A stretch of DNA of 55,572 nt from a virus. The number at the start of each line of letters is the position of its first letter. Position 1 is the stretch's first letter. A program made the translations under genes and the position numbers. Under the pieces are notes generated by a model. The model was not told the origin of the DNA. It saw only the letters and a program-made list of their open reading frames with translations, and did no database searches. This document shows positions 1-55,572 of this stretch, piece after piece. The DNA is taken from the IMG/VR virus record IMGVR_UViG_3300043413_000016, positions 1 to 55,572 of that record. One strand, 5' to 3'.

Positions 1-127
1 CCCTCAGCATTGCCGCATATCCGACAACCGTGCGATAGGCGGCTTCCCAAGTCCAACACACCACCACGCACCAGCCGCTTGCTTGCAGTGCATCCATGCG
101 CTGGCGCTGTTCCTTGCTGGGTGTTCC
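1..127. repeat. 127-base terminal overlap
   Basis: Same as 55446-55572 and 53077-53203. An exact 127-base match of contig ends equals a common assembler word length, so this marks a circular assembly, not a biological terminal repeat. Confidence 0.9.
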
Positions 128-349
128 ATCGCCGTGCTTGAACTCGATGGCAAGGCCCATGAACCCGCCGCGCGGTTCTGGCCACAGCCAATCAGGTATG
201 CCTGGGCGCACGCCTTCGGCCTTTAGCTTGCCGGCCACGGCGGGGTGTCTTGCGCCACCGTTAGGCACCGCGAAGGACGATTCAATGCCATGGATGCCGG
301 CCAGTTCAAGCCGCTTGATGAACGCGGCTTGCGTTTCGTGTTCGCTCAT
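1..349 (-). CDS. VRR-NUC domain nuclease, runs across the contig end
   Basis: Predicted VRR-NUC (PD-(D/E)xK fold) nuclease of 120 residues, the type phages use in recombination or branched-DNA processing. ATG at 349. The gene reads off the left edge and continues at the right edge to a stop at 55432-55434, because the two ends are the same 127 bases. Visible motifs are an N-terminal HETQAAFIKRL helix, PNGG near residue 30, GIPDW with Asp53, and EFK with Glu69 and Lys71, followed by the PSKEQ segment typical of the family. It overlaps the upstream gene by ATGA. In the arrangement without the 2.2-kb insert it would end at 53063 and couple to the gene that starts at 53066. The family assignment is by motif; the substrate is not visible. 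Confidence 0.85.
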   Translation of the reverse strand, partial: MSEHETQAAFIKRLELAGIHGIESSFAVPNGGARHPAVAGKLKAEGVRPGIPDWLWPEPRGGFMGLAIEFKHGDGTPSKEQRQRMDALQASGWCVVVCWTWEAAYRTVVGYAAMLR

Positions 350-558
350 TCGTCGTCCTTCGGTATCGCTCCGTGCAAGTACCTGCTTGGAAGCAGTTCG
401 CACAGCACGCGCGGTACGGTCTGAGTAGGCTTAAGCTGCCACGGACAAACGGTGTCGGGCACAAGAATCGAAAGCTGCAGCGCATCACGAGTGCTGCCGG
501 GCATTTCCAGAGCCTCGTGGCCTCCAGGCATGCGCCACCTGTTTCCGGCAGTGCTCAC
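346..558 (-). CDS. hypothetical protein, 70 aa
   Basis: I do not recognise this family. The frame opens with GTG at 558, which overlaps the stop of the preceding gene as GTGA and so fits the coupled translation seen through this operon; an internal ATG at 531 is the alternative start. The stop overlaps the ATG of the VRR-NUC gene. The sequence is soluble with two cysteines and an acidic end (KDDE). The position between a winged-helix/NinB group and the VRR-NUC gene suggests a role in DNA metabolism, but that is only context. Confidence 0.6.
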   Translation of the reverse strand: MSTAGNRWRMPGGHEALEMPGSTRDALQLSILVPDTVCPWQLKPTQTVPRVLCELLPSRYLHGAIPKDDE

Positions 559-830
559 AGTGGTCCCTTGATTGGCACTGCCGTCTGCGTTGCAGCGGTC
601 ACCTGAAAGTCGCTGTAAACGGTCTGCATGGCCTTCGTGGATTGCTGAACCCAGGCCAGCACACGCACCGGGTTGAAGGACACGTTTCGAGTGCCTTCGA
701 GGTTCACGCTCAGCAGTTCGCCGCGCGGAAACTTGTCCGGCCAGCGTGCGCCCTTTGGCAGTGACAGCGTGATGCCGGTTCCCGCGATCACGGCCCGGGC
801 GCAGTTGAAGCACAGTTCTTCAATGTTCAC
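555..830 (-). CDS. hypothetical protein, 91 aa
   Basis: Small soluble protein with no family I can name. It starts at GTG 830, overlapping the upstream stop by four bases, and ends at 555 overlapping the next start. The N-terminus has two cysteines (CFNC, residues 7-10), then a basic, proline-containing middle. Codon use matches the flanking early genes. It is translationally coupled on both sides and belongs to the leftward early operon. Confidence 0.65.
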   Translation of the reverse strand: MNIEELCFNCARAVIAGTGITLSLPKGARWPDKFPRGELLSVNLEGTRNVSFNPVRVLAWVQQSTKAMQTVYSDFQVTAATQTAVPIKGPL

Positions 831-1057
831 GGCCGCATCCTTGTTTCAACGTGGTCAATGCCGCGTGTGGTCAGCACCCAGCCGCTGCCTCGGGTTGCGG
901 TCTGCACCAGGCCGGCAGTCATCAACCCGGCAAGGTGTGTTGCCGCGTCGGTGGGCTTCATGACCACGGCTTTGGCCACAGCGCAGGCCGACTGCGGCTT
1001 GCCACGGGGCTTGCTGGCTGCCATGTGGCGAAGAATCTGGCGGCGGTCTGGAGTCAT
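827..1057 (-). CDS. winged-helix DNA-binding protein, 76 aa
   Basis: Short predicted winged helix-turn-helix protein. A first helix (RRQILRHMAASKPRG) is followed by an AKAVVMKPTDAATHLAGLMTAGLV segment that has the spacing of a recognition helix, then a beta wing ending in TTRGIDH, much like the core of MarR-type or phage regulatory proteins. There is no effector domain. It overlaps both neighbours by ATGA or GTGA and sits just after the NinB-like gene. It may regulate early transcription or bind phage DNA during recombination; the sequence does not decide between these. Confidence 0.6.
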   Translation of the reverse strand: MTPDRRQILRHMAASKPRGKPQSACAVAKAVVMKPTDAATHLAGLMTAGLVQTATRGSGWVLTTRGIDHVETRMRP

Positions 1058-1650
1058 GCAGCCACCTCTTGCGCCGCCGCCTTTGCCCGCTTCTTCCGCT
1101 CGTGCCGCACGGCTTCGCGCTCGGCCTGCACAAAGTCAAACGTCACGCCCAGTTCGGTTACGGCCAAGTCAATTACGCGGTCGATGTACTGGCTGTATTG
1201 CAGCAACGACAGGTCTTCGGTGCTGATGCGAACCCGGTGCGGCGTGGCGCGCTTGGCCTGCACCATCTTGCCGTCCACCGACTTGATGGCCTTGCGCAGC
1301 ACCCACTTGTCGCCCAGCAGCCGGGCGCGGAAGTGTTCTTTCCACACAGGCGCCGCGTACCGGGTTCCGTCAGGGAAAGTGAACTGCTCGGCGATCTGCG
1401 GCAGCACCACCCCATGCAGGAAAGCCCGCTGCTTGGTGCTTTTGTCTTCGTGCAGGTAGCCCACTACGATGCGCAGCCGCTGCGGGCCAGGAACTTCGCC
1501 GTCTTCGTCGGGCTGCTGGCCTGCGGCCGCAGCGCGGCTGCGCTCCACCAGAGCGCGGGCAATCTCATTGGCGCGCAACAGGGCAGCGTGCCGGGCTTCC
1601 TGCGTGGCGTCAAAGGCCAGCGCGATGTCAGTTTCTTGGTGCGTGTTCAT
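1054..1650 (-). CDS. NinB-like recombination protein
   Basis: 198-residue protein that resembles the NinB family (lambda Orf), which loads recombinases on single-stranded DNA in place of RecFOR. The conserved core is seen from about residue 78 on: a FLHGVVLPQIAEQ segment, a PVWKEHFRARLLG block, then STEDLSLLQYSQYIDRVIDLA, followed by a basic tail. The N-terminal 50 residues are less conserved and include an acidic patch. ATG at 1650; ATGA overlaps with both neighbours. The VRR-NUC gene downstream and the ERF/YqaJ pair on the other arm fit a phage-encoded recombination kit. The family call rests on motif memory, not on a search. Confidence 0.7.
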   Translation of the reverse strand: MNTHQETDIALAFDATQEARHAALLRANEIARALVERSRAAAAGQQPDEDGEVPGPQRLRIVVGYLHEDKSTKQRAFLHGVVLPQIAEQFTFPDGTRYAAPVWKEHFRARLLGDKWVLRKAIKSVDGKMVQAKRATPHRVRISTEDLSLLQYSQYIDRVIDLAVTELGVTFDFVQAEREAVRHERKKRAKAAAQEVAA

Positions 1651-2111
1651 GCCGTCCGTTCCCCAAAGTCATCACCGTGCTCGCGCTGCTGCCGCTGGCC
1701 CACGTCCTCCGTGGCTTCGGCATCGCGCTGCTGGCGCTCCTGCTCGATCACCTTCGGGTCGCGGCATCCAGGCCTGCCGCAGTACCTAACTTTCATGCTT
1801 GGTGTGCATTCACACATTGCGAACCCCAATACCGCTGTGGACATCACCTTCCACCCAAACGCCCCCCTACCCCCACAGGGGCAAGAAGGGTTTGGACGCC
1901 ACCCCCTTGCGGGATACCCACCGTGCTCCTGATAGAGCCCCCGGCCGTGGGTCATGCGCCAGCCGCCAGAACGTTGAGGGAGTTGCACCCCGGCCTGCGG
2001 CCTCGTCTGGTGTTGCTTTTTAACGGGGCGGCAACTGCCCCCGGTGTTTCTTGCCATGCCAGCCCATCCAGGCCCATACGTTTCCCCGTGGCTCAGGGTT
2101 GCGGCGGTCAT
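1647..2111 (-). CDS. hypothetical protein, start unresolved
   Basis: The end of this frame is convincing: a charged C-terminus (KVIEQERQQRDAEATED and on) preceded by RYCGRPGCR, whose stop overlaps the NinB-like start. The beginning is not settled. ATG at 2111 overlaps the primase stop as ATGA, ATG at 1955 follows another possible 41-residue frame (2077 to 1952), and ATG at 1796 would give only 49 residues. The upstream part is rich in Gly, Arg, Pro and Cys and reads poorly as protein. I annotate the longest coupled form and mark the first 100 codons as doubtful. Confidence 0.4.
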   Translation of the reverse strand: MTAATLSHGETYGPGWAGMARNTGGSCRPVKKQHQTRPQAGVQLPQRSGGWRMTHGRGLYQEHGGYPARGWRPNPSCPCGGRGAFGWKVMSTAVLGFAMCECTPSMKVRYCGRPGCRDPKVIEQERQQRDAEATEDVGQRQQREHGDDFGERTA

Positions 2112-3013
2112 CCGGGGCGCTCCACGTAGCGGGCGCCAGCCAATATCAGCCGTTCAATACGCCGCGCGCCAGGCTGGCCCCATTGCTTCAGCGCATCGGC
2201 AGCATCGGTGCCTTCGATGCCCTCGAACCACATGACGCCAGCGCCGATTAGCTCGGCAGCGTTCTTGGCCTTGTCAATGCCCGGGTTGAACCCGCGCCGG
2301 GCCAGCGTGCCCTTGTCATTGTCGGCCACAAACACCACAGAGCCGGTGGGCCGTAGTTCGTTTGTCACGGGCTGCAGGTTGCCGGCGTCAAAGGCCACCA
2401 CCACGCGCGCATGGCGCATGCACTGGTACACCGCCAGCCCCGTGGAAAAACCCTCGCACAGCACCGTCACGGCAGCGCTGGGCCGGTCCAGCAGGTAGTA
2501 CCCACCCTTCACAGGTGCGCCCGGCCAGAACAGCTTTTCACCGGTTGCGCTGATGCGCTGCACGCTGATGACGCTGCCCCGAAACATCACCGGGATGACC
2601 AACCAGCCGTCACATGCCCGCAGGCCGGCCGTGCCCTGGGCAGCCAAGCCCTTGTTTGCCAAGTACGGATGCAGGCTGCGCACCGGCCGCGCCTTCATGT
2701 TCCAGAACTGCCGGGCGCCACGAATTGCCTGCACGCGGGCTGCGCGTTCGCGTTCGCGGTTCTTCGCCACCAGTGCCTGCTGGCGGGCCAGTGCCGCAGG
2801 GTCCACCGTTGTGCGGTCGTCGCGCCAGTGCCCAAGCGCTTCGCTTCCGCCCGTGGCCCAGTCGCCATAAGACCCGTGGCCATCAGGATTGAGAACGTAC
2901 CAACCGTTTCGCCGGCCCGGCTTCGATTCGGTATCGCAGCGCCGGATGCGACCATCGGCCACCACGTCCCGAGGGCGCAAGCCAGCCAGGCGCAGAGCTT
3001 GCTCGAAGGTCAT
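2108..3013 (-). CDS. phage DNA primase with TOPRIM domain
   Basis: 301-residue primase of the phage type, making primers for replication together with the helicase encoded just upstream. The N-terminus has a primase-like fold with NGWYVLNPDGHGSYGDW (residues 36-52), standing in for the zinc-binding part but without a clear CxxC pair. The TOPRIM core is clear: LCEGFSTGLA with Glu187, AFDAGN with Asp209, and FVADNDKG with Asp231 and Asp233. It starts at ATG 3013, overlapping the helicase stop by ATGA. The C-terminal region after residue 250 (EGTDAADALKQWG) is also typical of these proteins. No helicase domain is fused. Confidence 0.85.
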   Translation of the reverse strand: MTFEQALRLAGLRPRDVVADGRIRRCDTESKPGRRNGWYVLNPDGHGSYGDWATGGSEALGHWRDDRTTVDPAALARQQALVAKNRERERAARVQAIRGARQFWNMKARPVRSLHPYLANKGLAAQGTAGLRACDGWLVIPVMFRGSVISVQRISATGEKLFWPGAPVKGGYYLLDRPSAAVTVLCEGFSTGLAVYQCMRHARVVVAFDAGNLQPVTNELRPTGSVVFVADNDKGTLARRGFNPGIDKAKNAAELIGAGVMWFEGIEGTDAADALKQWGQPGARRIERLILAGARYVERPG

Positions 3014-4557
3014 GCCGCAGCACCACCGCGTGTCTCGCCCCAGTTGTCAGGCATGGGCCGGCTGGCGCTCTTTGCGCGGCCGTACCGCTGCCGAATCAGC
3101 CAGTTGTTGTGCTGCCCACGAATCTTGTCTGCAACTTCGCGTGAGCACTCTTTCGGCGTGGTGTTCTCGTAACGCGCCTTGGCGGGCTCGCCAACCAAAC
3201 TGGCGTAGATGCCCTGAGCCATCTTCTGCGCGTGCAGGTCGTCGCGGGGGTTGCATCTCTCTCGCACGTACCAGCAAACCTGGGGCCACAGTTCACGGCG
3301 CAGCATGCCCGCGTCTTTGGTGGCGATCAGTTCCTTTAGCGTGCCTGGAACGTGCTGTACCGTCACCCGCTTGGGGTATTCATGCCCGCAGGCCGGGCAG
3401 AATGGCATAGGCTTGTGCAAATGCCCGCAGGCTTGGCACTTGACAGGTTCTGCCTCAGGCTTCTTCTCTGGCTTCTTCTTGTCCTTGGCCTCCCCGTCGT
3501 CCAGTTCGTCCAGGCCGTTGTCGAAAAAGTCTTCGGTGTCAACCCAAAAGCGGGCCATGTTCCCTGAGTGGCAAAGAACGAGGCAATCATTCTTGCCTTC
3601 AGCGATGCGCAGGCCGCGACCTAAAAGCTGAATATGCTCGGCCAAGCTCTTGCGCAACGGCCGGGCCATGATGATGCAGGAAACGTCAGGAATATCGAAT
3701 CCACGCGATGCGGCCGTAACCGTGATGAGGCCCTTGATTGCGCTGTCGGCCTTGCGGAACTCCAACGTCACGTCGCAACGATCTTCCTCGCTATCGAGAT
3801 AGGTGTAGCTGGCGACGTTGATTCCAGCCGCCAAAAATTGGCGCTGCAGTTCCTGAACGTGCGCAGTGTCTACGGCGCTGCAAATGAATTTCCGGTTCTC
3901 GCCATGCTTCAGGTACTCGGCAACAACATCGCCCACCACTTCCAGCGCCTTCTTGCTGGCCTGGGTGTCGTCCCATTCGCCAGTGGACTTCACCGTCACG
4001 CCGCTCATGTCGGGCTCAACGCAAGAAAATACCCGGTAGCTTGAAAGCCAGTTCTGCTCGATCAGCGCGCGGGTCGTGGTCACGTTGATGACAGTATCGA
4101 ACCACTTGCCCAGGCCCTTTGTAAACGGCGTTGCGGTCAGCCCAATGACGATGGACGCGCCGCTTTCCAGCCGCTTTTTGTGTGTGGCGTGCAAAACGTG
4201 CGCCTCGTCAAACACGTCCACCTGGGTTTCAGGCCACATGCGCCGGCCCAGCGTTTGCACACTGCATAGTTGCAGCGGTAGCGATGGGCGAAATCGGAAG
4301 TGGCCACCCTGAATAACGCCATGATCCAGGCCGTAACGGTCAAAGGTGTCGCTGGTCTGTTGAACCAGCGATAACCGGTCCACCACGAAACTGGCGCGCT
4401 TACCCTTTTCCTTGACCATCTCCATGAGAGCTGACGCCAGCACCGTTTTGCCGCCACCTGTTGGCGCGACAATCAGGATGCGCCGCTTACCCTGGCGCAC
4501 TGCTTCGCGGGCCTGCTGGAACGCATAAGCTTGGTAGTCCCGAAGTTCGATCTTCAT
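3010..4557 (-). CDS. DEAD/DEAH-box superfamily 2 helicase
   Basis: 515-residue ATP-dependent helicase of the superfamily 2 type (UvrB/ResIII-like), likely acting at the replication origin or fork. Motif I is APTGGGKT at residues 31-38, motif II is DEAH at 117-120, motif III is a GLTATPF segment, and motif VI is QLLGRGLRIAEGK in the second RecA-like domain. Near residue 400 there is a four-cysteine zinc ribbon, CQACGHLHKP then CPACGHEYP, a usual add-on in phage helicases. The start ATG 4557 is chosen because it overlaps the ParB-like stop by ATGA; a longer open frame upstream is a shadow of that gene. The primase follows, also coupled. Confidence 0.88.
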   Translation of the reverse strand: MKIELRDYQAYAFQQAREAVRQGKRRILIVAPTGGGKTVLASALMEMVKEKGKRASFVVDRLSLVQQTSDTFDRYGLDHGVIQGGHFRFRPSLPLQLCSVQTLGRRMWPETQVDVFDEAHVLHATHKKRLESGASIVIGLTATPFTKGLGKWFDTVINVTTTRALIEQNWLSSYRVFSCVEPDMSGVTVKSTGEWDDTQASKKALEVVGDVVAEYLKHGENRKFICSAVDTAHVQELQRQFLAAGINVASYTYLDSEEDRCDVTLEFRKADSAIKGLITVTAASRGFDIPDVSCIIMARPLRKSLAEHIQLLGRGLRIAEGKNDCLVLCHSGNMARFWVDTEDFFDNGLDELDDGEAKDKKKPEKKPEAEPVKCQACGHLHKPMPFCPACGHEYPKRVTVQHVPGTLKELIATKDAGMLRRELWPQVCWYVRERCNPRDDLHAQKMAQGIYASLVGEPAKARYENTTPKECSREVADKIRGQHNNWLIRQRYGRAKSASRPMPDNWGETRGGAAA

Positions 4558-5480
4558 GCCGCTACAGCCTTGTGCTCGCGTACAAACGCCTCGACGGCCG
4601 GGGCGATCTTGTCCGGGTCTTCCACGCCCAGCGGCTTGCCGCAGCGGCGCAGTTGTTTCATGGTTCTGGCCTCGCGGTCGCGCGCAGCTTTTGCCTTGCC
4701 CATTTCCTCCGACTGCTGACGGCATGCGTGGTCATAGGCGCGGCGCCACTTGACGGCCTCGGCCTTGAGGTCATCGGCCTCGGCCGCAGAGACCAGCGCC
4801 GTCAGTTCCTCGATCTGCTTTTGCATGCTCTCCAGCAGATCCAGCGGATCGGTGTCGCCGTAGGCATCCTCTGCTGCTTGTTCGCGCTCAAGCTCGGCAG
4901 CGCTCTTTGGCTTTGCTGGTGGCGCAGGAGTGATGGGCGGCTCAGCGCGGGCTTTGTTCGCCGCTCTGACGCCGGACGTGTCCTTGGTGAACTCTTTCCC
5001 AAGTTTGCTGGCGGACTTCCGCGCCGCAAAAGAATGGGGAATTTCCCCATTCTTTTCGGCCGGCGCAAGCTCCCGCCTGATGCCGCCCACGGTTTTGTGG
5101 TCAACATCGCAGCGCTTGGCAATCTCACGGTCTGACCACTGACCCCACTCAGCATCCTCCAGCAGCATGCGAACGGCGCGGCGCTTGTCGTCGCGGGTGC
5201 GGCGCAGGCCGTGCGTGCCGTTGGCGCCCACGGCGTACAGCACCGCATCGCGCCTAGTGCCACTGCGGCAATCGACGCTCACCGTAGCCCCGCTGGCCTT
5301 GTATGCGTGCCAGCGATGGAAACCATCAGCAAGCCAGTAGTCGGCACCGTCAAAAAACACGGTGAGCGGTGGAAACACAACGCCTGCGCGCATCGCATCG
5401 GCGTATTCGGCCACCACCTGCTCATTGATGGCGGTACGCGGCTGTGTGCCGCCGTCAAGGCGGATGTTCGTCAGATTCAC
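4554..5480 (-). CDS. ParB-like N-terminal domain protein
   Basis: 308-residue protein with a ParB/Srx-like fold. The motif DYWLADGFHRWHAYKA near residues 47-62 matches the GxxR box of ParB-type domains, which bind CTP or act as nucleases in some phages. A helix-turn-helix follows (SDREIAKRCDVDHKTVGGIRREL, about 115-138), and the C-terminal half is a charged helical stretch with heptad-like repeats. GTG 5480 is the start because it overlaps the upstream stop as GTGA. It heads the replication genes, so a role as origin-binding or helicase-loading protein is possible, by context only. Confidence 0.75.
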   Translation of the reverse strand: MNLTNIRLDGGTQPRTAINEQVVAEYADAMRAGVVFPPLTVFFDGADYWLADGFHRWHAYKASGATVSVDCRSGTRRDAVLYAVGANGTHGLRRTRDDKRRAVRMLLEDAEWGQWSDREIAKRCDVDHKTVGGIRRELAPAEKNGEIPHSFAARKSASKLGKEFTKDTSGVRAANKARAEPPITPAPPAKPKSAAELEREQAAEDAYGDTDPLDLLESMQKQIEELTALVSAAEADDLKAEAVKWRRAYDHACRQQSEEMGKAKAARDREARTMKQLRRCGKPLGVEDPDKIAPAVEAFVREHKAVAA

Positions 5481-5896
5481 AGCTGCACCCCACGATTCCG
5501 GGCAATGCTTGCAACGACCAAAGCCCGCTGCATGCCGGTAGATGCCTGCGCCTTGCCAAACCGAGCGCAAAACGCGCGCATCGGCAATCGACGCGCAGAG
5601 CGCTCAGATGGGCCGCAACCCAAAGACTTCACAACGACATGCCCAAAAGCGGCGCTGCCGTCAAATGTCTCTGTATGCCCAGGTATGGCGCAGTCACGAT
5701 AGGCGCGCTTCACGGCAGTTTCCAAAGTGCGCGCCCGGTCTTCAGTGCGCGGACATGAAACCCAAAAGCCCCGAATCTGTCGGCCAAAGCGGGTAGCTGA
5801 CCGGACATACTCAGAAAGCCTTCGCGTTGGCTCCTTCGTGACGCCAACCTTGAATGTGTTGTTTGAGAAAAAGCAGACGTAGTTGAAGTGGTTCAT
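5477..5896 (-). CDS. GIY-YIG-like (T5orf172-type) protein
   Basis: 139-residue protein whose first 40 residues (NYVCFFSNNTFKVGVTKEPTRR) fit the start of a GIY-YIG or T5orf172 domain: a strand, then the KVGVT...R turn with the catalytic-type arginine. The second half has a basic helix and CxxxF-like spacing. In phages such domains occur in homing-type and DNA-processing nucleases. ATG at 5896 overlaps the upstream gene by ATGA; the stop overlaps the GTG of the ParB-like gene. The YIG tyrosine is weak here, so it may be a diverged or inactive member. Confidence 0.5.
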   Translation of the reverse strand: MNHFNYVCFFSNNTFKVGVTKEPTRRLSEYVRSATRFGRQIRGFWVSCPRTEDRARTLETAVKRAYRDCAIPGHTETFDGSAAFGHVVVKSLGCGPSERSARRLPMRAFCARFGKAQASTGMQRALVVASIARNRGVQL

Positions 5897-6201
5897 GCAG
5901 GCGTCGAAAAAGTGAATGCCTCGCAGCGCTGAAGCAGCGTGCGAACAGGGGTGAACTGGCGCCAGTCGTCATGGCGCACGGTGTTTGGTATCCAGCCGCG
6001 TGGTGCCGCAAAGCAGGTGCCGCGTTCCTGAAGGTGCGCACACTCGGCGCACATGCGCCTGTCGTCGCGCTCGTGATCTCGGTCGGCCAAGCGGTCGGCC
6101 AGCGCTTCGGCCGCTGGCTCTGTCATGTCGCGGCGCATGAACAAGCCAATGCGGAACTGCATGCGCAGAATCTGCTTGTCGCTGAGGGCTGGCCGACTCA
6201 C
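5893..6201 (-). CDS. small Cys-containing protein, 102 aa
   Basis: 102-residue soluble protein with MCAEC (about 50-54) and a further Cys near 63, which could hold a metal; the spacing CAECAHLQERGTC resembles short zinc-binding phage proteins. The first 50 residues form charged helices. It starts at GTG 6201, directly next to a 10-base-pair hairpin (6201-6231) whose inner arm touches the start codon. Stop overlaps the next ATG. The function is unknown. Confidence 0.55.
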   Translation of the reverse strand: MSRPALSDKQILRMQFRIGLFMRRDMTEPAAEALADRLADRDHERDDRRMCAECAHLQERGTCFAAPRGWIPNTVRHDDWRQFTPVRTLLQRCEAFTFSTPA

Positions 6202-6231
6202 GCCAGCACCCCCTCATTCAAGGTGCTGGCG
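6201..6231 (-). promoter_or_regulatory. hairpin over the start of the 102-aa gene
   Basis: Inverted repeat CGCCAGCACC (6201-6210) and GGTGCTGGCG (6222-6231) with an 11-base loop. On the transcribed minus strand the last base pairs reach the GTG start codon at 6201, and the purine-rich GAGGGGGTG lies in the loop and arm. No T-run follows, so this is more likely a translational control hairpin than a terminator. Confidence 0.45.
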
Positions 6232-6298
6232 TTGCAATCACCCCCCCAAGGCTTGGGGTACGCGCACGCCAAAAAATAGCCATAGTTGAGGCATGAAT

Positions 6299-6802
6299 TC
6301 ACAGCGCGCACCCATCATGCAGTTGCCGTTCGGCAACCAGGTGAGCGCCATAAACTGCAACATGGTCATGGCACACAGGAGCGTCGCCCCACTGGATGCG
6401 CGGCGCCCTGGTGTGCGGTCCAAGCGGGCCCCAGTCGGCGCAGCTGTAGCACTGGCCCAGCAACAAGCCCCGCTTCGTTTTGCCACCACCGCACGGGCCG
6501 GCAATGGGCACGGCCTGGATGCGTGCGTCGCGCATGCGCACGAGGGCGCGCTGTACGGTGTCCTCAATGCCGCGCTCAGGCGTGGGCACTGGGTCATGTG
6601 GAGCAGGGCTGGCGAATCGAACGCCAACCGCGCCTTCGCCACGATCAGCCGGCGTCGGCTGGCCCGGTCCTGGGCCCTGCGGTGTAAAAACGCCCGAGAC
6701 CGTAGCCTCGGGCAAACCGCCGCCACCTGCGGGAGTCGCGCAGGTGCCCAGATAGGCTGGGGCCAGTGCCGCGGGTTGTGCGGTCAACCGGGAAATCGTC
6801 AT
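6299..6802 (-). CDS. hypothetical Pro-rich protein with Cys/His C-terminus
   Basis: 167 residues. The first 70 are rich in Ala, Pro and Gly and look unstructured; the last 60 contain GPCGGGKTKRGLLLG and then CYSC and CHDH, which could bind a metal. The GGGKT looks like a P-loop but there is no other ATPase motif, so I do not call one. ATG at 6802 overlaps the repressor stop by ATGA, which supports the start. Co-transcription with the repressor is inferred. About 97 bases of non-coding sequence, including a short CCCCAAG/CTTGGGG palindrome at 6244-6258 and the hairpin above, separate it from the next gene. Confidence 0.5.
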   Translation of the reverse strand: MTISRLTAQPAALAPAYLGTCATPAGGGGLPEATVSGVFTPQGPGPGQPTPADRGEGAVGVRFASPAPHDPVPTPERGIEDTVQRALVRMRDARIQAVPIAGPCGGGKTKRGLLLGQCYSCADWGPLGPHTRAPRIQWGDAPVCHDHVAVYGAHLVAERQLHDGCAL

Positions 6803-7014
6803 TTGGCCCGCCGCGTCGTGCGCGCTGCCTGCAGCCCGGCCAGCTTGCTGTCTAAGATCCTCGCCAGGCGGATGCCCGCATCAGCCGACGCGGTTCCCTC
6901 TCCAGCCCCCCAGCGGCTGACTGTGCATTGTGTAATGCCGGCCTCTCGGGCAATATCGGCCTGCGACGATCCAAGCGCTCGCAGCTGCCGAATAGTGTCT
7001 GATGTATTGTGCAT
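6799..7014 (-). CDS. Cro/CI-like helix-turn-helix repressor, 71 aa
   Basis: Small DNA-binding protein of the Cro/XRE class, probably setting the balance between the leftward and rightward early units. The helix-turn-helix is SSQADIAREAGITQCTVSRWGAG at about residues 16-38, with the A...G...VSRW pattern of the class. There is no dimerisation or peptidase domain, so it is Cro-sized rather than CI-sized. ATG at 7014 has GGA seven bases upstream. It is the first gene of the minus-strand unit and faces the divergent control region, the normal place for such a regulator. Confidence 0.75.
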   Translation of the reverse strand: MHNTSDTIRQLRALGSSQADIAREAGITQCTVSRWGAGEGTASADAGIRLARILDSKLAGLQAARTTRRAK

Positions 7015-7186
7015 GTCGCTATCCTATGCGATCCCGCGATCAATGCGCAAGTGTGCTGTTGCACTGTTACATATTTGTTTGCGTTTACGCGTTGACAGCC
7101 GCATTGCATCGGTGCATAGTCCAGCCCATGCGCTACCCGAAGTGCCCAGCACAGTGCGGGGCCGGCAGCGCTAGGAGTCACACACG
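7015..7186. promoter_or_regulatory. divergent early control region
   Basis: 172 bases without a gene between the repressor and the first rightward gene. It holds the rightward promoter listed separately. Possible operators are the near-palindrome GATCCCGCGATC (7030-7041) and GCGTTTACGC (7081-7090), the second lying just upstream of the -35 box. A leftward promoter is expected; TTGCGC, 18 bases, TAGGAT reading left is the best match but lies very near the repressor start. Operator roles are inference. Confidence 0.5.
7092..7120 (+). promoter_or_regulatory. sigma70 promoter of the rightward unit
   Basis: TTGACA at 7092-7097 (perfect -35), 17 bases, CATAGT at 7115-7120 (4 of 6 for the -10). It lies about 66 bases before the first rightward start codon at 7187 and next to the repressor gene. 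Confidence 0.75.
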
Positions 7187-7597
7187 ATGAGCTACCGCGA
7201 AGCAAACGCGACAGAACGGCTGTTGATGGCCGAGATGCTTAAAGCGCTGGGGCAAGGCGACACCCGGGCAGTGTTGCAAACACCTGCCTTTGGCAAAAAA
7301 TCTCTCGCACTTGGTGACCTGCTGGCTGACGCTGCTGGGGGCGAACAGGGTCAGCATCTGATGGGCTGCCTGGTTCGCGCTGTAATGGCTGGCCTGACGT
7401 CTCCCGATTTGACCACACGCGTGCAGGTGATGGCCGAAGCCGCAAACATCGCCCGGCTGTACTCCGACACGCACGCCCAGGCCCTTGCCGACGCTGACGC
7501 GGCTGCCGGAAGGTGCGACGACTATCCAAGCGCGTTTGAGCGTGCAGCGGGCTTTGCTGGCGCATGCTTCCCTAAGCTGCGCAGAGGTGCGCTGTGA
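7187..7597 (+). CDS. hypothetical early protein, 136 aa
   Basis: First gene of the rightward unit. 136 residues, mostly helical and soluble, with LLADAAGG and a KALGQGDTRAVL segment; I do not recognise the family. ATG 7187 has AGGAG (7173-7177) nine bases upstream. Its stop overlaps the GTG start of the next, tiny membrane gene. As the first gene after a strong promoter it may act early on the host, but the sequence gives no specific function. Confidence 0.7.
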   Translation: MSYREANATERLLMAEMLKALGQGDTRAVLQTPAFGKKSLALGDLLADAAGGEQGQHLMGCLVRAVMAGLTSPDLTTRVQVMAEAANIARLYSDTHAQALADADAAAGRCDDYPSAFERAAGFAGACFPKLRRGAL

Positions 7598-7731
7598 GGG
7601 GCGGCTGGGAAATTGTGCAATCCATGATTCAGCCGCCAAAGCCAAAGCGCACGCCTTGGGAGCTGGATGTGGTGGTAATAGCCTGGCTGGCGGTGCTGGT
7701 AGCTGTACTCATCAGGCTGGGTGTCATATGA
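7594..7731 (+). CDS. tiny single-span membrane protein, 45 aa
   Basis: Starts at GTG 7594, overlapping the previous stop by GTGA, and ends at 7731 overlapping the next ATG. The first 28 residues are polar with PPKPKRTPWELD, then a hydrophobic stretch VVVIAWLAVLVAVLIRLGV forms one membrane span. The coupled overlaps on both sides are the main support for translation. An internal ATG at 7624 is a second possible start. The role is unknown; small membrane proteins in phage early units often act on host division or superinfection. Confidence 0.55.
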   Translation: MRGGWEIVQSMIQPPKPKRTPWELDVVVIAWLAVLVAVLIRLGVI

Positions 7732-7937
7732 GCGACCGCCGCGAACAACGTGCAGCCGAAGCTGCTTGGCGTGAGTCCCAGCGCGGCGTGCTTCACGACG
7801 AGCACGACGCTGCAACAGACCCTGAAGGGCTGCCGCCGCTGACGAAGGCACTGGCAGCACTGGCCGCGTTGCTGGCTGGCGTGGCGGGGTTTGTCGGCTG
7901 GGTGCTGCCGGCCATTGCCGACAAGGTGTTCCTGTGA
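7728..7937 (+). CDS. small membrane protein, 69 aa
   Basis: 69 residues from ATG 7728, which overlaps the preceding stop. Polar N-terminus rich in Arg, Glu and Asp (about 35 residues), then one long hydrophobic segment LAALAALLAGVAGFVGWVLP. One span with the charged part probably inside. It is not next to the endolysin, so I do not call it a holin. Stop TGA 7935-7937 overlaps the next ATG by one base. Confidence 0.55.
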   Translation: MSDRREQRAAEAAWRESQRGVLHDEHDAATDPEGLPPLTKALAALAALLAGVAGFVGWVLPAIADKVFL

Positions 7938-8101
7938 TGGGCCGCCACTCTGCTGCTGCCGTTGTCGTGGCGCTGCTCAACATGGTCATTCTGGCCCTGC
8001 TTCTGCGCGCAGGCTTGGCGCTGTGGGTTGACTGCGGCAAAGCCTGCGGCGCAAAGGCGCGCGCCAAGCAAACCCAAGAACGACCGAAGGATGCTCGATG
8101 A
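7937..8101 (+). CDS. small membrane protein, 54 aa
   Basis: ATG 7937 shares its A with the preceding stop. A short N-terminus is followed by AVVVALLNMVILALLLRAGLAL, a membrane span, then two cysteines and a strongly basic tail (KARAKQTQERPK). Coupled by ATGA to the next gene at 8098. Third in a run of very small overlapping genes; function unknown. Confidence 0.55.
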   Translation: MGRHSAAAVVVALLNMVILALLLRAGLALWVDCGKACGAKARAKQTQERPKDAR

Positions 8102-8253
8102 AGCAAGCCAACAACCTGGGCGCCATGCTGCTGGCCAGCGGCGCCGTCACCGGCCCATACCGGCGCACCAAGCCGCTGCCCGTGAGTGCTGCGCGGCGTG
8201 TTTGGCGCGCGGTGCGGGCGTACATCCGAAACATGACAAAGGAGATCCTGTGA
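8098..8253 (+). CDS. small basic protein, 51 aa
   Basis: 51 residues, no membrane span in the second half, strongly basic (RRTKPLPVSAARRVWRAVRAY). Starts at ATG 8098 in ATGA overlap and ends at 8253 overlapping the GTG of the ERF gene. Its 3' end carries AAAGGAG (8238-8244), the ribosome-binding site of the ERF gene. No family recognised. Confidence 0.5.
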   Translation: MKQANNLGAMLLASGAVTGPYRRTKPLPVSAARRVWRAVRAYIRNMTKEIL

Positions 8254-8912
8254 ACGATCAAGCAATGGCTGCGCTTTATTCCGCGCTGGCCCAGGCGCAA
8301 GCCGAGTTCCAGCCGATCACGAAGAACCGTGAAGTGATGATCACCATGAAGTCGGGCGGCAAATACAAGTTTCGCTACGCCGACCTTGATGAAATCAACC
8401 TGCGCACCAGGCCAGCACTGACCAAGTACGGACTGGGCCTGATGCAGATTGTCAGCAGCGAGCCTAGCGGGGCTACGTTCATCGAAACCCGCCTGACCCA
8501 CAAGGACGGCGGCAGCGTGTCGGCCCGCCTGGACATCAAGGGCCCGCGCGAGTACCCCGACCCCAAGGAGTTTGGCGCCGTGGTCAGCTATCTGCGCCGC
8601 TACCAAGTTACGCCGATGCTGGGCGTGGCCGCTGATGACGACATTGACCAGCGCCCGCGCCACCCGACCGGCGACCAAGACGACGGCGGCAGGCAAGACG
8701 ATGACGGCTCTGAAGTGAGCGCCATCGTCAACGAACTGATCGCCAAGGCCAGCGCAGTCACCACCGACGCCGAAGCCCTCAAGTTCTGGAAGGACAACAA
8801 CGGCAAGTTGGCGCGCTGGCCGAACGCGCACGCCGAGTTCAAGCAGGCCGTGGCCAACCAGCGCAGCCGCATTGCCGAAGCAGCCAAGACGACGGCAGGG
8901 GCCGCGTCATGA
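8250..8912 (+). CDS. ERF-family single-strand annealing protein
   Basis: 220-residue recombinase of the ERF superfamily, which anneals complementary single strands and works with a 5'-3' exonuclease in phage recombination. The core (residues 5-130) has the family pattern: AALYSALAQAQAEFQPITKN, a KYKFRYADLDEI segment, GLGLMQIVSS, then EFGAVVSYLRRYQVTPMLGVAADDD. The C-terminal part is a variable acidic linker and a small helical domain (WKDNNGKLARWPNAHAEFK). Start GTG 8250 has AAAGGAG five bases upstream; ATG 8265 is a weaker choice. The exonuclease gene follows by ATGA overlap, the classic pairing. Confidence 0.88.
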   Translation: MNDQAMAALYSALAQAQAEFQPITKNREVMITMKSGGKYKFRYADLDEINLRTRPALTKYGLGLMQIVSSEPSGATFIETRLTHKDGGSVSARLDIKGPREYPDPKEFGAVVSYLRRYQVTPMLGVAADDDIDQRPRHPTGDQDDGGRQDDDGSEVSAIVNELIAKASAVTTDAEALKFWKDNNGKLARWPNAHAEFKQAVANQRSRIAEAAKTTAGAAS

Positions 8913-9631
8913 CCATCATCTGGTGCAACGACCCCCAGGGCAGTGATGAATGGCTTGCCGCGCGCCGTGGCGCCATCACCGGCAGCCGCGCCAAGGATGC
9001 CCGCGACCGCCTGAAGAACGGCAGCCCGGGCAGCAAGATGCTGACCTATGCCATGGACACCGCCCGCGAGCGTGAAGGCGGCCAGCCGCTGGCCCAGGGC
9101 CAAAACACCGCCATGCGGATCGGCACAGAACAGGAGCCAATCGCGCGCATGAAGTACGAAGCCTTTACGGGCGAACTGGTGGAAGAAGTGGGTTTTGCGC
9201 ACACCCATGACGGCCGGTTTGGCTGCAGCCTGGACGGCAGAGTGGGCCCGAACGGTGCAATCGAGGTCAAAACGCTGGTGGGCAGCACAAGCCTGTTCGC
9301 TGCCCTGGTTGACGGCGACATCAGCGAGTACCGCGACCAGTGCCTGATGGCCATGTGGCTGCTGACGCTGGACTGGGTTGACGTGGTTCTGTGGGCCCCT
9401 GACCTTGACCTGTTGCGCGTGGTGCGCGTGAACCGCGACGAAGAAGAGATTGCAGCCTTCGAGGCTGACATGCTGCTCTTCGACCGGCTGGTTGAGAACT
9501 ACCGCGCCAAGTTGCGTGGCGTCATGGCGGTGCTGCGCGGCGAGGACGAACTGCCCGAGCCCGCCCAGGCACCAGCAGCACCCACCCCACAAGCCACCAC
9601 CCAACTTGCGCCGCTTGAGCCGGCATTCTGA
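8909..9631 (+). CDS. YqaJ-type (lambda exonuclease family) viral recombinase
   Basis: 240-residue nuclease that resects double-strand ends to feed the ERF protein. The catalytic pattern is visible: SDEWLAARRG (residues 12-21) at the start, a GTEQEPIAR helix with Glu74, CSLDG with Asp109, and IEVKT with Glu119 and Lys121. A QCLMAMWLL helix follows, as in the family. The last 30 residues are a Pro/Ala-rich tail. Starts in ATGA overlap with the ERF gene. Length is normal for the family. Confidence 0.9.
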   Translation: MTIIWCNDPQGSDEWLAARRGAITGSRAKDARDRLKNGSPGSKMLTYAMDTAREREGGQPLAQGQNTAMRIGTEQEPIARMKYEAFTGELVEEVGFAHTHDGRFGCSLDGRVGPNGAIEVKTLVGSTSLFAALVDGDISEYRDQCLMAMWLLTLDWVDVVLWAPDLDLLRVVRVNRDEEEIAAFEADMLLFDRLVENYRAKLRGVMAVLRGEDELPEPAQAPAAPTPQATTQLAPLEPAF

Positions 9632-9633
9632 CC

Positions 9634-10074
9634 GTGGACAACACCAAACCCAAAGCACCCCACACCCCGGGCCCGTGGCGCTGGGAAATCAGCATGAATA
9701 GCAAGCGCCTGCACTTGGTGGGCGGCAAGCCCATGTACGACCTGAGCATCATGGACTTTGACCGCTGGGGCATGAGCAGCGCCGTTGTGACCCTGCGCGA
9801 CACCGCGCACGACGGCATGAACATCATGCACCGCCTGCCTGACCGGCCTGATTGGATCGCGCCGTTTCCTGGCCGCGAGCATCACGCCAGTTGGTGCCAA
9901 GACATCACGCACCCCGACATGCGTTTGATGGCTGCTGCACCCGACCTGCTGGATGCGCTGATCGTGCTGGTGGAAAAAAATGCCGACTACATGCGCCGCA
10001 ACAACCTGGGCGACCCCGAGCGCGAAGACGCCACCAAGCAAGCCCGCGCTGCCATTGCCAAAGCCACCGCCTGA
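9634..10074 (+). CDS. conserved phage protein with HTPGPW motif
   Basis: 146-residue protein from GTG 9634, two bases after the exonuclease stop. The N-terminal HTPGPWRWE and the later DMRLMAAAPDLLDALIVLVEK are hallmarks of a small family seen in many phages of Gram-negative hosts; its function is not known to me. The middle has strands with two histidine-rich turns (HRLPDRPDW, REHHASW). It probably belongs to the recombination or DNA-metabolism unit by position. Confidence 0.7.
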   Translation: MDNTKPKAPHTPGPWRWEISMNSKRLHLVGGKPMYDLSIMDFDRWGMSSAVVTLRDTAHDGMNIMHRLPDRPDWIAPFPGREHHASWCQDITHPDMRLMAAAPDLLDALIVLVEKNADYMRRNNLGDPEREDATKQARAAIAKATA

Positions 10075-10085
10075 AAGACGCCACC

Positions 10086-11399
10086 ATGAACACCGAAGTG
10101 ATCGACCGGCCCACCGTGGCCGAACAAACCCCCAGCGCCATCGCCACCAGCATCACCACGGTGCAAGGCGAAGTTGCCAAGTTCGACCAGATTGCAGCCG
10201 GCCTGGCCGCCATCGAAGCTGCACACCCGAAGAACGTGATCGTTGCCGCCATCGACACCCCGGCCGGGATGAGGCTGGCCGAGGCATCTTGGCGCGCGTA
10301 CCGCAACCCGCGCCTGGAGGTGGAGAAAGCCCGCAAGGCAGCCAAGGCCCCGGTGCTGGCGCTGGGCAAAGCCATCGACAGCTTTGCCGCCGACCTGGAG
10401 GCGAAACTGCTGGCCGGTGAAGAGCACTACAAGGCCCAGATCACCGCCGAGGAAGCCCGCCGCGAAGCCGTGAAGGCCGAAGCCGCGCGCAAGGAGGCCG
10501 AGCGCCTGGCCGGCCTGCGCCAAGAGGTTGACGTTATCCTGGCCGGCTGGCTTGACCGATGCACGACCCAGGGCATGACCGCCGACCGCGTGGCTGCTGG
10601 CATCACAGCCCTGACCGCCGCCGCCATGCCTGCCGACCGTGGTTTTCAGGACGTGGCCGCCCACTGGGGCAGCGCAAAGCTGTTGACCTTGGGCAAGATG
10701 GAGCGCATCCGCCTTGACTTGGAACGCGCCGAACTGCAGGCCCAGCGCGAAGAACAGGCGCGTCAGGACGCCGAGCGCGCCGCACAGCAGGCTGCTGAAC
10801 TGAAGAAAGCCCGCGATGAAGCCGCCCGGCTCACAAGCCTGAGCCGGCGCATCAGCGAAATCCACGCTGCCGCCACTGGCCACGAACGGGCCAGCGCCTG
10901 GGACTTGTTCGAGGCCATCACCGCCGTGGAGGCCCTGGACGTGAGCGAAAGCACCTATCAGGAATTCGCAGCTGCTGCCCAGGCCGCGCAGGCATCGACC
11001 CTGGCGGCACTGCGGGCGAAGCACAGCGCCGCCATGGCGCGCGAGGACGAGCGGGCGAAAGCCTTGCAGCAAGTCAGCCAGGACGCCGACGCACAGGTGC
11101 AGGCCGCCTGTGGCATCCCCGCGCCGCTGCTGCAAGACGCATCACGGGGCCTGTTTGATGCCTTGGCCAGCAAGCCCGACGCCATGATGCACGCACGCGA
11201 GGCTGCGGCTGCCATCGCCGCATCGCAGCCCGAGCCCACTGCGCCAGTTGCCGATGACAACTACTCAGAGCGGCACACGCTGGCCCTGTGCCGCGAAGCC
11301 CTGGAGATGCTCGCCCCCGAAGGTGACTGCAGCCTCTGGAGCGATGCGCATACAGCAGCCTTGCGCACGGCCGTTGACTGCTTTGAAGCGACAATCTAG
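10086..11399 (+). CDS. coiled-coil early protein, 437 aa
   Basis: 437 residues from ATG 10086. Long alpha-helical stretches dominate: residues 95-140 and 215-260 are Ala, Glu, Arg and Gln rich with heptad character (EEARREAVKAEAARKEAERL and similar). A C-terminal helical module ends the protein. It resembles coiled-coil proteins that accompany ERF/RecT-like genes in other phages, but I cannot assign a biochemical role. The GC-rich repeats here make several other frames look open; those are shadows. Confidence 0.7.
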   Translation: MNTEVIDRPTVAEQTPSAIATSITTVQGEVAKFDQIAAGLAAIEAAHPKNVIVAAIDTPAGMRLAEASWRAYRNPRLEVEKARKAAKAPVLALGKAIDSFAADLEAKLLAGEEHYKAQITAEEARREAVKAEAARKEAERLAGLRQEVDVILAGWLDRCTTQGMTADRVAAGITALTAAAMPADRGFQDVAAHWGSAKLLTLGKMERIRLDLERAELQAQREEQARQDAERAAQQAAELKKARDEAARLTSLSRRISEIHAAATGHERASAWDLFEAITAVEALDVSESTYQEFAAAAQAAQASTLAALRAKHSAAMAREDERAKALQQVSQDADAQVQAACGIPAPLLQDASRGLFDALASKPDAMMHAREAAAAIAASQPEPTAPVADDNYSERHTLALCREALEMLAPEGDCSLWSDAHTAALRTAVDCFEATI

Positions 11400-11406
11400 C
11401 CACAAC

Positions 11407-12117
11407 ATGACCCTGATTCGCAAACCAAAACCCGACGGCCGCAAGAGCGGCGCGTACATCGGATACGGCGCAATGGCCCAGCTGCTGGTTGTGCTGAAGG
11501 AACCGCAGACGGCAATCAGCGCAGCCGAAATCACTGGGGTCCACCCGTTGGCGCTGAAGCCGCTGTTCAAGCAGTTCATGGCCCTCAATCTGCTGGATAG
11601 AGTTGGATGGAACGGCTCAAAGCGCGGTTTCGCCTCCCCAATCTATCGCATTGGAACGGGCCAGCGCTACCCCGCGCCGATCATGCGCAACGGCCAGCCG
11701 CAGACGCACGCCGATCACATGCCGCCACTGCGCCCGCGCGTTGTGGCATTCGCCAGCATCGTGCACGCCTTGCAACAGGGCCCCTCGCCGATCTCCGAGA
11801 TATGCCATCAGTCAGGCGTGCAGGAGTCAAACCTGCGCCCGGCCATGCGAGCACTGCACAAGGGCCGGCTGATCTACAGGGCGGCATATGAGCGCCTGAC
11901 GCCTCGTGCATCAATATCGACCCTTTGGGCCTGGGGCTCTGGTCCAGACGCCAAGAGGCCGCCAAAAAAGGCCAGGGTCTACGTCACTGCCGCCACAACA
12001 AAAGCGCCACGGAGTTCGTGGACTGTGGCGGTGGCGGCCCTGAAGCGACAAGCCGGGATCGCGCGGCCTTCGTGCCGAGAGATCGCACAGCAACCTGGCG
12101 CAGAGATGCAGCCATGA
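11407..12117 (+). CDS. protein with two winged-helix domains
   Basis: 236 residues. Two segments have winged-helix shape: residues 18-75 (LLVVLKEPQTAISAAEITG, then a recognition-type helix and a KRG turn) and residues 118-160 (ASIVHALQQGPSPISEICHQ, then LRPAMRALHKGRLI). The remaining C-terminus is basic. It may be a DNA-binding early regulator or replication initiator accessory; the sequence does not say which. The last 14 residues, CREIAQQPGAEMQP, reappear in changed form at the end of the next gene, which points to a local duplication. Confidence 0.55.
   Translation: MTLIRKPKPDGRKSGAYIGYGAMAQLLVVLKEPQTAISAAEITGVHPLALKPLFKQFMALNLLDRVGWNGSKRGFASPIYRIGTGQRYPAPIMRNGQPQTHADHMPPLRPRVVAFASIVHALQQGPSPISEICHQSGVQESNLRPAMRALHKGRLIYRAAYERLTPRASISTLWAWGSGPDAKRPPKKARVYVTAATTKAPRSSWTVAVAALKRQAGIARPSCREIAQQPGAEMQP
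12079..12117 (+). repeat. imperfect direct repeat, copy 1
   Basis: About 38 bases ending ..AGAGATGCAGCCATGA that form the 3' end of one gene and the start of the next. A diverged copy lies at 12330-12368 in the same position relative to the next gene pair. It points to duplication of a gene-end and ribosome-binding unit. Confidence 0.45.
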
Positions 12118-12368
12118 GCAGAGACTGCGAACACGGACAGCTTGCCAGGAGCTGCGACCGCTGCGCAGACGCGGCAGAGATCGCAGATTTACACCAGCAA
12201 CTGGCCGCAGAGCGCAAGCGGTGCTCGAAGCTGCGCCGCCTGCTGCAAGAAGCCGACGTCTTGTTTACACCGCTGTGCAAAGACGCCACTGCGTGGAACT
12301 GGTTGGATGAGGCGCGGGCCTCTTGCAGAGATGTCGCGCGACAGCCTCACGTAGAGATGCAGCCATGA
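12114..12368 (+). CDS. hypothetical Cys/His protein, 84 aa
   Basis: 84 residues starting in ATGA overlap at 12114. The first 20 residues hold CEHG...CDRC, a likely small metal site, then a helical coiled-coil segment (AEIADLHQQLAAERKRCSKLRRLL), and a C-terminus CRDVARQPHVEMQP that mirrors the end of the previous gene. Function unknown. Confidence 0.6.
   Translation: MSRDCEHGQLARSCDRCADAAEIADLHQQLAAERKRCSKLRRLLQEADVLFTPLCKDATAWNWLDEARASCRDVARQPHVEMQP
12330..12368 (+). repeat. imperfect direct repeat, copy 2
   Basis: Second copy of the unit at 12079-12117. The shared 3' block GAGATGCAGCCATGA is exact; upstream bases differ at about a third of the positions. Confidence 0.45.
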
Positions 12369-12613
12369 ACATGCAGCAGCTTCGGCGCCGACAGGCAGCA
12401 CGCCAGCTTGAACACTCGCGCATCTGGGCGCCTGACCGCTTCGACGTGCGCTACAGCGACCGAGACGAGGAAGACAACTACTTCCACGACGACGATGGCG
12501 AGGTGCGCAACGTGACTTGCAAGCACTGCCACGGTACGGGCGGCGACCCGTGGAACGACGGCATCTTGCCGTGCGAGCACTGCGACGGCGAAGGCTACGA
12601 GTGGTGGAAGTGA
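12365..12613 (+). CDS. DnaJ-type zinc-finger small protein
   Basis: 82 residues with a paired CxxCxGxG motif near the end: CKHCHGTGG and CEHCDGEG, the pattern of the DnaJ central zinc finger, which binds one zinc. There is no J domain. The N-terminal 45 residues are charged and end in an acidic run (DEEDNYFHDDDGE). ATG 12365 overlaps the previous stop. It is the last gene before the first attC site, eight bases after its stop. Small DnaJ-finger proteins are common in phages, with unclear roles. Confidence 0.7.
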   Translation: MNMQQLRRRQAARQLEHSRIWAPDRFDVRYSDRDEEDNYFHDDDGEVRNVTCKHCHGTGGDPWNDGILPCEHCDGEGYEWWK

Positions 12614-12620
12614 ACCTGAA

Positions 12621-12724
12621 GCCGAACGTGGTGGTAACGCGGGCCCAAAAGCGCGAGCCACTGCCGGAATGACCAGCGAGAGCGAGGCCCGCTTTTGGGG
12701 CTCGCGTTGACCAACCTGTTCGGC
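12621..12724 (+). repeat. attC: integron-type attC site 1
   Basis: 104 bases. Outer boxes GCCGAAC (12621-12627) and GTTCGGC (12718-12724) are exact complements. Inner arms GGTAACGCGGGCCCAAAAGC and (complement of) GGCCCGCTTTTGGGGCTCGC pair over about 20 bases with unpaired extra bases on one side, as in attC sites. It follows the DnaJ-finger gene. The inner arms are almost the same as those of the site at 15436. Confidence 0.8.
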
Positions 12725-12746
12725 CTGGTGCCGAAGCGAAAGGGCG

Positions 12747-13022
12747 ATGAAAATGACGATGGAAGAAGCGCTTCAGATCATGAAAGGCCAGTCAAATGGG
12801 TTTATGGTCTCTTTTGAACGCAGAGATAGTTATGCTCTGGTGAGTGACCACTTTCCGGACGTGAAAAGCGGAGAGCCTGCAATTGAGACCGAGGAAGAAG
12901 CATGGCGGATGGCGAGGCAGTTTGCTGCCAAGACTCAGGGCCGCTGCTTAAACGTGCGCGTTATCCATAGCGATTACTCGCCAGTTTCCAGCAGCATCAA
13001 TCGGGTGATTAAGAACCGATAG
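12747..13022 (+). CDS. cassette gene A: hypothetical protein, 91 aa
   Basis: Only gene of a cassette that runs from 12719 to the R'' box at 13025. It encodes 91 residues with FMVSFERRDSYALVSDHFPD and a TEEEAWRMARQFAAKT helix, the style of small alpha-beta proteins I associate with integron cassettes. AAAGGG (12739-12744) lies too near the first ATG (12747) and at good distance from the second ATG (12753), so the protein may be 89 residues. Stop at 13020-13022, just before attC 2. GC is lower than in the phage genes around it. Function unknown. Confidence 0.7.
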   Translation: MKMTMEEALQIMKGQSNGFMVSFERRDSYALVSDHFPDVKSGEPAIETEEEAWRMARQFAAKTQGRCLNVRVIHSDYSPVSSSINRVIKNR

Positions 13023-13024
13023 AT

Positions 13025-13093
13025 GCCGAACGCAGAGTTGTGCGGCTCGCCGAAGCGCAGCGTAGGCGAGTCCGAACGAACGCCGGGTTATGC
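13025..13093 (+). repeat. attC: integron-type attC site 2
   Basis: 69 bases. R'' is GCCGAAC (13025-13031), R' is GTTATGC (13087-13093). Arms GTTGTGCGGCTCGCC (13037-13051) and GGCGAGTCCGAACGAAC (13065-13081) pair with extra unpaired bases, around a 13-base centre. R'' is the exact complement of the TTCGGC that opens cassette A at 12719. Confidence 0.85.
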
Positions 13094-13117
13094 CGCTGAT
13101 GGAAACGGAGAACGGGA

Positions 13118-13480
13118 ATGACGGAGGACTACAAGAGCATGTTTGAACAGGCCGTGCGCACGCTGGCCGCGATTGATGATGCACTCGGGATCGGTGGCGA
13201 CGGATGCGGCGACCCTGACCAGACGCTAACCGCGATTGAGGAATTGAAGGCGGCAAAAGTCGTCGCTGGCAGGACGGCGACAGTAACCCGAGAAATGATA
13301 GGCGCAGCGCATGACGTGATGCTGGCGAAAGGCGACTTTGTTCTTTCCGCCAACCTGCTTGAGCGCATTTACGTGGCGATGGATCAGGCAGCGCCGCCAC
13401 CACAAACGCCGTTTGATACTTGCCCGACGTGTGAGGCGCTGGCCCGCACGGTGATGATGGATCAGACGGGTGCGGCATAA
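13118..13480 (+). CDS. cassette gene B: hypothetical protein, 120 aa
   Basis: Single gene of the cassette 13088-13481. ATG 13118 has ACGGAG seven bases before it. 120 residues, mainly helical and acidic, with a C-terminal CPTCEAL. The stop TAA lies inside the R'' box GCATAAC of attC 3, a common layout in integron cassettes. I do not recognise a domain; residues 50-95 (AKVVAGRTATVTREMIGAAHD...) look like a small phage or cassette protein of unknown role. Confidence 0.7.
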   Translation: MTEDYKSMFEQAVRTLAAIDDALGIGGDGCGDPDQTLTAIEELKAAKVVAGRTATVTREMIGAAHDVMLAKGDFVLSANLLERIYVAMDQAAPPPQTPFDTCPTCEALARTVMMDQTGAA

Positions 13481-13568
13481 CGTAGAGGTAACCGGGTGAC
13501 GCCCGAAGAAAGGTTCGATATGCAGACGACGGATGCCAGCGGCACTCCGGTTGACCGCCATGTTAGGC
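13475..13568 (+). repeat. attC: integron-type attC site 3
   Basis: 94 bases. R'' GCATAAC (13475-13481) is the exact complement of TTATGC, which opens cassette B at 13088. Inner arms GGTAACCGGGTGACGCC (13487-13503) and GGCACTCCGGTTGACC (13541-13556) pair with extra unpaired bases. R' is GTTAGGC (13562-13568). Confidence 0.8.
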
Positions 13569-13582
13569 CACTGCGGCCATAC

Positions 13583-13879
13583 ATGTGCTGGTGTGGCGAC
13601 CCTGCAGACGGGGCCGTGCTGGCTTGGGCGCACACCGCGCAGGATGCCCGCAAGCTGGCGTATCCGGCCATTGCAGACTGGACGGATGCGGGCTTCACCG
13701 ACGTGCGCGCCAGGCTGCTGAAGGCCCACCCGGCGTACTACGAGACGCTGAAACTGAAGGACGGCCCGCACGTCAACGACTGCCCGCCGGTGTGCCCGCG
13801 CTGTGAGCAATGGGGCCAGCCGCTACTGCGTAATGGCTACGGCTGCATGCACTGCGGCGATGATGAACCTGTGGCCTAA
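13583..13879 (+). CDS. cassette gene C: Cys-rich protein, 98 aa
   Basis: The frame is open from GTG 13496, but that part lies in attC 3, so I place the start at ATG 13583, inside the cassette. 98 residues: CWCGDPADGAVLAWA at the start, then a helical DARKLAYPAIADWTD segment, and a C-terminal zinc-ribbon-like CPPVCPRCEQWG...CMHCGDD. No strong ribosome-binding site is visible, as in many cassette genes. The stop TAA lies in the R'' box of attC 4. Function unknown. Confidence 0.6.
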   Translation: MCWCGDPADGAVLAWAHTAQDARKLAYPAIADWTDAGFTDVRARLLKAHPAYYETLKLKDGPHVNDCPPVCPRCEQWGQPLLRNGYGCMHCGDDEPVA

Positions 13880-13977
13880 CGTGGGGGCTAAGGCGACCAC
13901 GGCGGCGCAGATAAACAACCCGGAGCGGCGCGCAACCTGTCCGCCGCTGTGGGTCGCCCTTGAGCGACAGGTTAGGC
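13874..13977 (+). repeat. attC: integron-type attC site 4
   Basis: 104 bases. R'' GCCTAAC (13874-13880) is the exact complement of TTAGGC that opens cassette C at 13563. Arms around GCTAAGGCGACCAC and GTGGGTCGCCCTTGAGC pair with extra unpaired bases. R' is GTTAGGC (13971-13977). Confidence 0.8.
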
Positions 13978-14003
13978 CACGCTGTGGCCGGAGCGAGAAA
14001 ACG

Positions 14004-14222
14004 ATGGAACACCCGACAACCGCTAAAAACGTGGCGTTCTGGGCACAACTGGTGCTTGCGAACGTGTGGCTGGCGTCGGAGGTCAGATGGTTGGCGCTGC
14101 CGTATATCTTGATGGCGCTGGCGATTCGCCTGCCGCACTGGCTGCGCGCATGGAAGCGGCGCCGCCCAAACCGAGGCTCCAAGACACGATTCTTACCTCC
14201 TTGGAGGCGGGGAAGACCGTGA
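14004..14222 (+). CDS. small membrane protein, 72 aa, first gene of cassette D
   Basis: ATG 14004 lies 27 bases after attC 4. Residues 8-50 are hydrophobic (VAFWAQLVLANVWLAS, then LALPYILMALAIRLP), giving two probable membrane spans, and the C-terminus is very basic (RAWKRRRPNRGSK). The last 70 bases overlap the start of the winged-helix gene in another frame. Function unknown; it could act with that regulator or be a toxin-like peptide, but nothing proves this. Confidence 0.5.
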   Translation: MEHPTTAKNVAFWAQLVLANVWLASEVRWLALPYILMALAIRLPHWLRAWKRRRPNRGSKTRFLPPWRRGRP

Positions 14223-14404
14223 CTGTTGGGGAAGTCTGTTCGCTACTTGATGAGAAGGGAATCCACGCCAAACGGGATGTTGTGTACGCGACACTTTTCC
14301 GCCTAGCTGGTTTTGGTTTACTCACTAAGGTTAGCCCTGGTGTATACCTCAGACCGCACGAAAAGCAGCAGCCCATCTTGCCGCCAGATGAGACTGGGGA
14401 ATAG
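14150..14404 (+). CDS. winged-helix regulator in cassette D, 84 aa
   Basis: 84 residues from ATG 14150 (an earlier start at 14066 is possible). The pattern TILTSLEAGKTVTVGEVCSL, LLDEKGIHAKRDVVYATLFRLAGFGLL, TKVSPGVYLRP fits a compact winged-helix: helix, turn, recognition helix, wing. GC is clearly lower than that of the neighbouring genes, which points to separate origin. A good Rho-independent terminator follows at 14425-14466. It may regulate its own cassette or other transcription in the host. Confidence 0.6.
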   Translation: MEAAPPKPRLQDTILTSLEAGKTVTVGEVCSLLDEKGIHAKRDVVYATLFRLAGFGLLTKVSPGVYLRPHEKQQPILPPDETGE

Positions 14405-14424
14405 CTTTGACTTCGAGAAAAGGC

Positions 14425-14466
14425 GAACGGCCCACAGGTTCGTACCCTGTGAGCCGTTCTTTTGTT
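14425..14466 (+). terminator. Rho-independent terminator after the winged-helix gene
   Basis: GAACGGCCCACAGG pairs with CCTGTGAGCCGTTC (14425 to 14459, one bulge), followed directly by TTTTGTT. It faces rightward and would end transcription from the array's first part. The rest of 14467-14696 holds no gene that I can support; a ten-codon frame from GTG 14529 to the TAG at 14559 is too short to call. Confidence 0.8.
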
Positions 14467-14696
14467 CAACCAATGCCGCGAGAGCAGCGCAGGTCGAGCG
14501 CACCAATCGACCGGAAAGGAAGATCGAGTGCCTAGCAACCACCGCAGGTTCATAACGTAGCGGCGGCGCCAGTGCTCGCATAGTAACTTCGGCGGGCTTG
14601 CCTGTCGAGGAAAAAGTGCGCCGTACTGGTGCTGCCTTGCCACGTCTCAGCCCCTGGCCGAAACCGGCTGGGCCCTGGTGGCCGGAGAGGAAACCG

Positions 14697-14858
14697 ATGA
14701 CGATCACGTTTCAAGGACACGTCGAAGCGCTGGAGGCGGCGGCGCCGTCCCAGGTGGTGGTGAAGCTGCGCACGCCGATTGAACCGGCAGGCGGGCACCA
14801 GATGACGCTTCGCCTTCCGGCGCCTAACGACGAAGCTCAGCCGACAAGGAGGCCATGA
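14697..14858 (+). CDS. hypothetical protein, 53 aa
   Basis: 53 residues from ATG 14697, with GGAGAGG eight bases upstream. A compact beta-rich sequence (MTITFQGHVEALEAA, VVVKLRTPIEP, HQMTLRLPAP). A GCCTAAC at 14822-14828 looks like an attC R'' box but no partner GTT follows, so I treat it as chance. Stop overlaps the next ATG. It lies in the long cassette D, yet the style is that of ordinary phage genes. Confidence 0.55.
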   Translation: MTITFQGHVEALEAAAPSQVVVKLRTPIEPAGGHQMTLRLPAPNDEAQPTRRP

Positions 14859-15196
14859 CCATGCACGAACACGAGACACCGCAGCTAGCCGACGCAGGTC
14901 GGCTGGAGCGCCCTGATGGGCGGCTGATGGAACAGCGCGCAGCATTTGAGGCATGGCTGAACCCAGGCGGCCACGCGGGCAATGTCTCGCCGTGGGTCGA
15001 ACCCGGCCGCTACGAAAAGGACACGCACCAGCTTGCTTGGCTGGCGTGGCAGCGATGGGAAGATGCGCTGCGGCAGACGTGGCAGATGGTGGACCCGCTG
15101 AAGCCGGCCGGGCAGCCGGGCAGCTACTGGCGCGGCCAGGATGCAGGTATCACCGACGCCTTGACCGCGCTGCGGGCGAACCTCAAGACCGTGTAG
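14855..15196 (+). CDS. hypothetical phage protein, 113 aa
   Basis: 113 residues. AAGGAGG (14846-14852) is close to ATG 14855 and ideally placed for the second ATG at 14861, so two residues of the start are uncertain. The middle has RAAFEAWLN and HQLAWLAWQRWEDAL, a pattern I know from a family of small early phage proteins of unknown role (an AFEAW... AWxAW arrangement). This suggests that cassette D includes true phage genes. Confidence 0.6.
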   Translation: MTMHEHETPQLADAGRLERPDGRLMEQRAAFEAWLNPGGHAGNVSPWVEPGRYEKDTHQLAWLAWQRWEDALRQTWQMVDPLKPAGQPGSYWRGQDAGITDALTALRANLKTV

Positions 15197-15226
15197 AAAC
15201 CAAGTGATTTAACAATAGGATTTGAC

Positions 15227-15487
15227 ATGAACGAAACTCCAGTTCAAAAGGTCGCCCGCTACGTTGCTGAATTTGATTACGAAACAGCTAGGGCACTTCA
15301 GATCGTGGGCGACCGTGTTGCATGGCGTGGGCTTACGAAAGATGAGATCTTGGCAATCTGGAACTTTGGATTTGTTGCGACCATGGAGATGAGGGCGGAT
15401 GTTCGCTTGAAGATTGATTCGCTGCCGACTAAGACGCCTAACGTGGTGGTAACGCGGACCCAAAAGCGCGACGAGGCGCCCGAGTAA
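15227..15487 (+). CDS. cassette D last gene: hypothetical protein, 86 aa
   Basis: 86 residues from ATG 15227 with AGGA six bases upstream. GC is low (AT-rich start region and codons), unlike the phage genes around it. Helical core (VARYVAEFDYETARALQIVGD, LTKDEILAIWNFG). The last 17 codons (TPNVVVTRTQKRDEAPE) are read from the attC 5 sequence, a frequent feature where a cassette gene runs into its attC. Function unknown. Confidence 0.65.
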   Translation: MNETPVQKVARYVAEFDYETARALQIVGDRVAWRGLTKDEILAIWNFGFVATMEMRADVRLKIDSLPTKTPNVVVTRTQKRDEAPE

Positions 15488-15538
15488 CGCCGCCAAAGCT
15501 GGCCCGCTTTTGGGGCTCGCGTTGACCTGATGTTGGGC
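15436..15538 (+). repeat. attC: integron-type attC site 5
   Basis: 103 bases. R'' GCCTAAC (15436-15442) is the exact complement of TTAGGC that opens cassette D at 13972. R' is GTTGGGC (15532-15538). The inner arms are almost identical to those of attC 1 (28 of 29 and 27 of 27 bases on the two sides), which suggests one source family of cassettes. Confidence 0.85.
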
Positions 15539-15559
15539 CTGTTGGCAAAGGAGCAGAAA

Positions 15560-15808
15560 TTGGAAAAGTTCGCAGCCTTGAAGAAGGCAAAACTGGATGA
15601 ACCGCACTTCCCGAACGACTATTGGGGCAACAAAAACCCGCGTTGCCCACACTGCGGCACTGAATGCGAAGTCAGCGACAACGACTGGTGGCAACTGTAC
15701 GAAGAAGGCGAGCACGAAGTTTCGTGCCCGCACTGCGACGGCGATTTCACAGTCAGCACGAAAGTTAGCTTCAGCTTCAGCACTGATGAGCAGGACGAAG
15801 ACGATTAG
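15560..15808 (+). CDS. cassette gene E: zinc-ribbon protein, 82 aa
   Basis: I choose TTG 15560 because AAAGGAG (15547-15553) is six bases before it; ATG 15530 lies in attC 5, outside the cassette. 82 residues: a basic helix, then CPHCGTEC and CPHCDGDF (two CxxC pairs, a classic zinc ribbon) and an acidic tail (STDEQDEDD). GC and codon use are lower than in the phage core. The stop TAG directly precedes R'' of attC 6. Function unknown; zinc ribbons of this kind bind nucleic acid or protein. Confidence 0.65.
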   Translation: MEKFAALKKAKLDEPHFPNDYWGNKNPRCPHCGTECEVSDNDWWQLYEEGEHEVSCPHCDGDFTVSTKVSFSFSTDEQDEDD

Positions 15809-15858
15809 GCCCAACGTGCTATAGGCGACTTGCCACGCTAATTTGCACAAAGTTTAAG
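15809..15858 (+). repeat. attC: probable attC site 6, array end
   Basis: R'' GCCCAAC (15809-15815) is the exact complement of TTGGGC that opens cassette E at 15533. The rest is short: GTGC after AAC and GCAC before GTTTAAG (15852-15858), with a partial TAG/CTA match inside. GTTTAAG departs from the usual GTTRRRY, as can happen where the last cassette meets non-cassette DNA. Confidence 0.55.
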
Positions 15859-15859
15859 C

Positions 15860-16270
15860 ATGCTGCGATTCGGACGGAAGAAACCACAGCGCGACCCCCG
15901 CGCGATGTCAAGAGCCCGCGATGCAACTGCGGCGGCGCTGACTGCTGCGGGTGTTGAGCAGCGCGAAGACGCGGACCAACGCACTGCCTGGCCAGTGATG
16001 TGCGACTTCCCGGGCGTGCGGATTTGCTGGACAGCAACGCCGCGCCGTCGCTACATCACGTATCGGGTGACAGATGACGAAACAGGCAAGCTGGTGATGG
16101 TTGGCACGCCAAAAGCGATCTATGCAGAGGTGGCAAAGCGGCTGCCAGAGGTGCGCCGGCCGCCCAGCAAAGACATGCAGCACTACAGCGCACGCGACGA
16201 AGCAGACGCCGCAGCGGCGCAGCTAGCGCCTGCGCAGCTGAATTATCCAGAAATATCCTGGAAACGATAA
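15860..16270 (+). CDS. hypothetical phage protein, 136 aa, last rightward gene
   Basis: 136 residues from ATG 15860, directly after the last attC boundary. The N-terminus is basic (RFGRKKPQRDPR), followed by an alpha-beta core (GVRICWTATPRRRYITYRV, DDETGKLVMVGTPKAI) and an Ala-rich tail. Not recognised. It is the last gene before the convergent late block and may be a phage gene that bordered the site where cassettes entered. Confidence 0.55.
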   Translation: MLRFGRKKPQRDPRAMSRARDATAAALTAAGVEQREDADQRTAWPVMCDFPGVRICWTATPRRRYITYRVTDDETGKLVMVGTPKAIYAEVAKRLPEVRRPPSKDMQHYSARDEADAAAAQLAPAQLNYPEISWKR

Positions 16271-16280
16271 AACGATAACT

Positions 16281-16308
16281 CGCCAAATTTTTGTATATTT
16301 CTTTGGCG
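16281..16308. terminator. stem-loop between convergent genes
   Basis: CGCCAAA (16281-16287) and TTTGGCG (16302-16308) form a 7-base-pair stem with a T-rich 14-base loop in the 60-base gap between the rightward and leftward gene blocks. It may act as a two-way terminator, though no T-run follows the stem. Confidence 0.4.
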
Positions 16309-16330
16309 GTGCGGCATGCTGAGTAACTGT

Positions 16331-16669
16331 TTATGGCCTGCGCTCAAAGTGGGGTACATCTTTAAAAGACTTCCAGAAGCCGCCCCATGCGTTTTTTGGG
16401 TGCAAGCTCTGCCAATACTCGCCCAGCGGTGTCAGTGTCGGCACGTCGTAGCACAGCCGCCCGTCAACAAACACGTTGAGGTCAATCGCGCAGCGCCGTA
16501 GGTGGTTGCTGTGCAGGGTCTTGCTGCGGCCGGCCCGCACATGAATGGCCTGCTGCTCAGGGGTGCGGTAAAGCTCCCCGCCAGTGACCACGAAACCAAG
16601 TTCATCGGCCTTGTTGAGCAACAGGCACACATGGCGCAGGAATTCGGCTTGTTCTGTTACCAAGCTCAT
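16331..16669 (-). CDS. M15-type endolysin (peptidoglycan endopeptidase)
   Basis: 112-residue cell-wall peptidase of the M15/VanY-like class used as phage endolysin; it cuts the peptide stem of peptidoglycan. Zinc ligands are visible: HSNHLRRCAIDL with His56 and Asp63, and DVPHFE with His107. The AWGGFWKSF block before the last histidine is typical of phage members. It has no signal peptide, so export depends on the holin. I take ATG 16669 because it overlaps the next gene's stop as ATGA; a longer frame upstream is a shadow. Confidence 0.9.
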   Translation of the reverse strand: MSLVTEQAEFLRHVCLLLNKADELGFVVTGGELYRTPEQQAIHVRAGRSKTLHSNHLRRCAIDLNVFVDGRLCYDVPTLTPLGEYWQSLHPKNAWGGFWKSFKDVPHFERRP

Positions 16670-17214
16670 TGTTTGCCACCAAGGGCCGCGATAGTCGCGT
16701 CTTTGGACTGACTGCTGCGGCTGCTGCCCCGGTGCCATTGCAGCACGGTTCCACACAGGGCCATCAGCGCACCCCACACCGCAAAAGCCTGCTCACGGTT
16801 CTGTTCTGGAATGGCAGTAAACATGATCGCTGCGCTCATTGCCAAGGCTGCAAAAATGACGATGAAGTCAATCACATAGCCCGTGTTCTTTGCCAGCCAG
16901 GATGAATTCCCAGACTCTTGAATGCGCGCGTTTGCAGAACGAGAATCTGCAACGTCCGCCAGCTCCGCCTTTTTGGCGTCAAACCACTGCTGGCGCTTTG
17001 CAAGCACAAACGCGTGCAGGTCGTCTTCTCGCTCAGCCTGTAGCTGCTGAAGCCTAATTCTTCCCTCTTCGCTGCCCAGGCTCTGCTCAATATCAACGCC
17101 CAGCTTTTCTTCGATTGCCGCTTTGCCTTTTGCAAGCACCGCGCTGCCAAGCAGGCCCAAGCCTTCGGCCGCCAGCTTTGACGCCAGGCCCTTCAGTGCG
17201 ATGGCGGCAATCAT
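16666..17214 (-). CDS. holin-like membrane protein, 182 aa
   Basis: 182 residues upstream of and coupled to the endolysin. It has an N-terminal amphipathic region (IALKGLASKLAAEGLGLLG), a long charged coiled-coil middle, then two membrane spans: VIDFIVIFAALAMSAAIMF (about 114-132) and a second one near 145-160 (AFAVWGALMALCGTVLQW). The tail is Ser-rich. This layout matches phage proteins annotated as holins of the 3-TM type, and the gene order supports a role in lysis timing. The identity as the true holin is inference. Confidence 0.6.
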   Translation of the reverse strand: MIAAIALKGLASKLAAEGLGLLGSAVLAKGKAAIEEKLGVDIEQSLGSEEGRIRLQQLQAEREDDLHAFVLAKRQQWFDAKKAELADVADSRSANARIQESGNSSWLAKNTGYVIDFIVIFAALAMSAAIMFTAIPEQNREQAFAVWGALMALCGTVLQWHRGSSRSSQSKDATIAALGGKQ

Positions 17215-17543
17215 GGTTTTGCCACCGCCGCAGGAACAGGGATGGCCGCCCGTACCGCGTGCAGCGTGATCGCCACCTCGTAGGCAAACGCCAGCACCGC
17301 GATGATAGCCAGCAGGCCAGACGCCGCCTTTGCCAGATTGCCGAGTTGCGTGGTGGGTTTCGCCGCGTGTATTCGCTCGTTGACAAGCCTCACTTGATCG
17401 TCAACATAGTCGCGCGTCGCAAGCCGCGCCACGGCCTGTTGCACACCTTCAACGTTACGGCTAAGTTGCTCAATTTGTGACATTACGTTGCCAAGGTGAA
17501 TGTCCAACTCACCGATGGTTGTTGCTTGCCGACGTTCGATCAT
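17211..17543 (-). CDS. coiled-coil plus C-terminal membrane span protein, lysis cluster
   Basis: 110 residues: a helical, charged N-terminal half (GELDIHLGNVMSQIEQLSRNV) with heptad features, then one membrane span AASGLLAIIAVLAFAYEVAI near residues 75-95. This resembles XhlA-type haemolysin/holin helpers. Stop overlaps the start of the holin-like gene. A spanin role is less likely because the span is C-terminal and no lipobox is seen. Confidence 0.55.
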   Translation of the reverse strand: MIERRQATTIGELDIHLGNVMSQIEQLSRNVEGVQQAVARLATRDYVDDQVRLVNERIHAAKPTTQLGNLAKAASGLLAIIAVLAFAYEVAITLHAVRAAIPVPAAVAKP

Positions 17544-17572
17544 ATTACCCTAACACTTTGTTACCACGAACA

Positions 17573-17956
17573 CTAAGCACTGGTGGTTTTGTTGGCCGCC
17601 AGCAACCGCCACAGCACAACCGCAACAAACATCACGCCCAAAGCGCCGAGGTCAAAGCCGGCTTTTGCGCTGCAGGTGGCCATGCCATCAGGCACAGGCC
17701 ATGGGTCTGCCAACATCCACGCGCTGCAAAGCGCAACCTGCAGTTCCTCAAACGCAAAGGCCGCGAACACCGGCCACCATCGTGCCTGCCACGCCAACGC
17801 CAGCAGGCCAAGCACACACAAAGCACTGGTCAGCTTCCATGTTTCTCCCTGCAGTTCTGGCGGAACCTTGTCCCAGACGTAGTGCCTGACCATCAGCAGC
17901 AGCGCCAGGACTGCGGGCAGGCTATGGGCGGATCTTTGGTCCACCGCCGCCGCCAC
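17573..17956 (-). CDS. membrane protein, 127 aa
   Basis: Three or four hydrophobic segments: SLPAVLALLLMV, LTSALCVLGLLALAW, VFAAFAFEELQVALC and LGALGVMFVAVVLWRLLA. The start is uncertain, because ATG 17956 overlaps the small gene 17922-18020 in another frame by 35 bases, and GTG four codons in is also possible. It lies in the lysis cluster and might be the second holin-like protein or an anti-holin. Confidence 0.5.
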   Translation of the reverse strand: MAAAVDQRSAHSLPAVLALLLMVRHYVWDKVPPELQGETWKLTSALCVLGLLALAWQARWWPVFAAFAFEELQVALCSAWMLADPWPVPDGMATCSAKAGFDLGALGVMFVAVVLWRLLAANKTTSA

Positions 17957-18020
17957 CGCGCACAGATTCCGCCATTCTCAGCAACATCTCAGCAATCCTG
18001 GCCCAAATTCGTGCAATCAT
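17922..18020 (-). CDS. tiny basic peptide, 32 aa
   Basis: ATG 18020 overlaps the stop of the upstream gene as ATGA and the frame runs 32 codons to a TAG at 17922-17924. Sequence: an amphipathic helix (MIARIWARIAEMLLRMAES), then six glycines and a short basic end. The coupling is the only real support. It may be a lysis-cluster peptide or chance. Confidence 0.35.
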   Translation of the reverse strand: MIARIWARIAEMLLRMAESVRGGGGGGPKIRP

Positions 18021-18277
18021 TTTTCCCCCCAAATGTCGGGTTTCTGCGCCTCACGCGCCGCCAGTCGCCAGATCAGGCCAGCCTCTTTGACTGCTGCCTC
18101 CAGCACCGCCTGGGTGCGCCCAGAGCCTGCCGCGCGGTCATTCATGCTGGCCATTGCCAGCTTGGCAATTTCGCACGTGACGTGCGTGCGCTCCTTCTCG
18201 GTCTCCGCGTCGCACAACGTCGCCTGCTGTTTCAGCAGCGCGACCTGCGCGTCGATGAACTCCTGCTGTGTAGCCAT
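18017..18277 (-). CDS. hypothetical helical protein, 86 aa
   Basis: 86 residues from ATG 18277, which overlaps the sigma-like stop as TGATG. Nearly all helical: QEFIDAQVALLKQQATLCDAETEKERTHV and AVLEAAVKEAGLIWRLAAREAQ. No membrane span. It may be a spacer gene in the lysis cluster; I do not recognise the family. Confidence 0.6.
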   Translation of the reverse strand: MATQQEFIDAQVALLKQQATLCDAETEKERTHVTCEIAKLAMASMNDRAAGSGRTQAVLEAAVKEAGLIWRLAAREAQKPDIWGEK

Positions 18278-18735
18278 CAAAGGCCCCTTCTCTGCAATCT
18301 GTCAAAAAGCCGCTTTCGGTGCCAGCGCCAGGTCTCGCCAGTAACGCCGTGAGCAGCCCCGGCTGCCACGTCTGTCTGACCGTCAATCCAGCGCTCGACA
18401 ATCTCTAGATCCCGGCCGCGCAGTGACTGCAAAATGCGCACGCGCTCTGCCGTGAGCGTCGATTCGACGGCCGTGCAGTCTGTGGTCGCGTGCCAGTCGT
18501 CCATTGGTACATGCATCGGCACGCGCTTAGCTTTGTACCCGTAGACTAGGCCCTGCACCGCGTCCAAGATTCGCCGCTGGAGAACGATCTGCAAGGCGTC
18601 GGGTTTCGCCAGCAGTGCCATCGCGGCTTCTTGTTCGGCGTCGTCCCGGTCGAATACCGCAGCAAGGCGCGCATTGCCTGGCTGCCGCGCCCAGTAGCTG
18701 GCGGCTGCTGTTACGCGCGGGTCAACAGCTTGCAT
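18277..18735 (-). CDS. sigma-factor-like protein, 152 aa
   Basis: 152 residues with two features of sigma70-family proteins. Residues 30-65 (RDDAEQEAAMALLAKPDALQIVLQRRILDAVQGL) resemble region 2, where small sigmas have a DxxQEG...RRxxxAxxD pattern. Residues 108-150 (LEIVERWIDGQTDVAAGAAHGVTGETWRWHRKRLFDRL) have the shape of a region 4 helix-turn-helix. The match is weak and there is no region 3. It could be a late-gene transcription activator. Overlaps both neighbours. Confidence 0.45.
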   Translation of the reverse strand: MQAVDPRVTAAASYWARQPGNARLAAVFDRDDAEQEAAMALLAKPDALQIVLQRRILDAVQGLVYGYKAKRVPMHVPMDDWHATTDCTAVESTLTAERVRILQSLRGRDLEIVERWIDGQTDVAAGAAHGVTGETWRWHRKRLFDRLQRRGL

Positions 18736-19168
18736 GTGCGTAGCTCCATATCAGCAAGTGACGCACGCCGAATCTGTCCAAGCGTTCGCAGGTTGTCAGA
18801 CCGCCAGCCTCTAAAGCGCGTGCGATCAAACCGCTGCACACGTATCTGTCACGCCGCCCGGCATCGCGCCAAAGCAAAAAGCTGGCGATGTCCATTAAGT
18901 CGTAAGGCTCGCCCATGCGGTCAAGCAGCCAGTCTGCAGCCGCTCTTTCGTCAGGCAGCGGCACAGAGAGATCGGCAACCAATGTGCGCCCGTGCAGGAA
19001 CTGCTCCAGGCTGTGCGTGGCTACACCCTTGGGCCAACTGGCATCTACCACCGTCCCGTCACTGAGCACGGCCCCGCAGTGACTGGCCAAGCCGCCCTCA
19101 AAAGCACGGATAAGCCGGCTACCGACCTGCGCAAAGCCGGTGTCGGTGGCGGTGAACAGTATCCTCAT
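18722..19168 (-). CDS. NlpC/P60-like or permuted papain-fold peptidase
   Basis: 148 residues from ATG 19168, overlapping the upstream gene by ATGA. The arrangement SHCGAVLSDGTVVDAS early and RDRYVCSGLIARALEAG late fits the permuted papain-like fold (YiiX/NlpC-type): a histidine early and a nucleophilic cysteine at YVCSGL later. In phages such proteins are tail-associated hydrolases or help release DNA into the cell. It lies just after the tail fibre genes. Which bond it cuts cannot be told. Confidence 0.55.
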   Translation of the reverse strand: MRILFTATDTGFAQVGSRLIRAFEGGLASHCGAVLSDGTVVDASWPKGVATHSLEQFLHGRTLVADLSVPLPDERAAADWLLDRMGEPYDLMDIASFLLWRDAGRRDRYVCSGLIARALEAGGLTTCERLDRFGVRHLLIWSYAHASC

Positions 19169-19875
19169 CCCGCGCCTTCTTGGTACGTGGGCGGCCACTG
19201 CACCTGGCCTGGCGGTGTTCCCGCCTCAATGGCGGCCTGGGCCGCAGAGTCAATCGCGCCCTCTTGCCCCATTGCCGCGAGCAGCAGGTCGAACATCAGA
19301 CCGATGGTCAGGTTGACATCGCCGCCTGACATCATGCGCCACTTTTGCTGCAACCCCGTGCGGGGGTTGCGCATGGGCGCCGACGTGATGGCTGCCCATT
19401 GCTGGGCTGGCAAAATGGCCTTGAGAACGCCCACAACGCCGGCCATCATCAGGCCCATTTGCTGGTCGCGCGACTGGTAGTTGCTGTGCCACCAGACCGT
19501 CTGACCGTTGACCTGCAGCGGGAAACCGCCGTTGAGTTGCAGGCGCGTGCGGGTGTGGCGAATCAGGTCGGCACTAGTAGGGGCAGCGTAGCCAGGTACA
19601 CCCAACACCGATGCCACGGGGGCGCCGGTCCAGTAGTGCTGGCCAAGGGTCTGAATGAGCTGCTGCTGCCGGGCCTGGCCTTGCTCGTTGTTCGCCCAAT
19701 GGCCCATCCAAAACCAGCCCGATGCGACATTCGGCGCCTCTCCAGCGCTCCAATTCAACAACCCAATCTCACGCTGCAGCACGCCGCCCTGCAGCGACAA
19801 AATGCCATTGTCGTGCAGCAGTTGCGTCATTGCTGCCGGGGTGTCGGCGCGGATCACAATTGAGATTGTTGACAT
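19165..19875 (-). CDS. hypothetical tail-region protein, 236 aa
   Basis: 236 residues from ATG 19875. Features: an N-terminal beta-alpha unit (TISIVIRADTPAAMTQLL), an aromatic-rich middle (GWFWMGHWANNEQ), and a C-terminal GTPPGQVQWPPTYQEGAG with a Pro/Gly end. It lies between the tail fibre and the papain-like gene. The position suggests a tail fibre assembly protein or a tail accessory, but I do not recognise the domain. Confidence 0.5.
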   Translation of the reverse strand: MSTISIVIRADTPAAMTQLLHDNGILSLQGGVLQREIGLLNWSAGEAPNVASGWFWMGHWANNEQGQARQQQLIQTLGQHYWTGAPVASVLGVPGYAAPTSADLIRHTRTRLQLNGGFPLQVNGQTVWWHSNYQSRDQQMGLMMAGVVGVLKAILPAQQWAAITSAPMRNPRTGLQQKWRMMSGGDVNLTIGLMFDLLLAAMGQEGAIDSAAQAAIEAGTPPGQVQWPPTYQEGAG

Positions 19876-19884
19876 GATGCGTCC

Positions 19885-21579
19885 TTAGACTGTGAGAGCC
19901 TGCAGCGCGGCGCCGGTGATGTACTGGCCGGGGAGGACGCGCAGCTCGGCAATCTTGACCGCCTGGATCTGGTTGAGCCCGCCAGTGGTGAGCGCCCCTA
20001 GGATCAGATGCGTCGTACCGGCCCCCGTGAAGTCGAAATTGCTGATGCTTTGCACTGCCCCGCCGTTGACGCTCATCAGCAGATTGGTGCCGCTCCACGA
20101 GATCGCCACCCGATTGAGAGAGCCGTCTGTCAGCTCGGGCTGCGTGGCGACGGCCGCCCCGTTACCGCTGGCGAAAACCCCGGTCGGCGCGCAGGAGATG
20201 CGGGCGAAGTTGCCCGTTGCCAACGACGCCCCAGCGCTTAGGGCCAGGAGTGCTTCGTTGCCGTCCGATGCGTAGGGCTTGCAGTACTTGAGGATGATGG
20301 TGTTGGCGCCCCACCCCGCGGGGAACAGCGCAGCCAGCTCCGAGCCCGTTATCGCGTGGCCTGGAACATCAGCAGCGCGGGTGACCGTGCCGGTGCCGGG
20401 GTTGGGAATGTAGCTGGTGGGATAGGCGCCGGGTTCGGCGTTGCGGACGGACACCCTAATAGCCGTAGCCCCGGTTGCGCCGCTGTACGCCTCCGAGGTG
20501 CCGTCAGCGCTGGCGCCAAAAACAACAGTGTTAAACCCGTCAAGTGCGGCTGCAACCGTCACGATACAGCGCCACCAACCCGACTCTGCGGCCACGGTGC
20601 GACCGGAGAGGCCCGCCGACACCGACACCACCGCCCCGGCAGCAAGGTTAAAAAACGCAAACTGCAGCGCGCCGGCTGAGTCAATCAAACGCAAGTACAC
20701 GTAGTCCCTCGCTCCGGCTTGCGCCAAAAACTCGATCGTGTGAGCTGCGCCAGTCGTCGGCACCGTCTGGAAAAACCGGTGGAATCCCGAGCTGGCATCC
20801 TCAACAAGCGCCGCACCTGCAACGCCGTCTGGTGCGAGTACCGGGCTCAGGTCTACACCAGTGCGGGACCACACAGGGTTGGTTAGATCCGCTGGCGATG
20901 CAAACAGCTGCGTCCTCGCCCCCTCCAGCAGCAGCCCCGGAACGCCGTGCGTGTAGTCGGGGGTGCGCATGAGGAAGACGGGGGAGGTGGTGGTGGGGAC
21001 GTATTCCAGCGCGACGGGGCCAAAATTCAGCTGCACGTCGGTAACAGTAAATGTTTCCCCGTTGCTCGACAAATCAGATGCGTTGACAAACCCAAATATC
21101 TGGAGCCCTTCACCAGCAGCGCTAGCGTTTGTTACCGTAAAACTAAAAACTGTAGGTGTTGTCGTAGCCGTAAAATCGGCTGAAAAGTTGTCAACAACCC
21201 CACCGTGTGTGTTTTTTAATCTGAAACGCTTTGTGCCGGCCGCCACCGAAACCTTTGCTTGAACCGTAAATGTTTGCCCAGCGGTGGCAATAGACACGAA
21301 TTGTCTGACCTCTGAAGCTATTCCGGCTCCGATAGTGACGGTGCTTGCAGTGCTTGACGCACCAAGCGTACCGTTCCAGGACGCAGCTGCAAGGTTTTGA
21401 CTTTGCAGCAGCAGGTTATGCGCCCCATACACCACATCCCCGTCGCTCTCCTGCATCGTCCCCGCGCCTGTGCGGGTCCAGCCAAAGCGGGTGCGCAGGT
21501 CGGTGGCGGTCAACGCTGCAAAATTGAGCACGCGGGGGCCAAGGGCCGCACCGCGCAACAAGCTCAGCGGCAACGGCAT
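19885..21579 (-). CDS. tail fibre / receptor-binding protein, 564 aa
   Basis: Start ATG 21579 shares TAATG with the preceding stop; a longer open frame is a shadow. The N-terminal 60 residues (RVLNFAALTATDLRTRFGWTRTG) form an adaptor. Two carbohydrate-binding-like beta-sandwich domains follow: NLLLQSQNLAAASWNG at about residue 55 and LTNPVWSRTGVDLSPVL at about 240, both with the FxxSxxF/VTVAA pattern of phage head-spike or fibre domains. The rest is Gly/Ala/Thr-rich beta structure ending in LRVLPGQYITG. It probably binds surface polysaccharide. Neighbour is the SGNH hydrolase fibre. Confidence 0.75.
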   Translation of the reverse strand: MPLPLSLLRGAALGPRVLNFAALTATDLRTRFGWTRTGAGTMQESDGDVVYGAHNLLLQSQNLAAASWNGTLGASSTASTVTIGAGIASEVRQFVSIATAGQTFTVQAKVSVAAGTKRFRLKNTHGGVVDNFSADFTATTTPTVFSFTVTNASAAGEGLQIFGFVNASDLSSNGETFTVTDVQLNFGPVALEYVPTTTSPVFLMRTPDYTHGVPGLLLEGARTQLFASPADLTNPVWSRTGVDLSPVLAPDGVAGAALVEDASSGFHRFFQTVPTTGAAHTIEFLAQAGARDYVYLRLIDSAGALQFAFFNLAAGAVVSVSAGLSGRTVAAESGWWRCIVTVAAALDGFNTVVFGASADGTSEAYSGATGATAIRVSVRNAEPGAYPTSYIPNPGTGTVTRAADVPGHAITGSELAALFPAGWGANTIILKYCKPYASDGNEALLALSAGASLATGNFARISCAPTGVFASGNGAAVATQPELTDGSLNRVAISWSGTNLLMSVNGGAVQSISNFDFTGAGTTHLILGALTTGGLNQIQAVKIAELRVLPGQYITGAALQALTV

Positions 21580-23363
21580 TAGGCCCCCGACAAGCTGTAG
21601 GCAGCCGCGCCCGCAACGCGGTTGAGGACGACATAGCCAACGGGGTTTGATGCCAGCGTGCGCGTCAGCGTGCTGGTGCCGCCGTTGAGCGTGGGGCCAC
21701 CGGAAACTGCAAACGTCACCGAGCCCGTGGCCGGCAACCAAACTGCCTGGCCATCCGAAGGTGTCCACAAGGTCGATGCGTCAACCGTGTAGGCTGTCGA
21801 TGCCGCAGCGCGGGCCTGCGTGTTTGCGTGCTGCGGGCGCAGCGTCACGGCGCCTGAGTCGTCCCGCAGCGCCCCAGTCGCTGGCCGTCGCGTTTTGGTC
21901 AGCTTGGGCGCAGAGATCCCGACTTTGATATCGGGGCACGCCGTTGCAGCGTACACGCTCACCCGCGCTGCTGATGCAGTAAATCCGCCCTGCCCCATCG
22001 CCGCAACGTCAGGCGTTGCAAGGTGCAGCGTCACAGTGCTCGTGCCCGATGGCATGACCGTCGCGTCAATCGCCTGCTGGATGAGCACGGTGCCGCCAGC
22101 TGCGCCAGTTAGCGTAACTGTTACGTCCACAGTGTTGAATGCAACCGGCGCAGCGCCGAGCGACGTAATCGTGACATCACACTCAACCTGCACAAACTCG
22201 TCGGAGGTCAACGCCAGGTTGCCCGTCATGCCGGTGGCTGTAGAGGTCAAGTCGCACGGGATGGCCATAAAAACCGGCTGCCAGTCAACCAAGCCACGCA
22301 CCTCAATCGACTGCGTGGTGACGCCGTTTTGCGTGCTGACCACGCTGTTTGATTTTGTCCCGCTGGCTGCGGTGATCCCAAAGCCAACAGCCTGGGTGCC
22401 CCAGCTGTTTGCTTCTTGGTTCGCCAGGGTGGCGTTGCTGATCCAGTTGCCCTCGAACACGCCTTTTGCAGGCTGGCCGTACCACGCTGTAAGCTGGGCA
22501 GCCGTTGGGCGGGCAAGGGCAATTTTGCCGCCGCCGCCGAGGTGTATGCCGTCGTAGCTGATCCCAGGCAGGTACGCCCCGGTTGCGTCATGCGTGACGT
22601 TGAGCGGGTCGATAAATGCGTACCCTTGGGCGCCGAAAGTGGCTGTTAGCGTTGATCGGCACCAGGCATTCCACTCGACGACGGCTTGCCGAATCAGCGC
22701 CAAGTTTGCATTGGCCGCGCTGTATCCCGGGCAGCCGTAATCACACACGCGGGCATTGGATGCCAGGATGCGGGCAATCAGTGCAGTGGCTGACGTCTTG
22801 GCCGCGTCCAGTACGGCGGTATACGTGCCAGCCGTCACCGTGGCCAGGTTGTTTGTGGGCAAGTGCAGCAGCACCACGTCGGGCGACTGGGCCAGAATGT
22901 CGCCAGCTGAGTATCGCGTTGCCGATGCCGACAGCGTATCCCGAGCCAGCATTTGTGCCAGCGTCTGCCCGCCAATGCCGCCTTGAGCAACGACGCGCGC
23001 TTGGGGGTAAAACATCCCAAGGGCGAATCCCTCGGTTTGGTACTGATTGGTTGTGGCCCCCGCAGGCATGACGGCCTGGAACGGGCTCAGGCTGCTGTTT
23101 GCGTACGTTGGCGCGACAAGTGACAGCGAAGTGCCAAGCGTCGCCACACGCACGGGCAGGTCGCGCTCAGCTCTGCTGATCGTCGCCAGCGGGGCGCCGG
23201 CTGCGTCAAGGGCTACGCCGGCAGCGGTCAATGCTGCCACCCCGGTAGCGCCTGCGGTGGTCTGGGCGGTGGTCAGCGCGACGGCGCCGATTTGCTCCCG
23301 CACATCCGCTTGATCTTGCGCGGTCAGAGGTGATCCGCCTACGGCCAGTGGTTTCGTTGCCAT
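21579..23363 (-). CDS. tail spike with SGNH/GDSL esterase domain, 594 aa
   Basis: The N-terminus (residues 1-65) is the short adaptor type common to phage fibres. From about residue 70 to 290 there is an SGNH hydrolase domain: GTSLS (Ser79, block I), GGIGGQT near 128-134 (block II Gly), LPTNN with Asn171 (block III), and DGIHLGGGG with Asp271 and His274 (block V). Such enzymes deacetylate or de-esterify capsule or O-antigen. The C-terminal 300 residues are beta-rich, likely binding domains. ATG 23363; the next gene shares TAATG. Confidence 0.85.
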   Translation of the reverse strand: MATKPLAVGGSPLTAQDQADVREQIGAVALTTAQTTAGATGVAALTAAGVALDAAGAPLATISRAERDLPVRVATLGTSLSLVAPTYANSSLSPFQAVMPAGATTNQYQTEGFALGMFYPQARVVAQGGIGGQTLAQMLARDTLSASATRYSAGDILAQSPDVVLLHLPTNNLATVTAGTYTAVLDAAKTSATALIARILASNARVCDYGCPGYSAANANLALIRQAVVEWNAWCRSTLTATFGAQGYAFIDPLNVTHDATGAYLPGISYDGIHLGGGGKIALARPTAAQLTAWYGQPAKGVFEGNWISNATLANQEANSWGTQAVGFGITAASGTKSNSVVSTQNGVTTQSIEVRGLVDWQPVFMAIPCDLTSTATGMTGNLALTSDEFVQVECDVTITSLGAAPVAFNTVDVTVTLTGAAGGTVLIQQAIDATVMPSGTSTVTLHLATPDVAAMGQGGFTASAARVSVYAATACPDIKVGISAPKLTKTRRPATGALRDDSGAVTLRPQHANTQARAAASTAYTVDASTLWTPSDGQAVWLPATGSVTFAVSGGPTLNGGTSTLTRTLASNPVGYVVLNRVAGAAAYSLSGA

Positions 23364-23369
23364 GTAGCG

Positions 23370-23513
23370 TTATCCAAGTGTGAGGTTTTGACCGCCCAGG
23401 GTGAGCGTTGATCCGCCCAAAGTCATGGTGTTGCCAGATGGAGGAGCGCCCCCCCCTGCATTGCCAGGCGCGGGCAAGCTCGGCAGCCGCAACGCAAGTG
23501 CCGGCGTGAACAT
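23370..23513 (-). CDS. small Gly/Leu-rich repeat protein, 47 aa
   Basis: ATG 23513 overlaps the upstream stop as ATGA. 47 residues: a hydrophobic start (FTPALALRLPSLPAPG), then a short TLGG repeat (TMTLGGSTLTLGGQNLTLG), which could form a beta turn stack. It lies between the small tail gene and the SGNH spike. Small Gly-rich proteins of this kind often follow the tail or decoration genes. Confidence 0.5.
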   Translation of the reverse strand: MFTPALALRLPSLPAPGNAGGGAPPSGNTMTLGGSTLTLGGQNLTLG

Positions 23514-23788
23514 CAGTCGTAGGCGGCAACCACGCCGCTGGTCAGGGTGTAGGCCGTGAACGGGCCAAACAGCACCGTGCCTGCCGGGATCGTCACGCCA
23601 GTCAGTGAGCCGGTGGCCCAGGTGCGCGTCAGCGATGCAAACACCGTGTCGGTGATGCACTGGATTTGCTTGACGTTGATGCCCGTAACGGCCGTGGTGT
23701 TGGTGGTGTAGCGCACCGGGCCCGAGCCGTTCACGTCGGCCGTTCTGTTGCCGCCGTTTTCGTCAACGCGGCCATGAATCCTGTCCAT
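23513..23788 (-). CDS. hypothetical tail or decoration protein, 91 aa
   Basis: 91 residues from ATG 23788. Beta-rich, with GVTIPAGTVLFGPFTAYTLTSGVVAAYD at the end, a pattern I associate with small virion surface proteins in podovirus-like phages. It follows the giant polyvalent gene and its small membrane partner. No catalytic motif. Confidence 0.6.
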   Translation of the reverse strand: MDRIHGRVDENGGNRTADVNGSGPVRYTTNTTAVTGINVKQIQCITDTVFASLTRTWATGSLTGVTIPAGTVLFGPFTAYTLTSGVVAAYD

Positions 23789-23857
23789 ACTGTGCCCTCA
23801 CGCATGCGCCGTGGCGGCGCGTGTCTTGGCGCGAGGATATGGGCGGGGTCAGGGGCG

Positions 23858-23869
23858 TTTTGTGGGCGG
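23858..23869 (-). promoter_or_regulatory. repeated motif CCGCCCACAAAA, copy 1
   Basis: Minus-strand CCGCCCACAAAA in the 83-base gap between the tiny membrane gene and the 91-residue gene. The same 12 bases occur at 47914-47925 and 48448-48459, also between late genes, and at 45564-45575 inside a gene. A regulatory role in late transcription or mRNA processing is inferred. Confidence 0.4.
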
Positions 23870-23871
23870 TG

Positions 23872-23991
23872 CTACAGGAGCCAGAAGTAGACCCACGCAG
23901 CAAGGGCAACTACAGCGGCGCCGATCATGAGCGTAGGGCCTCCGCTGGCAACCACGGCCAGCATGAAGACAAGCCAAACGGATGTCCTCAC
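23872..23991 (-). CDS. tiny membrane protein, 39 aa
   Basis: GTG 23991 overlaps the stop of the 3,090-residue gene as GTGA. 39 residues, nearly all hydrophobic: VWLVFMLAVVASGGPTLMIGAAVVALAAWVYFWLL, two membrane spans or one hairpin. The TAG stop (23872-23874) is followed after three bases by the 12-base motif CCGCCCACAAAA. The 83 bases to the next gene hold that motif and nothing else I can support. Confidence 0.5.
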   Translation of the reverse strand: MRTSVWLVFMLAVVASGGPTLMIGAAVVALAAWVYFWLL

Positions 23992-26900
23992 CCAACCTCC
24001 GCAAACCGCGCACGTTCGCGCAGGAAGTCTTTGCTGTCGGGCAGCGTGATGCCCTGCTCGGTGTTGGCGGTGTTGCGCCGCCTGTTCATCATCGACCGCG
24101 CGATGGTCGTGCTGGTGATCTGCATTTGCGGGTTGGCGCGGTTCCAGTTGGCGATGCGCTCGCGCAGCTCGTCCACCGCTTCCATGTCGCCATCAATGCG
24201 CGCCTTGGCCATCTGCGAAACCAAGCGCTGCCGGCGCTCGTCCAGCGCCGTCTTGGCGTTCATCACGGCGTTGCGGCCCTCGAACATTTCGCTGGCCCTA
24301 GCCGGTGCAAAGCCGCTGAAGCGCCCGATGATCTCGGCTGTGGTAAGTTCCATCAGAGGCTCGCCCGTGTAGCTGGTGATGCCCTCCTGGCCTTCGCGCA
24401 CAGCTTTCAGCGGATCGCGGATGAACTTGGGCACCACCGATTCCACAGCCTTGGAGTAGTCACCGCGCGCCATGTGGTCGGCTGCCGTGTACCAGCCCAG
24501 GATGGTGCCAGCCGTGGGGCCCAGGATGTTGCCCATGTCATTGGCGAAGGCTTCGCGCGGGTTCTCGCCTTCGCGCCCGCCATCGCGCCACCACAGGTCA
24601 CTCAGACTGACCCGGCCGCTGATGTCCCAGGCCGGCATCAGTGCCCGCGGCACACCCCTGGCCATGAACTCGCCCCACTCCTTGTCGGCCAGCATGTTGC
24701 GATACTCGGTCTTCCAGTCCCAGGGCTCTTCATCGTCGCCTTGCAGCGCGTTCACCAAGCCCTGCACTAGCCCGGCAAAGAACGACACCCCGGGCAAGCC
24801 CAAACTGCCAGCCATGGCGCCAGTTACCATGAACGTGGAAAGAAGCTGGTTCCTGGCAATGCGCCGCACTTCTGGGCTCTCGTCCTTCAGGGCTTGGTAC
24901 GCGGCGCGGCCCAGGAAGTAGGTCATGTTCTGACTGAACTGCTTGAACTGCGTCACCACCCGCGCGACGTTGCCCTGCATGTACCGGGCGCGGTTGCTGG
25001 CCGAGTAGTCGAACTGGCTGCGCTTGATGGCTTCGCGCGCCGCATCCATTGCCTTCTCTTCGTTCGCAGATTTGCCCATTTCCAGTCGGTACGCCATCAG
25101 TGCCGTCACTTGGCGATTCATAACCTCTGGAACGTGGAAGGTCCATCCCACGATTCGCATGGCCCGCGCGATGGCAAACGATGCCCTGCTGCGCGCCTGG
25201 TTGCCCACGTCGCGGCTGGTTGCTGATGCCAAGTCGTGCGCCTGGGTCAAGTCGATCACGCCCTCTTCTTGCAGGGTCGAGATGGCCCGGCGCTCGTCGG
25301 CAGAAAGTTTCGGGCTCTGCGCCGCGTTGAAGCCGCTCTTGGCGTTGGGCTTGGCCCCCATGATGTCGGCGTAGGCTTTACCCATGGCAGCCGTGGCCCG
25401 GGTGAAGCCGTATCGCGCGCCGATGTAGGGCAGCGCCACCATGGGGACCTGCAGCATGTTGATAAGGCCGGCCGCTGGCGACAGGCCCAGGTACATGACG
25501 AAGCCCACCTGCGTGGCAGCCGCAGACAACGGGTGCGTGTCTGGGTTCAGGGCCGCGTCATGGCGCTGCGCCAGTTCGCCCAGGATCTGCGAATGCTTGG
25601 TGAAATCGCCCTCGGGTGCGCTCTCAATCTGCTTGTAGGCATCCTCCAGCGCAAACGTCATCTTGTCGCCGTGATTCAACCGGGCGATGTGGCCAGCCGC
25701 GTGGAAGGCGCTCGACGCGAAGCCGCGCATCACGTCAGCAGAGAAGCCGGCTGTGTTCTTGCGGTGCGTGAAGTGCTTGCGGTAGCTCAGGTCAGGCAAC
25801 GCCTTGATGAACAACTGGTTCAGGTCGTCCAGCAACTGCTCCTTCATAGACGTGGGTGAAGCGCCAATGCGGGCCTCTTTCATGTCCATCTTGTCGATGA
25901 CCTGCAGCACGTCACCAATGAACTTGCCCGCTGAGCCATCCATGGCGCGGTTGTACTTCTTGGCCATCTGCAGCTTCACGCTGAAGCCGTCAGCCTCCAG
26001 CGCGCGGGCGGCGGCGGCCTGCTCCCCGGCGTTCTCGTAGGCGGCCACCACGCGCTCGCCGTCGCTGTCGCGGTTGGCGATGACAAGGAAGTCGCCAAAG
26101 CGGTGCAGCGGGAAGTACGGGCCGCCCTGCATGTACTGGTCAAAGCGCTTGCGGATGTCGGCCAGTGCCACGGCACGCTCAGCGCGGTTTTCGATCAGGC
26201 GCGCAATGCGACCCTCCAGCGCCTTGCGCAAGTCGGCAAGCGTACCCGCGTGGAAGTCGCGCACTTTGGCATACATGGCCTGGGCATCCTTGGGCAGCAT
26301 GCGGTACTTGGCGCGCAGCATTGCGTGCGCTTGGCGCTGCTCTTCGGTGGCCCTTGCTGGTGGGTCGTCCTTGTCGGGGTGCACTTGGGCAACCGTCGCA
26401 TCCAGCATCACCCTGGCGAGCCGGTCGTTCACCTCGGCGTCGATCTTGCTCCACTCTTCGTACAGTTCCTCGGCTTTCTGCGCGGCGCCCTGGCGCTCGT
26501 TTTCCATCTGACGGGTCAGGTTGTCGTAGTCCCTGACCGGTGGAATCTCGTCGCCGTACATATCCGCGATCTGGTCGCGGGTCATGGCTCCCAGCCAGAA
26601 CGGGCGGGCGCCTTCGCTGATGGCGCGCACGCGATCTGCTTTGGTCTCGCCGGCTTTGGAGAAGATGCCGCCCTTGGCGTTCAGGAGGTCTTGGGCGGTC
26701 AATTTGCCGGTCGCCCTGCTGATGTCAAAGAACCGCGCCTTCTGCGCATCAGTCAGCATCAAGTCGCTTTGCCGGCTGCCATCTGAGGCCATCACGGCTT
26801 CCAATCCCCGCAGTATCGGCGCATCGCTGCGCAGACCCAGAAGGCCTTTGAGCTTGCTGATGGCTTCGTCAAGCCACACGCCGATGCGCTGCCAAACGCT

Positions 26901-29900
26901 GTCCTTGGTGGCAAACCGGTTGCCCAGCAGGCGCGTAGCGTTCACGGCCCAGAACTCGCTGGGGTTGATAAGTTGGTAGTGCTGGTCGTAGTTCAGGGGG
27001 CCTTGCTGTATGGCCTTCACCAGCGCCTTGTAGGCTTCAAGGTCGCCAGCAATGGCTTTGGTCACGTTGCCCAGCGCTTCGCGTTGCTCTGGCGTTGCGT
27101 TCTTGATGGCCTTTGCCAGCGCCTTGGCCCACTCTCCGCGGATCGCGCTCTGCATCTCCGGCGTCATCATCCGCTCAGCATGGTGCAGGATTTCATGTAC
27201 CGCCGTGCCCACGTTGTCGGCACCTTTGAACAGTCGCACGATCTCGGCCGCTGGGTTGTAGTCGCCAGCAGTGCCGCCTTCGGTCGGCGTGCGAACACTT
27301 ATTGCCAGGCGCTCGGCCAGCGCAGGGTTTTTGTCCAGCGCCCACAAAGCAAAGTCCACAGCCTCGGGGTTGATGTCGCCTTGTCGTCGGGCTCGAATCA
27401 ACCGCTCGCGCACGATGTCAGCGCCACGCTCGCGGTCGCGCATCAGGCGGTTAGCTGCCTTGGTGTCGGAAACATCCTGCATCTGCAACGCAAGGTTGCG
27501 AACGGCCATGGCGAAGTAGGGCTCGCTGATTTCGCCTTGTTCAAGTCGGCGCACCAGCGCAGCCAGTTTGCGGGTGGCCTGCAGGTTTGGAACCTCTGCC
27601 GGCTCGTAGCCCTGGGCTGCCATCTTGGCGCCAATGCGGCTGAGATCTTGGACGGTGAGTTTGCCGGGCGGCTTGCCGGTCAGCGCTGCACCAAGGGCGC
27701 GGCTGTACTTGGCGCCGCCTGAATCCGGCACCGGTTGGTCAATCTCAAGGTCCATCAGGTCAGCAGCACGGGTGTCACCAGCTTCGCGCAGCAGGCTTGC
27801 AACCCTGTCGTCGCCCGATCCGATCACATCGTCAAAGGTTTGGTCGGATTCCTCAAGTGCGGCGCTGAACAAGTCGGCGTCAACGTAGACCACGGGCACA
27901 GCAATGTCCGCCTTCTTCGCTGCCGCCAGCCGATGCGAGCCTGTCAGCGCATAGGTTCCGTTGCCGTTGTCCCAGACAAGGATCGGCCTTCCCTCCCAAC
28001 CGCTTTCTTGCATGCCCGCAACAAGTGTTGCCAGTTTCGCGCGGTCACGCGGGGGATGAATCTCGATGATGCTGCGGGCCTCCAACTCGTCGTCGGGCTG
28101 CATGCTGCGGGTTGTATCACGGCTGAATGCAGGCGCCATGCCCTGGCCCATGCCCTGCCGCGCCATGGCCTGCAGCCCGTCGCGCGCCAACTTGCGCAGC
28201 GTTGCCGGGTCTGCAAGCAGCTTGGCCCGCAGCTTCATGCCAATGCCTGCGGCCTGCAGCGCTTTTGCAAGACCAGCACGCAAGGCAGCCATCAGGTCTT
28301 CAACCCAGCGGCGCAAAGTGCTGGGCACGCGCTCGCGGTCGGCTTGGTACTGCTCCACACTGTACGCGGCCAGCTCCTCAAGCCGCGCCTCGCCGGTCAC
28401 GTCGTCAGGGATGCGGCCGGCTGCCTGCTTGAAGAACCGATTCACCGCGCTGTCGGGTGACTTTGCCAAGGCGTCGATCTTCGCCAGGCGGTCCATCAGG
28501 GCGGTGTAGGTAGCCTCGCCAACCGTGGCGCGCAGCGTGGCATGCAGCGCTTCGTGGTATGCCACGGCAGTGCTGCCCTGGGTCGTGTTGGCTGCAAACA
28601 AGCCAATGGTCCCGTTCTGCGTGACACCAGCGGCATCGGCAGGCATGCCACGGCCTGGGCGGTCGGCAATCGTCAGCAGCCCGGCTTGCTCCAGGACGCC
28701 AATGGCCTCGGGGCTGAACTCGGCTTCAAGGGCGGTGCGAAGGTCGGCGGCGCTTCTTGGCAGGGCAAACAGTTCGTCGTTTTCGCTCAGCGCCTTGAGG
28801 GCGTTGGTTTCAGCTCTACTGCCCGTGCGGCTGTACAGCGCCACGTTGCCAGCGTCGTCGGTGCGGGTCTTCAGTTCGCCAACAAACTCGTCCAGGGCCT
28901 TGTTGATAGCGATGCGTTCTGCGCCCGTTGGGTATGGCCGTTTGAAGCCCCAGGGCGTCAGGATGCCGGCGTTCTCAGGGCCGTAGTTCAGGAACCGGCT
29001 GGTGCCGCCCTGAGTGGCGATCTTGTCTTTCACGTAGCCCTGAAAGGCTCGTGCCGCCATTTCGTGCGGTGTGGTCCAGTAGTCGCCGCCCCGGCCCTGG
29101 TCAAGCTCGCGGGCCTCGCGCGCAAACTCGGTGGGCACCATGCGCTGCTTCTCGGTGCCACTCTGCGCCTCGGCTAGCATCTTCAGGCGCTGGCTGTAGC
29201 GGTTCATGTTGCCACGCAGGCGGTCCATCAGGCCGTTCTGGTTGGTGCCATCGAAGCCGCTGCGCCCGCGCACCTGCTTGTAGATCGCGCTCAGGCGTTC
29301 CAGCGAGTCGTTTGTCCAGCGCGTCACTGCTTTGCTTCCGGTCGGCGTGCTGACGGATGGAACCTTGACAGTCGTCCAGTCGGTCGTGATCGCAAGCATG
29401 TCGCCGTCGATCATGGCCTTGGCAATGGCGTCGAACTCGGCCAGCAGTTCTGCGCTGGCCGGCTTGTTGTTGCGCTTCCAGTAGCGCACGTCCTTCTGTT
29501 CTGACAAGTCGCGGCGCAGGCTGTCCAGGGCTGATGCCAGTTCCTCGCGGGTGGCCCCGGTGAACTTGTCCACCTTGGCCATGTCCTCCACGTAGGTTTC
29601 GGCGCGCTTGGTCATCGTGGTCAGCAACTTCTCGTAAGCCGCGCGCACCTCCGGCCGCACACCAGACCGATTGCGGGTGAAGCCGCCGCTGGCCAAGTCA
29701 TCCGTGGCATCGCTGCTGGTCTTCAGCGAACGGGTGCCGTCCTTGTTGATGACCCAGGTTGCCGATGCTTTGCCGTCCTGCCGGCCAAAGTAGTGGTCCA
29801 GCGCGTGGAACCACTCATGCGCAAGACTGCCAGCGCCGCGCTCTTTGGTCAGGTTGATGACAGCCCGGTCCAGTTCGTAGTGAGCACGGGCGCTGTTCAA

Positions 29901-32900
29901 GCCGTGGCCGCGCGCACCAAACGCTAGCGCAAGGTCGCCGTTCAGGCCAATGGCCTTGGGCGGGATGCCCATCACGTCGGCCAAGTCCATCAGGCCATCC
30001 CAGGCGTCATTCATCAGGGCCTGGCGCTCGTCTTGGTTGTTCCAGTTCCCGAACTCCACGCCGCGCAGGCCAAATGTTTCCTTGAAGTCCTCGCCGCGCA
30101 CGTCGCCATTGCGGCGCGCGGGGCCGGTGCGTTTGCGGTCAGGCGGAAGCGGCAAATCCGCCTCACCAAACGTGGTGTTCGTTTCCACGATGGCTACCGC
30201 GTTCTGCGCCATGTAGGCCATAGCCTCCTCGCGGGTGTCGAACTGCTGTTCAACCACCTTCACGCGCTTGCGGTCGCTGATGTCGCGCCAGATTTCGTAC
30301 TTGCCGTCGCTGGTGGGGACAGGCCTGTGCTTCAAGCCCACGGCTGCTATGGGCACAAAGGCGTCGGCTTCTTCTTTGGTGGCAAAGGTGGTGCGGCCAA
30401 CCTGCTTGGCCTGCCCGCTCCAGTCCAGTGACTTGGTATCGCGGATGATCCACCGGCCGGCGTCTTTCACCTCGCCAAGCATGCCGCCTGGGGTGACGAT
30501 TTCGCTGACCTGGAAGCGCCGCGCCCAGGCCGGGCGGTCGTCGTCAGACTTGCGCCGCGTGGTGCCGGTGCTGACTGCAGTGTCCTTGCGGGCACCGCCG
30601 ATCTTCTCGCCCACGTCCTGAATGGTGGCCTGCACCCCTGCCGCTGGCTTGTCTGCTGCGGCCTGGTGGGTGGGTGCGGCCGGCGCATCAAACAGCCCAC
30701 CCTGCCCCGCAGCCGCGCCAACATCAACAGCCCTGTCACTGCCAGTCAGCGTGAACTCGTCGCGCTCGGCGTCGGCCTTGGCTTTGTCGGCCAGCCGGCG
30801 CTGCTCTTTGGCGTCATCTGCTGCTGCGCGGGCTTCGCGGTCGGCGCGGGCGCGCAGGCCTTCGGCGTCCTGGGCTTCGAGGGTCAGCCCTTCGGCTTGG
30901 GTGTCAGCCCGCGCCGCAGCGCCTCGATCTTCAGCAGCCGCTGCCGCTTCTTCGGGTCCATTCGCGCCAGCTTCAGCAGCGCTTGCTTTCGCAGTCCCTC
31001 GGGCTTCTTCTTTGGCAAGTTCATCAGCAATCTCCTGTTCCGTGAAGCCCATGGCGCGCATGCCTTCTTCCATGCTGACCACGGCGCCCAGCGGCGCGTC
31101 GAAGTCCGTCAGGTCGTCATCTGTGAAGGCGGCAATCTCTGCCCTGCTGAAGCCCTCTTCGTTCATGATGGCTTCGCGCTCGGCCTCCAACTCGGCGGCG
31201 GCCTGGCCTGCTGTTCCTGCAGTTGCTGGCGCCGGGCTCGCTTCTGGTCGCGCGGCTTCAGGGGCTTGCTGTGGTGGTGCTGCATTGGCTGCCTTCTTGG
31301 CATCGACTCGCTGGCGCAGGGTTGGTGCAACCTGTTCAGTTTTGGCCGTTTTCTGTACAGGTTGCGCTGACGTGCCTACGGCAGGGCCTGTTTCTATACC
31401 TGTCAGCGCTTTTTGAACCTTCGGCCAGCGGTCGTCTCTGCTCAGAACAACTTGGGCATTGCCCTCTGGGCCACGAATGGCGACAAAGCCATCGCCAGCC
31501 GACACCACGGTGTAGGGCTTGCCGTCCATGGTGAATGTGCGGCCAGGGGTCACTTTCTCACTGGAAGATTTACCAGTGAGCGCCGGTTCTGCCGGCTGCG
31601 GGGCTGCGGTCGGCTTGACCACATCAGCCGCCGTGGTGCCGCGCGTGTTGTTGGGCTGCACTTGCTGCCCGGCTGGGCCCAGGGTCGTGGGTTGCGGGCG
31701 CACCACCCAGCCGCCTGCCACCTTGACGATGTTCTCGATGCCTAGGCCTTCGCGCTTGGCGCGCACCACCGCCCCCGACTGCGCGCCATATGGCATGCCG
31801 TCCTGCGTTGTGAGGTCTTGAGGCTCGATGACTTCGGCATCAATCGCGGCGGCCTGGCCGGCGGGAATGCCTTTAAACTCAGTTGCTTCGCCAACGGGTG
31901 CCATTTCCGTGGCCTCACCCGCTGGAACCGCATCAAACTCTGTGGCGTCCGCTGTTGGCACGCGACGCACAGGCGCCGGCATGGCGTCCAGTTGATTTTG
32001 AGCCGAGCGCCTGACGTGCGCCGGTGCAGTCTGGCTGGTTCCGAGCGATGCAAGGCGGATGGCTTCGCTTTGCTGCTCAGGGTCAAGTTGCCTGATTTCG
32101 CTCAGGATGGGCGCGTTGGCGCGTCGCGCGTCTTGGGCCGATGCAACGGCATCAGGCGCCGGCCGCAATGCGTCCTGCGCGCGCTGCATCAAGGGCACGC
32201 TGGTTGCCTTCATGGCGGCGGCCACGGCTTCGTCGGGCGTAGTGGCAGTTTGCAGTTCCTGCATGCCCTGGTCGGCCTGAGCTGCCTGCTCGACCTGCGT
32301 ACGTGGCTTGGCAATGCCCAGGGCGCCGCCCATCAGGCCACCGGCCATGCCTTCCATCGTGGCGCTGGAGTAGACCCCGGCCATCGGGTCCACGTTGAAG
32401 CCTTCATTGGCCAGCGCGGTGTTGGTGGCGAATTTCTCCTGCCCGCCCTGCAGCGCCTCGGGCCCGGCTTCAGCCGCCGCGCCGCCAATGATGCGCCGCG
32501 CTGCGCCTGGCGCTGCGTTGCGGGCGCCCTGCATCAGCGACTGGGCCACTCGCTCAACACCTGAACCACCAGCCAGCGCGCCGAGTGCGCCGCCAAGGGC
32601 AATCTGCCCGGTGTTGGGGCCGGTGTAGCTCTGCGCCTGGGCGGCCACCTGGGCGGCTTCTTCGGGCGTGGCGCCGGCTTCGGTCAGGCCTCGGCCCACT
32701 TCCTCGTAGATGTTGCCCTTGATGTTGCCCACGCCCTGGGCTGCACCAACAGCAGCCGGGGCCAGCCGGCCAGCCAGCAGCGCTTGGCCACCGGGGACCA
32801 TCGCGGCGGCCACGGTCGGGGCCATGGTGCCGGCCGCCTGGGCAATCATCTGCCCGGGTGCAACGCCGAAGGCCCGCACACCGGCAATGACCTGATTCAG

Positions 32901-33260
32901 CACGCCAGCGCCTTCGGCCTCCTGCAGGATGCGGCTGATTTCGGCGCGGTCACGCTTGGCGCCAGCGCTCTGCAGGCCGCCGATGAACTCTTCCACCGTG
33001 CGCAGGCCGCCTGACACCGGGTTGTCGGCGCCTGCCACGTCGGTCAGCATGCGCACGCCTTGGACGGCGCCCTGGCCAAACCCCAGCGCCAGATTGCCGG
33101 CTTGGGGCAGCCAGCCTTCTTTTGGGGGCTTGTAGCCCATGTGGGCTATCACGTCTTGCGGGTCAACGCCCTGCACTTCAGCGACTCGCTGAATCAGCGC
33201 GTCGTCATCCAGGGCCCGCAGGCTGGGGAACTTGTTGCGGTAGTCGTTGATGCTTGGCAT
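23988..33260 (-). CDS. giant polyvalent internal virion protein, 3,090 aa
   Basis: Very large protein, probably carried in the virion and injected. ATG 33260 follows GGAGG. Residues 60-330 are Ala/Gly-rich with hydrophobic helices that could line a membrane channel. A long low-complexity linker (340-960) follows. Later come an LPD-type region with KETFGLRGVEFGNW and HEWFHALDHYF (His near 1148), a second zincin motif HEALH (near 1569), a ParB-like segment with LTGSHRLAAAKK (near 1776), and a third, HEILHHAE (near 2022). The last 500 residues (from about 2580) look like the LPD38 domain of large polyvalent proteins. Long open frames on the other strand are shadows. Confidence 0.85.
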   Translation of the reverse strand: MPSINDYRNKFPSLRALDDDALIQRVAEVQGVDPQDVIAHMGYKPPKEGWLPQAGNLALGFGQGAVQGVRMLTDVAGADNPVSGGLRTVEEFIGGLQSAGAKRDRAEISRILQEAEGAGVLNQVIAGVRAFGVAPGQMIAQAAGTMAPTVAAAMVPGGQALLAGRLAPAAVGAAQGVGNIKGNIYEEVGRGLTEAGATPEEAAQVAAQAQSYTGPNTGQIALGGALGALAGGSGVERVAQSLMQGARNAAPGAARRIIGGAAAEAGPEALQGGQEKFATNTALANEGFNVDPMAGVYSSATMEGMAGGLMGGALGIAKPRTQVEQAAQADQGMQELQTATTPDEAVAAAMKATSVPLMQRAQDALRPAPDAVASAQDARRANAPILSEIRQLDPEQQSEAIRLASLGTSQTAPAHVRRSAQNQLDAMPAPVRRVPTADATEFDAVPAGEATEMAPVGEATEFKGIPAGQAAAIDAEVIEPQDLTTQDGMPYGAQSGAVVRAKREGLGIENIVKVAGGWVVRPQPTTLGPAGQQVQPNNTRGTTAADVVKPTAAPQPAEPALTGKSSSEKVTPGRTFTMDGKPYTVVSAGDGFVAIRGPEGNAQVVLSRDDRWPKVQKALTGIETGPAVGTSAQPVQKTAKTEQVAPTLRQRVDAKKAANAAPPQQAPEAARPEASPAPATAGTAGQAAAELEAEREAIMNEEGFSRAEIAAFTDDDLTDFDAPLGAVVSMEEGMRAMGFTEQEIADELAKEEARGTAKASAAEAGANGPEEAAAAAEDRGAAARADTQAEGLTLEAQDAEGLRARADREARAAADDAKEQRRLADKAKADAERDEFTLTGSDRAVDVGAAAGQGGLFDAPAAPTHQAAADKPAAGVQATIQDVGEKIGGARKDTAVSTGTTRRKSDDDRPAWARRFQVSEIVTPGGMLGEVKDAGRWIIRDTKSLDWSGQAKQVGRTTFATKEEADAFVPIAAVGLKHRPVPTSDGKYEIWRDISDRKRVKVVEQQFDTREEAMAYMAQNAVAIVETNTTFGEADLPLPPDRKRTGPARRNGDVRGEDFKETFGLRGVEFGNWNNQDERQALMNDAWDGLMDLADVMGIPPKAIGLNGDLALAFGARGHGLNSARAHYELDRAVINLTKERGAGSLAHEWFHALDHYFGRQDGKASATWVINKDGTRSLKTSSDATDDLASGGFTRNRSGVRPEVRAAYEKLLTTMTKRAETYVEDMAKVDKFTGATREELASALDSLRRDLSEQKDVRYWKRNNKPASAELLAEFDAIAKAMIDGDMLAITTDWTTVKVPSVSTPTGSKAVTRWTNDSLERLSAIYKQVRGRSGFDGTNQNGLMDRLRGNMNRYSQRLKMLAEAQSGTEKQRMVPTEFAREARELDQGRGGDYWTTPHEMAARAFQGYVKDKIATQGGTSRFLNYGPENAGILTPWGFKRPYPTGAERIAINKALDEFVGELKTRTDDAGNVALYSRTGSRAETNALKALSENDELFALPRSAADLRTALEAEFSPEAIGVLEQAGLLTIADRPGRGMPADAAGVTQNGTIGLFAANTTQGSTAVAYHEALHATLRATVGEATYTALMDRLAKIDALAKSPDSAVNRFFKQAAGRIPDDVTGEARLEELAAYSVEQYQADRERVPSTLRRWVEDLMAALRAGLAKALQAAGIGMKLRAKLLADPATLRKLARDGLQAMARQGMGQGMAPAFSRDTTRSMQPDDELEARSIIEIHPPRDRAKLATLVAGMQESGWEGRPILVWDNGNGTYALTGSHRLAAAKKADIAVPVVYVDADLFSAALEESDQTFDDVIGSGDDRVASLLREAGDTRAADLMDLEIDQPVPDSGGAKYSRALGAALTGKPPGKLTVQDLSRIGAKMAAQGYEPAEVPNLQATRKLAALVRRLEQGEISEPYFAMAVRNLALQMQDVSDTKAANRLMRDRERGADIVRERLIRARRQGDINPEAVDFALWALDKNPALAERLAISVRTPTEGGTAGDYNPAAEIVRLFKGADNVGTAVHEILHHAERMMTPEMQSAIRGEWAKALAKAIKNATPEQREALGNVTKAIAGDLEAYKALVKAIQQGPLNYDQHYQLINPSEFWAVNATRLLGNRFATKDSVWQRIGVWLDEAISKLKGLLGLRSDAPILRGLEAVMASDGSRQSDLMLTDAQKARFFDISRATGKLTAQDLLNAKGGIFSKAGETKADRVRAISEGARPFWLGAMTRDQIADMYGDEIPPVRDYDNLTRQMENERQGAAQKAEELYEEWSKIDAEVNDRLARVMLDATVAQVHPDKDDPPARATEEQRQAHAMLRAKYRMLPKDAQAMYAKVRDFHAGTLADLRKALEGRIARLIENRAERAVALADIRKRFDQYMQGGPYFPLHRFGDFLVIANRDSDGERVVAAYENAGEQAAAARALEADGFSVKLQMAKKYNRAMDGSAGKFIGDVLQVIDKMDMKEARIGASPTSMKEQLLDDLNQLFIKALPDLSYRKHFTHRKNTAGFSADVMRGFASSAFHAAGHIARLNHGDKMTFALEDAYKQIESAPEGDFTKHSQILGELAQRHDAALNPDTHPLSAAATQVGFVMYLGLSPAAGLINMLQVPMVALPYIGARYGFTRATAAMGKAYADIMGAKPNAKSGFNAAQSPKLSADERRAISTLQEEGVIDLTQAHDLASATSRDVGNQARSRASFAIARAMRIVGWTFHVPEVMNRQVTALMAYRLEMGKSANEEKAMDAAREAIKRSQFDYSASNRARYMQGNVARVVTQFKQFSQNMTYFLGRAAYQALKDESPEVRRIARNQLLSTFMVTGAMAGSLGLPGVSFFAGLVQGLVNALQGDDEEPWDWKTEYRNMLADKEWGEFMARGVPRALMPAWDISGRVSLSDLWWRDGGREGENPREAFANDMGNILGPTAGTILGWYTAADHMARGDYSKAVESVVPKFIRDPLKAVREGQEGITSYTGEPLMELTTAEIIGRFSGFAPARASEMFEGRNAVMNAKTALDERRQRLVSQMAKARIDGDMEAVDELRERIANWNRANPQMQITSTTIARSMMNRRRNTANTEQGITLPDSKDFLRERARFAEVG
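31557..31580. repeat. inverted repeat CTCACTGG/CCAGTGAG, copy 1 (inside the giant gene)
   Basis: CTCACTGG, 8 bases, CCAGTGAG. It is read in the giant protein as part of ALTGKSSSEK, in the low-complexity linker. The same element lies at 43487-43510 and 51834-51857. Confidence 0.7.
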
Positions 33261-33262
33261 GC

Positions 33263-34267
33263 TTACCTCCCGCCGTAGCCAATGCCCGACGTGTCGATTT
33301 CAGGTTGCGCGGCTGCGCGGCGTGCAAGTTCTGCTTTGGCTGCAGCCTGCTTGGCGTGGCCGTCAATGGCCGCCAGTTGGCGAAGCGTTGAAGTGCTGGC
33401 CGTTTCCATTTCGCCCTTTGGCTCTGCCTGGGCAGCCTTGCGCCTTGCCAGTTCCATCAGCGTGTTTTGCGGCTTGGCTGCCTCGGCTGGCCGGGCGTAT
33501 GGGTCTTTCACGTTCGGTTGCGAACGCGGCTTCACCGCATAGGGGTCTTCGGCCTCGCCAGCTGCACCGGCCTTGCGCTTCTCTGTGCGCTCTGTCGTGC
33601 GGGTGCCGCCACCGGGCAGCATTTCCTCTTCCTTGATCTTCACCAAGTCGTATTCGGCGTTGCCGCCCTTGCCGGCCAGCCCCAGCACGCCCAGCTTTTC
33701 GGGCTCGGTCAGCGGGCGCCCCAGGGTCTTCTCAATGGCCGAGACCTTGCTCATCAGGTCAGAGCCTGCTGACTGGCGGTTGCGTGCATTTGCCCGGCCT
33801 TGTGCGTCGGCCACGGCATAGGCGCGCTTGACCTCCAGCGGCAGCATCTTGGCGGCGCGCTCGATGCTGGCGTCGGTTTCCACGCCGGCCAGCAGTTTGG
33901 CGCGTTCGGCTTCCACGGGCATCAGGGCACGGGTAGAGTCTGCCTTGCGCTTCGTGTCGGCTGCAGCTTCTTCGTCTGCCGCTGCGCGCTTGGCACCGCG
34001 GTAGGTCTGGTCGTTCAGCCCGGCCAGTTCAGCTTGGCGCGCGGCCTCGGCCCTGGAAAGCACATCGGCCTTGGCCTGCTCGCGCAACACCGGGGCGCGC
34101 TGGTCGCTGAAGGCTGCTTCGTCCTGGCGCATCAGGCCTGCGTTCTTGCGCTGCAGGTCGGCCAGCATCTGCGCCCGCTTGGCTGCCAAGTCCTCGTCAA
34201 TGTACTTGGTCAGGATCTGGTCGCCGGCCTGGGCTGCCCCGGCCAAGGCCGCTTTGAACAGGCTCAT
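33263..34267 (-). CDS. internal virion protein, coiled-coil, 334 aa
   Basis: 334 residues. Strongly helical and charged throughout (QMLADLQRKNAGLMRQDEAAFSDQR and similar), with basic, Pro-rich C-terminal third (VKPRSQPNVKDPYARPAEAAK). No membrane span. Directly before the giant polyvalent gene, the place of internal core proteins in podovirus-like phages. Stop lies two bases from that gene. Helices with heptads fit a structural core or ejection protein. Confidence 0.65.
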   Translation of the reverse strand: MSLFKAALAGAAQAGDQILTKYIDEDLAAKRAQMLADLQRKNAGLMRQDEAAFSDQRAPVLREQAKADVLSRAEAARQAELAGLNDQTYRGAKRAAADEEAAADTKRKADSTRALMPVEAERAKLLAGVETDASIERAAKMLPLEVKRAYAVADAQGRANARNRQSAGSDLMSKVSAIEKTLGRPLTEPEKLGVLGLAGKGGNAEYDLVKIKEEEMLPGGGTRTTERTEKRKAGAAGEAEDPYAVKPRSQPNVKDPYARPAEAAKPQNTLMELARRKAAQAEPKGEMETASTSTLRQLAAIDGHAKQAAAKAELARRAAAQPEIDTSGIGYGGR

Positions 34268-34830
34268 CAGTCGTCCTCCGCTTCAGGCGGTTCGTCATCT
34301 TCTGCATCTTCTTCTGGCTGTCCGGGCAGTTCCTCGCCGGGTTCTTCTTCCGCAGGCATGCCATCACCCACGGACTGACCACCCACGCGCTTCTGCGCCT
34401 CTTGCATGATCTGCTCATCCGTGGCGCCCATCTTCTTGGCAAGGATGGTCAGCGCCACCCGCATGCCTTCGTCAAAGTCTTCCTGCGTCACCTTGATGCC
34501 GGCCGCTTGCAGCGTGTCGGCCGACTCGATCAGCAGGCCACCAGCTGCGGGGAACAGGGCTTCCACCGGGATGCCGTTGGGGGCCTGCTGGTCCAGCGTC
34601 AGCACCAAGCCGGCCACGTTCTGGCCCAGCTTCATACCTACCGGCTGGTCAGCCTGCACGGCGGCCATGACCTCTTCTCGCATTTCGGGGCTGTACATCA
34701 CCTTCATCCCAGCAGCCACCACGCGCGCAACCGCGTCCTCCTGGCCCTTGGGGATGAAGGCCTTGACGTTGGGCCGCTTGAACGATGGCGCGGCGGTCTT
34801 GGCCGCCTGCATCAAGGAGGGTTGTTCCAC
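34267..34830 (-). CDS. hypothetical virion protein with acidic tail, 187 aa
   Basis: 187 residues from GTG 34830, with GGGAG seven bases upstream. The folded part covers residues 20-140 (IPKGQEDAVARVVAAGMKVMYSPEM, LIESADTLQAAGIKV), then a strongly acidic tail (EEEPGEELPGQPEEDAEDD). Position in the internal-protein cluster suggests a virion core or scaffold component. Similar proteins in related phages have no known function, as far as I recall. Confidence 0.6.
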   Translation of the reverse strand: MEQPSLMQAAKTAAPSFKRPNVKAFIPKGQEDAVARVVAAGMKVMYSPEMREEVMAAVQADQPVGMKLGQNVAGLVLTLDQQAPNGIPVEALFPAAGGLLIESADTLQAAGIKVTQEDFDEGMRVALTILAKKMGATDEQIMQEAQKRVGGQSVGDGMPAEEEPGEELPGQPEEDAEDDEPPEAEDD

Positions 34831-34833
34831 TGG

Positions 34834-35679
34834 TCATCTCCCGGCAGGCTGTTGGTACTTCAGGCGAATGGGTGAATTGGCGTTCTGCCGTGCGCGCTCC
34901 ATCAGGCTCTTCTGGTAGTCAATTGCCTGCTGCTGCGGGCCGTATGCGCCCTGGATGGCGCCCATGGCAATCTTGGTCAGTTCCGGGTTCTTCTGCACGA
35001 AGTTGCCCGCCTTGCCCAGTAGGCTGCCCGCGCCGTCCCAGGCTTGGCCCATCAGGCTGCTGCCTTTCTTGATGGCGCTGTCCATCCACTGCGCCAGATC
35101 TTGCTGGGTCATCGTGGACGCGGCCTGATTCAGCGGTCCCTGTGTCGGTTGCACCGGCTGCGTGCTGAACTGCTCCAGCAGGCTCGGCTGGTTGCCTGTC
35201 AGGGTCTCGGCAATGCCTGCACTCGGACTGGCCTGCTGCGCGGCCGCTGCCCGCTCAATGGCTTGCGGCCCCATGCGCGGCGGTTGCACTGCTTCAGATG
35301 CACCAAGTGTCGGTTGCCCCAGGTCTGTGCCCACGGAACCAATGGGACGGCCGGCCGCTTCCAGTGCGGTGGCCTCGCTCACAGCGCTGGCCGAGTCACT
35401 GGCAAGGTCCATCTGGTTGGTGTAGTCGCCTGCCGTGGCGGCAGTGTCGATGCCCGCTGTGCTGGACCAGAAGCCAAGCGCACTAGACAGGCCACCAAGC
35501 GCTCCAAGCGTAGAACCTAGCTTCTGCGCATCCTTGTCGTTTGCCAGCAGGCCAACAGCGGCAAACATTCCGCCCATGGCCGTGAGTGCGCCAGCAACGG
35601 TGAACGTGCCGGCTGCAATGGCGGCGCTGACCGCGACTGCGCCGCTGTAGGCGGCAATTACGGGAATTACGACGGCCAT
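34834..35679 (-). CDS. internal virion / membrane-active protein, 281 aa
   Basis: 281 residues from ATG 35679; an upstream extension of the frame is a shadow. The first 60 residues are hydrophobic (VVIPVIAAYSGAVAVSAAIAAGTFTVAGALTAMGG, then MFAAVGLL), likely one or two membrane spans, and the rest is helical with Gln/Ala-rich segments. It fits small ejection proteins that insert in the host envelope. It is followed by the other internal-protein genes. Confidence 0.6.
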   Translation of the reverse strand: MAVVIPVIAAYSGAVAVSAAIAAGTFTVAGALTAMGGMFAAVGLLANDKDAQKLGSTLGALGGLSSALGFWSSTAGIDTAATAGDYTNQMDLASDSASAVSEATALEAAGRPIGSVGTDLGQPTLGASEAVQPPRMGPQAIERAAAAQQASPSAGIAETLTGNQPSLLEQFSTQPVQPTQGPLNQAASTMTQQDLAQWMDSAIKKGSSLMGQAWDGAGSLLGKAGNFVQKNPELTKIAMGAIQGAYGPQQQAIDYQKSLMERARQNANSPIRLKYQQPAGR

Positions 35680-35689
35680 GTGATGCTTT

Positions 35690-36142
35690 CTAGGCGTACG
35701 TGGCGCCCTTGTTGTAGACACAGGTGGTGACCTGCTGCGTGAACCCGTACCGCGCCAGCAGGCGCAGCGCGCGCGGGTCGGCATGGAATTCCTGCGGAAA
35801 CTGCACCCGCCGAATGCGCATGTCGCCTTCAGCCCAGGCCCGCAGAGCTGCAATCAGCTTGCGGCCAACCCCAGGCGCCACCGATCTGCACATCACCACA
35901 TGGGCCTCAAAGCGCTCGAAAAACAGCATGTCCGACACGGCCGCAGCCAGCGCCGCAACAACCCGGCCGCCTTCAACGGCAATCTGGTGGAAGTCGGTCT
36001 GCGATGCGCCAAAATGCTGCACCACATGCTCGACCTTTGCGCGCTGCAGCCGAAGGCTCGGGTACAGGTCGCAGCGCATGCCTTCAATGGCAAAGTCTGC
36101 AACCTGCTGGTAGTCGTCGGGAGTCATGCGCCGCAGTTCCAC
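35690..36142 (-). CDS. GNAT-family acetyltransferase, 150 aa
   Basis: 150 residues with the GNAT fold: RRMTPDDYQQVADFAIEG at the start, a strand pattern in the middle, and a VAPGVGRKLIAALRAWAEG segment (about 88-106) that fits the acetyl-CoA loop R/QxxGxG/A in the V-GRKL form. The end (LRLLARYGFTQQV) is also typical. Start GTG 36142; ATG 36127 is possible. In some phages such a gene in the virion block modifies a host or virion protein. The substrate is not visible. Confidence 0.75.
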   Translation of the reverse strand: MELRRMTPDDYQQVADFAIEGMRCDLYPSLRLQRAKVEHVVQHFGASQTDFHQIAVEGGRVVAALAAAVSDMLFFERFEAHVVMCRSVAPGVGRKLIAALRAWAEGDMRIRRVQFPQEFHADPRALRLLARYGFTQQVTTCVYNKGATYA

Positions 36143-36182
36143 TCGGGTATTGTCCGAGGCGGCGTTCAGCCAAATGTGGGCG

Positions 36183-37040
36183 CTATGTGCCGTTCACCTG
36201 CCAATCTGGCGGGCCGCCAGGAGTGCCCGGGGCGGGCTCCTGGCTTGGCGGCGCGGCATCAGCGCCCGGAGTCTGCGGCGCCGGTTGAACGCCAAACGAA
36301 AGCAAGTCGCTCACGTCAATGGCACCGCCCGTCAGCTTCTTCCAGAAGTTGCTGTAGCTCTGGAACGACTGCAGGTTGTTGTTGATGAGTGCCGCCTTGG
36401 TGGTTTCGTCAAGGTTCGGGTCCGTCTGGATGGCCGCAATGCCCTGCATCGTCGTGCCCCAGGCGTTGCTGATGTTGGCGCTGTCCTGGATCTCGTTCTT
36501 GTACTTGGCCTCAATCTCGGCCAGCTTGATCCTGCTGTCCACGTCCATCTTGGCCAGGGCGGCCTTCTGGCCCAGCTCGGCGTCAAACATACGCGCGTTG
36601 TCTGCGCGCGTGGCATCGAACTGTCGCGCCTGCTCGGCCAGGTTCTGGCTGAACTGGCCCTGGTTCACGTCCAATTCCAGCCCGCGGGTGTTGGCCGCGA
36701 TGTTGTTGTTGGCGTTCTGGATGTTGGCCGTGTTCTTGGCTTGCTGGTTGGCCAGGTTCTGCTGCTGGAACAACTGAGCATCGGCCGACGCGATAGGCGT
36801 TGCCGTCTCAATCACGGCCTGCTCGCCGGCTTGCACGCCCAGGCTGGAGTTGAGCAACCCACGGTTTGACGATGCCTGCGCGGCCTTGGTGCGCGCGGTC
36901 TGCATCAGCGGTGATGCACTGTTGGTGATGCTGTTCACGCGGCCAGCAACGCCCTTCGACTCGTCAAACTGCTGAACGTCGGGCTGGATGGTGTTCTTCT
37001 TGGCAACGTCATCAAGCGCGTTTTGGAACAAGGTGGCCAT
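36183..37040 (-). CDS. internal virion protein, helical, 285 aa
   Basis: 285 residues, ATG 37040. A Gln/Asn/Ala-rich helical core (NLANQQAKNTANIQNANNN and RMFDAELGQKAALAKMDVDSRIKLAEIEA), then a Pro-rich C-terminus (APQTPGADAAPPSQEPAPGTPG). No membrane span or enzyme motif. The repeated coiled-coil features and place after the tail genes suggest an internal core or ejection component. Confidence 0.6.
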   Translation of the reverse strand: MATLFQNALDDVAKKNTIQPDVQQFDESKGVAGRVNSITNSASPLMQTARTKAAQASSNRGLLNSSLGVQAGEQAVIETATPIASADAQLFQQQNLANQQAKNTANIQNANNNIAANTRGLELDVNQGQFSQNLAEQARQFDATRADNARMFDAELGQKAALAKMDVDSRIKLAEIEAKYKNEIQDSANISNAWGTTMQGIAAIQTDPNLDETTKAALINNNLQSFQSYSNFWKKLTGGAIDVSDLLSFGVQPAPQTPGADAAPPSQEPAPGTPGGPPDWQVNGT

Positions 37041-37061
37041 GGTGGTCTTTCGGTGGGTTGG

Positions 37062-39098
37062 TCAGGCGACCATGATGTCGTCAAGGCCGATCACATCGCG
37101 CGGCGAAACCACGTGGCTCACCGGGTTGGTGTAGGAGTTTTCTGTCAAGTCTGTGTAGTAGACCGGCTGTATCACAACACTGGTGAACGGCAATTCGTTG
37201 GTCACGCCCCAGAATCGCAGCAGGCTATCTGGCGATGGCAGCGCGGTTGCTTTCGGCAGGTAGTACGACACACCGGAGCCATCAGCACGCCGCAGCGTCA
37301 CCCGCAGCGTGGCGTTCTGGTTGCCAAGGTCTGTGACATAGAAGCCCAGGTTCGTGCGCGCGGCCGGCAGCACAATGGTCAACTCGTCGTTCAACTCGTA
37401 CCACTTGGAACCGCCTGCAGTCGTGTTCCAGCGAAGCGACCCAGCGCTGTTGTCGATGGTGTCAATGCTCACGTCCGCCGCGTGCGTCACCGTGTACTGA
37501 ACAGGCAGGAACGTTGCGTTGAAACTGGTTGCGCCGTTCGAGAATGCCATCGGCGTGCTGAGAGTCACCAGTCCAAGCGATGCCGCCTCGAAGTCGCACA
37601 CAAACGGCGTACCTGCCGTTGCAACCCAGGAATTGCGCGCTGTCTGTGCCGCGCCGGTCACCGTCTTGGCTGCATCGCCAGCAGTGTTGGCGCCGTAGAA
37701 CACGGTCGGGCTTGCTGACGGCGTGCAGGTCACAACCTCGCCCACTACAAAATCGTCGAAGCCCACAAAGTCCCGCTGTGACGGGTTGGTGCTGTACTGC
37801 CTGACGTGGGCCTCAATGCGGTTGAATGGCAGGTTGCCGTTGGCGTACCCCATCCACATGGCCTCTGACGTGCGTGGCTTGTCCGCTGAAATGGTCGGCG
37901 GCGCAACAACTCGCACCAGCGACGATCCGTTGAACAGGCGAAACTCCACTTCGCCTTCTCGCACGTCGCCCAGGTCCATGATGTAGCAACCAAAGGCCGT
38001 GCGCGCGGCAGTGAGGGTGATAGCCCATCCGCTTGACGTTTCCAGCCAGTTGCCAGACACGTTGGCCGATGCGTTGAAGCGCCCGTTGCCGGGCTGCGTC
38101 AAGTTGTTTGCGAAATACAGCGTCGAACTCGCGCCCAGGCCGAAGCGCTCTATGGTGCCGAAGCCTGACCACATAGATACCGTCGTCGTAATGTTGGACG
38201 TTGAGGCCGCAACATGGTCCATGTTTGCAGCAAGCGACGACTGCAATCCAGACACAAACGTGGTCTTTGCAGTCACTGCCGGGCCGCTTTGTGGCATGCC
38301 ATCGTCCAGTGGCGTGCCGCCAAAGCTCTGCGCCTGCTTGACCATGACCACAAGCTCGCCGCAGTTGGGCTGCGCGGTTGGCGACGGGGTGCACACCTCA
38401 TGCGTGCCAATGGTGAAATCGTCAAAGCCTACGTAGTCGTAGTCCGCGGAATCAGCAGCTGACTGCGTGATGATGAAGCGAACCAAGTTGAATGGAACAG
38501 CGGTGTTCTCGTAGCCCACCCACATGGCTTCATCTGAACTGGGCGAATCAGGTGGATTGTGTGGAACCGTCACCCGCTCAAGAAGCGTAGCCCCGCTGTA
38601 ATACTCAATCGTTAGGGTAGCCCCTTCGTCAAACGTTCCGTGGTCTCCAAGATCCATGACGTAGAAGCCAAACGCCGTCTTTGGTGGGCTCAACGTAACG
38701 TCAAATGAAGAATCTGACTCCAGCCAGTTTCCTGCGCCTGCAGAGCTCGTGTTGAATCGTCCATTCAGCCCGGACGTGGTGATGGTTGCGTCCACCACCT
38801 GAGTAACAGCAAACGGGTCAAGCGCAACAAGAGAACCCGCCCCACCAAACAGCGGGAGCGGGGTCCCGCCGCTGTAGTAGACGCTCGTGGACGGCGCTAC
38901 ACCCTGCAAGTTGTCTGTTTGACTTGAAAGCAGGCCAGCCAGCCATTCGTTTCGAGCGACGGCTGCGGCACCAGCCTGAAACATCCCCGAAGGCCCTGGC
39001 GGGTTGCCTTTCGGCTGCTGGACCATGACCACGCGCTCATAGCAAAAGAACGGCGCGGCAGCAACGGCCCCATACATCGGCTGCATGCTCGCACTCAT
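37062..39098 (-). CDS. virion protein with three repeated beta domains, 678 aa
   Basis: ATG 39098 overlaps the next gene's stop as ATGA. The protein consists of three copies of a roughly 220-residue module. Each has a GRFN/SLRW strand with NW or KWYE, then an FGFYVMDLGD motif (about residues 146, 371 and 588), and each ends in a YVGFDDF/VIGLDDI strand. The fold is probably a jelly-roll. The first two copies are followed by CTPS. It may be a tail appendage or surface adhesin. No enzyme motif is seen. Confidence 0.7.
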   Translation of the reverse strand: MSASMQPMYGAVAAAPFFCYERVVMVQQPKGNPPGPSGMFQAGAAAVARNEWLAGLLSSQTDNLQGVAPSTSVYYSGGTPLPLFGGAGSLVALDPFAVTQVVDATITTSGLNGRFNTSSAGAGNWLESDSSFDVTLSPPKTAFGFYVMDLGDHGTFDEGATLTIEYYSGATLLERVTVPHNPPDSPSSDEAMWVGYENTAVPFNLVRFIITQSAADSADYDYVGFDDFTIGTHEVCTPSPTAQPNCGELVVMVKQAQSFGGTPLDDGMPQSGPAVTAKTTFVSGLQSSLAANMDHVAASTSNITTTVSMWSGFGTIERFGLGASSTLYFANNLTQPGNGRFNASANVSGNWLETSSGWAITLTAARTAFGCYIMDLGDVREGEVEFRLFNGSSLVRVVAPPTISADKPRTSEAMWMGYANGNLPFNRIEAHVRQYSTNPSQRDFVGFDDFVVGEVVTCTPSASPTVFYGANTAGDAAKTVTGAAQTARNSWVATAGTPFVCDFEAASLGLVTLSTPMAFSNGATSFNATFLPVQYTVTHAADVSIDTIDNSAGSLRWNTTAGGSKWYELNDELTIVLPAARTNLGFYVTDLGNQNATLRVTLRRADGSGVSYYLPKATALPSPDSLLRFWGVTNELPFTSVVIQPVYYTDLTENSYTNPVSHVVSPRDVIGLDDIMVA

Positions 39099-39739
39099 GT
39101 GCCGGTGATCCCCGCACCTGAAACAGACCAGCGGTTGGTGCCAGGGATGCGAATCACCGTGCATCCGCCGCCTGCCGCGATGGTGATGCTGGAAACCGTG
39201 CCTGTGCCCAGCAGTAGGAAGTTGCCACTGGTGGCGGTCAGCGTGATGGCGCCTGCGCCCACCTCGTTGATGAAGGTGATGGCTGCGCCCATGCGGTAGC
39301 TCAGGTTGCCAAGCACCCAGGCCCGCGCCGTGGTGTCGCTTGCCGGGTGCACTTTGCTGCGGTTGGCGTCACCCAGCACCGTGGTGTAGGCGCTGCTGAT
39401 GGTGGCCTGCTCGATGTTCATGAAGCCAACCGGCTCGCCAGTCGAATACTCAGCAGTGCCTGGAAGCACCAGCGTGCTCGACAGGCTGACCGTGGCCACG
39501 TCACGCGCGCCGGCCGTGTTCGTGCTGACGTTGATCTGGTTGGCCGTGCCAGCCACATCCAGGGGGTCATGGAACGCCGCCGCTTGCAGGTCCGTGATGT
39601 TGGTCTCGATCACGTCCAAGTCGTCGCGGATGCGGTCGAAGCCGTCTTCAATGGCTGCGAACTGGGTTTCCAGCATGCGCGCCCGCGCCAGGTTGCCGGC
39701 AATGCTGGTGAAGGTCTCGTTGTAGTAGATGTTGGGCAT
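39095..39739 (-). CDS. tail fibre-like protein, 214 aa
   Basis: 214 residues from ATG 39739 (an upstream extension is a shadow). A helical N-terminal part (NLARARMLETQFAAIEDGFDRIRDDLDVIE) is followed by a beta-rich C-terminal part (TLVLPGTAEYSTGEPVGFMNIEQ, GTNRWSVSGAGITGT) with features of phage tail fibre or collar tips. It lies between the adhesin-like gene and the tail hub gene. Confidence 0.65.
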   Translation of the reverse strand: MPNIYYNETFTSIAGNLARARMLETQFAAIEDGFDRIRDDLDVIETNITDLQAAAFHDPLDVAGTANQINVSTNTAGARDVATVSLSSTLVLPGTAEYSTGEPVGFMNIEQATISSAYTTVLGDANRSKVHPASDTTARAWVLGNLSYRMGAAITFINEVGAGAITLTATSGNFLLLGTGTVSSITIAAGGGCTVIRIPGTNRWSVSGAGITGT

Positions 39740-39740
39740 G

Positions 39741-41810
39741 TCAGCGTCCCAGTCGGCGGGGAGTGAAGAACAGCGTAACTGAGCGAATCGTGTGCGGCAG
39801 TTCGGTCTTGGAGCGGGACACAAAGATGGGCGACACATGGGTGCCGAAGCCCTCGAACGTGAAGCGCTTGCGGGCAATGCCGGTCACGTCGTAGTAGGCC
39901 TCGTCAAAGTTCCTGGTGTCGTAGTACAGGCCCGCGCCGCCGTGGCTGGTCTGCACCGCCTCAAGCGGGTCTGACTCTTCCTCGCCGTCGTCAAACTCGG
40001 CGCCCACGCTGAAGCGGCAGGCGCTCTTGGTGTGCGCCTCAAGCTCCACGCGGCGGTATTGCTTGATCGTCACAGGCGACTTTTGGAGCAACTCGGTCAG
40101 CCGCATGGCGCGGTCAGCCTCAACGCCATCAAACGACCGGCCCACGTCCGCCTCGTACACAAAGCCGTTGTCAGCCGCGTAGAACGTGCGTGGCACGCCA
40201 TCAATTTCCGCATGCTCGGCCAGAACGATGTTGATGCCGTAGTCAATGGTGGTCCACTCAAACTGGCCGCGGCCAACAGCGTTGCCCGACACTGCGGTGC
40301 CGTCGCCAAAGAAGACGCGCCACTTGCTGCGGTTGGCCACAAACACGCTGCACTGCGGTTCCTGGCCGCGCGCAATGGGCTCAATCTGCTGGCTCACCGT
40401 GTCCCACACGAAGTTGCCGAAGCTCTGCGCGGCGGGATAGCGCACAAAGCCGGGCTGGTCGATGGCCACCGTGCCGCCGATGTCGTGGCCGCTGTAGGGC
40501 CGTGCGCCTTGCACGCGACTCAGGTTGACCAGATTCCAATCGGCCGCGCTGTTGCCGTACAGGGTCCACACCGCGTTTTGGCACAGGATCATCAGCGCCG
40601 CGGCGTTCTCCGAACCGCCCACAGACACAAGGTTGGTCACCACGTCGCCTGTGCCCAGTTCGGCCGCGCCAAAGATCACGCTCCACTTGTAGGGCTCACC
40701 AATGCCGCTGTGCTGCAGGCTGCCGCGATACCCGAAGAACAGATGGTTCTTGTGGCACTTCACAGCCAGGGCCCGCACGCTGCCCATGCCGGTATTCAGC
40801 GGCACATATACGTCATCGGGCCCCAGCTCAAACTCGGGGTTCACGCCGTCGCAGCCATACAGGCGCTGGTCTTCCAGGCGTGCGGTGAAGCTGTAGCGGT
40901 CGGTCTGCACCCGGCCAGCCACGGCCAGGGCAATCTGCGCCGATGCGCCGGCCAGTGTCAGCGTGCCGCCTGAAGTCAGTGCGCCGGCTGCAAACGCCCC
41001 ACCCGTGGGTGCCGTGACGATCAGCCGGCCGGCCGCGTTGCTGGTGGTCCAGTCGCCTGACTCAAGCACTACGCGCTTGACCGTGGCACTCACACCAGAC
41101 TGCGCAATGGTGGCGCCCTCGGTTGGCGCCACAGAACCACCAGTGAAGCTCACCTGATGATGCAGCGTCACTTGTTGCCAGCCGGTCGGCGTGCTCTTGA
41201 ACAGGTTCATCGCCGTGATGGCCACGTTGTCTCGCCAAGCGTAGACCGTGGTGCCCAGGATGGCCAGCCCACGGATGCGGCTGAATCCAGGCACGGCAGT
41301 GATGTCGGCGCGGTACACGTCAGCAGCTCCGGCCGCCAGTTCGTTGTCGCGGAAGCCGTCAATCTCAGGCTCCAGCGTTGCTACGGTGCCCACCGGGGAA
41401 CCGCTGACGTTCAACACCTCGGCAGCGGCAAAGGTGCCTGTCACCTTCGTGACGGCCAGCTTTTTGCCTTCAACAAAGAAGCACCGGCCCGTTGCGCCGC
41501 TGGTGGCGCCCGTGATCGTGTTGCCGACGGCCGCCGTGGTGTTGGCCGTGCACTCGATGTACACGTAGTCGGCCTCGCTGGGGCTGAATCTACCGTCGAA
41601 GCGCTCAATGCCGCCCAGGCCCTCATACCCGCCACCAATGGCCGCCTCGTAGTTCACAGCCATGCGCAGGGTTCCCGGCTTGGCCATCAGCGGTGGGGAA
41701 ACGATGTCAAGGCCGCCCGTCAGCCCAACTGCGGAAACCTCGACCTTAGCGCTGGCAGCGGTGGCATGCGGTTTAAGCAAGCGGTCCACCCAGGGTGATG
41801 GGGCGCGCAT
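39741..41810 (-). CDS. tail tubular / stabilisation-like protein, 689 aa
   Basis: 689 residues, beta-rich, with features of large short-tail hub or tail tubular B proteins: repeated strands such as HKNHLFFGYRGSLQHSGIGEP and SVGGSENAAALMILCQNAVWTLYGNS, which form a beta-propeller in the P22 gp10 type. ATG 41810 overlaps the previous gene by 38 bases; GTG 41789 is a possible alternative. It follows the adaptor gene, as in other podovirus-like phages. Function in head-tail closure is inferred from position. Confidence 0.65.
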   Translation of the reverse strand: MRAPSPWVDRLLKPHATAASAKVEVSAVGLTGGLDIVSPPLMAKPGTLRMAVNYEAAIGGGYEGLGGIERFDGRFSPSEADYVYIECTANTTAAVGNTITGATSGATGRCFFVEGKKLAVTKVTGTFAAAEVLNVSGSPVGTVATLEPEIDGFRDNELAAGAADVYRADITAVPGFSRIRGLAILGTTVYAWRDNVAITAMNLFKSTPTGWQQVTLHHQVSFTGGSVAPTEGATIAQSGVSATVKRVVLESGDWTTSNAAGRLIVTAPTGGAFAAGALTSGGTLTLAGASAQIALAVAGRVQTDRYSFTARLEDQRLYGCDGVNPEFELGPDDVYVPLNTGMGSVRALAVKCHKNHLFFGYRGSLQHSGIGEPYKWSVIFGAAELGTGDVVTNLVSVGGSENAAALMILCQNAVWTLYGNSAADWNLVNLSRVQGARPYSGHDIGGTVAIDQPGFVRYPAAQSFGNFVWDTVSQQIEPIARGQEPQCSVFVANRSKWRVFFGDGTAVSGNAVGRGQFEWTTIDYGINIVLAEHAEIDGVPRTFYAADNGFVYEADVGRSFDGVEADRAMRLTELLQKSPVTIKQYRRVELEAHTKSACRFSVGAEFDDGEEESDPLEAVQTSHGGAGLYYDTRNFDEAYYDVTGIARKRFTFEGFGTHVSPIFVSRSKTELPHTIRSVTLFFTPRRLGR

Positions 41811-42456
41811 ACTCCGACATCAGACTGGCTTCATCGCGCCCGTAGTTCGCGGCTGCGCGGGCCAGCACGTCGGGCGCGTTGTCAAACTTGCCCGCCTCGA
41901 TCAAGGCCCGCCACACCAGCATCATGTGGTGCCGTGGCGCAAACTCAGGCACGTCGGCGTCGTCGGTCAGTTCGCTGGGCTCTTGCTTGTACTCAAAGCG
42001 GATGGTGTACGTTGCGCCATCGGGCTTGGGGCCGATCAGCAGTGCGCCGTCGTCATCCTCGGACCAAGCCAGCGGCCGTCCTGCGGGCTGCACTTGATCC
42101 ATGTAGTGCCGCCTGAAGTCGTCCAGCGGCATGAATGCCACGTCCCAGGTGTGCACGGGTTCGGCCGTCACGTAGGCCTTGAGCTTGTAGTCGTAGGACT
42201 CTTGACGCAGCGCCCAGAAGTCAGCAACGCCCAGGTCGGTGGCCGTGTACTTCATCTGGTTGGCGATGGTGGGCGAGTCCTTGCGCTTGCGCATCCAGCG
42301 CCAGTCAATCGGGCGCGTCTGCAGTTCGCGCCAGGCGTCTCCGATCCAGTCAAACAGGCGCTGATGCTCCTTGATGGCGCCTGTGACCGATGCGGGGCCT
42401 ACACCGCTGCGGCCCGTTTCGCGGTGTAGCCGCTGCGCGAGCTGCAGCAGGTTCAT
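41773..42456 (-). CDS. head-tail adaptor / tail tubular A-like protein, 227 aa
   Basis: 227 residues from ATG 42456, which overlaps the previous stop by one base. The start NLLQLAQRLHRETG, a helix with DWIGDAWRELQTRPIDWRWM and later HHMMLVWRALIEAGKFDNA match a helical adaptor family found just downstream of the capsid genes in short-tailed phages. It would join the portal to the tail tube. The gene order supports this; the match is from memory. Confidence 0.7.
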   Translation of the reverse strand: MNLLQLAQRLHRETGRSGVGPASVTGAIKEHQRLFDWIGDAWRELQTRPIDWRWMRKRKDSPTIANQMKYTATDLGVADFWALRQESYDYKLKAYVTAEPVHTWDVAFMPLDDFRRHYMDQVQPAGRPLAWSEDDDGALLIGPKPDGATYTIRFEYKQEPSELTDDADVPEFAPRHHMMLVWRALIEAGKFDNAPDVLARAAANYGRDEASLMSEYARPITLGGPLA

Positions 42457-42935
42457 CAGCTACCTTCGCGGGTCACCCGGGCCAGCCACTGGGCGCCCTT
42501 GGGGTTGGGGTCGTGGATCACGCTGAACCCGTAGTCGCTGGACGTGGTGCGCAGGGTCTGCATCTGCTCGTCCTCGTTCGGGTTGCGCACTTGCTGGGTG
42601 CGGTAGGTGGTGCTCTGCGAGCGGGCCATCACCTCGACCATGCGGCGCGGCACGCCCTTGATGCGGGTGCCACGGCGGAACCAGGCCTGCTGGCCGTTCA
42701 CGCCCACGAACACGGCCGGTGGCGCGTTCTTGTCGCTGCTGGTGTGGATGCTGATGGTCAGCGGTTCGGACATGAATTTCTCCATCTCCACCGCGTCCTG
42801 AAACTCGCGCACGCTCACGATCGGGATGTTGGCAGTCAGGGCGCCTTGCATGCAATGGGCGAAGTCCACCGCGCCATCGTCTGTGTCGTCCACAAAGTCG
42901 GGTGAGTGCAGTTCGCGGGCTTGACCTCGGGCCAT
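42456..42935 (-). CDS. hypothetical head protein, 159 aa
   Basis: 159 residues from ATG 42935, preceded by AGGAG. Mixed alpha-beta protein with AVFVGVNGQQAWFRRGTRIKGVPRRMVEVMA as the most notable stretch. I do not recognise it. It lies between the small capsid-associated gene and the adaptor, so a structural role at head completion or a protein-folding aid is likely by position. Confidence 0.6.
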   Translation of the reverse strand: MARGQARELHSPDFVDDTDDGAVDFAHCMQGALTANIPIVSVREFQDAVEMEKFMSEPLTISIHTSSDKNAPPAVFVGVNGQQAWFRRGTRIKGVPRRMVEVMARSQSTTYRTQQVRNPNEDEQMQTLRTTSSDYGFSVIHDPNPKGAQWLARVTREGS

Positions 42936-42991
42936 GGGTTCTCCTGTTGAAGTGGGCGCGCTACCACCACGGCAGCGCGCCCGGGTCGCCA

Positions 42992-43453
42992 TCAGTAGGC
43001 GATGGGTCGTGACGTGACGCTGCCCACGGCGTCGATGTGGGTGTCAACCACGTCGCTGGCGCCCAGGTCGGTCGAGCCGGCCGTGAACGTGGCCGTGCCA
43101 TCGGTGCGGATGACGGTGGCGCCAATGCACACGAAGCCTTCACGGTCGGGCCACTCCCAAACGCCGGGCTGGTAGGAGGCGCTCAGGGTGCTCGGCTTGA
43201 TGGAGCTTTGGATCGCCGTGATGGCGCCGGCTGCGTTCATCATGTAGAAAAAGGCGCAGGTCTGCCGTGCGGCCAAGGCCGTGATGCTGGTGCCGGTGAA
43301 GGCGGCATAGGCGATGTTGTCGGTGGGCGCCTTGTAGACGGCGCGGCCTTCAATCTCGGCCGTGATGGCGTAGGTCGTCTTGAAGGTGTTGGCGTTCGTG
43401 CCTTCGGCAATGCCGCCTGCAGTCAGCGCGTAGTTGTCGCGGGTAGTGTTCAT
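42992..43453 (-). CDS. capsid decoration or cement-like protein, 153 aa
   Basis: 153 residues directly after the major capsid gene. Beta-rich (ITAEIEGRAVYKAPTDNIAYAAF, FVCIGATVIRTDGTATFTAG) and with no charged or catalytic motif. Small beta-sandwich proteins in this place are usually decoration or cement proteins. It is separated from the capsid gene by 70 bases that include the hairpin at 43487-43510. Confidence 0.6.
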   Translation of the reverse strand: MNTTRDNYALTAGGIAEGTNANTFKTTYAITAEIEGRAVYKAPTDNIAYAAFTGTSITALAARQTCAFFYMMNAAGAITAIQSSIKPSTLSASYQPGVWEWPDREGFVCIGATVIRTDGTATFTAGSTDLGASDVVDTHIDAVGSVTSRPIAY

Positions 43454-43486
43454 CGTGGTCTTTCAAGTTGGGTTGTGACCGGGGCG

Positions 43487-43510
43487 CTCACTGGAAGATT
43501 TACCAGTGAG
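43487..43510. repeat. inverted repeat CTCACTGG/CCAGTGAG, copy 2 (after the capsid gene)
   Basis: GGTGCTCACTGG and CCAGTGAGCGCC can form a 12-base-pair stem (one G-T pair) with an 8-base loop, 14 bases after the major capsid stop. It lacks a T-run. It may stop or trim the capsid mRNA to raise its level. The same core is at 31557-31580 and 51834-51857. Confidence 0.6.
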
Positions 43511-43523
43511 CACCGTTTCAGGC

Positions 43524-44597
43524 TCAGGACACCAGGGCCGAGGCGGCAACCTCGTAGATCGCCATGTGACCTTCGTTCAGCCGCACAGCGGCGAAGTAGG
43601 TCTGGGCACCGACGTAGCCGCGCTGGCCGTGCGGGTCGTCCTTGGTCTTCTCGTTGGCCGGGATGTGGGTCACGTTGATCGCTTCGCGGCCACGCAGCAT
43701 CACGTCACCGAAGCACTTCTCGGACATGACCAGCATCGGGTACACGTCCACGGCTTCGCTGCCGGCGCTGTTGGGCACGCCGTTGGCCAAGCGGGTGTTG
43801 GCCGTGGTGGTGCCGCCAGCGCTCAGGTACGGGGCCAGGTGCGGGCTCGGGATGAAGCGGAAGTTCTCAAACTTGCCCGATTCGTTCTCGTGCACACGGC
43901 TGGTAGTGCCGTACTCGGCAGCCGGGGTGAAGTCGGCGCCGAACACCGCCCGCAGGTCGCTGGTCAGGTTGGTGTGGTGCACTACCACGTAGCCCGGTTC
44001 GACCGGAACCGTGCCCACCTTGACGCTGCCCGAGAGCATCTCGGTCACGTTGGTGGCAAGGTTGTTGTGCATGCTGCGCGCGATGTTGCGGAAGCCAGCG
44101 GCCGACAACAGGCCCACCACGCTGGAACGACCCGCCACTCCACCGGCATAGAAGCGGTTGGTGCCTGCCTTCAGCACGCCCCAGCGGATCATCTCCATCA
44201 GCAGACCCATGCGCTCGCCGGTCAGCATCTTCATTTCCGTGGGCACGTCGTCTTCGTACAGGTCGGCCACCCGGTTGCTGTAGCGGTAGAGCACGCCGTA
44301 CTCTTCCAGCGTGACGCTGATGTCCTGCGCCACGATGCTTTCGGCGTTGGGGGTCTCGCCTTCGTTCAGGCGGTGCGTGGCCGGATCCACGTTCCAGGTA
44401 TTCGGCGATGCACTGGTGGCGCCCTTCGGCAGCCAGCGGCGAAAGATTTGCGTCTCCGACACGTTCTTGGGCATGGGCTTCTTCAAGCCCACGCCGACGC
44501 GGCCGATGACTTCCTGGGGCAAGACATGCTTGAGGATCTCGCCCTTGAACTTGGCAATGCGCGCTTCTTGGGGCGTTGCCATCTGTTGAGTGCTCAT
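43524..44597 (-). CDS. major capsid protein, N4-gp56 family
   Basis: 357-residue capsid protein of the N4-gp56 type. The family pattern is visible: a start with ILKHVLPQEVIGRVG, then RRWLPKGATSASPN, and the core GETPNAESIVAQDISVTLEEYG and VADLYEDDVPTEM, and a C-terminal VVDVYP-like and LNEGHMAIYEV strand. Length is normal. It has HK97 fold by family knowledge. Scaffold gene upstream, decoration-like gene downstream. Confidence 0.85.
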   Translation of the reverse strand: MSTQQMATPQEARIAKFKGEILKHVLPQEVIGRVGVGLKKPMPKNVSETQIFRRWLPKGATSASPNTWNVDPATHRLNEGETPNAESIVAQDISVTLEEYGVLYRYSNRVADLYEDDVPTEMKMLTGERMGLLMEMIRWGVLKAGTNRFYAGGVAGRSSVVGLLSAAGFRNIARSMHNNLATNVTEMLSGSVKVGTVPVEPGYVVVHHTNLTSDLRAVFGADFTPAAEYGTTSRVHENESGKFENFRFIPSPHLAPYLSAGGTTTANTRLANGVPNSAGSEAVDVYPMLVMSEKCFGDVMLRGREAINVTHIPANEKTKDDPHGQRGYVGAQTYFAAVRLNEGHMAIYEVAASALVS

Positions 44598-44617
44598 TTC
44601 AATTCCTTGGTTGGGAC

Positions 44618-45421
44618 TTATCTGGCGCCTGCGCGCTCAAAGATGTCGTCCAGTGTTTCGGCTGGTTGCGGTGCGCGCCTGCCAGCCCCGGCTGGGGCGA
44701 CTGCGGCGGCTGCCCGCGTGGTGCGTGTCTGTGCGAGCTTCTGGGCCTGTGCTTGCCGTTCAGCTTCCAGGCGTGCGCGCTCGGCCTGCAGTTCCTTGTG
44801 CGCGTCGAACCGGGTCAGCGCGCCCAAAAGCACGGCCTCGCTAGTGGTTGATTCGACTTTGCTTCGGTAGCCTGCGTCCTGGCGTGCCAGCCATTGCTGA
44901 AACTCGGACCCGATGACTTCCTCCTGCCAGCCTGGGCGCTCGGCCTCCAGCACCGGGGCCGTGGGGGCTTTGGTGTCGGTGTCGGGCTCCTGCTTGGCGT
45001 GCCGTGCGGCAAGAAACTCTTCAATGCCTTCGGCCACCTCGGGCAGTTCCTGGCGCAAGCGCTCGAACTTCTCCAGCTTCGGCGGTGCGGGCGGCGTTGG
45101 CGCCGGCAGTCGCGTGTTCAGGTCACCCAGTCGGCCCTCGGTCTTGCGGAGTCGCTGCTCCAGACCTTGAACCGCGGCGGCGGCCTGCTTGATCTGCTGA
45201 AACTCTTCGAGCATGGCCCGTACCTTGGGAGGCAGGCCAGCCAGTTCGTCGTCGGGCGTCTGTTGTTCTGCGGGTTGTGCGGCGGCTTCGACTGCTGCGG
45301 GCGCTGCATCTGCTTTCGCAGGCTCGGCCGCAACGGGCTCAGGTGCTGCCTTTGCGGGCGGCGCCTGATCGTCGGAAGCACCAGCTTCAAACATCGCATC
45401 CAACTCGGCTTCAGTGCTCAT
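44618..45421 (-). CDS. capsid scaffold protein, 267 aa
   Basis: 267 residues with low complexity: a Pro/Ala/Glu-rich N-terminus (PAKAAPEPVAAEPAKADAAP), a charged helical middle (KVRAMLEEFQQIKQAAAAVQGLEQRLRKTE) and a basic, Ala-rich C-terminus that ends TLDDIFERAGAR. This matches the disordered, helical scaffolds encoded just before the major capsid gene. No enzyme motif, and no protease domain is fused. Coordinates fit: ATG 45421, next gene starts 20 bases after its stop. Confidence 0.8.
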   Translation of the reverse strand: MSTEAELDAMFEAGASDDQAPPAKAAPEPVAAEPAKADAAPAAVEAAAQPAEQQTPDDELAGLPPKVRAMLEEFQQIKQAAAAVQGLEQRLRKTEGRLGDLNTRLPAPTPPAPPKLEKFERLRQELPEVAEGIEEFLAARHAKQEPDTDTKAPTAPVLEAERPGWQEEVIGSEFQQWLARQDAGYRSKVESTTSEAVLLGALTRFDAHKELQAERARLEAERQAQAQKLAQTRTTRAAAAVAPAGAGRRAPQPAETLDDIFERAGAR

Positions 45422-45460
45422 TCACTCTCTCAAACACGTTGAACTCTCTTTGACAGTCGC

Positions 45461-45694
45461 CTATTCGGGGGCTGCCGCTTGTGCTGGGCCCGGCTTGGCC
45501 AGGTCAAGCAATTCCTTCAACTTGGAAATCTTTCCGCGCAGTGTGGCGGTGTCCAACTCGGTGTTTTGTGGGCGGTCGTTGACTTCGCGCGTGTACTGCA
45601 GTTGGGCTGTCATGTACGCGGCCAGCTTCTCCCAGGTGCGCGATTCAAAGTCGGCGCGGCCCAGGTCAAAGTCCTTGGGGTCGGGCTTGTTCAT
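45461..45694 (-). CDS. hypothetical protein between portal and scaffold, 77 aa
   Basis: 77 residues, ATG 45694 in ATGA overlap with the portal stop. Helical and charged, with a KISKLKELLDLAKPG segment near the end. It is coupled to the portal and followed by the scaffold. It carries the 12-base motif CCGCCCACAAAA in its coding sequence (45564-45575). Function unknown; short helical proteins here sometimes help assembly. Confidence 0.65.
   Translation of the reverse strand: MNKPDPKDFDLGRADFESRTWEKLAAYMTAQLQYTREVNDRPQNTELDTATLRGKISKLKELLDLAKPGPAQAAAPE
45564..45575 (-). promoter_or_regulatory. repeated motif CCGCCCACAAAA, copy 2
   Basis: Same 12 bases as in copies 1, 3 and 4, but this one is inside the coding sequence of the 77-residue gene. 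It may be chance or a real internal site. Confidence 0.25.
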
Positions 45695-47883
45695 ACGCCC
45701 TGGTTCGTCGGGTTGCCCGGGTCCATCTTCAGCGCGCGTTCAGCCAGGAACAGTTCGCGCTTGTCCCGGCTGTCGATGGTCTTGGTTGCCAGCATCGCCT
45801 TGAGCTGAGCGAAGGAGATTTCCTTCTGGCCGGCAAACTCCATCGCCTGAATCTGGAACTCAAGGTTTTTCACGTAGGACTGAAGGGCGCGATCCTTCTC
45901 TGCCTCGGCTGCCTCGAACTGCATGCGCTGCTGGGCCTCGGCGGCGCGGGCTTCAACCTGCTGGGCTGCCGACTGGGCGCGGATGTTGGCTGCCTCAATG
46001 CGCGGGTCTTGCGGCGGCGGTTGCTGCTGCTTGGCCTTCTGCATCTGCTCCCAGGTGGCCTTGTCGTATTCGATGCTGCTGAATGACATGCCATGCGCCT
46101 TGAACAACTCGGCATCCAGCTTGTCTGGGTCAATCCGGCTGTTCGGGCGCTGCGCCAGGCCGTGCGCTTGAATCAGGAACTCGCGGGCGATCTCGCGCTG
46201 CACCAGGGCTGATGAGCCACGGGCCACTACCTGCATGTCACCCTTGCCGCCCTCGGGGCCGGACTGCATGCCCCAGTCGTAGTACCGGCGAAGGTGCGGG
46301 ATGATGAGGCAATCGTCGAACTGCTTGGCGATGACACGCAGCGGGGCGCTGGCGTTGTTCATCAGCATCTGCATGCCGCCCAGCAATTCGGGTGCGCTGC
46401 CCTGCTGGCCCTGCATCAGCATCGGCAGGTTGGTCAGTTCGTCCGCCATCTGCAGGGCAAACGTGATGATGTTGGACAGTTCGACCTGTGCGCTGGGGAT
46501 GTTCCAGACCTGCATGGCCTTGGTGATGTCGCTCACCATTTCGTTGGGCACGAACTTCCACAGCTTGCGGCCGGTGATTGCGTAGTTGCCATCCACCGGC
46601 AGCAGCGCGCCTTCGGTGATGGCAATCTGAGGCCCGGCCGACAACCCCGCGTTCTCTAGCAGCGCACGCACGCCACCGTTCAGCACGCGCTGCGGCACTG
46701 CCATCTTGCGCGGCACGCCGCGGCCCCACGGCTGGCCTTCCACCGGCTCCCAGGGGAAGAAGTCAAACGGAAATTCGCCAGTCTCCAGCGGGTTGATCGC
46801 CACCTTGATGGGCTTGTCGTTCAGCATCGTGACGATGCTGGGCACGCTGGACAGGTACAGGTCTTCTTCCCGCAGCGCCGCCTGATCAACGCCCATTTCC
46901 AGCAGGGTTTCGGGCTCTACCTCGCCGTAGTAGTAGTACAGCTCGAACACGTCCGAGTCGCCCACTGTGTCGCCGTCTTGAGTGCGGTTGCGCCCGTCGT
47001 GGCGGCTGCGGCTGTTCGGGCCCTCCTTCAGCGCCTGGGCGATGGCCTCGGTGTCGTAGGCCGGGCTGCCGTCCTCGTTCATTACCTTGGCCAGCCGGCG
47101 CAGTTGCCTTGGCGTGATGTAGTCGCGCTCGACGAAATAGCTGCCGTTGTGGATGTCGTCACCGCAGGCTGGGTCGGGAAAGCAGTCGCGCGGATCTTTG
47201 CGCTTGCTGGTCGGCACGGTCTTGTCGCGCATCTGAAGCACGGCAACGCCGCTGGCCACGTCCCAGCGCTTTTCCTGCTTTGCCACAGGAAACGGGCCCT
47301 TCAGGATGCCCGTGCCCAGCCTGCCCGCATCGCGGATCACGTTGCGCAGTTCGGCGTAGACATCGCCTTCTGCCAGCCGATCCTCGATCCAGTCGGCCAT
47401 CTTCTTGCAGGCATTGGTGGCGCGCTGCATGGCCACCTGTGCAACCTGCTCGGCCGGGGCTTGTGTGCCGTCTGCCAGGGTCACCGGTTCCTGGCTGTTG
47501 GCATCTACCGCGTCAAGGAACTCAGGGATTGGCGTCGGCTCGATGCCCCAGGGCTTGTCATCGTGCGGCACCAGCATTTCCTGAATGCGGGCGACGGCGA
47601 TGTCCGTCTTGGGCTTTGTGATGTTGAGGTAGACCCTGCTGCGCGTGCTCTTCTGGTCAGTCTTGGCGCGGTTGTTCGCGTCCTTCACACCGCCCCGGGC
47701 CCGCGCGCTCAGTTCATCAATGCCGTCGTACTGGTCGGCGTCCTCATCCCAGATTTCCTCGATGCCGCTGGCCTGGCGCGCGTCCTTGGCTTCCTTGATG
47801 CGGCGGCACACCGTCGCGGTCAGCAGCGCCTTCAGGGGTGAGGCTTCGTCGTCGGCGGGGTCGCGGCTGCTGGGTTCTTGCAT
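45691..47883 (-). CDS. portal protein, 730 aa
   Basis: 730-residue portal of the short-tailed phage type, which forms the ring at the DNA entry vertex. I place the start at ATG 47883, because the frame upstream (about 90 codons) is rich in Cys, Arg and Ser and is not portal-like. Features: a helical N-terminal region (KALLTATVCRRIKEAKDARQ), a beta-rich stem zone with DCFPDPACGDDIHNGSYFVERD (around 280), and a C-terminal helical, Gln-rich barrel segment (QQVEARAAEAQQRMQFEAAEAEKD). Size fits P22-like or larger podovirus portals. Follows the terminase after a 576-base gap. Confidence 0.8.
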   Translation of the reverse strand: MQEPSSRDPADDEASPLKALLTATVCRRIKEAKDARQASGIEEIWDEDADQYDGIDELSARARGGVKDANNRAKTDQKSTRSRVYLNITKPKTDIAVARIQEMLVPHDDKPWGIEPTPIPEFLDAVDANSQEPVTLADGTQAPAEQVAQVAMQRATNACKKMADWIEDRLAEGDVYAELRNVIRDAGRLGTGILKGPFPVAKQEKRWDVASGVAVLQMRDKTVPTSKRKDPRDCFPDPACGDDIHNGSYFVERDYITPRQLRRLAKVMNEDGSPAYDTEAIAQALKEGPNSRSRHDGRNRTQDGDTVGDSDVFELYYYYGEVEPETLLEMGVDQAALREEDLYLSSVPSIVTMLNDKPIKVAINPLETGEFPFDFFPWEPVEGQPWGRGVPRKMAVPQRVLNGGVRALLENAGLSAGPQIAITEGALLPVDGNYAITGRKLWKFVPNEMVSDITKAMQVWNIPSAQVELSNIITFALQMADELTNLPMLMQGQQGSAPELLGGMQMLMNNASAPLRVIAKQFDDCLIIPHLRRYYDWGMQSGPEGGKGDMQVVARGSSALVQREIAREFLIQAHGLAQRPNSRIDPDKLDAELFKAHGMSFSSIEYDKATWEQMQKAKQQQPPPQDPRIEAANIRAQSAAQQVEARAAEAQQRMQFEAAEAEKDRALQSYVKNLEFQIQAMEFAGQKEISFAQLKAMLATKTIDSRDKRELFLAERALKMDPGNPTNQGV

Positions 47884-47913
47884 CCCGGCATGGTGCGGCG
47901 GTGCTCTGCAGCG

Positions 47914-47925
47914 TTTTGTGGGCGG
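47914..47925 (-). promoter_or_regulatory. repeated motif CCGCCCACAAAA, copy 3
   Basis: Minus-strand CCGCCCACAAAACGC, 31 bases before the portal start codon at 47883, the place of a leader or control site. See copies at 23858 and 48448. Confidence 0.4.
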
Positions 47926-48309
47926 CTTTCGATGGTGGAGGCTGGACGATCGGGCAAAAACCTGCCTAAGTCCACCGTGGCGGCGAACTTGGCGGCTTTG
48001 CTTTCGACGGAGCCAGGCCGGCGCGTCCCGAGCATGCGGTGCGTTTCCAGGGCACACCACACATGGCAGGCTTTCCGCTCGCTGGAGCGTTCTGCACGGA
48101 CCCGCCAGCGTTGCCAGCACTCCGCAAGCCTTCGCGCTCACGGACCAGCAACACAAGACCCCCGCTGCGCCTGCATCTTCTGTGCGCAGCCACGAGTGCA
48201 GTCAGAACGTCGTTGACAGTTCCCGTGCGGTCCTACAGCGCACTCTGCGCCTTCCTACCCCCGGCCACCTATCTCAACCCGATAGACCCTGCAGCACCGG
48301 AAACGACAA

Positions 48310-48437
48310 AGCCCTGAAGGCATACCGTTCCGTGGGTGCGACACGGCCCCCTTTCGGGGCAAGACGGTATGGCTTCAGGGCTCACACGGATTGTCTGCCA
48401 AGGTCGCACCCAATGGCAAGCACATCCTATGGGTGTG
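48310..48437 (-). ncRNA. candidate pseudoknotted RNA between terminase and portal
   Basis: Four pairings fit together. Helix A: 48310-48328 with 48364-48382 (18 of 19 bases). Helix B: 48333-48342 with 48403-48412 (10 of 10). Hairpin C: GCCCC and GGGGC at 48346-48350 and 48356-48360. Hairpin D: CACATCC and GGGTGTG at 48421-48437. B starts inside the loop of A and ends outside it, so A and B form a pseudoknot. On the minus strand TTTGTCGTTT follows helix A, so the structure could also end transcription. Function unknown; cis element for packaging, an attenuator and a small RNA are all possible. Confidence 0.5.
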
Positions 48438-48447
48438 TGTTGTGCTG

Positions 48448-48459
48448 TTTTGTGGGCGG
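48448..48459 (-). promoter_or_regulatory. repeated motif CCGCCCACAAAA, copy 4
   Basis: Minus-strand CCGCCCACAAAACAGC begins directly after the terminase stop codon at 48460-48462. See copies at 23858 and 47914. Confidence 0.4.
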
Positions 48460-49989
48460 CTACATGCCCAGCTCGGCGTCAATCTCATGCACTGCGATGC
48501 GGCCTGCGGGGATGACGTTCTTGGGCTTGGGCCCGCCAGGGATGGCAAACGTCAACGCCAGCGAGTCGCCACGGTCGGGCGACTTCAGGCCGCGCTTCTT
48601 GGCGTCGTCCTTCGACTCCAGCAGCAGCAGGCCACCACGGTAGCTGTACCGCAGGCCGGTCAGGTCTGTGCGCAGTTCTTGGTCGTTGGGCAGCGCGGCG
48701 GTCGGCAGCCACTCCTTCATGCTGGCCCACATCGCAGCCCGCAGGTTGTAGTTTGCCCCGTCGTCCAGCCGGATGGACACGTTCACATCACGCACCACGT
48801 CCTCTCCGAACCAAGCGCGCAGGGCGTCAGCCACACCAGCGCCCACGCCGATCACGTCAACCGCGATCTGCTCAATGTGCATGCCGCGCGCCCTGTAGGC
48901 CACCACTTCCTGCTTGACTCGGCCGGCCGTGCTCATCAGGTCAGTCTTGCCCCACACCCACTGTTTGATGACCAGCCGGCCACGTCGCGCGGTCAGCACG
49001 CACTTGTCATCACCAAACCGGGCCACGTCCAGGCCAAACCGCAGGCCACCCATGCCGGGCACGTCAGCCGGGCCGCGACTCATGGCATCGGTCACAAGGT
49101 CGCCGCTGATGAACGCATTGCCGATGGATGCGCTGTAGTCCCGGTCGATTTCCTGGGCGATGACCACGGGGTCCAGGGCCTGAACCTGCTTGGCGTACCA
49201 CTCAGGGCCCTTGCGCGGGTCGTCGCGCCAGTCGAACACAAACACTCTGGTCTTTCCGCCAAAGCGCTTTTTCCAGAACGGATTGCCTTCGCCGTTGGGC
49301 GTGCTCACGTCAATCTTGCAGTTCGACGTTTGGCTCAAGGCTGCGTCGATGCTTTCAGGCTGCTCGTAGAAGGCGGATTCGTCTTTGAAGTAGATTGAGG
49401 TGCGAGCACCGCGGCCGATGTTCGAGCCTGCCTCGCCAATGATGCTGCTCTCGTTCTCAGGGTTCAGCACCCGCATGAATGGGGCGTGCTTGTCCTCTTT
49501 GTAGCCCTCGGGCCGGAACTGCGCCGGCAGCAGGCGGATGAATGCGCGGATCTTCCAGAACAGGCTTGACGGGTCGCCCAGCCGGTCTACGTAGTCCTCT
49601 TTGCGCGATCCGAAGCCCACCACCACGCCCTTGTTGAAAGTCCACATCCAGACAGCCACGGCAACGCACAGCCAGGACACGCCCATGTCGCGCGACTTCT
49701 CGACCAGGCCGTCTTCGCGCGCCTTCCAGCGAGCCACCAGCCAGTCCACGGCCTCGGCTTGCTTCGGGAACAAGATGAACGGGGCGAGGGCCGGTATGCC
49801 GCGCTCAGGGTTGCGCGGGTCAAACGTCATGCCCCAGTCGGTGATCCACTGAGCCGGGTGATCGGCGTAGTACGCCTTCAGTGCCGCCAGGTCAGCCGGT
49901 GACGCCTTGTTGAGTCGGTCCAGCCTGTCCAGCCGGTCAGCCCAAACGCCGTCGTAGTTCGGCGCCTTCCAGTCGATTTCAGGTGCCAC
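48460..49989 (-). CDS. terminase large subunit
   Basis: 509-residue packaging motor and nuclease. The ATPase part has VEKSRDMGVSW (residues 96-106, the terminase form of Walker A) and TSIYFKDESAFYE with Asp203/Glu204 (Walker B and catalytic Glu). The nuclease part has GLDVARFGDDKC with Asp321 and later metal ligands such as VDVIGVGAGVADAL and GDSLALTFA. Start GTG 49989 overlaps the small subunit by 11 bases. Length and order are typical. Confidence 0.93.
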   Translation of the reverse strand: MAPEIDWKAPNYDGVWADRLDRLDRLNKASPADLAALKAYYADHPAQWITDWGMTFDPRNPERGIPALAPFILFPKQAEAVDWLVARWKAREDGLVEKSRDMGVSWLCVAVAVWMWTFNKGVVVGFGSRKEDYVDRLGDPSSLFWKIRAFIRLLPAQFRPEGYKEDKHAPFMRVLNPENESSIIGEAGSNIGRGARTSIYFKDESAFYEQPESIDAALSQTSNCKIDVSTPNGEGNPFWKKRFGGKTRVFVFDWRDDPRKGPEWYAKQVQALDPVVIAQEIDRDYSASIGNAFISGDLVTDAMSRGPADVPGMGGLRFGLDVARFGDDKCVLTARRGRLVIKQWVWGKTDLMSTAGRVKQEVVAYRARGMHIEQIAVDVIGVGAGVADALRAWFGEDVVRDVNVSIRLDDGANYNLRAAMWASMKEWLPTAALPNDQELRTDLTGLRYSYRGGLLLLESKDDAKKRGLKSPDRGDSLALTFAIPGGPKPKNVIPAGRIAVHEIDAELGM

Positions 49990-50647
49990 TGACCAGCTTC
50001 AGGTAGGCGGCCTGGCGCTCGGCGGGCGGAATGGCGCTCAGGTCAAACACCACGGTTTTGGTTGCAGGCTCTTCGAGCGGGCGGATGCCGTAGGCCTCAC
50101 GCTCCAGGCCGATCAGCACTTTCAGGGCCTCGGCCAGTTCCTTCACGCCCTTGATGCGCTGGGGCAGGCTGATGGTCTTCATGTAGACCTCATTCAGCTT
50201 GTCAACGCCCCTCTCGTCGGGCTTCTTCATCAGCTCGCCCAGGTCAGCGAACAGCAACGGGTCAGCGCTTTCGGCTTCGCACTCGGCCAGCAGGCGGATG
50301 ACCAGCACGCGCATCCGGGTGATGTCGGAGCGATGGGCAATGCGGATGCGCGCCTCGACCTGTGCCCCAATCTCTACCGACTCCCGCTCAGTCGGCGTCT
50401 CAGTGCGTACTTCGTTGCGTACCAGTTCCTTGCGTACCAACGCATCGGCCTTGGCGCGTACCTTGGCGCTCAGGTCTCGCTCCCAGCCGTCCCTCTTGGC
50501 GCGCTTGCGGATTGCGCCCTCGGTGATGCCGTGGGCCACTGCGATTTCGCGCACCGACTGCGAGGCCGTCCTGAACTCGGACTCGATACGCTCCCAGTCA
50601 GTGCGCTTTGGTGCCTGGGCTGCTGGCTCCTTGGCTTTTGCCGCCAT
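49979..50647 (-). CDS. terminase small subunit
   Basis: 222-residue DNA-recognition part of the packaging machine. It has an N-terminal helix-turn-helix (SVREIAVAHGITEGAIRKRAKRDGW, about residues 31-55), then long charged helices for ring formation. The C-terminal SAIPPAERQAAYLKLV segment may contact the large subunit. ATG 50647; its stop overlaps the large subunit start. Confidence 0.8.
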   Translation of the reverse strand: MAAKAKEPAAQAPKRTDWERIESEFRTASQSVREIAVAHGITEGAIRKRAKRDGWERDLSAKVRAKADALVRKELVRNEVRTETPTERESVEIGAQVEARIRIAHRSDITRMRVLVIRLLAECEAESADPLLFADLGELMKKPDERGVDKLNEVYMKTISLPQRIKGVKELAEALKVLIGLEREAYGIRPLEEPATKTVVFDLSAIPPAERQAAYLKLVSGT

Positions 50648-50651
50648 CAGT

Positions 50652-50780
50652 TCACTTCCACTGCCCGCCCTTGCTGGGCATCGGTGCCTTCTTGCTGGCC
50701 GGGGGCGTCATGGGCTTGGCCATGCACTTGCCAGCCTTGGCGCAGGCTTGGGGGGTCTTGCAGGATGCGCAGGGCTTCAT
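50652..50780 (-). CDS. small Cys-rich protein, 42 aa
   Basis: 42 residues from ATG 50780, with AAAGGA seven bases upstream. Pattern CASCKTPQACAKAGKC has four cysteines that could bind a metal, followed by a Lys/Pro/Met-rich tail. Two bases short of an overlap with the terminase small subunit (start 50647). The good ribosome-binding site and position in a tight operon support it. Function unknown. Confidence 0.55.
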   Translation of the reverse strand: MKPCASCKTPQACAKAGKCMAKPMTPPASKKAPMPSKGGQWK

Positions 50781-50837
50781 CTGGGTGTCCTTTGGGGTGG
50801 GTGAGGGTCAGCCGTCATTGTTCTGGCGCGGTCAGCG

Positions 50838-51047
50838 TCAGTTTGTGGGCGCTGGCTGCGCCCTCCACTCCCCATCAGGCCCCACCTGGCGCATGCCGCA
50901 GGCGGCGCACTGCTCGGTGTTGCCAGCGGCGTCGGGCTCGTTCAGGGGCTTGACGCGGGTGTGCGGGCAACCGGTGGGCTCGGACGGCTGTGCTGCTGGT
51001 GCCGGCGCGGTCTTGCGCGCTGCGGTTTTTTTGGCTGCTGGTTTCAT
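50838..51047 (-). CDS. small zinc-binding protein, 69 aa
   Basis: 69 residues from ATG 51047, in ATGA overlap with the upstream stop. A Lys/Ala/Pro-rich start (AAKKTAARKTAPAPAAQPS) is followed by CPHTRVKPLNEPDAAGNTEQCAACGM, whose Cys/His pattern suggests one zinc site. The motif GCCCACAAAC occurs at the stop, a weaker form of the 12-base repeat. Function unknown. Confidence 0.55.
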   Translation of the reverse strand: MKPAAKKTAARKTAPAPAAQPSEPTGCPHTRVKPLNEPDAAGNTEQCAACGMRQVGPDGEWRAQPAPTN

Positions 51048-51394
51048 CGGCTGGCCACCTCGATCAGTTTGTCCACGGCTTTCTGGGCTGCAGCTTGGCT
51101 GGCGGCGTACTTCACGCGCTCGGCCGCTTCCTCGGGCGTCAGGGTCTCGCCGTTCTGAGCTGCGATCTGCTCCCAGACTGCACCGGCCAGCACGTCCAGG
51201 GCGGCGTTGATGCTTTCGTCGGTCGCGGTTTCGCACTCGGCGCGGGTGAAGGCTTGCCCCACTTCATACGTCTTGTCGCCGTGCTCCCAGGCAATCATGA
51301 TTGCCATGCCTTTGGTGGCCGGCAGGAAGGCCAGTTGCGGATTGGTGGTGGCGGTCTTCAGTTGCGCCATCAGGTCAAACAGTCGTTTCAGCAT
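51044..51394 (-). CDS. hypothetical protein, 116 aa
   Basis: 116 residues from ATG 51394. An N-terminal helix (KRLFDLMAQLKTAT), a beta segment (PATKGMAIMIAWEHGDKTYEVGQ), and a C-terminal helical part (TPEEAAERVKYAASQAAAQKAVDKLIEV). It is coupled to the small zinc-binding gene. No family recognised; by position it belongs to the upstream part of the late or middle operon. Confidence 0.6.
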   Translation of the reverse strand: MLKRLFDLMAQLKTATTNPQLAFLPATKGMAIMIAWEHGDKTYEVGQAFTRAECETATDESINAALDVLAGAVWEQIAAQNGETLTPEEAAERVKYAASQAAAQKAVDKLIEVASR

Positions 51395-51396
51395 CT

Positions 51397-51807
51397 TCAG
51401 CCTTTCGTGTGGTTGCTGGGGGTGTCGATCTGGGTTGCTGGCAGGATGCAGCGGCCGGCTTTCTGCTTGGCCTGTTGCACTTTGCCGCCGATGTCGCAGT
51501 CGGCGCAGTAGTCCACTCTGGCAAATACCGTGGTCACTGTGCGCCTGCCAGCCCATTTGCCCAAGTCTTGGCGCCTGGTAATCGGCGTTCCGCTTGCGTG
51601 GACGTACAGCAAGTACTCTTGCCAGTCGCGCAGGGAGTCGAAGCACAGCGGCTTGGGCGGCGGCGCGTTTTGCACCATCCAATAGATCTTCGTTCGCGCG
51701 ATTGGCGGCGCGTCAGGCATTGCGCGTGGCGAGATTCGCGGGGCTGTGAGCTGAAGACACGTCACACCTAGCCTTTCGGTTTTGCCGTTCGGCAATTGTA
51801 TTTGCAC
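51397..51807 (-). CDS. hypothetical Cys-containing protein, 136 aa
   Basis: 136 residues from GTG 51807. The middle (IYWMVQNAPPPKPLCFDSLRDWQEYLLYVHASG) is alpha-beta; the end has DYCADCDIGGKVQQAKQKAGRC, a possible metal site in CxxC...C form. It starts 27 bases after a repeat-hairpin (51834-51857) at the end of the HNH-like gene. No family recognised. Confidence 0.55.
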   Translation of the reverse strand: MQIQLPNGKTERLGVTCLQLTAPRISPRAMPDAPPIARTKIYWMVQNAPPPKPLCFDSLRDWQEYLLYVHASGTPITRRQDLGKWAGRRTVTTVFARVDYCADCDIGGKVQQAKQKAGRCILPATQIDTPSNHTKG

Positions 51808-51826
51808 GCCGGTAACGTCATTGAAC

Positions 51827-52324
51827 TTACTTTCTCACTGGTAAGTTTTCCAGTGAGCATTTGCGTAACGCTTGCTCGGCTTCCCATTTGGCTCTGGTGC
51901 GCTGCGCGTAGTCGCGCTCCATCGCGCGGCGCGTTTCCTTTGGCCACAGCCCAGAGGAACCTATGCGTGCGTGGCAGCCTTGGTCTCCCGGTGTCGGCGC
52001 GCAAGCCGGGTACGCGGTCGAATCACAGGCCTTGATGCCCATGCCTTTGCCCGCCGCACCGTTGTCGTCGCTGTGCGCGGCTTGGCTGCGGCCTTCAATG
52101 CCGCAGTGGGCGCAAGGTAACGAGGCTACCCAGCGCAGGTAGTCTTTGTCGCGCACGTACTGGCGCTTTGGCACAGGCACCACCATGCGCGCCTTCCCGT
52201 CGCTGATGGCTACGGCAGCAGCCCGGGGCCTGGGGGTGTATTCGATGGTCTTCACCGGGCGCAGCTCAAACGGCCAGCCCTTGGGCTTGAAGCCGGTGCG
52301 CTTGAGGGGCGTGCTGCGCTTCAT
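51827..52324 (-). CDS. HNH-like / DUF968-type nuclease, 165 aa
   Basis: 165 residues. A basic N-terminus is followed by a Cys/His-rich core: RWVASLPCAHCG, then SQAAHSD, then CAPTPGDQGCHARIG, the order CxxC, AH, C...CH of phage HNH-type proteins (DUF968, also like NinG). They bind zinc and cut branched or specific DNA. The last codons carry repeat copy 3 and the stop. ATG 52324 overlaps the next gene. The family assignment is from motif memory. Confidence 0.65.
   Translation of the reverse strand: MKRSTPLKRTGFKPKGWPFELRPVKTIEYTPRPRAAAVAISDGKARMVVPVPKRQYVRDKDYLRWVASLPCAHCGIEGRSQAAHSDDNGAAGKGMGIKACDSTAYPACAPTPGDQGCHARIGSSGLWPKETRRAMERDYAQRTRAKWEAEQALRKCSLENLPVRK
51834..51857. repeat. inverted repeat CTCACTGG/CCAGTGAG, copy 3 (end of HNH-like gene)
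   Basis: CTCACTGG, TAAGTTTT, CCAGTGAG. It encodes the last residues of the HNH-like gene (CSLENLPVRK), just before the stop. As RNA on the minus strand it is a clear hairpin at the gene end. Other copies: 31557-31580, 43487-43510. Confidence 0.6.
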
Positions 52325-52554
52325 GCGGCCACCTCTTCAACCCAATCCACTTGCAGCGGATCAGCCTGCACACTGCGGCGCCTGCTCACGATTGCTGGTG
52401 GCGCGCTGCTGGCTGGCGGTTTGGTCTTTGGCCCGAACGTGAGCGCTGCGCACTTCGGACCCCACCCGCGTGCAAGCGGTGCACCGTATGCCACTGGCCC
52501 GGGGATGGCCTTTGCGTACCGTGTCACAGGCTTGTTGCAGCGGATGCAGCGCAT
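52321..52554 (-). CDS. small zinc-binding protein, 77 aa
   Basis: 77 residues from ATG 52554. CIRCNKPV at the start and GPKCAALTF in the middle give a CxxC...C pattern. The second half is Pro/Ala/Val-rich with SRRRS and an acidic end. It overlaps the HNH-like gene as ATGA and the previous gene by 31 bases. Function unknown; such small zinc proteins accompany DNA-processing genes in many phages. Confidence 0.55.
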   Translation of the reverse strand: MRCIRCNKPVTRYAKAIPGPVAYGAPLARGWGPKCAALTFGPKTKPPASSAPPAIVSRRRSVQADPLQVDWVEEVAA

Positions 52555-53066
52555 GCCGCCTCCTTTTGTGCGCCAACACCACCAACGATCACCACGGCAT
52601 CGGCTGGCGCGTTGCCTGCGCGAGCCTGGGCTATCCGGTTGCAGGTAGTCTGGTAGGCCCGCTCAAACTCGCCGTAGTCGCATTCGGCCAGTTGTGTTGT
52701 GTGCAGGCGCAGCATCCAGTGCAGGGTGTCCAGTTCCGTGGCGTACATCGTCCACGTACCGCGCTCGGCGTGCCGGCTGTGCACGGCCGCCAGTGCTTGC
52801 TGGGCAGCGTGAATGATGGTTTGCGCCTGCAGCCCAGTGCAGATACCCATGCCGGCCAGCGTCTCGGTCATGTTGGCTGCATCAGCAAGGCTGCGCCAGT
52901 GGTACGCACAGTCCCTGCCAGCCGCAAACTCTTGCAGCGCCGTGGCCATGATGCTGCGCTGGCGCCGCTGGTCTTCGGCAGAGAGTTTGCGCACCTTGTT
53001 CAGAACGATGGCCAGCGCGTTGCAGTGCACAGGGCCTGGGCGGTACTTCTTGCGCGGCTTCTTCAT
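52524..53066 (-). CDS. hypothetical helical protein, 180 aa
   Basis: 180 residues from ATG 53066, which overlaps the VRR-NUC stop (53063) as ATGA in the arrangement without the insert. Helical: VLNKVRKLSAEDQRRQRSIMATALQEF, then HWRSLADAANMTETLAGMG, then a long helix with HAAQQALAAVHSRHAERGTW. The start is basic (KKPRKKYRPGP). No family recognised. It links the early genes to the HNH and terminase genes and may be a regulator or antiterminator. Confidence 0.6.
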   Translation of the reverse strand: MKKPRKKYRPGPVHCNALAIVLNKVRKLSAEDQRRQRSIMATALQEFAAGRDCAYHWRSLADAANMTETLAGMGICTGLQAQTIIHAAQQALAAVHSRHAERGTWTMYATELDTLHWMLRLHTTQLAECDYGEFERAYQTTCNRIAQARAGNAPADAVVIVGGVGAQKEAACAASAATSL

Positions 53067-53203
53067 GGCACCTGCACCCTCAGCATTGCCGCATATCCGA
53101 CAACCGTGCGATAGGCGGCTTCCCAAGTCCAACACACCACCACGCACCAGCCGCTTGCTTGCAGTGCATCCATGCGCTGGCGCTGTTCCTTGCTGGGTGT
53201 TCC
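53063..53203 (-). pseudogene. 3' fragment of the VRR-NUC gene
   Basis: Exact copy of the last 46 codons and stop of the VRR-NUC gene (from GTPSKEQRQ to the end), joined at 53203/53204 to foreign sequence. It lacks the catalytic part. A frame continues for 14 codons into the insert and could start at an ATG there, but would have no nuclease function. It preserves the coupling to the next gene. Confidence 0.8.
53063..53203. repeat. 141-base direct repeat, left copy
   Basis: Identical to 55432-55572. The boundary bases are TCATGG on one side and GTGTTCC on the other. The two copies bracket the insert 53204-55431. Confidence 0.95.
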
Positions 53204-53287
53204 GGGCAACCGGAATAACGTGTTGAAAGCACGATGATGAAGCATAATGCTGGAACGGAATTTCGTGTTGATTCAGCATGGAGAAGT

Positions 53288-54118
53288 ATGAATGAGTTGG
53301 CTCTTTTCGCGGGCGCTGGTGGAGGCATACTCGGCGGCAAGCTCCTCGGATGGCGAACGGTCTGCGCCGTCGAGAGAGAACCCTACGCAGCAAGCGTTCT
53401 TGCCGCCCGGCAGAACGACGGACTTCTCCCGCCCTTCCCGATTTGGGATGACGTTCGGACCTTTGACGGACACCCTTGGCGCGGACGTGTTGACGTGGTT
53501 TCTGGCGGCTTCCCATGCCAAGACATCAGCGTTGCGGGCAAAGGGGCCGGCATCAGTGGTGAGCGTTCCGGCCTCTGGTCTGAAATGGCGCGCATCGTTA
53601 GCGAGGTTCGACCCAGCTTCGTCTTCGTGGAGAACAGCCCAGCTCTCATTACTCGGGGGCTCGGAGTCGTCCTCGGTGACTTGGCCGCTCTCGGGTATGA
53701 CTGCCGATGGACAGTGCTGGGAGCTGCTGATGTCGGTGCGCTCCACCAGCGGGACCGCTTCTGGCTTGTGGCCCACTCCAACATGCCCGAATGGGGGGAG
53801 GTCGGTCGCGCATGTGACGGATTGGCGGAGCCCGAGGACCGCGTACTCAGCATCTGGGAAGAAGGTGCAGGTGGACCTGGCACAGGCGGTGAAGCGCTGG
53901 TCCACGCCGGCGGCGGACGACACTGGGCATCGAGCATCCAAGTACAACCAAGGCGGGACGGCGCTGAGCACGCAAGTTGGTGGAGCGCTGAACCCGACGT
54001 GGGTCGAATGGCTGATGGGGTGGCCGCTCGGGTGGACAGACTTAGAGCCCTTGGAAACGGCCAAGTGCCACAGTGCGCGGCAGCCGCATGGACGTTGCTC
54101 GTTGGAGCTCAACCATGA
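53288..54118 (+). CDS. DNA cytosine-5 methyltransferase, 276 aa
   Basis: 276-residue C5-methyltransferase, which methylates cytosine in a set DNA site and probably protects phage DNA from restriction. All main motifs are present: FAGAGGG (motif I, residues 7-13), FPCQDIS with catalytic Cys77 (IV), FVENSP with Glu115 (VI), QRDRFWLVA (VIII), and ALGNGQVP (X) at the end. The target-recognition part, about 185-250, is short. ATG 53288 has GGAG five bases before it; an in-frame ATG at 53234 is possible. No restriction enzyme is near. A second frame is open along the whole gene (next entry). Confidence 0.92.
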   Translation: MNELALFAGAGGGILGGKLLGWRTVCAVEREPYAASVLAARQNDGLLPPFPIWDDVRTFDGHPWRGRVDVVSGGFPCQDISVAGKGAGISGERSGLWSEMARIVSEVRPSFVFVENSPALITRGLGVVLGDLAALGYDCRWTVLGAADVGALHQRDRFWLVAHSNMPEWGEVGRACDGLAEPEDRVLSIWEEGAGGPGTGGEALVHAGGGRHWASSIQVQPRRDGAEHASWWSAEPDVGRMADGVAARVDRLRALGNGQVPQCAAAAWTLLVGAQP

Positions 54119-54152
54119 AAACCCGGATTTCCACACGACAATCCGGGAATGA
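53292..54152 (+). other. second open frame across the methyltransferase gene, 286 codons
   Basis: Frame +1 from ATG 53292 stays open for 286 codons over the whole methyltransferase gene. Its product starts SWLFSRALVEAYSAASSSDG and ends with SGLWPTPTCPNGG and ALNPTWVEWLMGWPLGWTDL. I recall similar proteins in many phage genomes. Because those residues lie opposite conserved methyltransferase motifs (WLVA, and the GRMADGVAARVDRL region), the likeness may only mirror conservation of the main frame. It could also be a true overlapping gene. Confidence 0.35.
54122..54147 (+). terminator. hairpin between methyltransferase and transposase
   Basis: CCCGGATT (54122-54129) and AATCCGGG (54140-54147), 8 base pairs with a 10-base loop, directly after the methyltransferase stop and one base before the transposase ATG. 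No T-run follows. It may be a terminator remnant, a control hairpin, or part of an IS end. Confidence 0.4.
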
Positions 54153-55483
54153 GAGACATTTTGGACATGGAAGGCTGGAAACTGACCGCCAGCCGGGTCG
54201 AAGACTCGGTGGAAACCTTCGTCGCGGAATACCTGCACGAGCCCAGGGCTTGCTCCAAATGCGGTGGCCTGAGCCTGTACCGACACGGCACCAAGAAGAC
54301 CACCTACGCCGACAGCCCGACGCGCGACAAGCCGACGAAGCTGGAGGCGACGGTGCGCCGCTACCGGTGCCGGGACTGCGGGGAGACGTTCCTCCAGCCG
54401 CTGGGCGGGGTACTGGACGAGCGCCGGATGACGGAGCGGTGCGCGGACTTCATCGCCCGCAAGGCCCTGATTCACACCTTCGCCCTGGTGGCCAACGAGG
54501 TCGGGGTGGACGAGAAGACCGTCCGGGCGGTGGCTGCCGAGCGCATGGAGGCGCTGACGGCCAGCCACCGGCCCAAGCTGCCCAGGGTGCTGGGAATCGA
54601 CGAGACGCAGATTGCAGGCGAGATGCGCCTGGTGCTGACGGACGTGGAGCGGCGCAAGCTGCTGGACATGCTGCCCGCCCGGGACAAGGACACCCTGGCG
54701 ACCTGGCTGGGGCACTTCAGGGACCGCAGCATCGTCCAGGTGGTCACCATCGACATGTGGCGCCCGTACCAGCGGATTGTGGCGGAGCTGCTGCCGGACG
54801 CCGTGGTGGTGGTGGACAAGTTCCACATCCTGCGGATGGCCAGCGAGGCCATGGACCAGGTGCGCATCCGGCTGGGCAAGGTCAAGGAGGTCGAGGTGCG
54901 CCGGCACTGGGTCCGGTCCAAGGTCATGCTCCAGAAGCGGCCCGCCAACCTGACCGCGAAGCAGCGCTTCAACCTGGACATGTGGCTGGACAACGAGCCG
55001 GAGATTGCCGCCGCCTACCGGGCCAAGGAGGCGTTCTACAGCCTCTTCGACCTGCCCAAGGCCGAGGCCATCCAGGCCTTCGACGACTTCGCCGCCTCGG
55101 TGCCGACCAGCGTCAAGCCCGAGTTCCGGAGGCTGCTGACGGCCATGCGGAACTGGCGCGCGGAGATTCTGGCCGTCTTCGACCACCCGTACACCAACGC
55201 CTACACCGAATCCCTGAACAGCCTGACCAAGCACATCGTCAAGGCCGGCCGGGGCTACAGCTTCGAGGTGCTGCGCGCCCGAATCCTGGCCAACTACGCC
55301 GACGCGCCCAAGAAGCCGCTGCGCATCGAGTTCCTGCTGAAGGACAACGGGAACCCTTGCGGCAACTGTGGGCTGCCATGCCGGGCCGAGGACATGCACC
55401 TGGTGACACTGCCCCCAATGGTCCGAGGACATCATGGCACCTGCACCCTCAGCATTGCCGCATATCCGACAACCGTGCGATAG
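54149..55483 (+). CDS. ISL3-family transposase, 444 codons, end altered
   Basis: DDE transposase of the ISL3 type. Zinc-binding N-terminus CSKCG (Cys35, 38) and CRDCG (Cys74, 77), helix-turn-helix around 112-130, then the catalytic triad: LGIDETQ (Asp151), VTIDMWRPY (Asp202) and YTNAYTESLN (Glu354). A second C-terminal C..C pair (CGNCGLPC) follows. The frame runs through the repeat boundary at 55432, so the last 17 codons are phage sequence and the normal end is lost or replaced. The catalytic part is complete, so it may still work. Confidence 0.85.
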   Translation: MRDILDMEGWKLTASRVEDSVETFVAEYLHEPRACSKCGGLSLYRHGTKKTTYADSPTRDKPTKLEATVRRYRCRDCGETFLQPLGGVLDERRMTERCADFIARKALIHTFALVANEVGVDEKTVRAVAAERMEALTASHRPKLPRVLGIDETQIAGEMRLVLTDVERRKLLDMLPARDKDTLATWLGHFRDRSIVQVVTIDMWRPYQRIVAELLPDAVVVVDKFHILRMASEAMDQVRIRLGKVKEVEVRRHWVRSKVMLQKRPANLTAKQRFNLDMWLDNEPEIAAAYRAKEAFYSLFDLPKAEAIQAFDDFAASVPTSVKPEFRRLLTAMRNWRAEILAVFDHPYTNAYTESLNSLTKHIVKAGRGYSFEVLRARILANYADAPKKPLRIEFLLKDNGNPCGNCGLPCRAEDMHLVTLPPMVRGHHGTCTLSIAAYPTTVR

Positions 55484-55572
55484 GCGGCTTCCCAAGTCCA
55501 ACACACCACCACGCACCAGCCGCTTGCTTGCAGTGCATCCATGCGCTGGCGCTGTTCCTTGCTGGGTGTTCC
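55432..55572. repeat. 141-base direct repeat, right copy
   Basis: Identical to 53063-53203. The last 127 bases (55446-55572) are identical to bases 1-127, the overlap by which the circular sequence closes. Confidence 0.95.

Follow-up and report, generated by a model that had tools for sequence, protein, structure and literature searches.

The window analysed here is the whole of a 55,572-bp virus record (IMGVR_UViG_3300043413_000016, positions 1-55,572) of an uncultured bacterial virus, and all of the evidence presented below comes from sequence. Its late genes lie on the minus strand, with TerS and the terminase large subunit TerL followed by the portal and major head protein genes (Table 1). 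The late block also contains an open frame of 3090 residues (23988-33260, minus). TerL and portal are separated by a gap that we measured as 47884-48459, which agrees with the 576 bases given in an initial annotation. Within this gap, just past the TerL stop codon and starting ~20 nt after it, lies the element described here.

Table 1. Coordinates of the features discussed (window positions unless prefixed by the handle of a related phage).
Feature	Position	Strand	Remarks
TerS	49979-50647	minus	
Terminase large subunit TerL	48460-49989	minus	
Portal protein	45691-47883	minus	
Major head protein	43524-44597	minus	
Complete element (closed three-way junction, arms kissing)	48303-48443	RNA strand unsettled, energy favours plus	folding
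Closing helix P0, 5' strand ACGACA	48303-48308	plus	pairs with 48438-48443, one G-U; fold
Closing helix P0, 3' strand TGTTGT	48438-48443	plus	fold
Helix A, first arm	48310-48328		19 nt, 18/19 complementary, unique in window
Helix A, second arm	48364-48382		inverted-repeat search
Hairpin 2, CCGT-loop-ACGG	48330-48346		apex of helix A; fold, sequence
Kissing strand 1, GGGTGCGAC	48334-48342		exactly the 9-nt loop of hairpin 2
Small hairpin	48346-48360		apical junction; minus reading CCCC-GAAA-GGGG (GNRA loop); folds, sequence
Domain 1, long interrupted hairpin	48383-48437		abuts helix A without linker; folds
Kissing strand 2, GTCGCACCC	48403-48411		within 13-nt loop 48401-48413 of domain 1 (TGCCA/TGGCA)
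Remainder of inserted stretch	47928-48302		no significant structure or recognised protein
CCGCCCACAAAAC, extra copy	48447-48459	minus	immediately after TerL stop codon
CCGCCCACAAAAC, portal-leader copy	47913-47925	minus	kept in relatives
CCGCCCACAAAAC, further copy	45563-45575	minus	
CCGCCCACAAAAC, further copy	23857-23869	minus	
Palindromes of L023	L023:2019-2057; L023:4312		
Palindromes of L024	L024:371-416; L024:3068-3109		
Palindromes of L022	L022:608-623; L022:3924-3939		

The initial annotation had proposed a pseudoknotted RNA candidate between the terminase and portal genes, and as a fold this proposal is well supported. Helix A pairs as described (18 of 19 bases, 95% complementary) and is the sole inverted repeat in the whole window that pairs at 18/19 or better across a loop of no more than 80 nt. 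Helix B, TGGGTGCGAC (48333-48342) with GTCGCACCCA (48403-48412), pairs at all 10 positions, and its 9-mers occur exactly in the window only here. Each strand of helix B sits in a hairpin loop, the pseudoknot being a loop-loop (kissing) contact. Folding also recovers the further hairpin reported in the loop of helix A and the one beside it, the latter being domain 1. Moreover, the real extent of the element is slightly larger than first noted, at ~141 nt, with a 6-bp closing helix (P0) on the plus strand. The plus-strand order is P0, one unpaired A, helix A, directly followed by domain 1, and P0 again.

That chance pairing of this length is unlikely had been argued from the outset, and z, shuffle, genome-window and related-phage comparisons all agree; these estimates come from dinucleotide shuffling and from pseudoknot-free folding of windows. 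Against shuffled sequence, positions 48310-48437 fold with z of -5.5 on the plus strand and -5.1 on the minus strand, and 0/200 or 0/500 shuffles were as good. The whole element reaches -70.3 kcal/mol on the plus strand (z -5.34, 0/500 shuffles as good) and -64.1 kcal/mol on the minus strand (z -3.99), where P0 is absent. The longest loop-loop run is 9 in the element, whereas 2000 shuffled versions of the 144-nt region gave runs of 7 at most; this search was made after the feature was seen, and the 0/2000 is a measure of unusualness and not a clean probability. The maximum is also 7 in 1155 same-strand windows of the phage's own genome, and in 1.23 Mb of related phage DNA, scanned as 40,420 windows, no run reaches 9. 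By itself, the duplex between the loops contributes -17.2 kcal/mol, with a loop penalty left out of the sum, and this outweighs the ~7-8 kcal/mol that opening the loops costs in the nested fold; therefore the kissing contact is plausible. In the whole-gap fold, the sequence outside the element shows no folding beyond chance level, for which reason a large RNA spanning the entire gap was rejected. The fold of the element itself is far better than chance. Pairing by accident, to which a lone example without relatives might point, is hardly credible against the uniqueness of helix A in the window, the z of the fold and a kissing run of 9 unmatched in shuffles and related phages.

The evidence on the strand of the RNA is divided. 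The closing helix P0, the clean closed ends and an energy 6 kcal/mol better speak for plus; the direction of the late genes and the GAAA tetraloop of the small hairpin speak for minus. No convincing promoter or terminator for the element was found. A perfect TTGACA lies on the plus strand at 48212-48217, ~90 nt upstream of the element and without a good -10 box, and would be a possible start point for a plus-strand RNA. The T-rich stretch reported past helix A on the minus strand is present, but it amounts only to TTTGTCGTTT and no terminator is called there.

The element is missing from every relative found, even with TerL 77% identical, as in L022 and L024; in L210 the last 146 TerL residues are 72% identical. 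For portal, identity is 61-62% in segments from L022-L024 and L210, and 63-65% over the full alignment of L022-L024. The TerL-portal gaps of these phages, all without the element, measure 67 nt (L022), 88 nt (L024), 70 nt (L210) and ~123 nt (L023), and in L002, L003 and L248 the gap is essentially nil. Among ~70 stretches downstream of TerL, the longest inverted repeat elsewhere is 16, in the L024 palindromes, and the others do not exceed 11. Absence from close kin beyond the relatives found is not proven. By eye, a short hairpin can be seen across the portal start codon in L022, L023, L024 and L210 (e.g. CCCGCC-CACGAT-GGCGGG in L022). Another phage, L280, has a 224-nt TerL-portal gap (L280:4145-4369) with several hairpins, giving z of -4.9 in one 128-nt window and -2.5 over the whole gap, and no Rfam match.

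Homologues were sought by several routes. A covariance model built from the single sequence (R1), whose reach is limited, was searched against ~1 Mb of relatives and records, and the sole convincing match was the element itself; the other matches were a weak overlapping one on the opposite strand (E 0.003) and hits at chance level (E at least 0.89). Because no homologue was found, covariation yields no comparison, and the check for compensating changes proposed with the initial annotation neither supports nor refutes the fold. Rfam gave no match over the window at the gathering threshold and none up to E 5 in a permissive search of 47880-48480, and blastn found no homologue in phages and plasmids. 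Pattern scans of viral contigs (kissing arms, helix A arm, hairpin 2 sequence) and of genome contigs (kissing arms) returned chance-level matches only, and portal alignment in genome contigs returned none. A literature search on a terminase-portal RNA found nothing relevant. One candidate, at L235:13565-13700, has a 12-bp stem around hairpins with 6-nt complementary loops and has a 20-nt hairpin sequence in common with the element, possibly by chance. It shares GCCGTGTCGCACCCACGGAA and a 6-bp loop contact is possible, but it differs in topology and context and reaches a z of only -2.3, and we rejected it as a homologue. In that phage, relatives of the neighbouring protein occur mainly in Pseudomonas and Acinetobacter phages.

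Exact 15-bp direct repeats flank 534 extra bases in the gap, and the core of these repeats is a 13-base motif, CCGCCCACAAAAC. No other 13-mer is as frequent on the minus strand, where all four copies lie. The TerL-portal gap of the relatives has the motif once, before portal, and that of the window has it twice. In L022, L023, L024 and L210, CCGCCCACAAA stands ~21 nt before the portal start and CGCCCACAAA recurs within the small gene after portal (4/4); in L022 and L024 the motif appears for a third time, ahead of a frame of 50 aa. By its distribution the motif is a conserved signal of the phage group, and it is possibly a promoter, phage-specific, or another late signal. Since it is conserved in the group and has copies elsewhere, the repeat does not have to stem from target-site duplication. 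Palindromes, TGTCCACGTGGACA or AGTGGAAACGTTACCACT, also occur in the relatives, some of them in the TerL-portal gap; they differ between phages and lie mostly just before the CGCCCACAAA motif, and that at L023:4312 follows the portal gene without CGCCCACAAA. These palindromes look like operator sites. The ~370 nt between the element and the portal copy of the motif have no excess structure and no recognised protein. A plus-strand frame at 47935 had a ParA-like look, which was dismissed since neither Pfam nor plasmids gave a match and PDB gave nothing meaningful.

Our preferred reading, with a probability of about 0.42, is that the element is an accessory structured-RNA module of ~141 nt, acquired by the phage between terL and portal. 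We infer that it is transcribed and acts as RNA, be it as a stable small RNA, an mRNA-end element or an antisense element. The 6-bp helix would close the RNA on itself, and two arms would leave the junction with almost no linker, one being domain 1 and the other helix A with two hairpins at its tip. Lying side by side and locked via the 9-10 bp loop-loop contact, these arms would form a compact body, expected to be nuclease-resistant and to fold whatever its surroundings. Such a body could serve as a stable small RNA; on the minus strand it could be an mRNA-end element that sets how far the terS-terL message extends or how stable it is, and on the plus strand a small RNA made in antisense at the terL-portal junction. 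In favour of the module, the element sits behind its own copy of the motif that relatives keep before portal, and relatives hold other dyad elements at the same place. Against it, good folding is expected of a long inverted repeat whether it functions at the DNA or RNA level, and only one genome is known to carry the element. A bolder proposal would see here a novel small RNA of phage origin, built as a closed kissing-loop three-way junction and perhaps oligomeric, that aids packaging or late-gene control at the terL-portal junction; in our view this is quite unlikely.

The main rival is a DNA-level inverted-repeat element, such as a protein-binding dyad, a cruciform or the remnant of a mobile or recombined cassette, lying between the motif copies and yielding the RNA fold as a by-product. 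We regard it as possible but doubtful. The exact 15-bp repeats around the 534 extra bases, the DNA palindromes TGTCCACGTGGACA and AGTGGAAACGTTACCACT in the relatives' gaps, a fold about equally good on both strands and the unstructured remainder of the insert without a recognised protein would all fit. However, neither terminal inverted repeats nor a transposase nor integron attC core sites were found; the attC core boxes RYYYAAC / GTTRRRY are absent from both strands of the gap, and this class was rejected. Moreover, the 13-base core also occurs at 45563, at 23857 and in relatives, so that a target-site duplication is not required, and a perfect 9-nt match between two hairpin loops has no obvious DNA role. 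An unlikely alternative is a branched transcription terminator or 3' processing element that ends the terS-terL message, with portal restarting from the second motif copy. A start ~20 nt past the TerL stop, a minus-strand helix A followed by TTTGTCGTTT and a conserved motif copy before portal would suit it. However, that U tract is poor, the apex is branched by eye and no intrinsic terminator is called on the minus strand in 47700-48700; termination needs no kissing contact, and the relatives are without such a hairpin and T run.

The initial annotation also offered a packaging or assembly RNA and a regulatory leader or attenuator, and neither fared well. For a phi29 pRNA-like RNA, whose complementary loops would join neighbouring molecules into a ring, one can cite the position between TerL and portal, a size about that of the pRNA core and two complementary loops, as pRNAs have paired left and right loops (PMC12670572). 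It is nevertheless very unlikely, with nothing for the packaging role itself beyond location: pRNA loops pair by 3-4 nt against 9 in the element, the arms are placed for contact inside one molecule, TerS and TerL of the phage are ordinary, the RNA is missing from relatives that share the motor, and Rfam gives no match. A leader or attenuator of portal is likewise very unlikely; the element does lie upstream of portal on the late strand, but between it and the portal start are 420 nt that show no excess structure, and the conserved leader motif comes after it, adjoining portal. Two further classes were rejected: a stop-codon read-through or frameshift pseudoknot, given a second UAG 10 codons past the TerL stop (PPTKQHNTHP*), and a hammerhead ribozyme, whose core CUGANGA is absent from both strands of the gap.

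If the accessory module is a functional RNA, it offers a compact natural case, in the late region of a phage, of two arms fastened together by 9-10 bp of loop-loop pairing, with no relative found. Structured RNAs confined to a single phage escape comparative searches, and such an orphan class, if true, merits direct testing. If the element instead functions as DNA, the terL-portal junction of this phage group would be an exchange site for different dyad elements beside a conserved motif.

Purine riboswitch-type three-way junctions have a closing helix and two parallel arms joined by loop-loop pairing. The element resembles them in topology only, and differs in its longer arms, its extra apical hairpin, the lack of an adjoining start codon and the lack of an Rfam match. 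Like the phi29-type phage_pRNA, it would be a phage RNA comparable in size, with a pair of complementary loops and a place beside packaging genes; its loops are complementary over 9-10 nt, and pairing within one molecule is also possible. Unlike phage_pRNA, its loop pairing spans 9-10 bp versus 3-4 nt, its phage has TerS and TerL, it is not kept by relatives and it has no Rfam match. GOLLD and ROOL are phage-borne structured RNAs with kissing loops that form conserved families and are far larger than the element, many GOLLD exceeding 800 nt (PMC12286853). The element too is a phage-borne structured RNA candidate with kissing loops, but it is an orphan of ~141 nt without an Rfam match, and the rest of its gap has no excess structure. 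Lastly, the palindrome and CCGCCCACAAAMC units of L022-L024 are short DNA palindromes of unrelated sequence, in gaps of 67-123 nt and with no such kissing hairpins, yet like the element they place a dyad between terL and portal beside the same motif.
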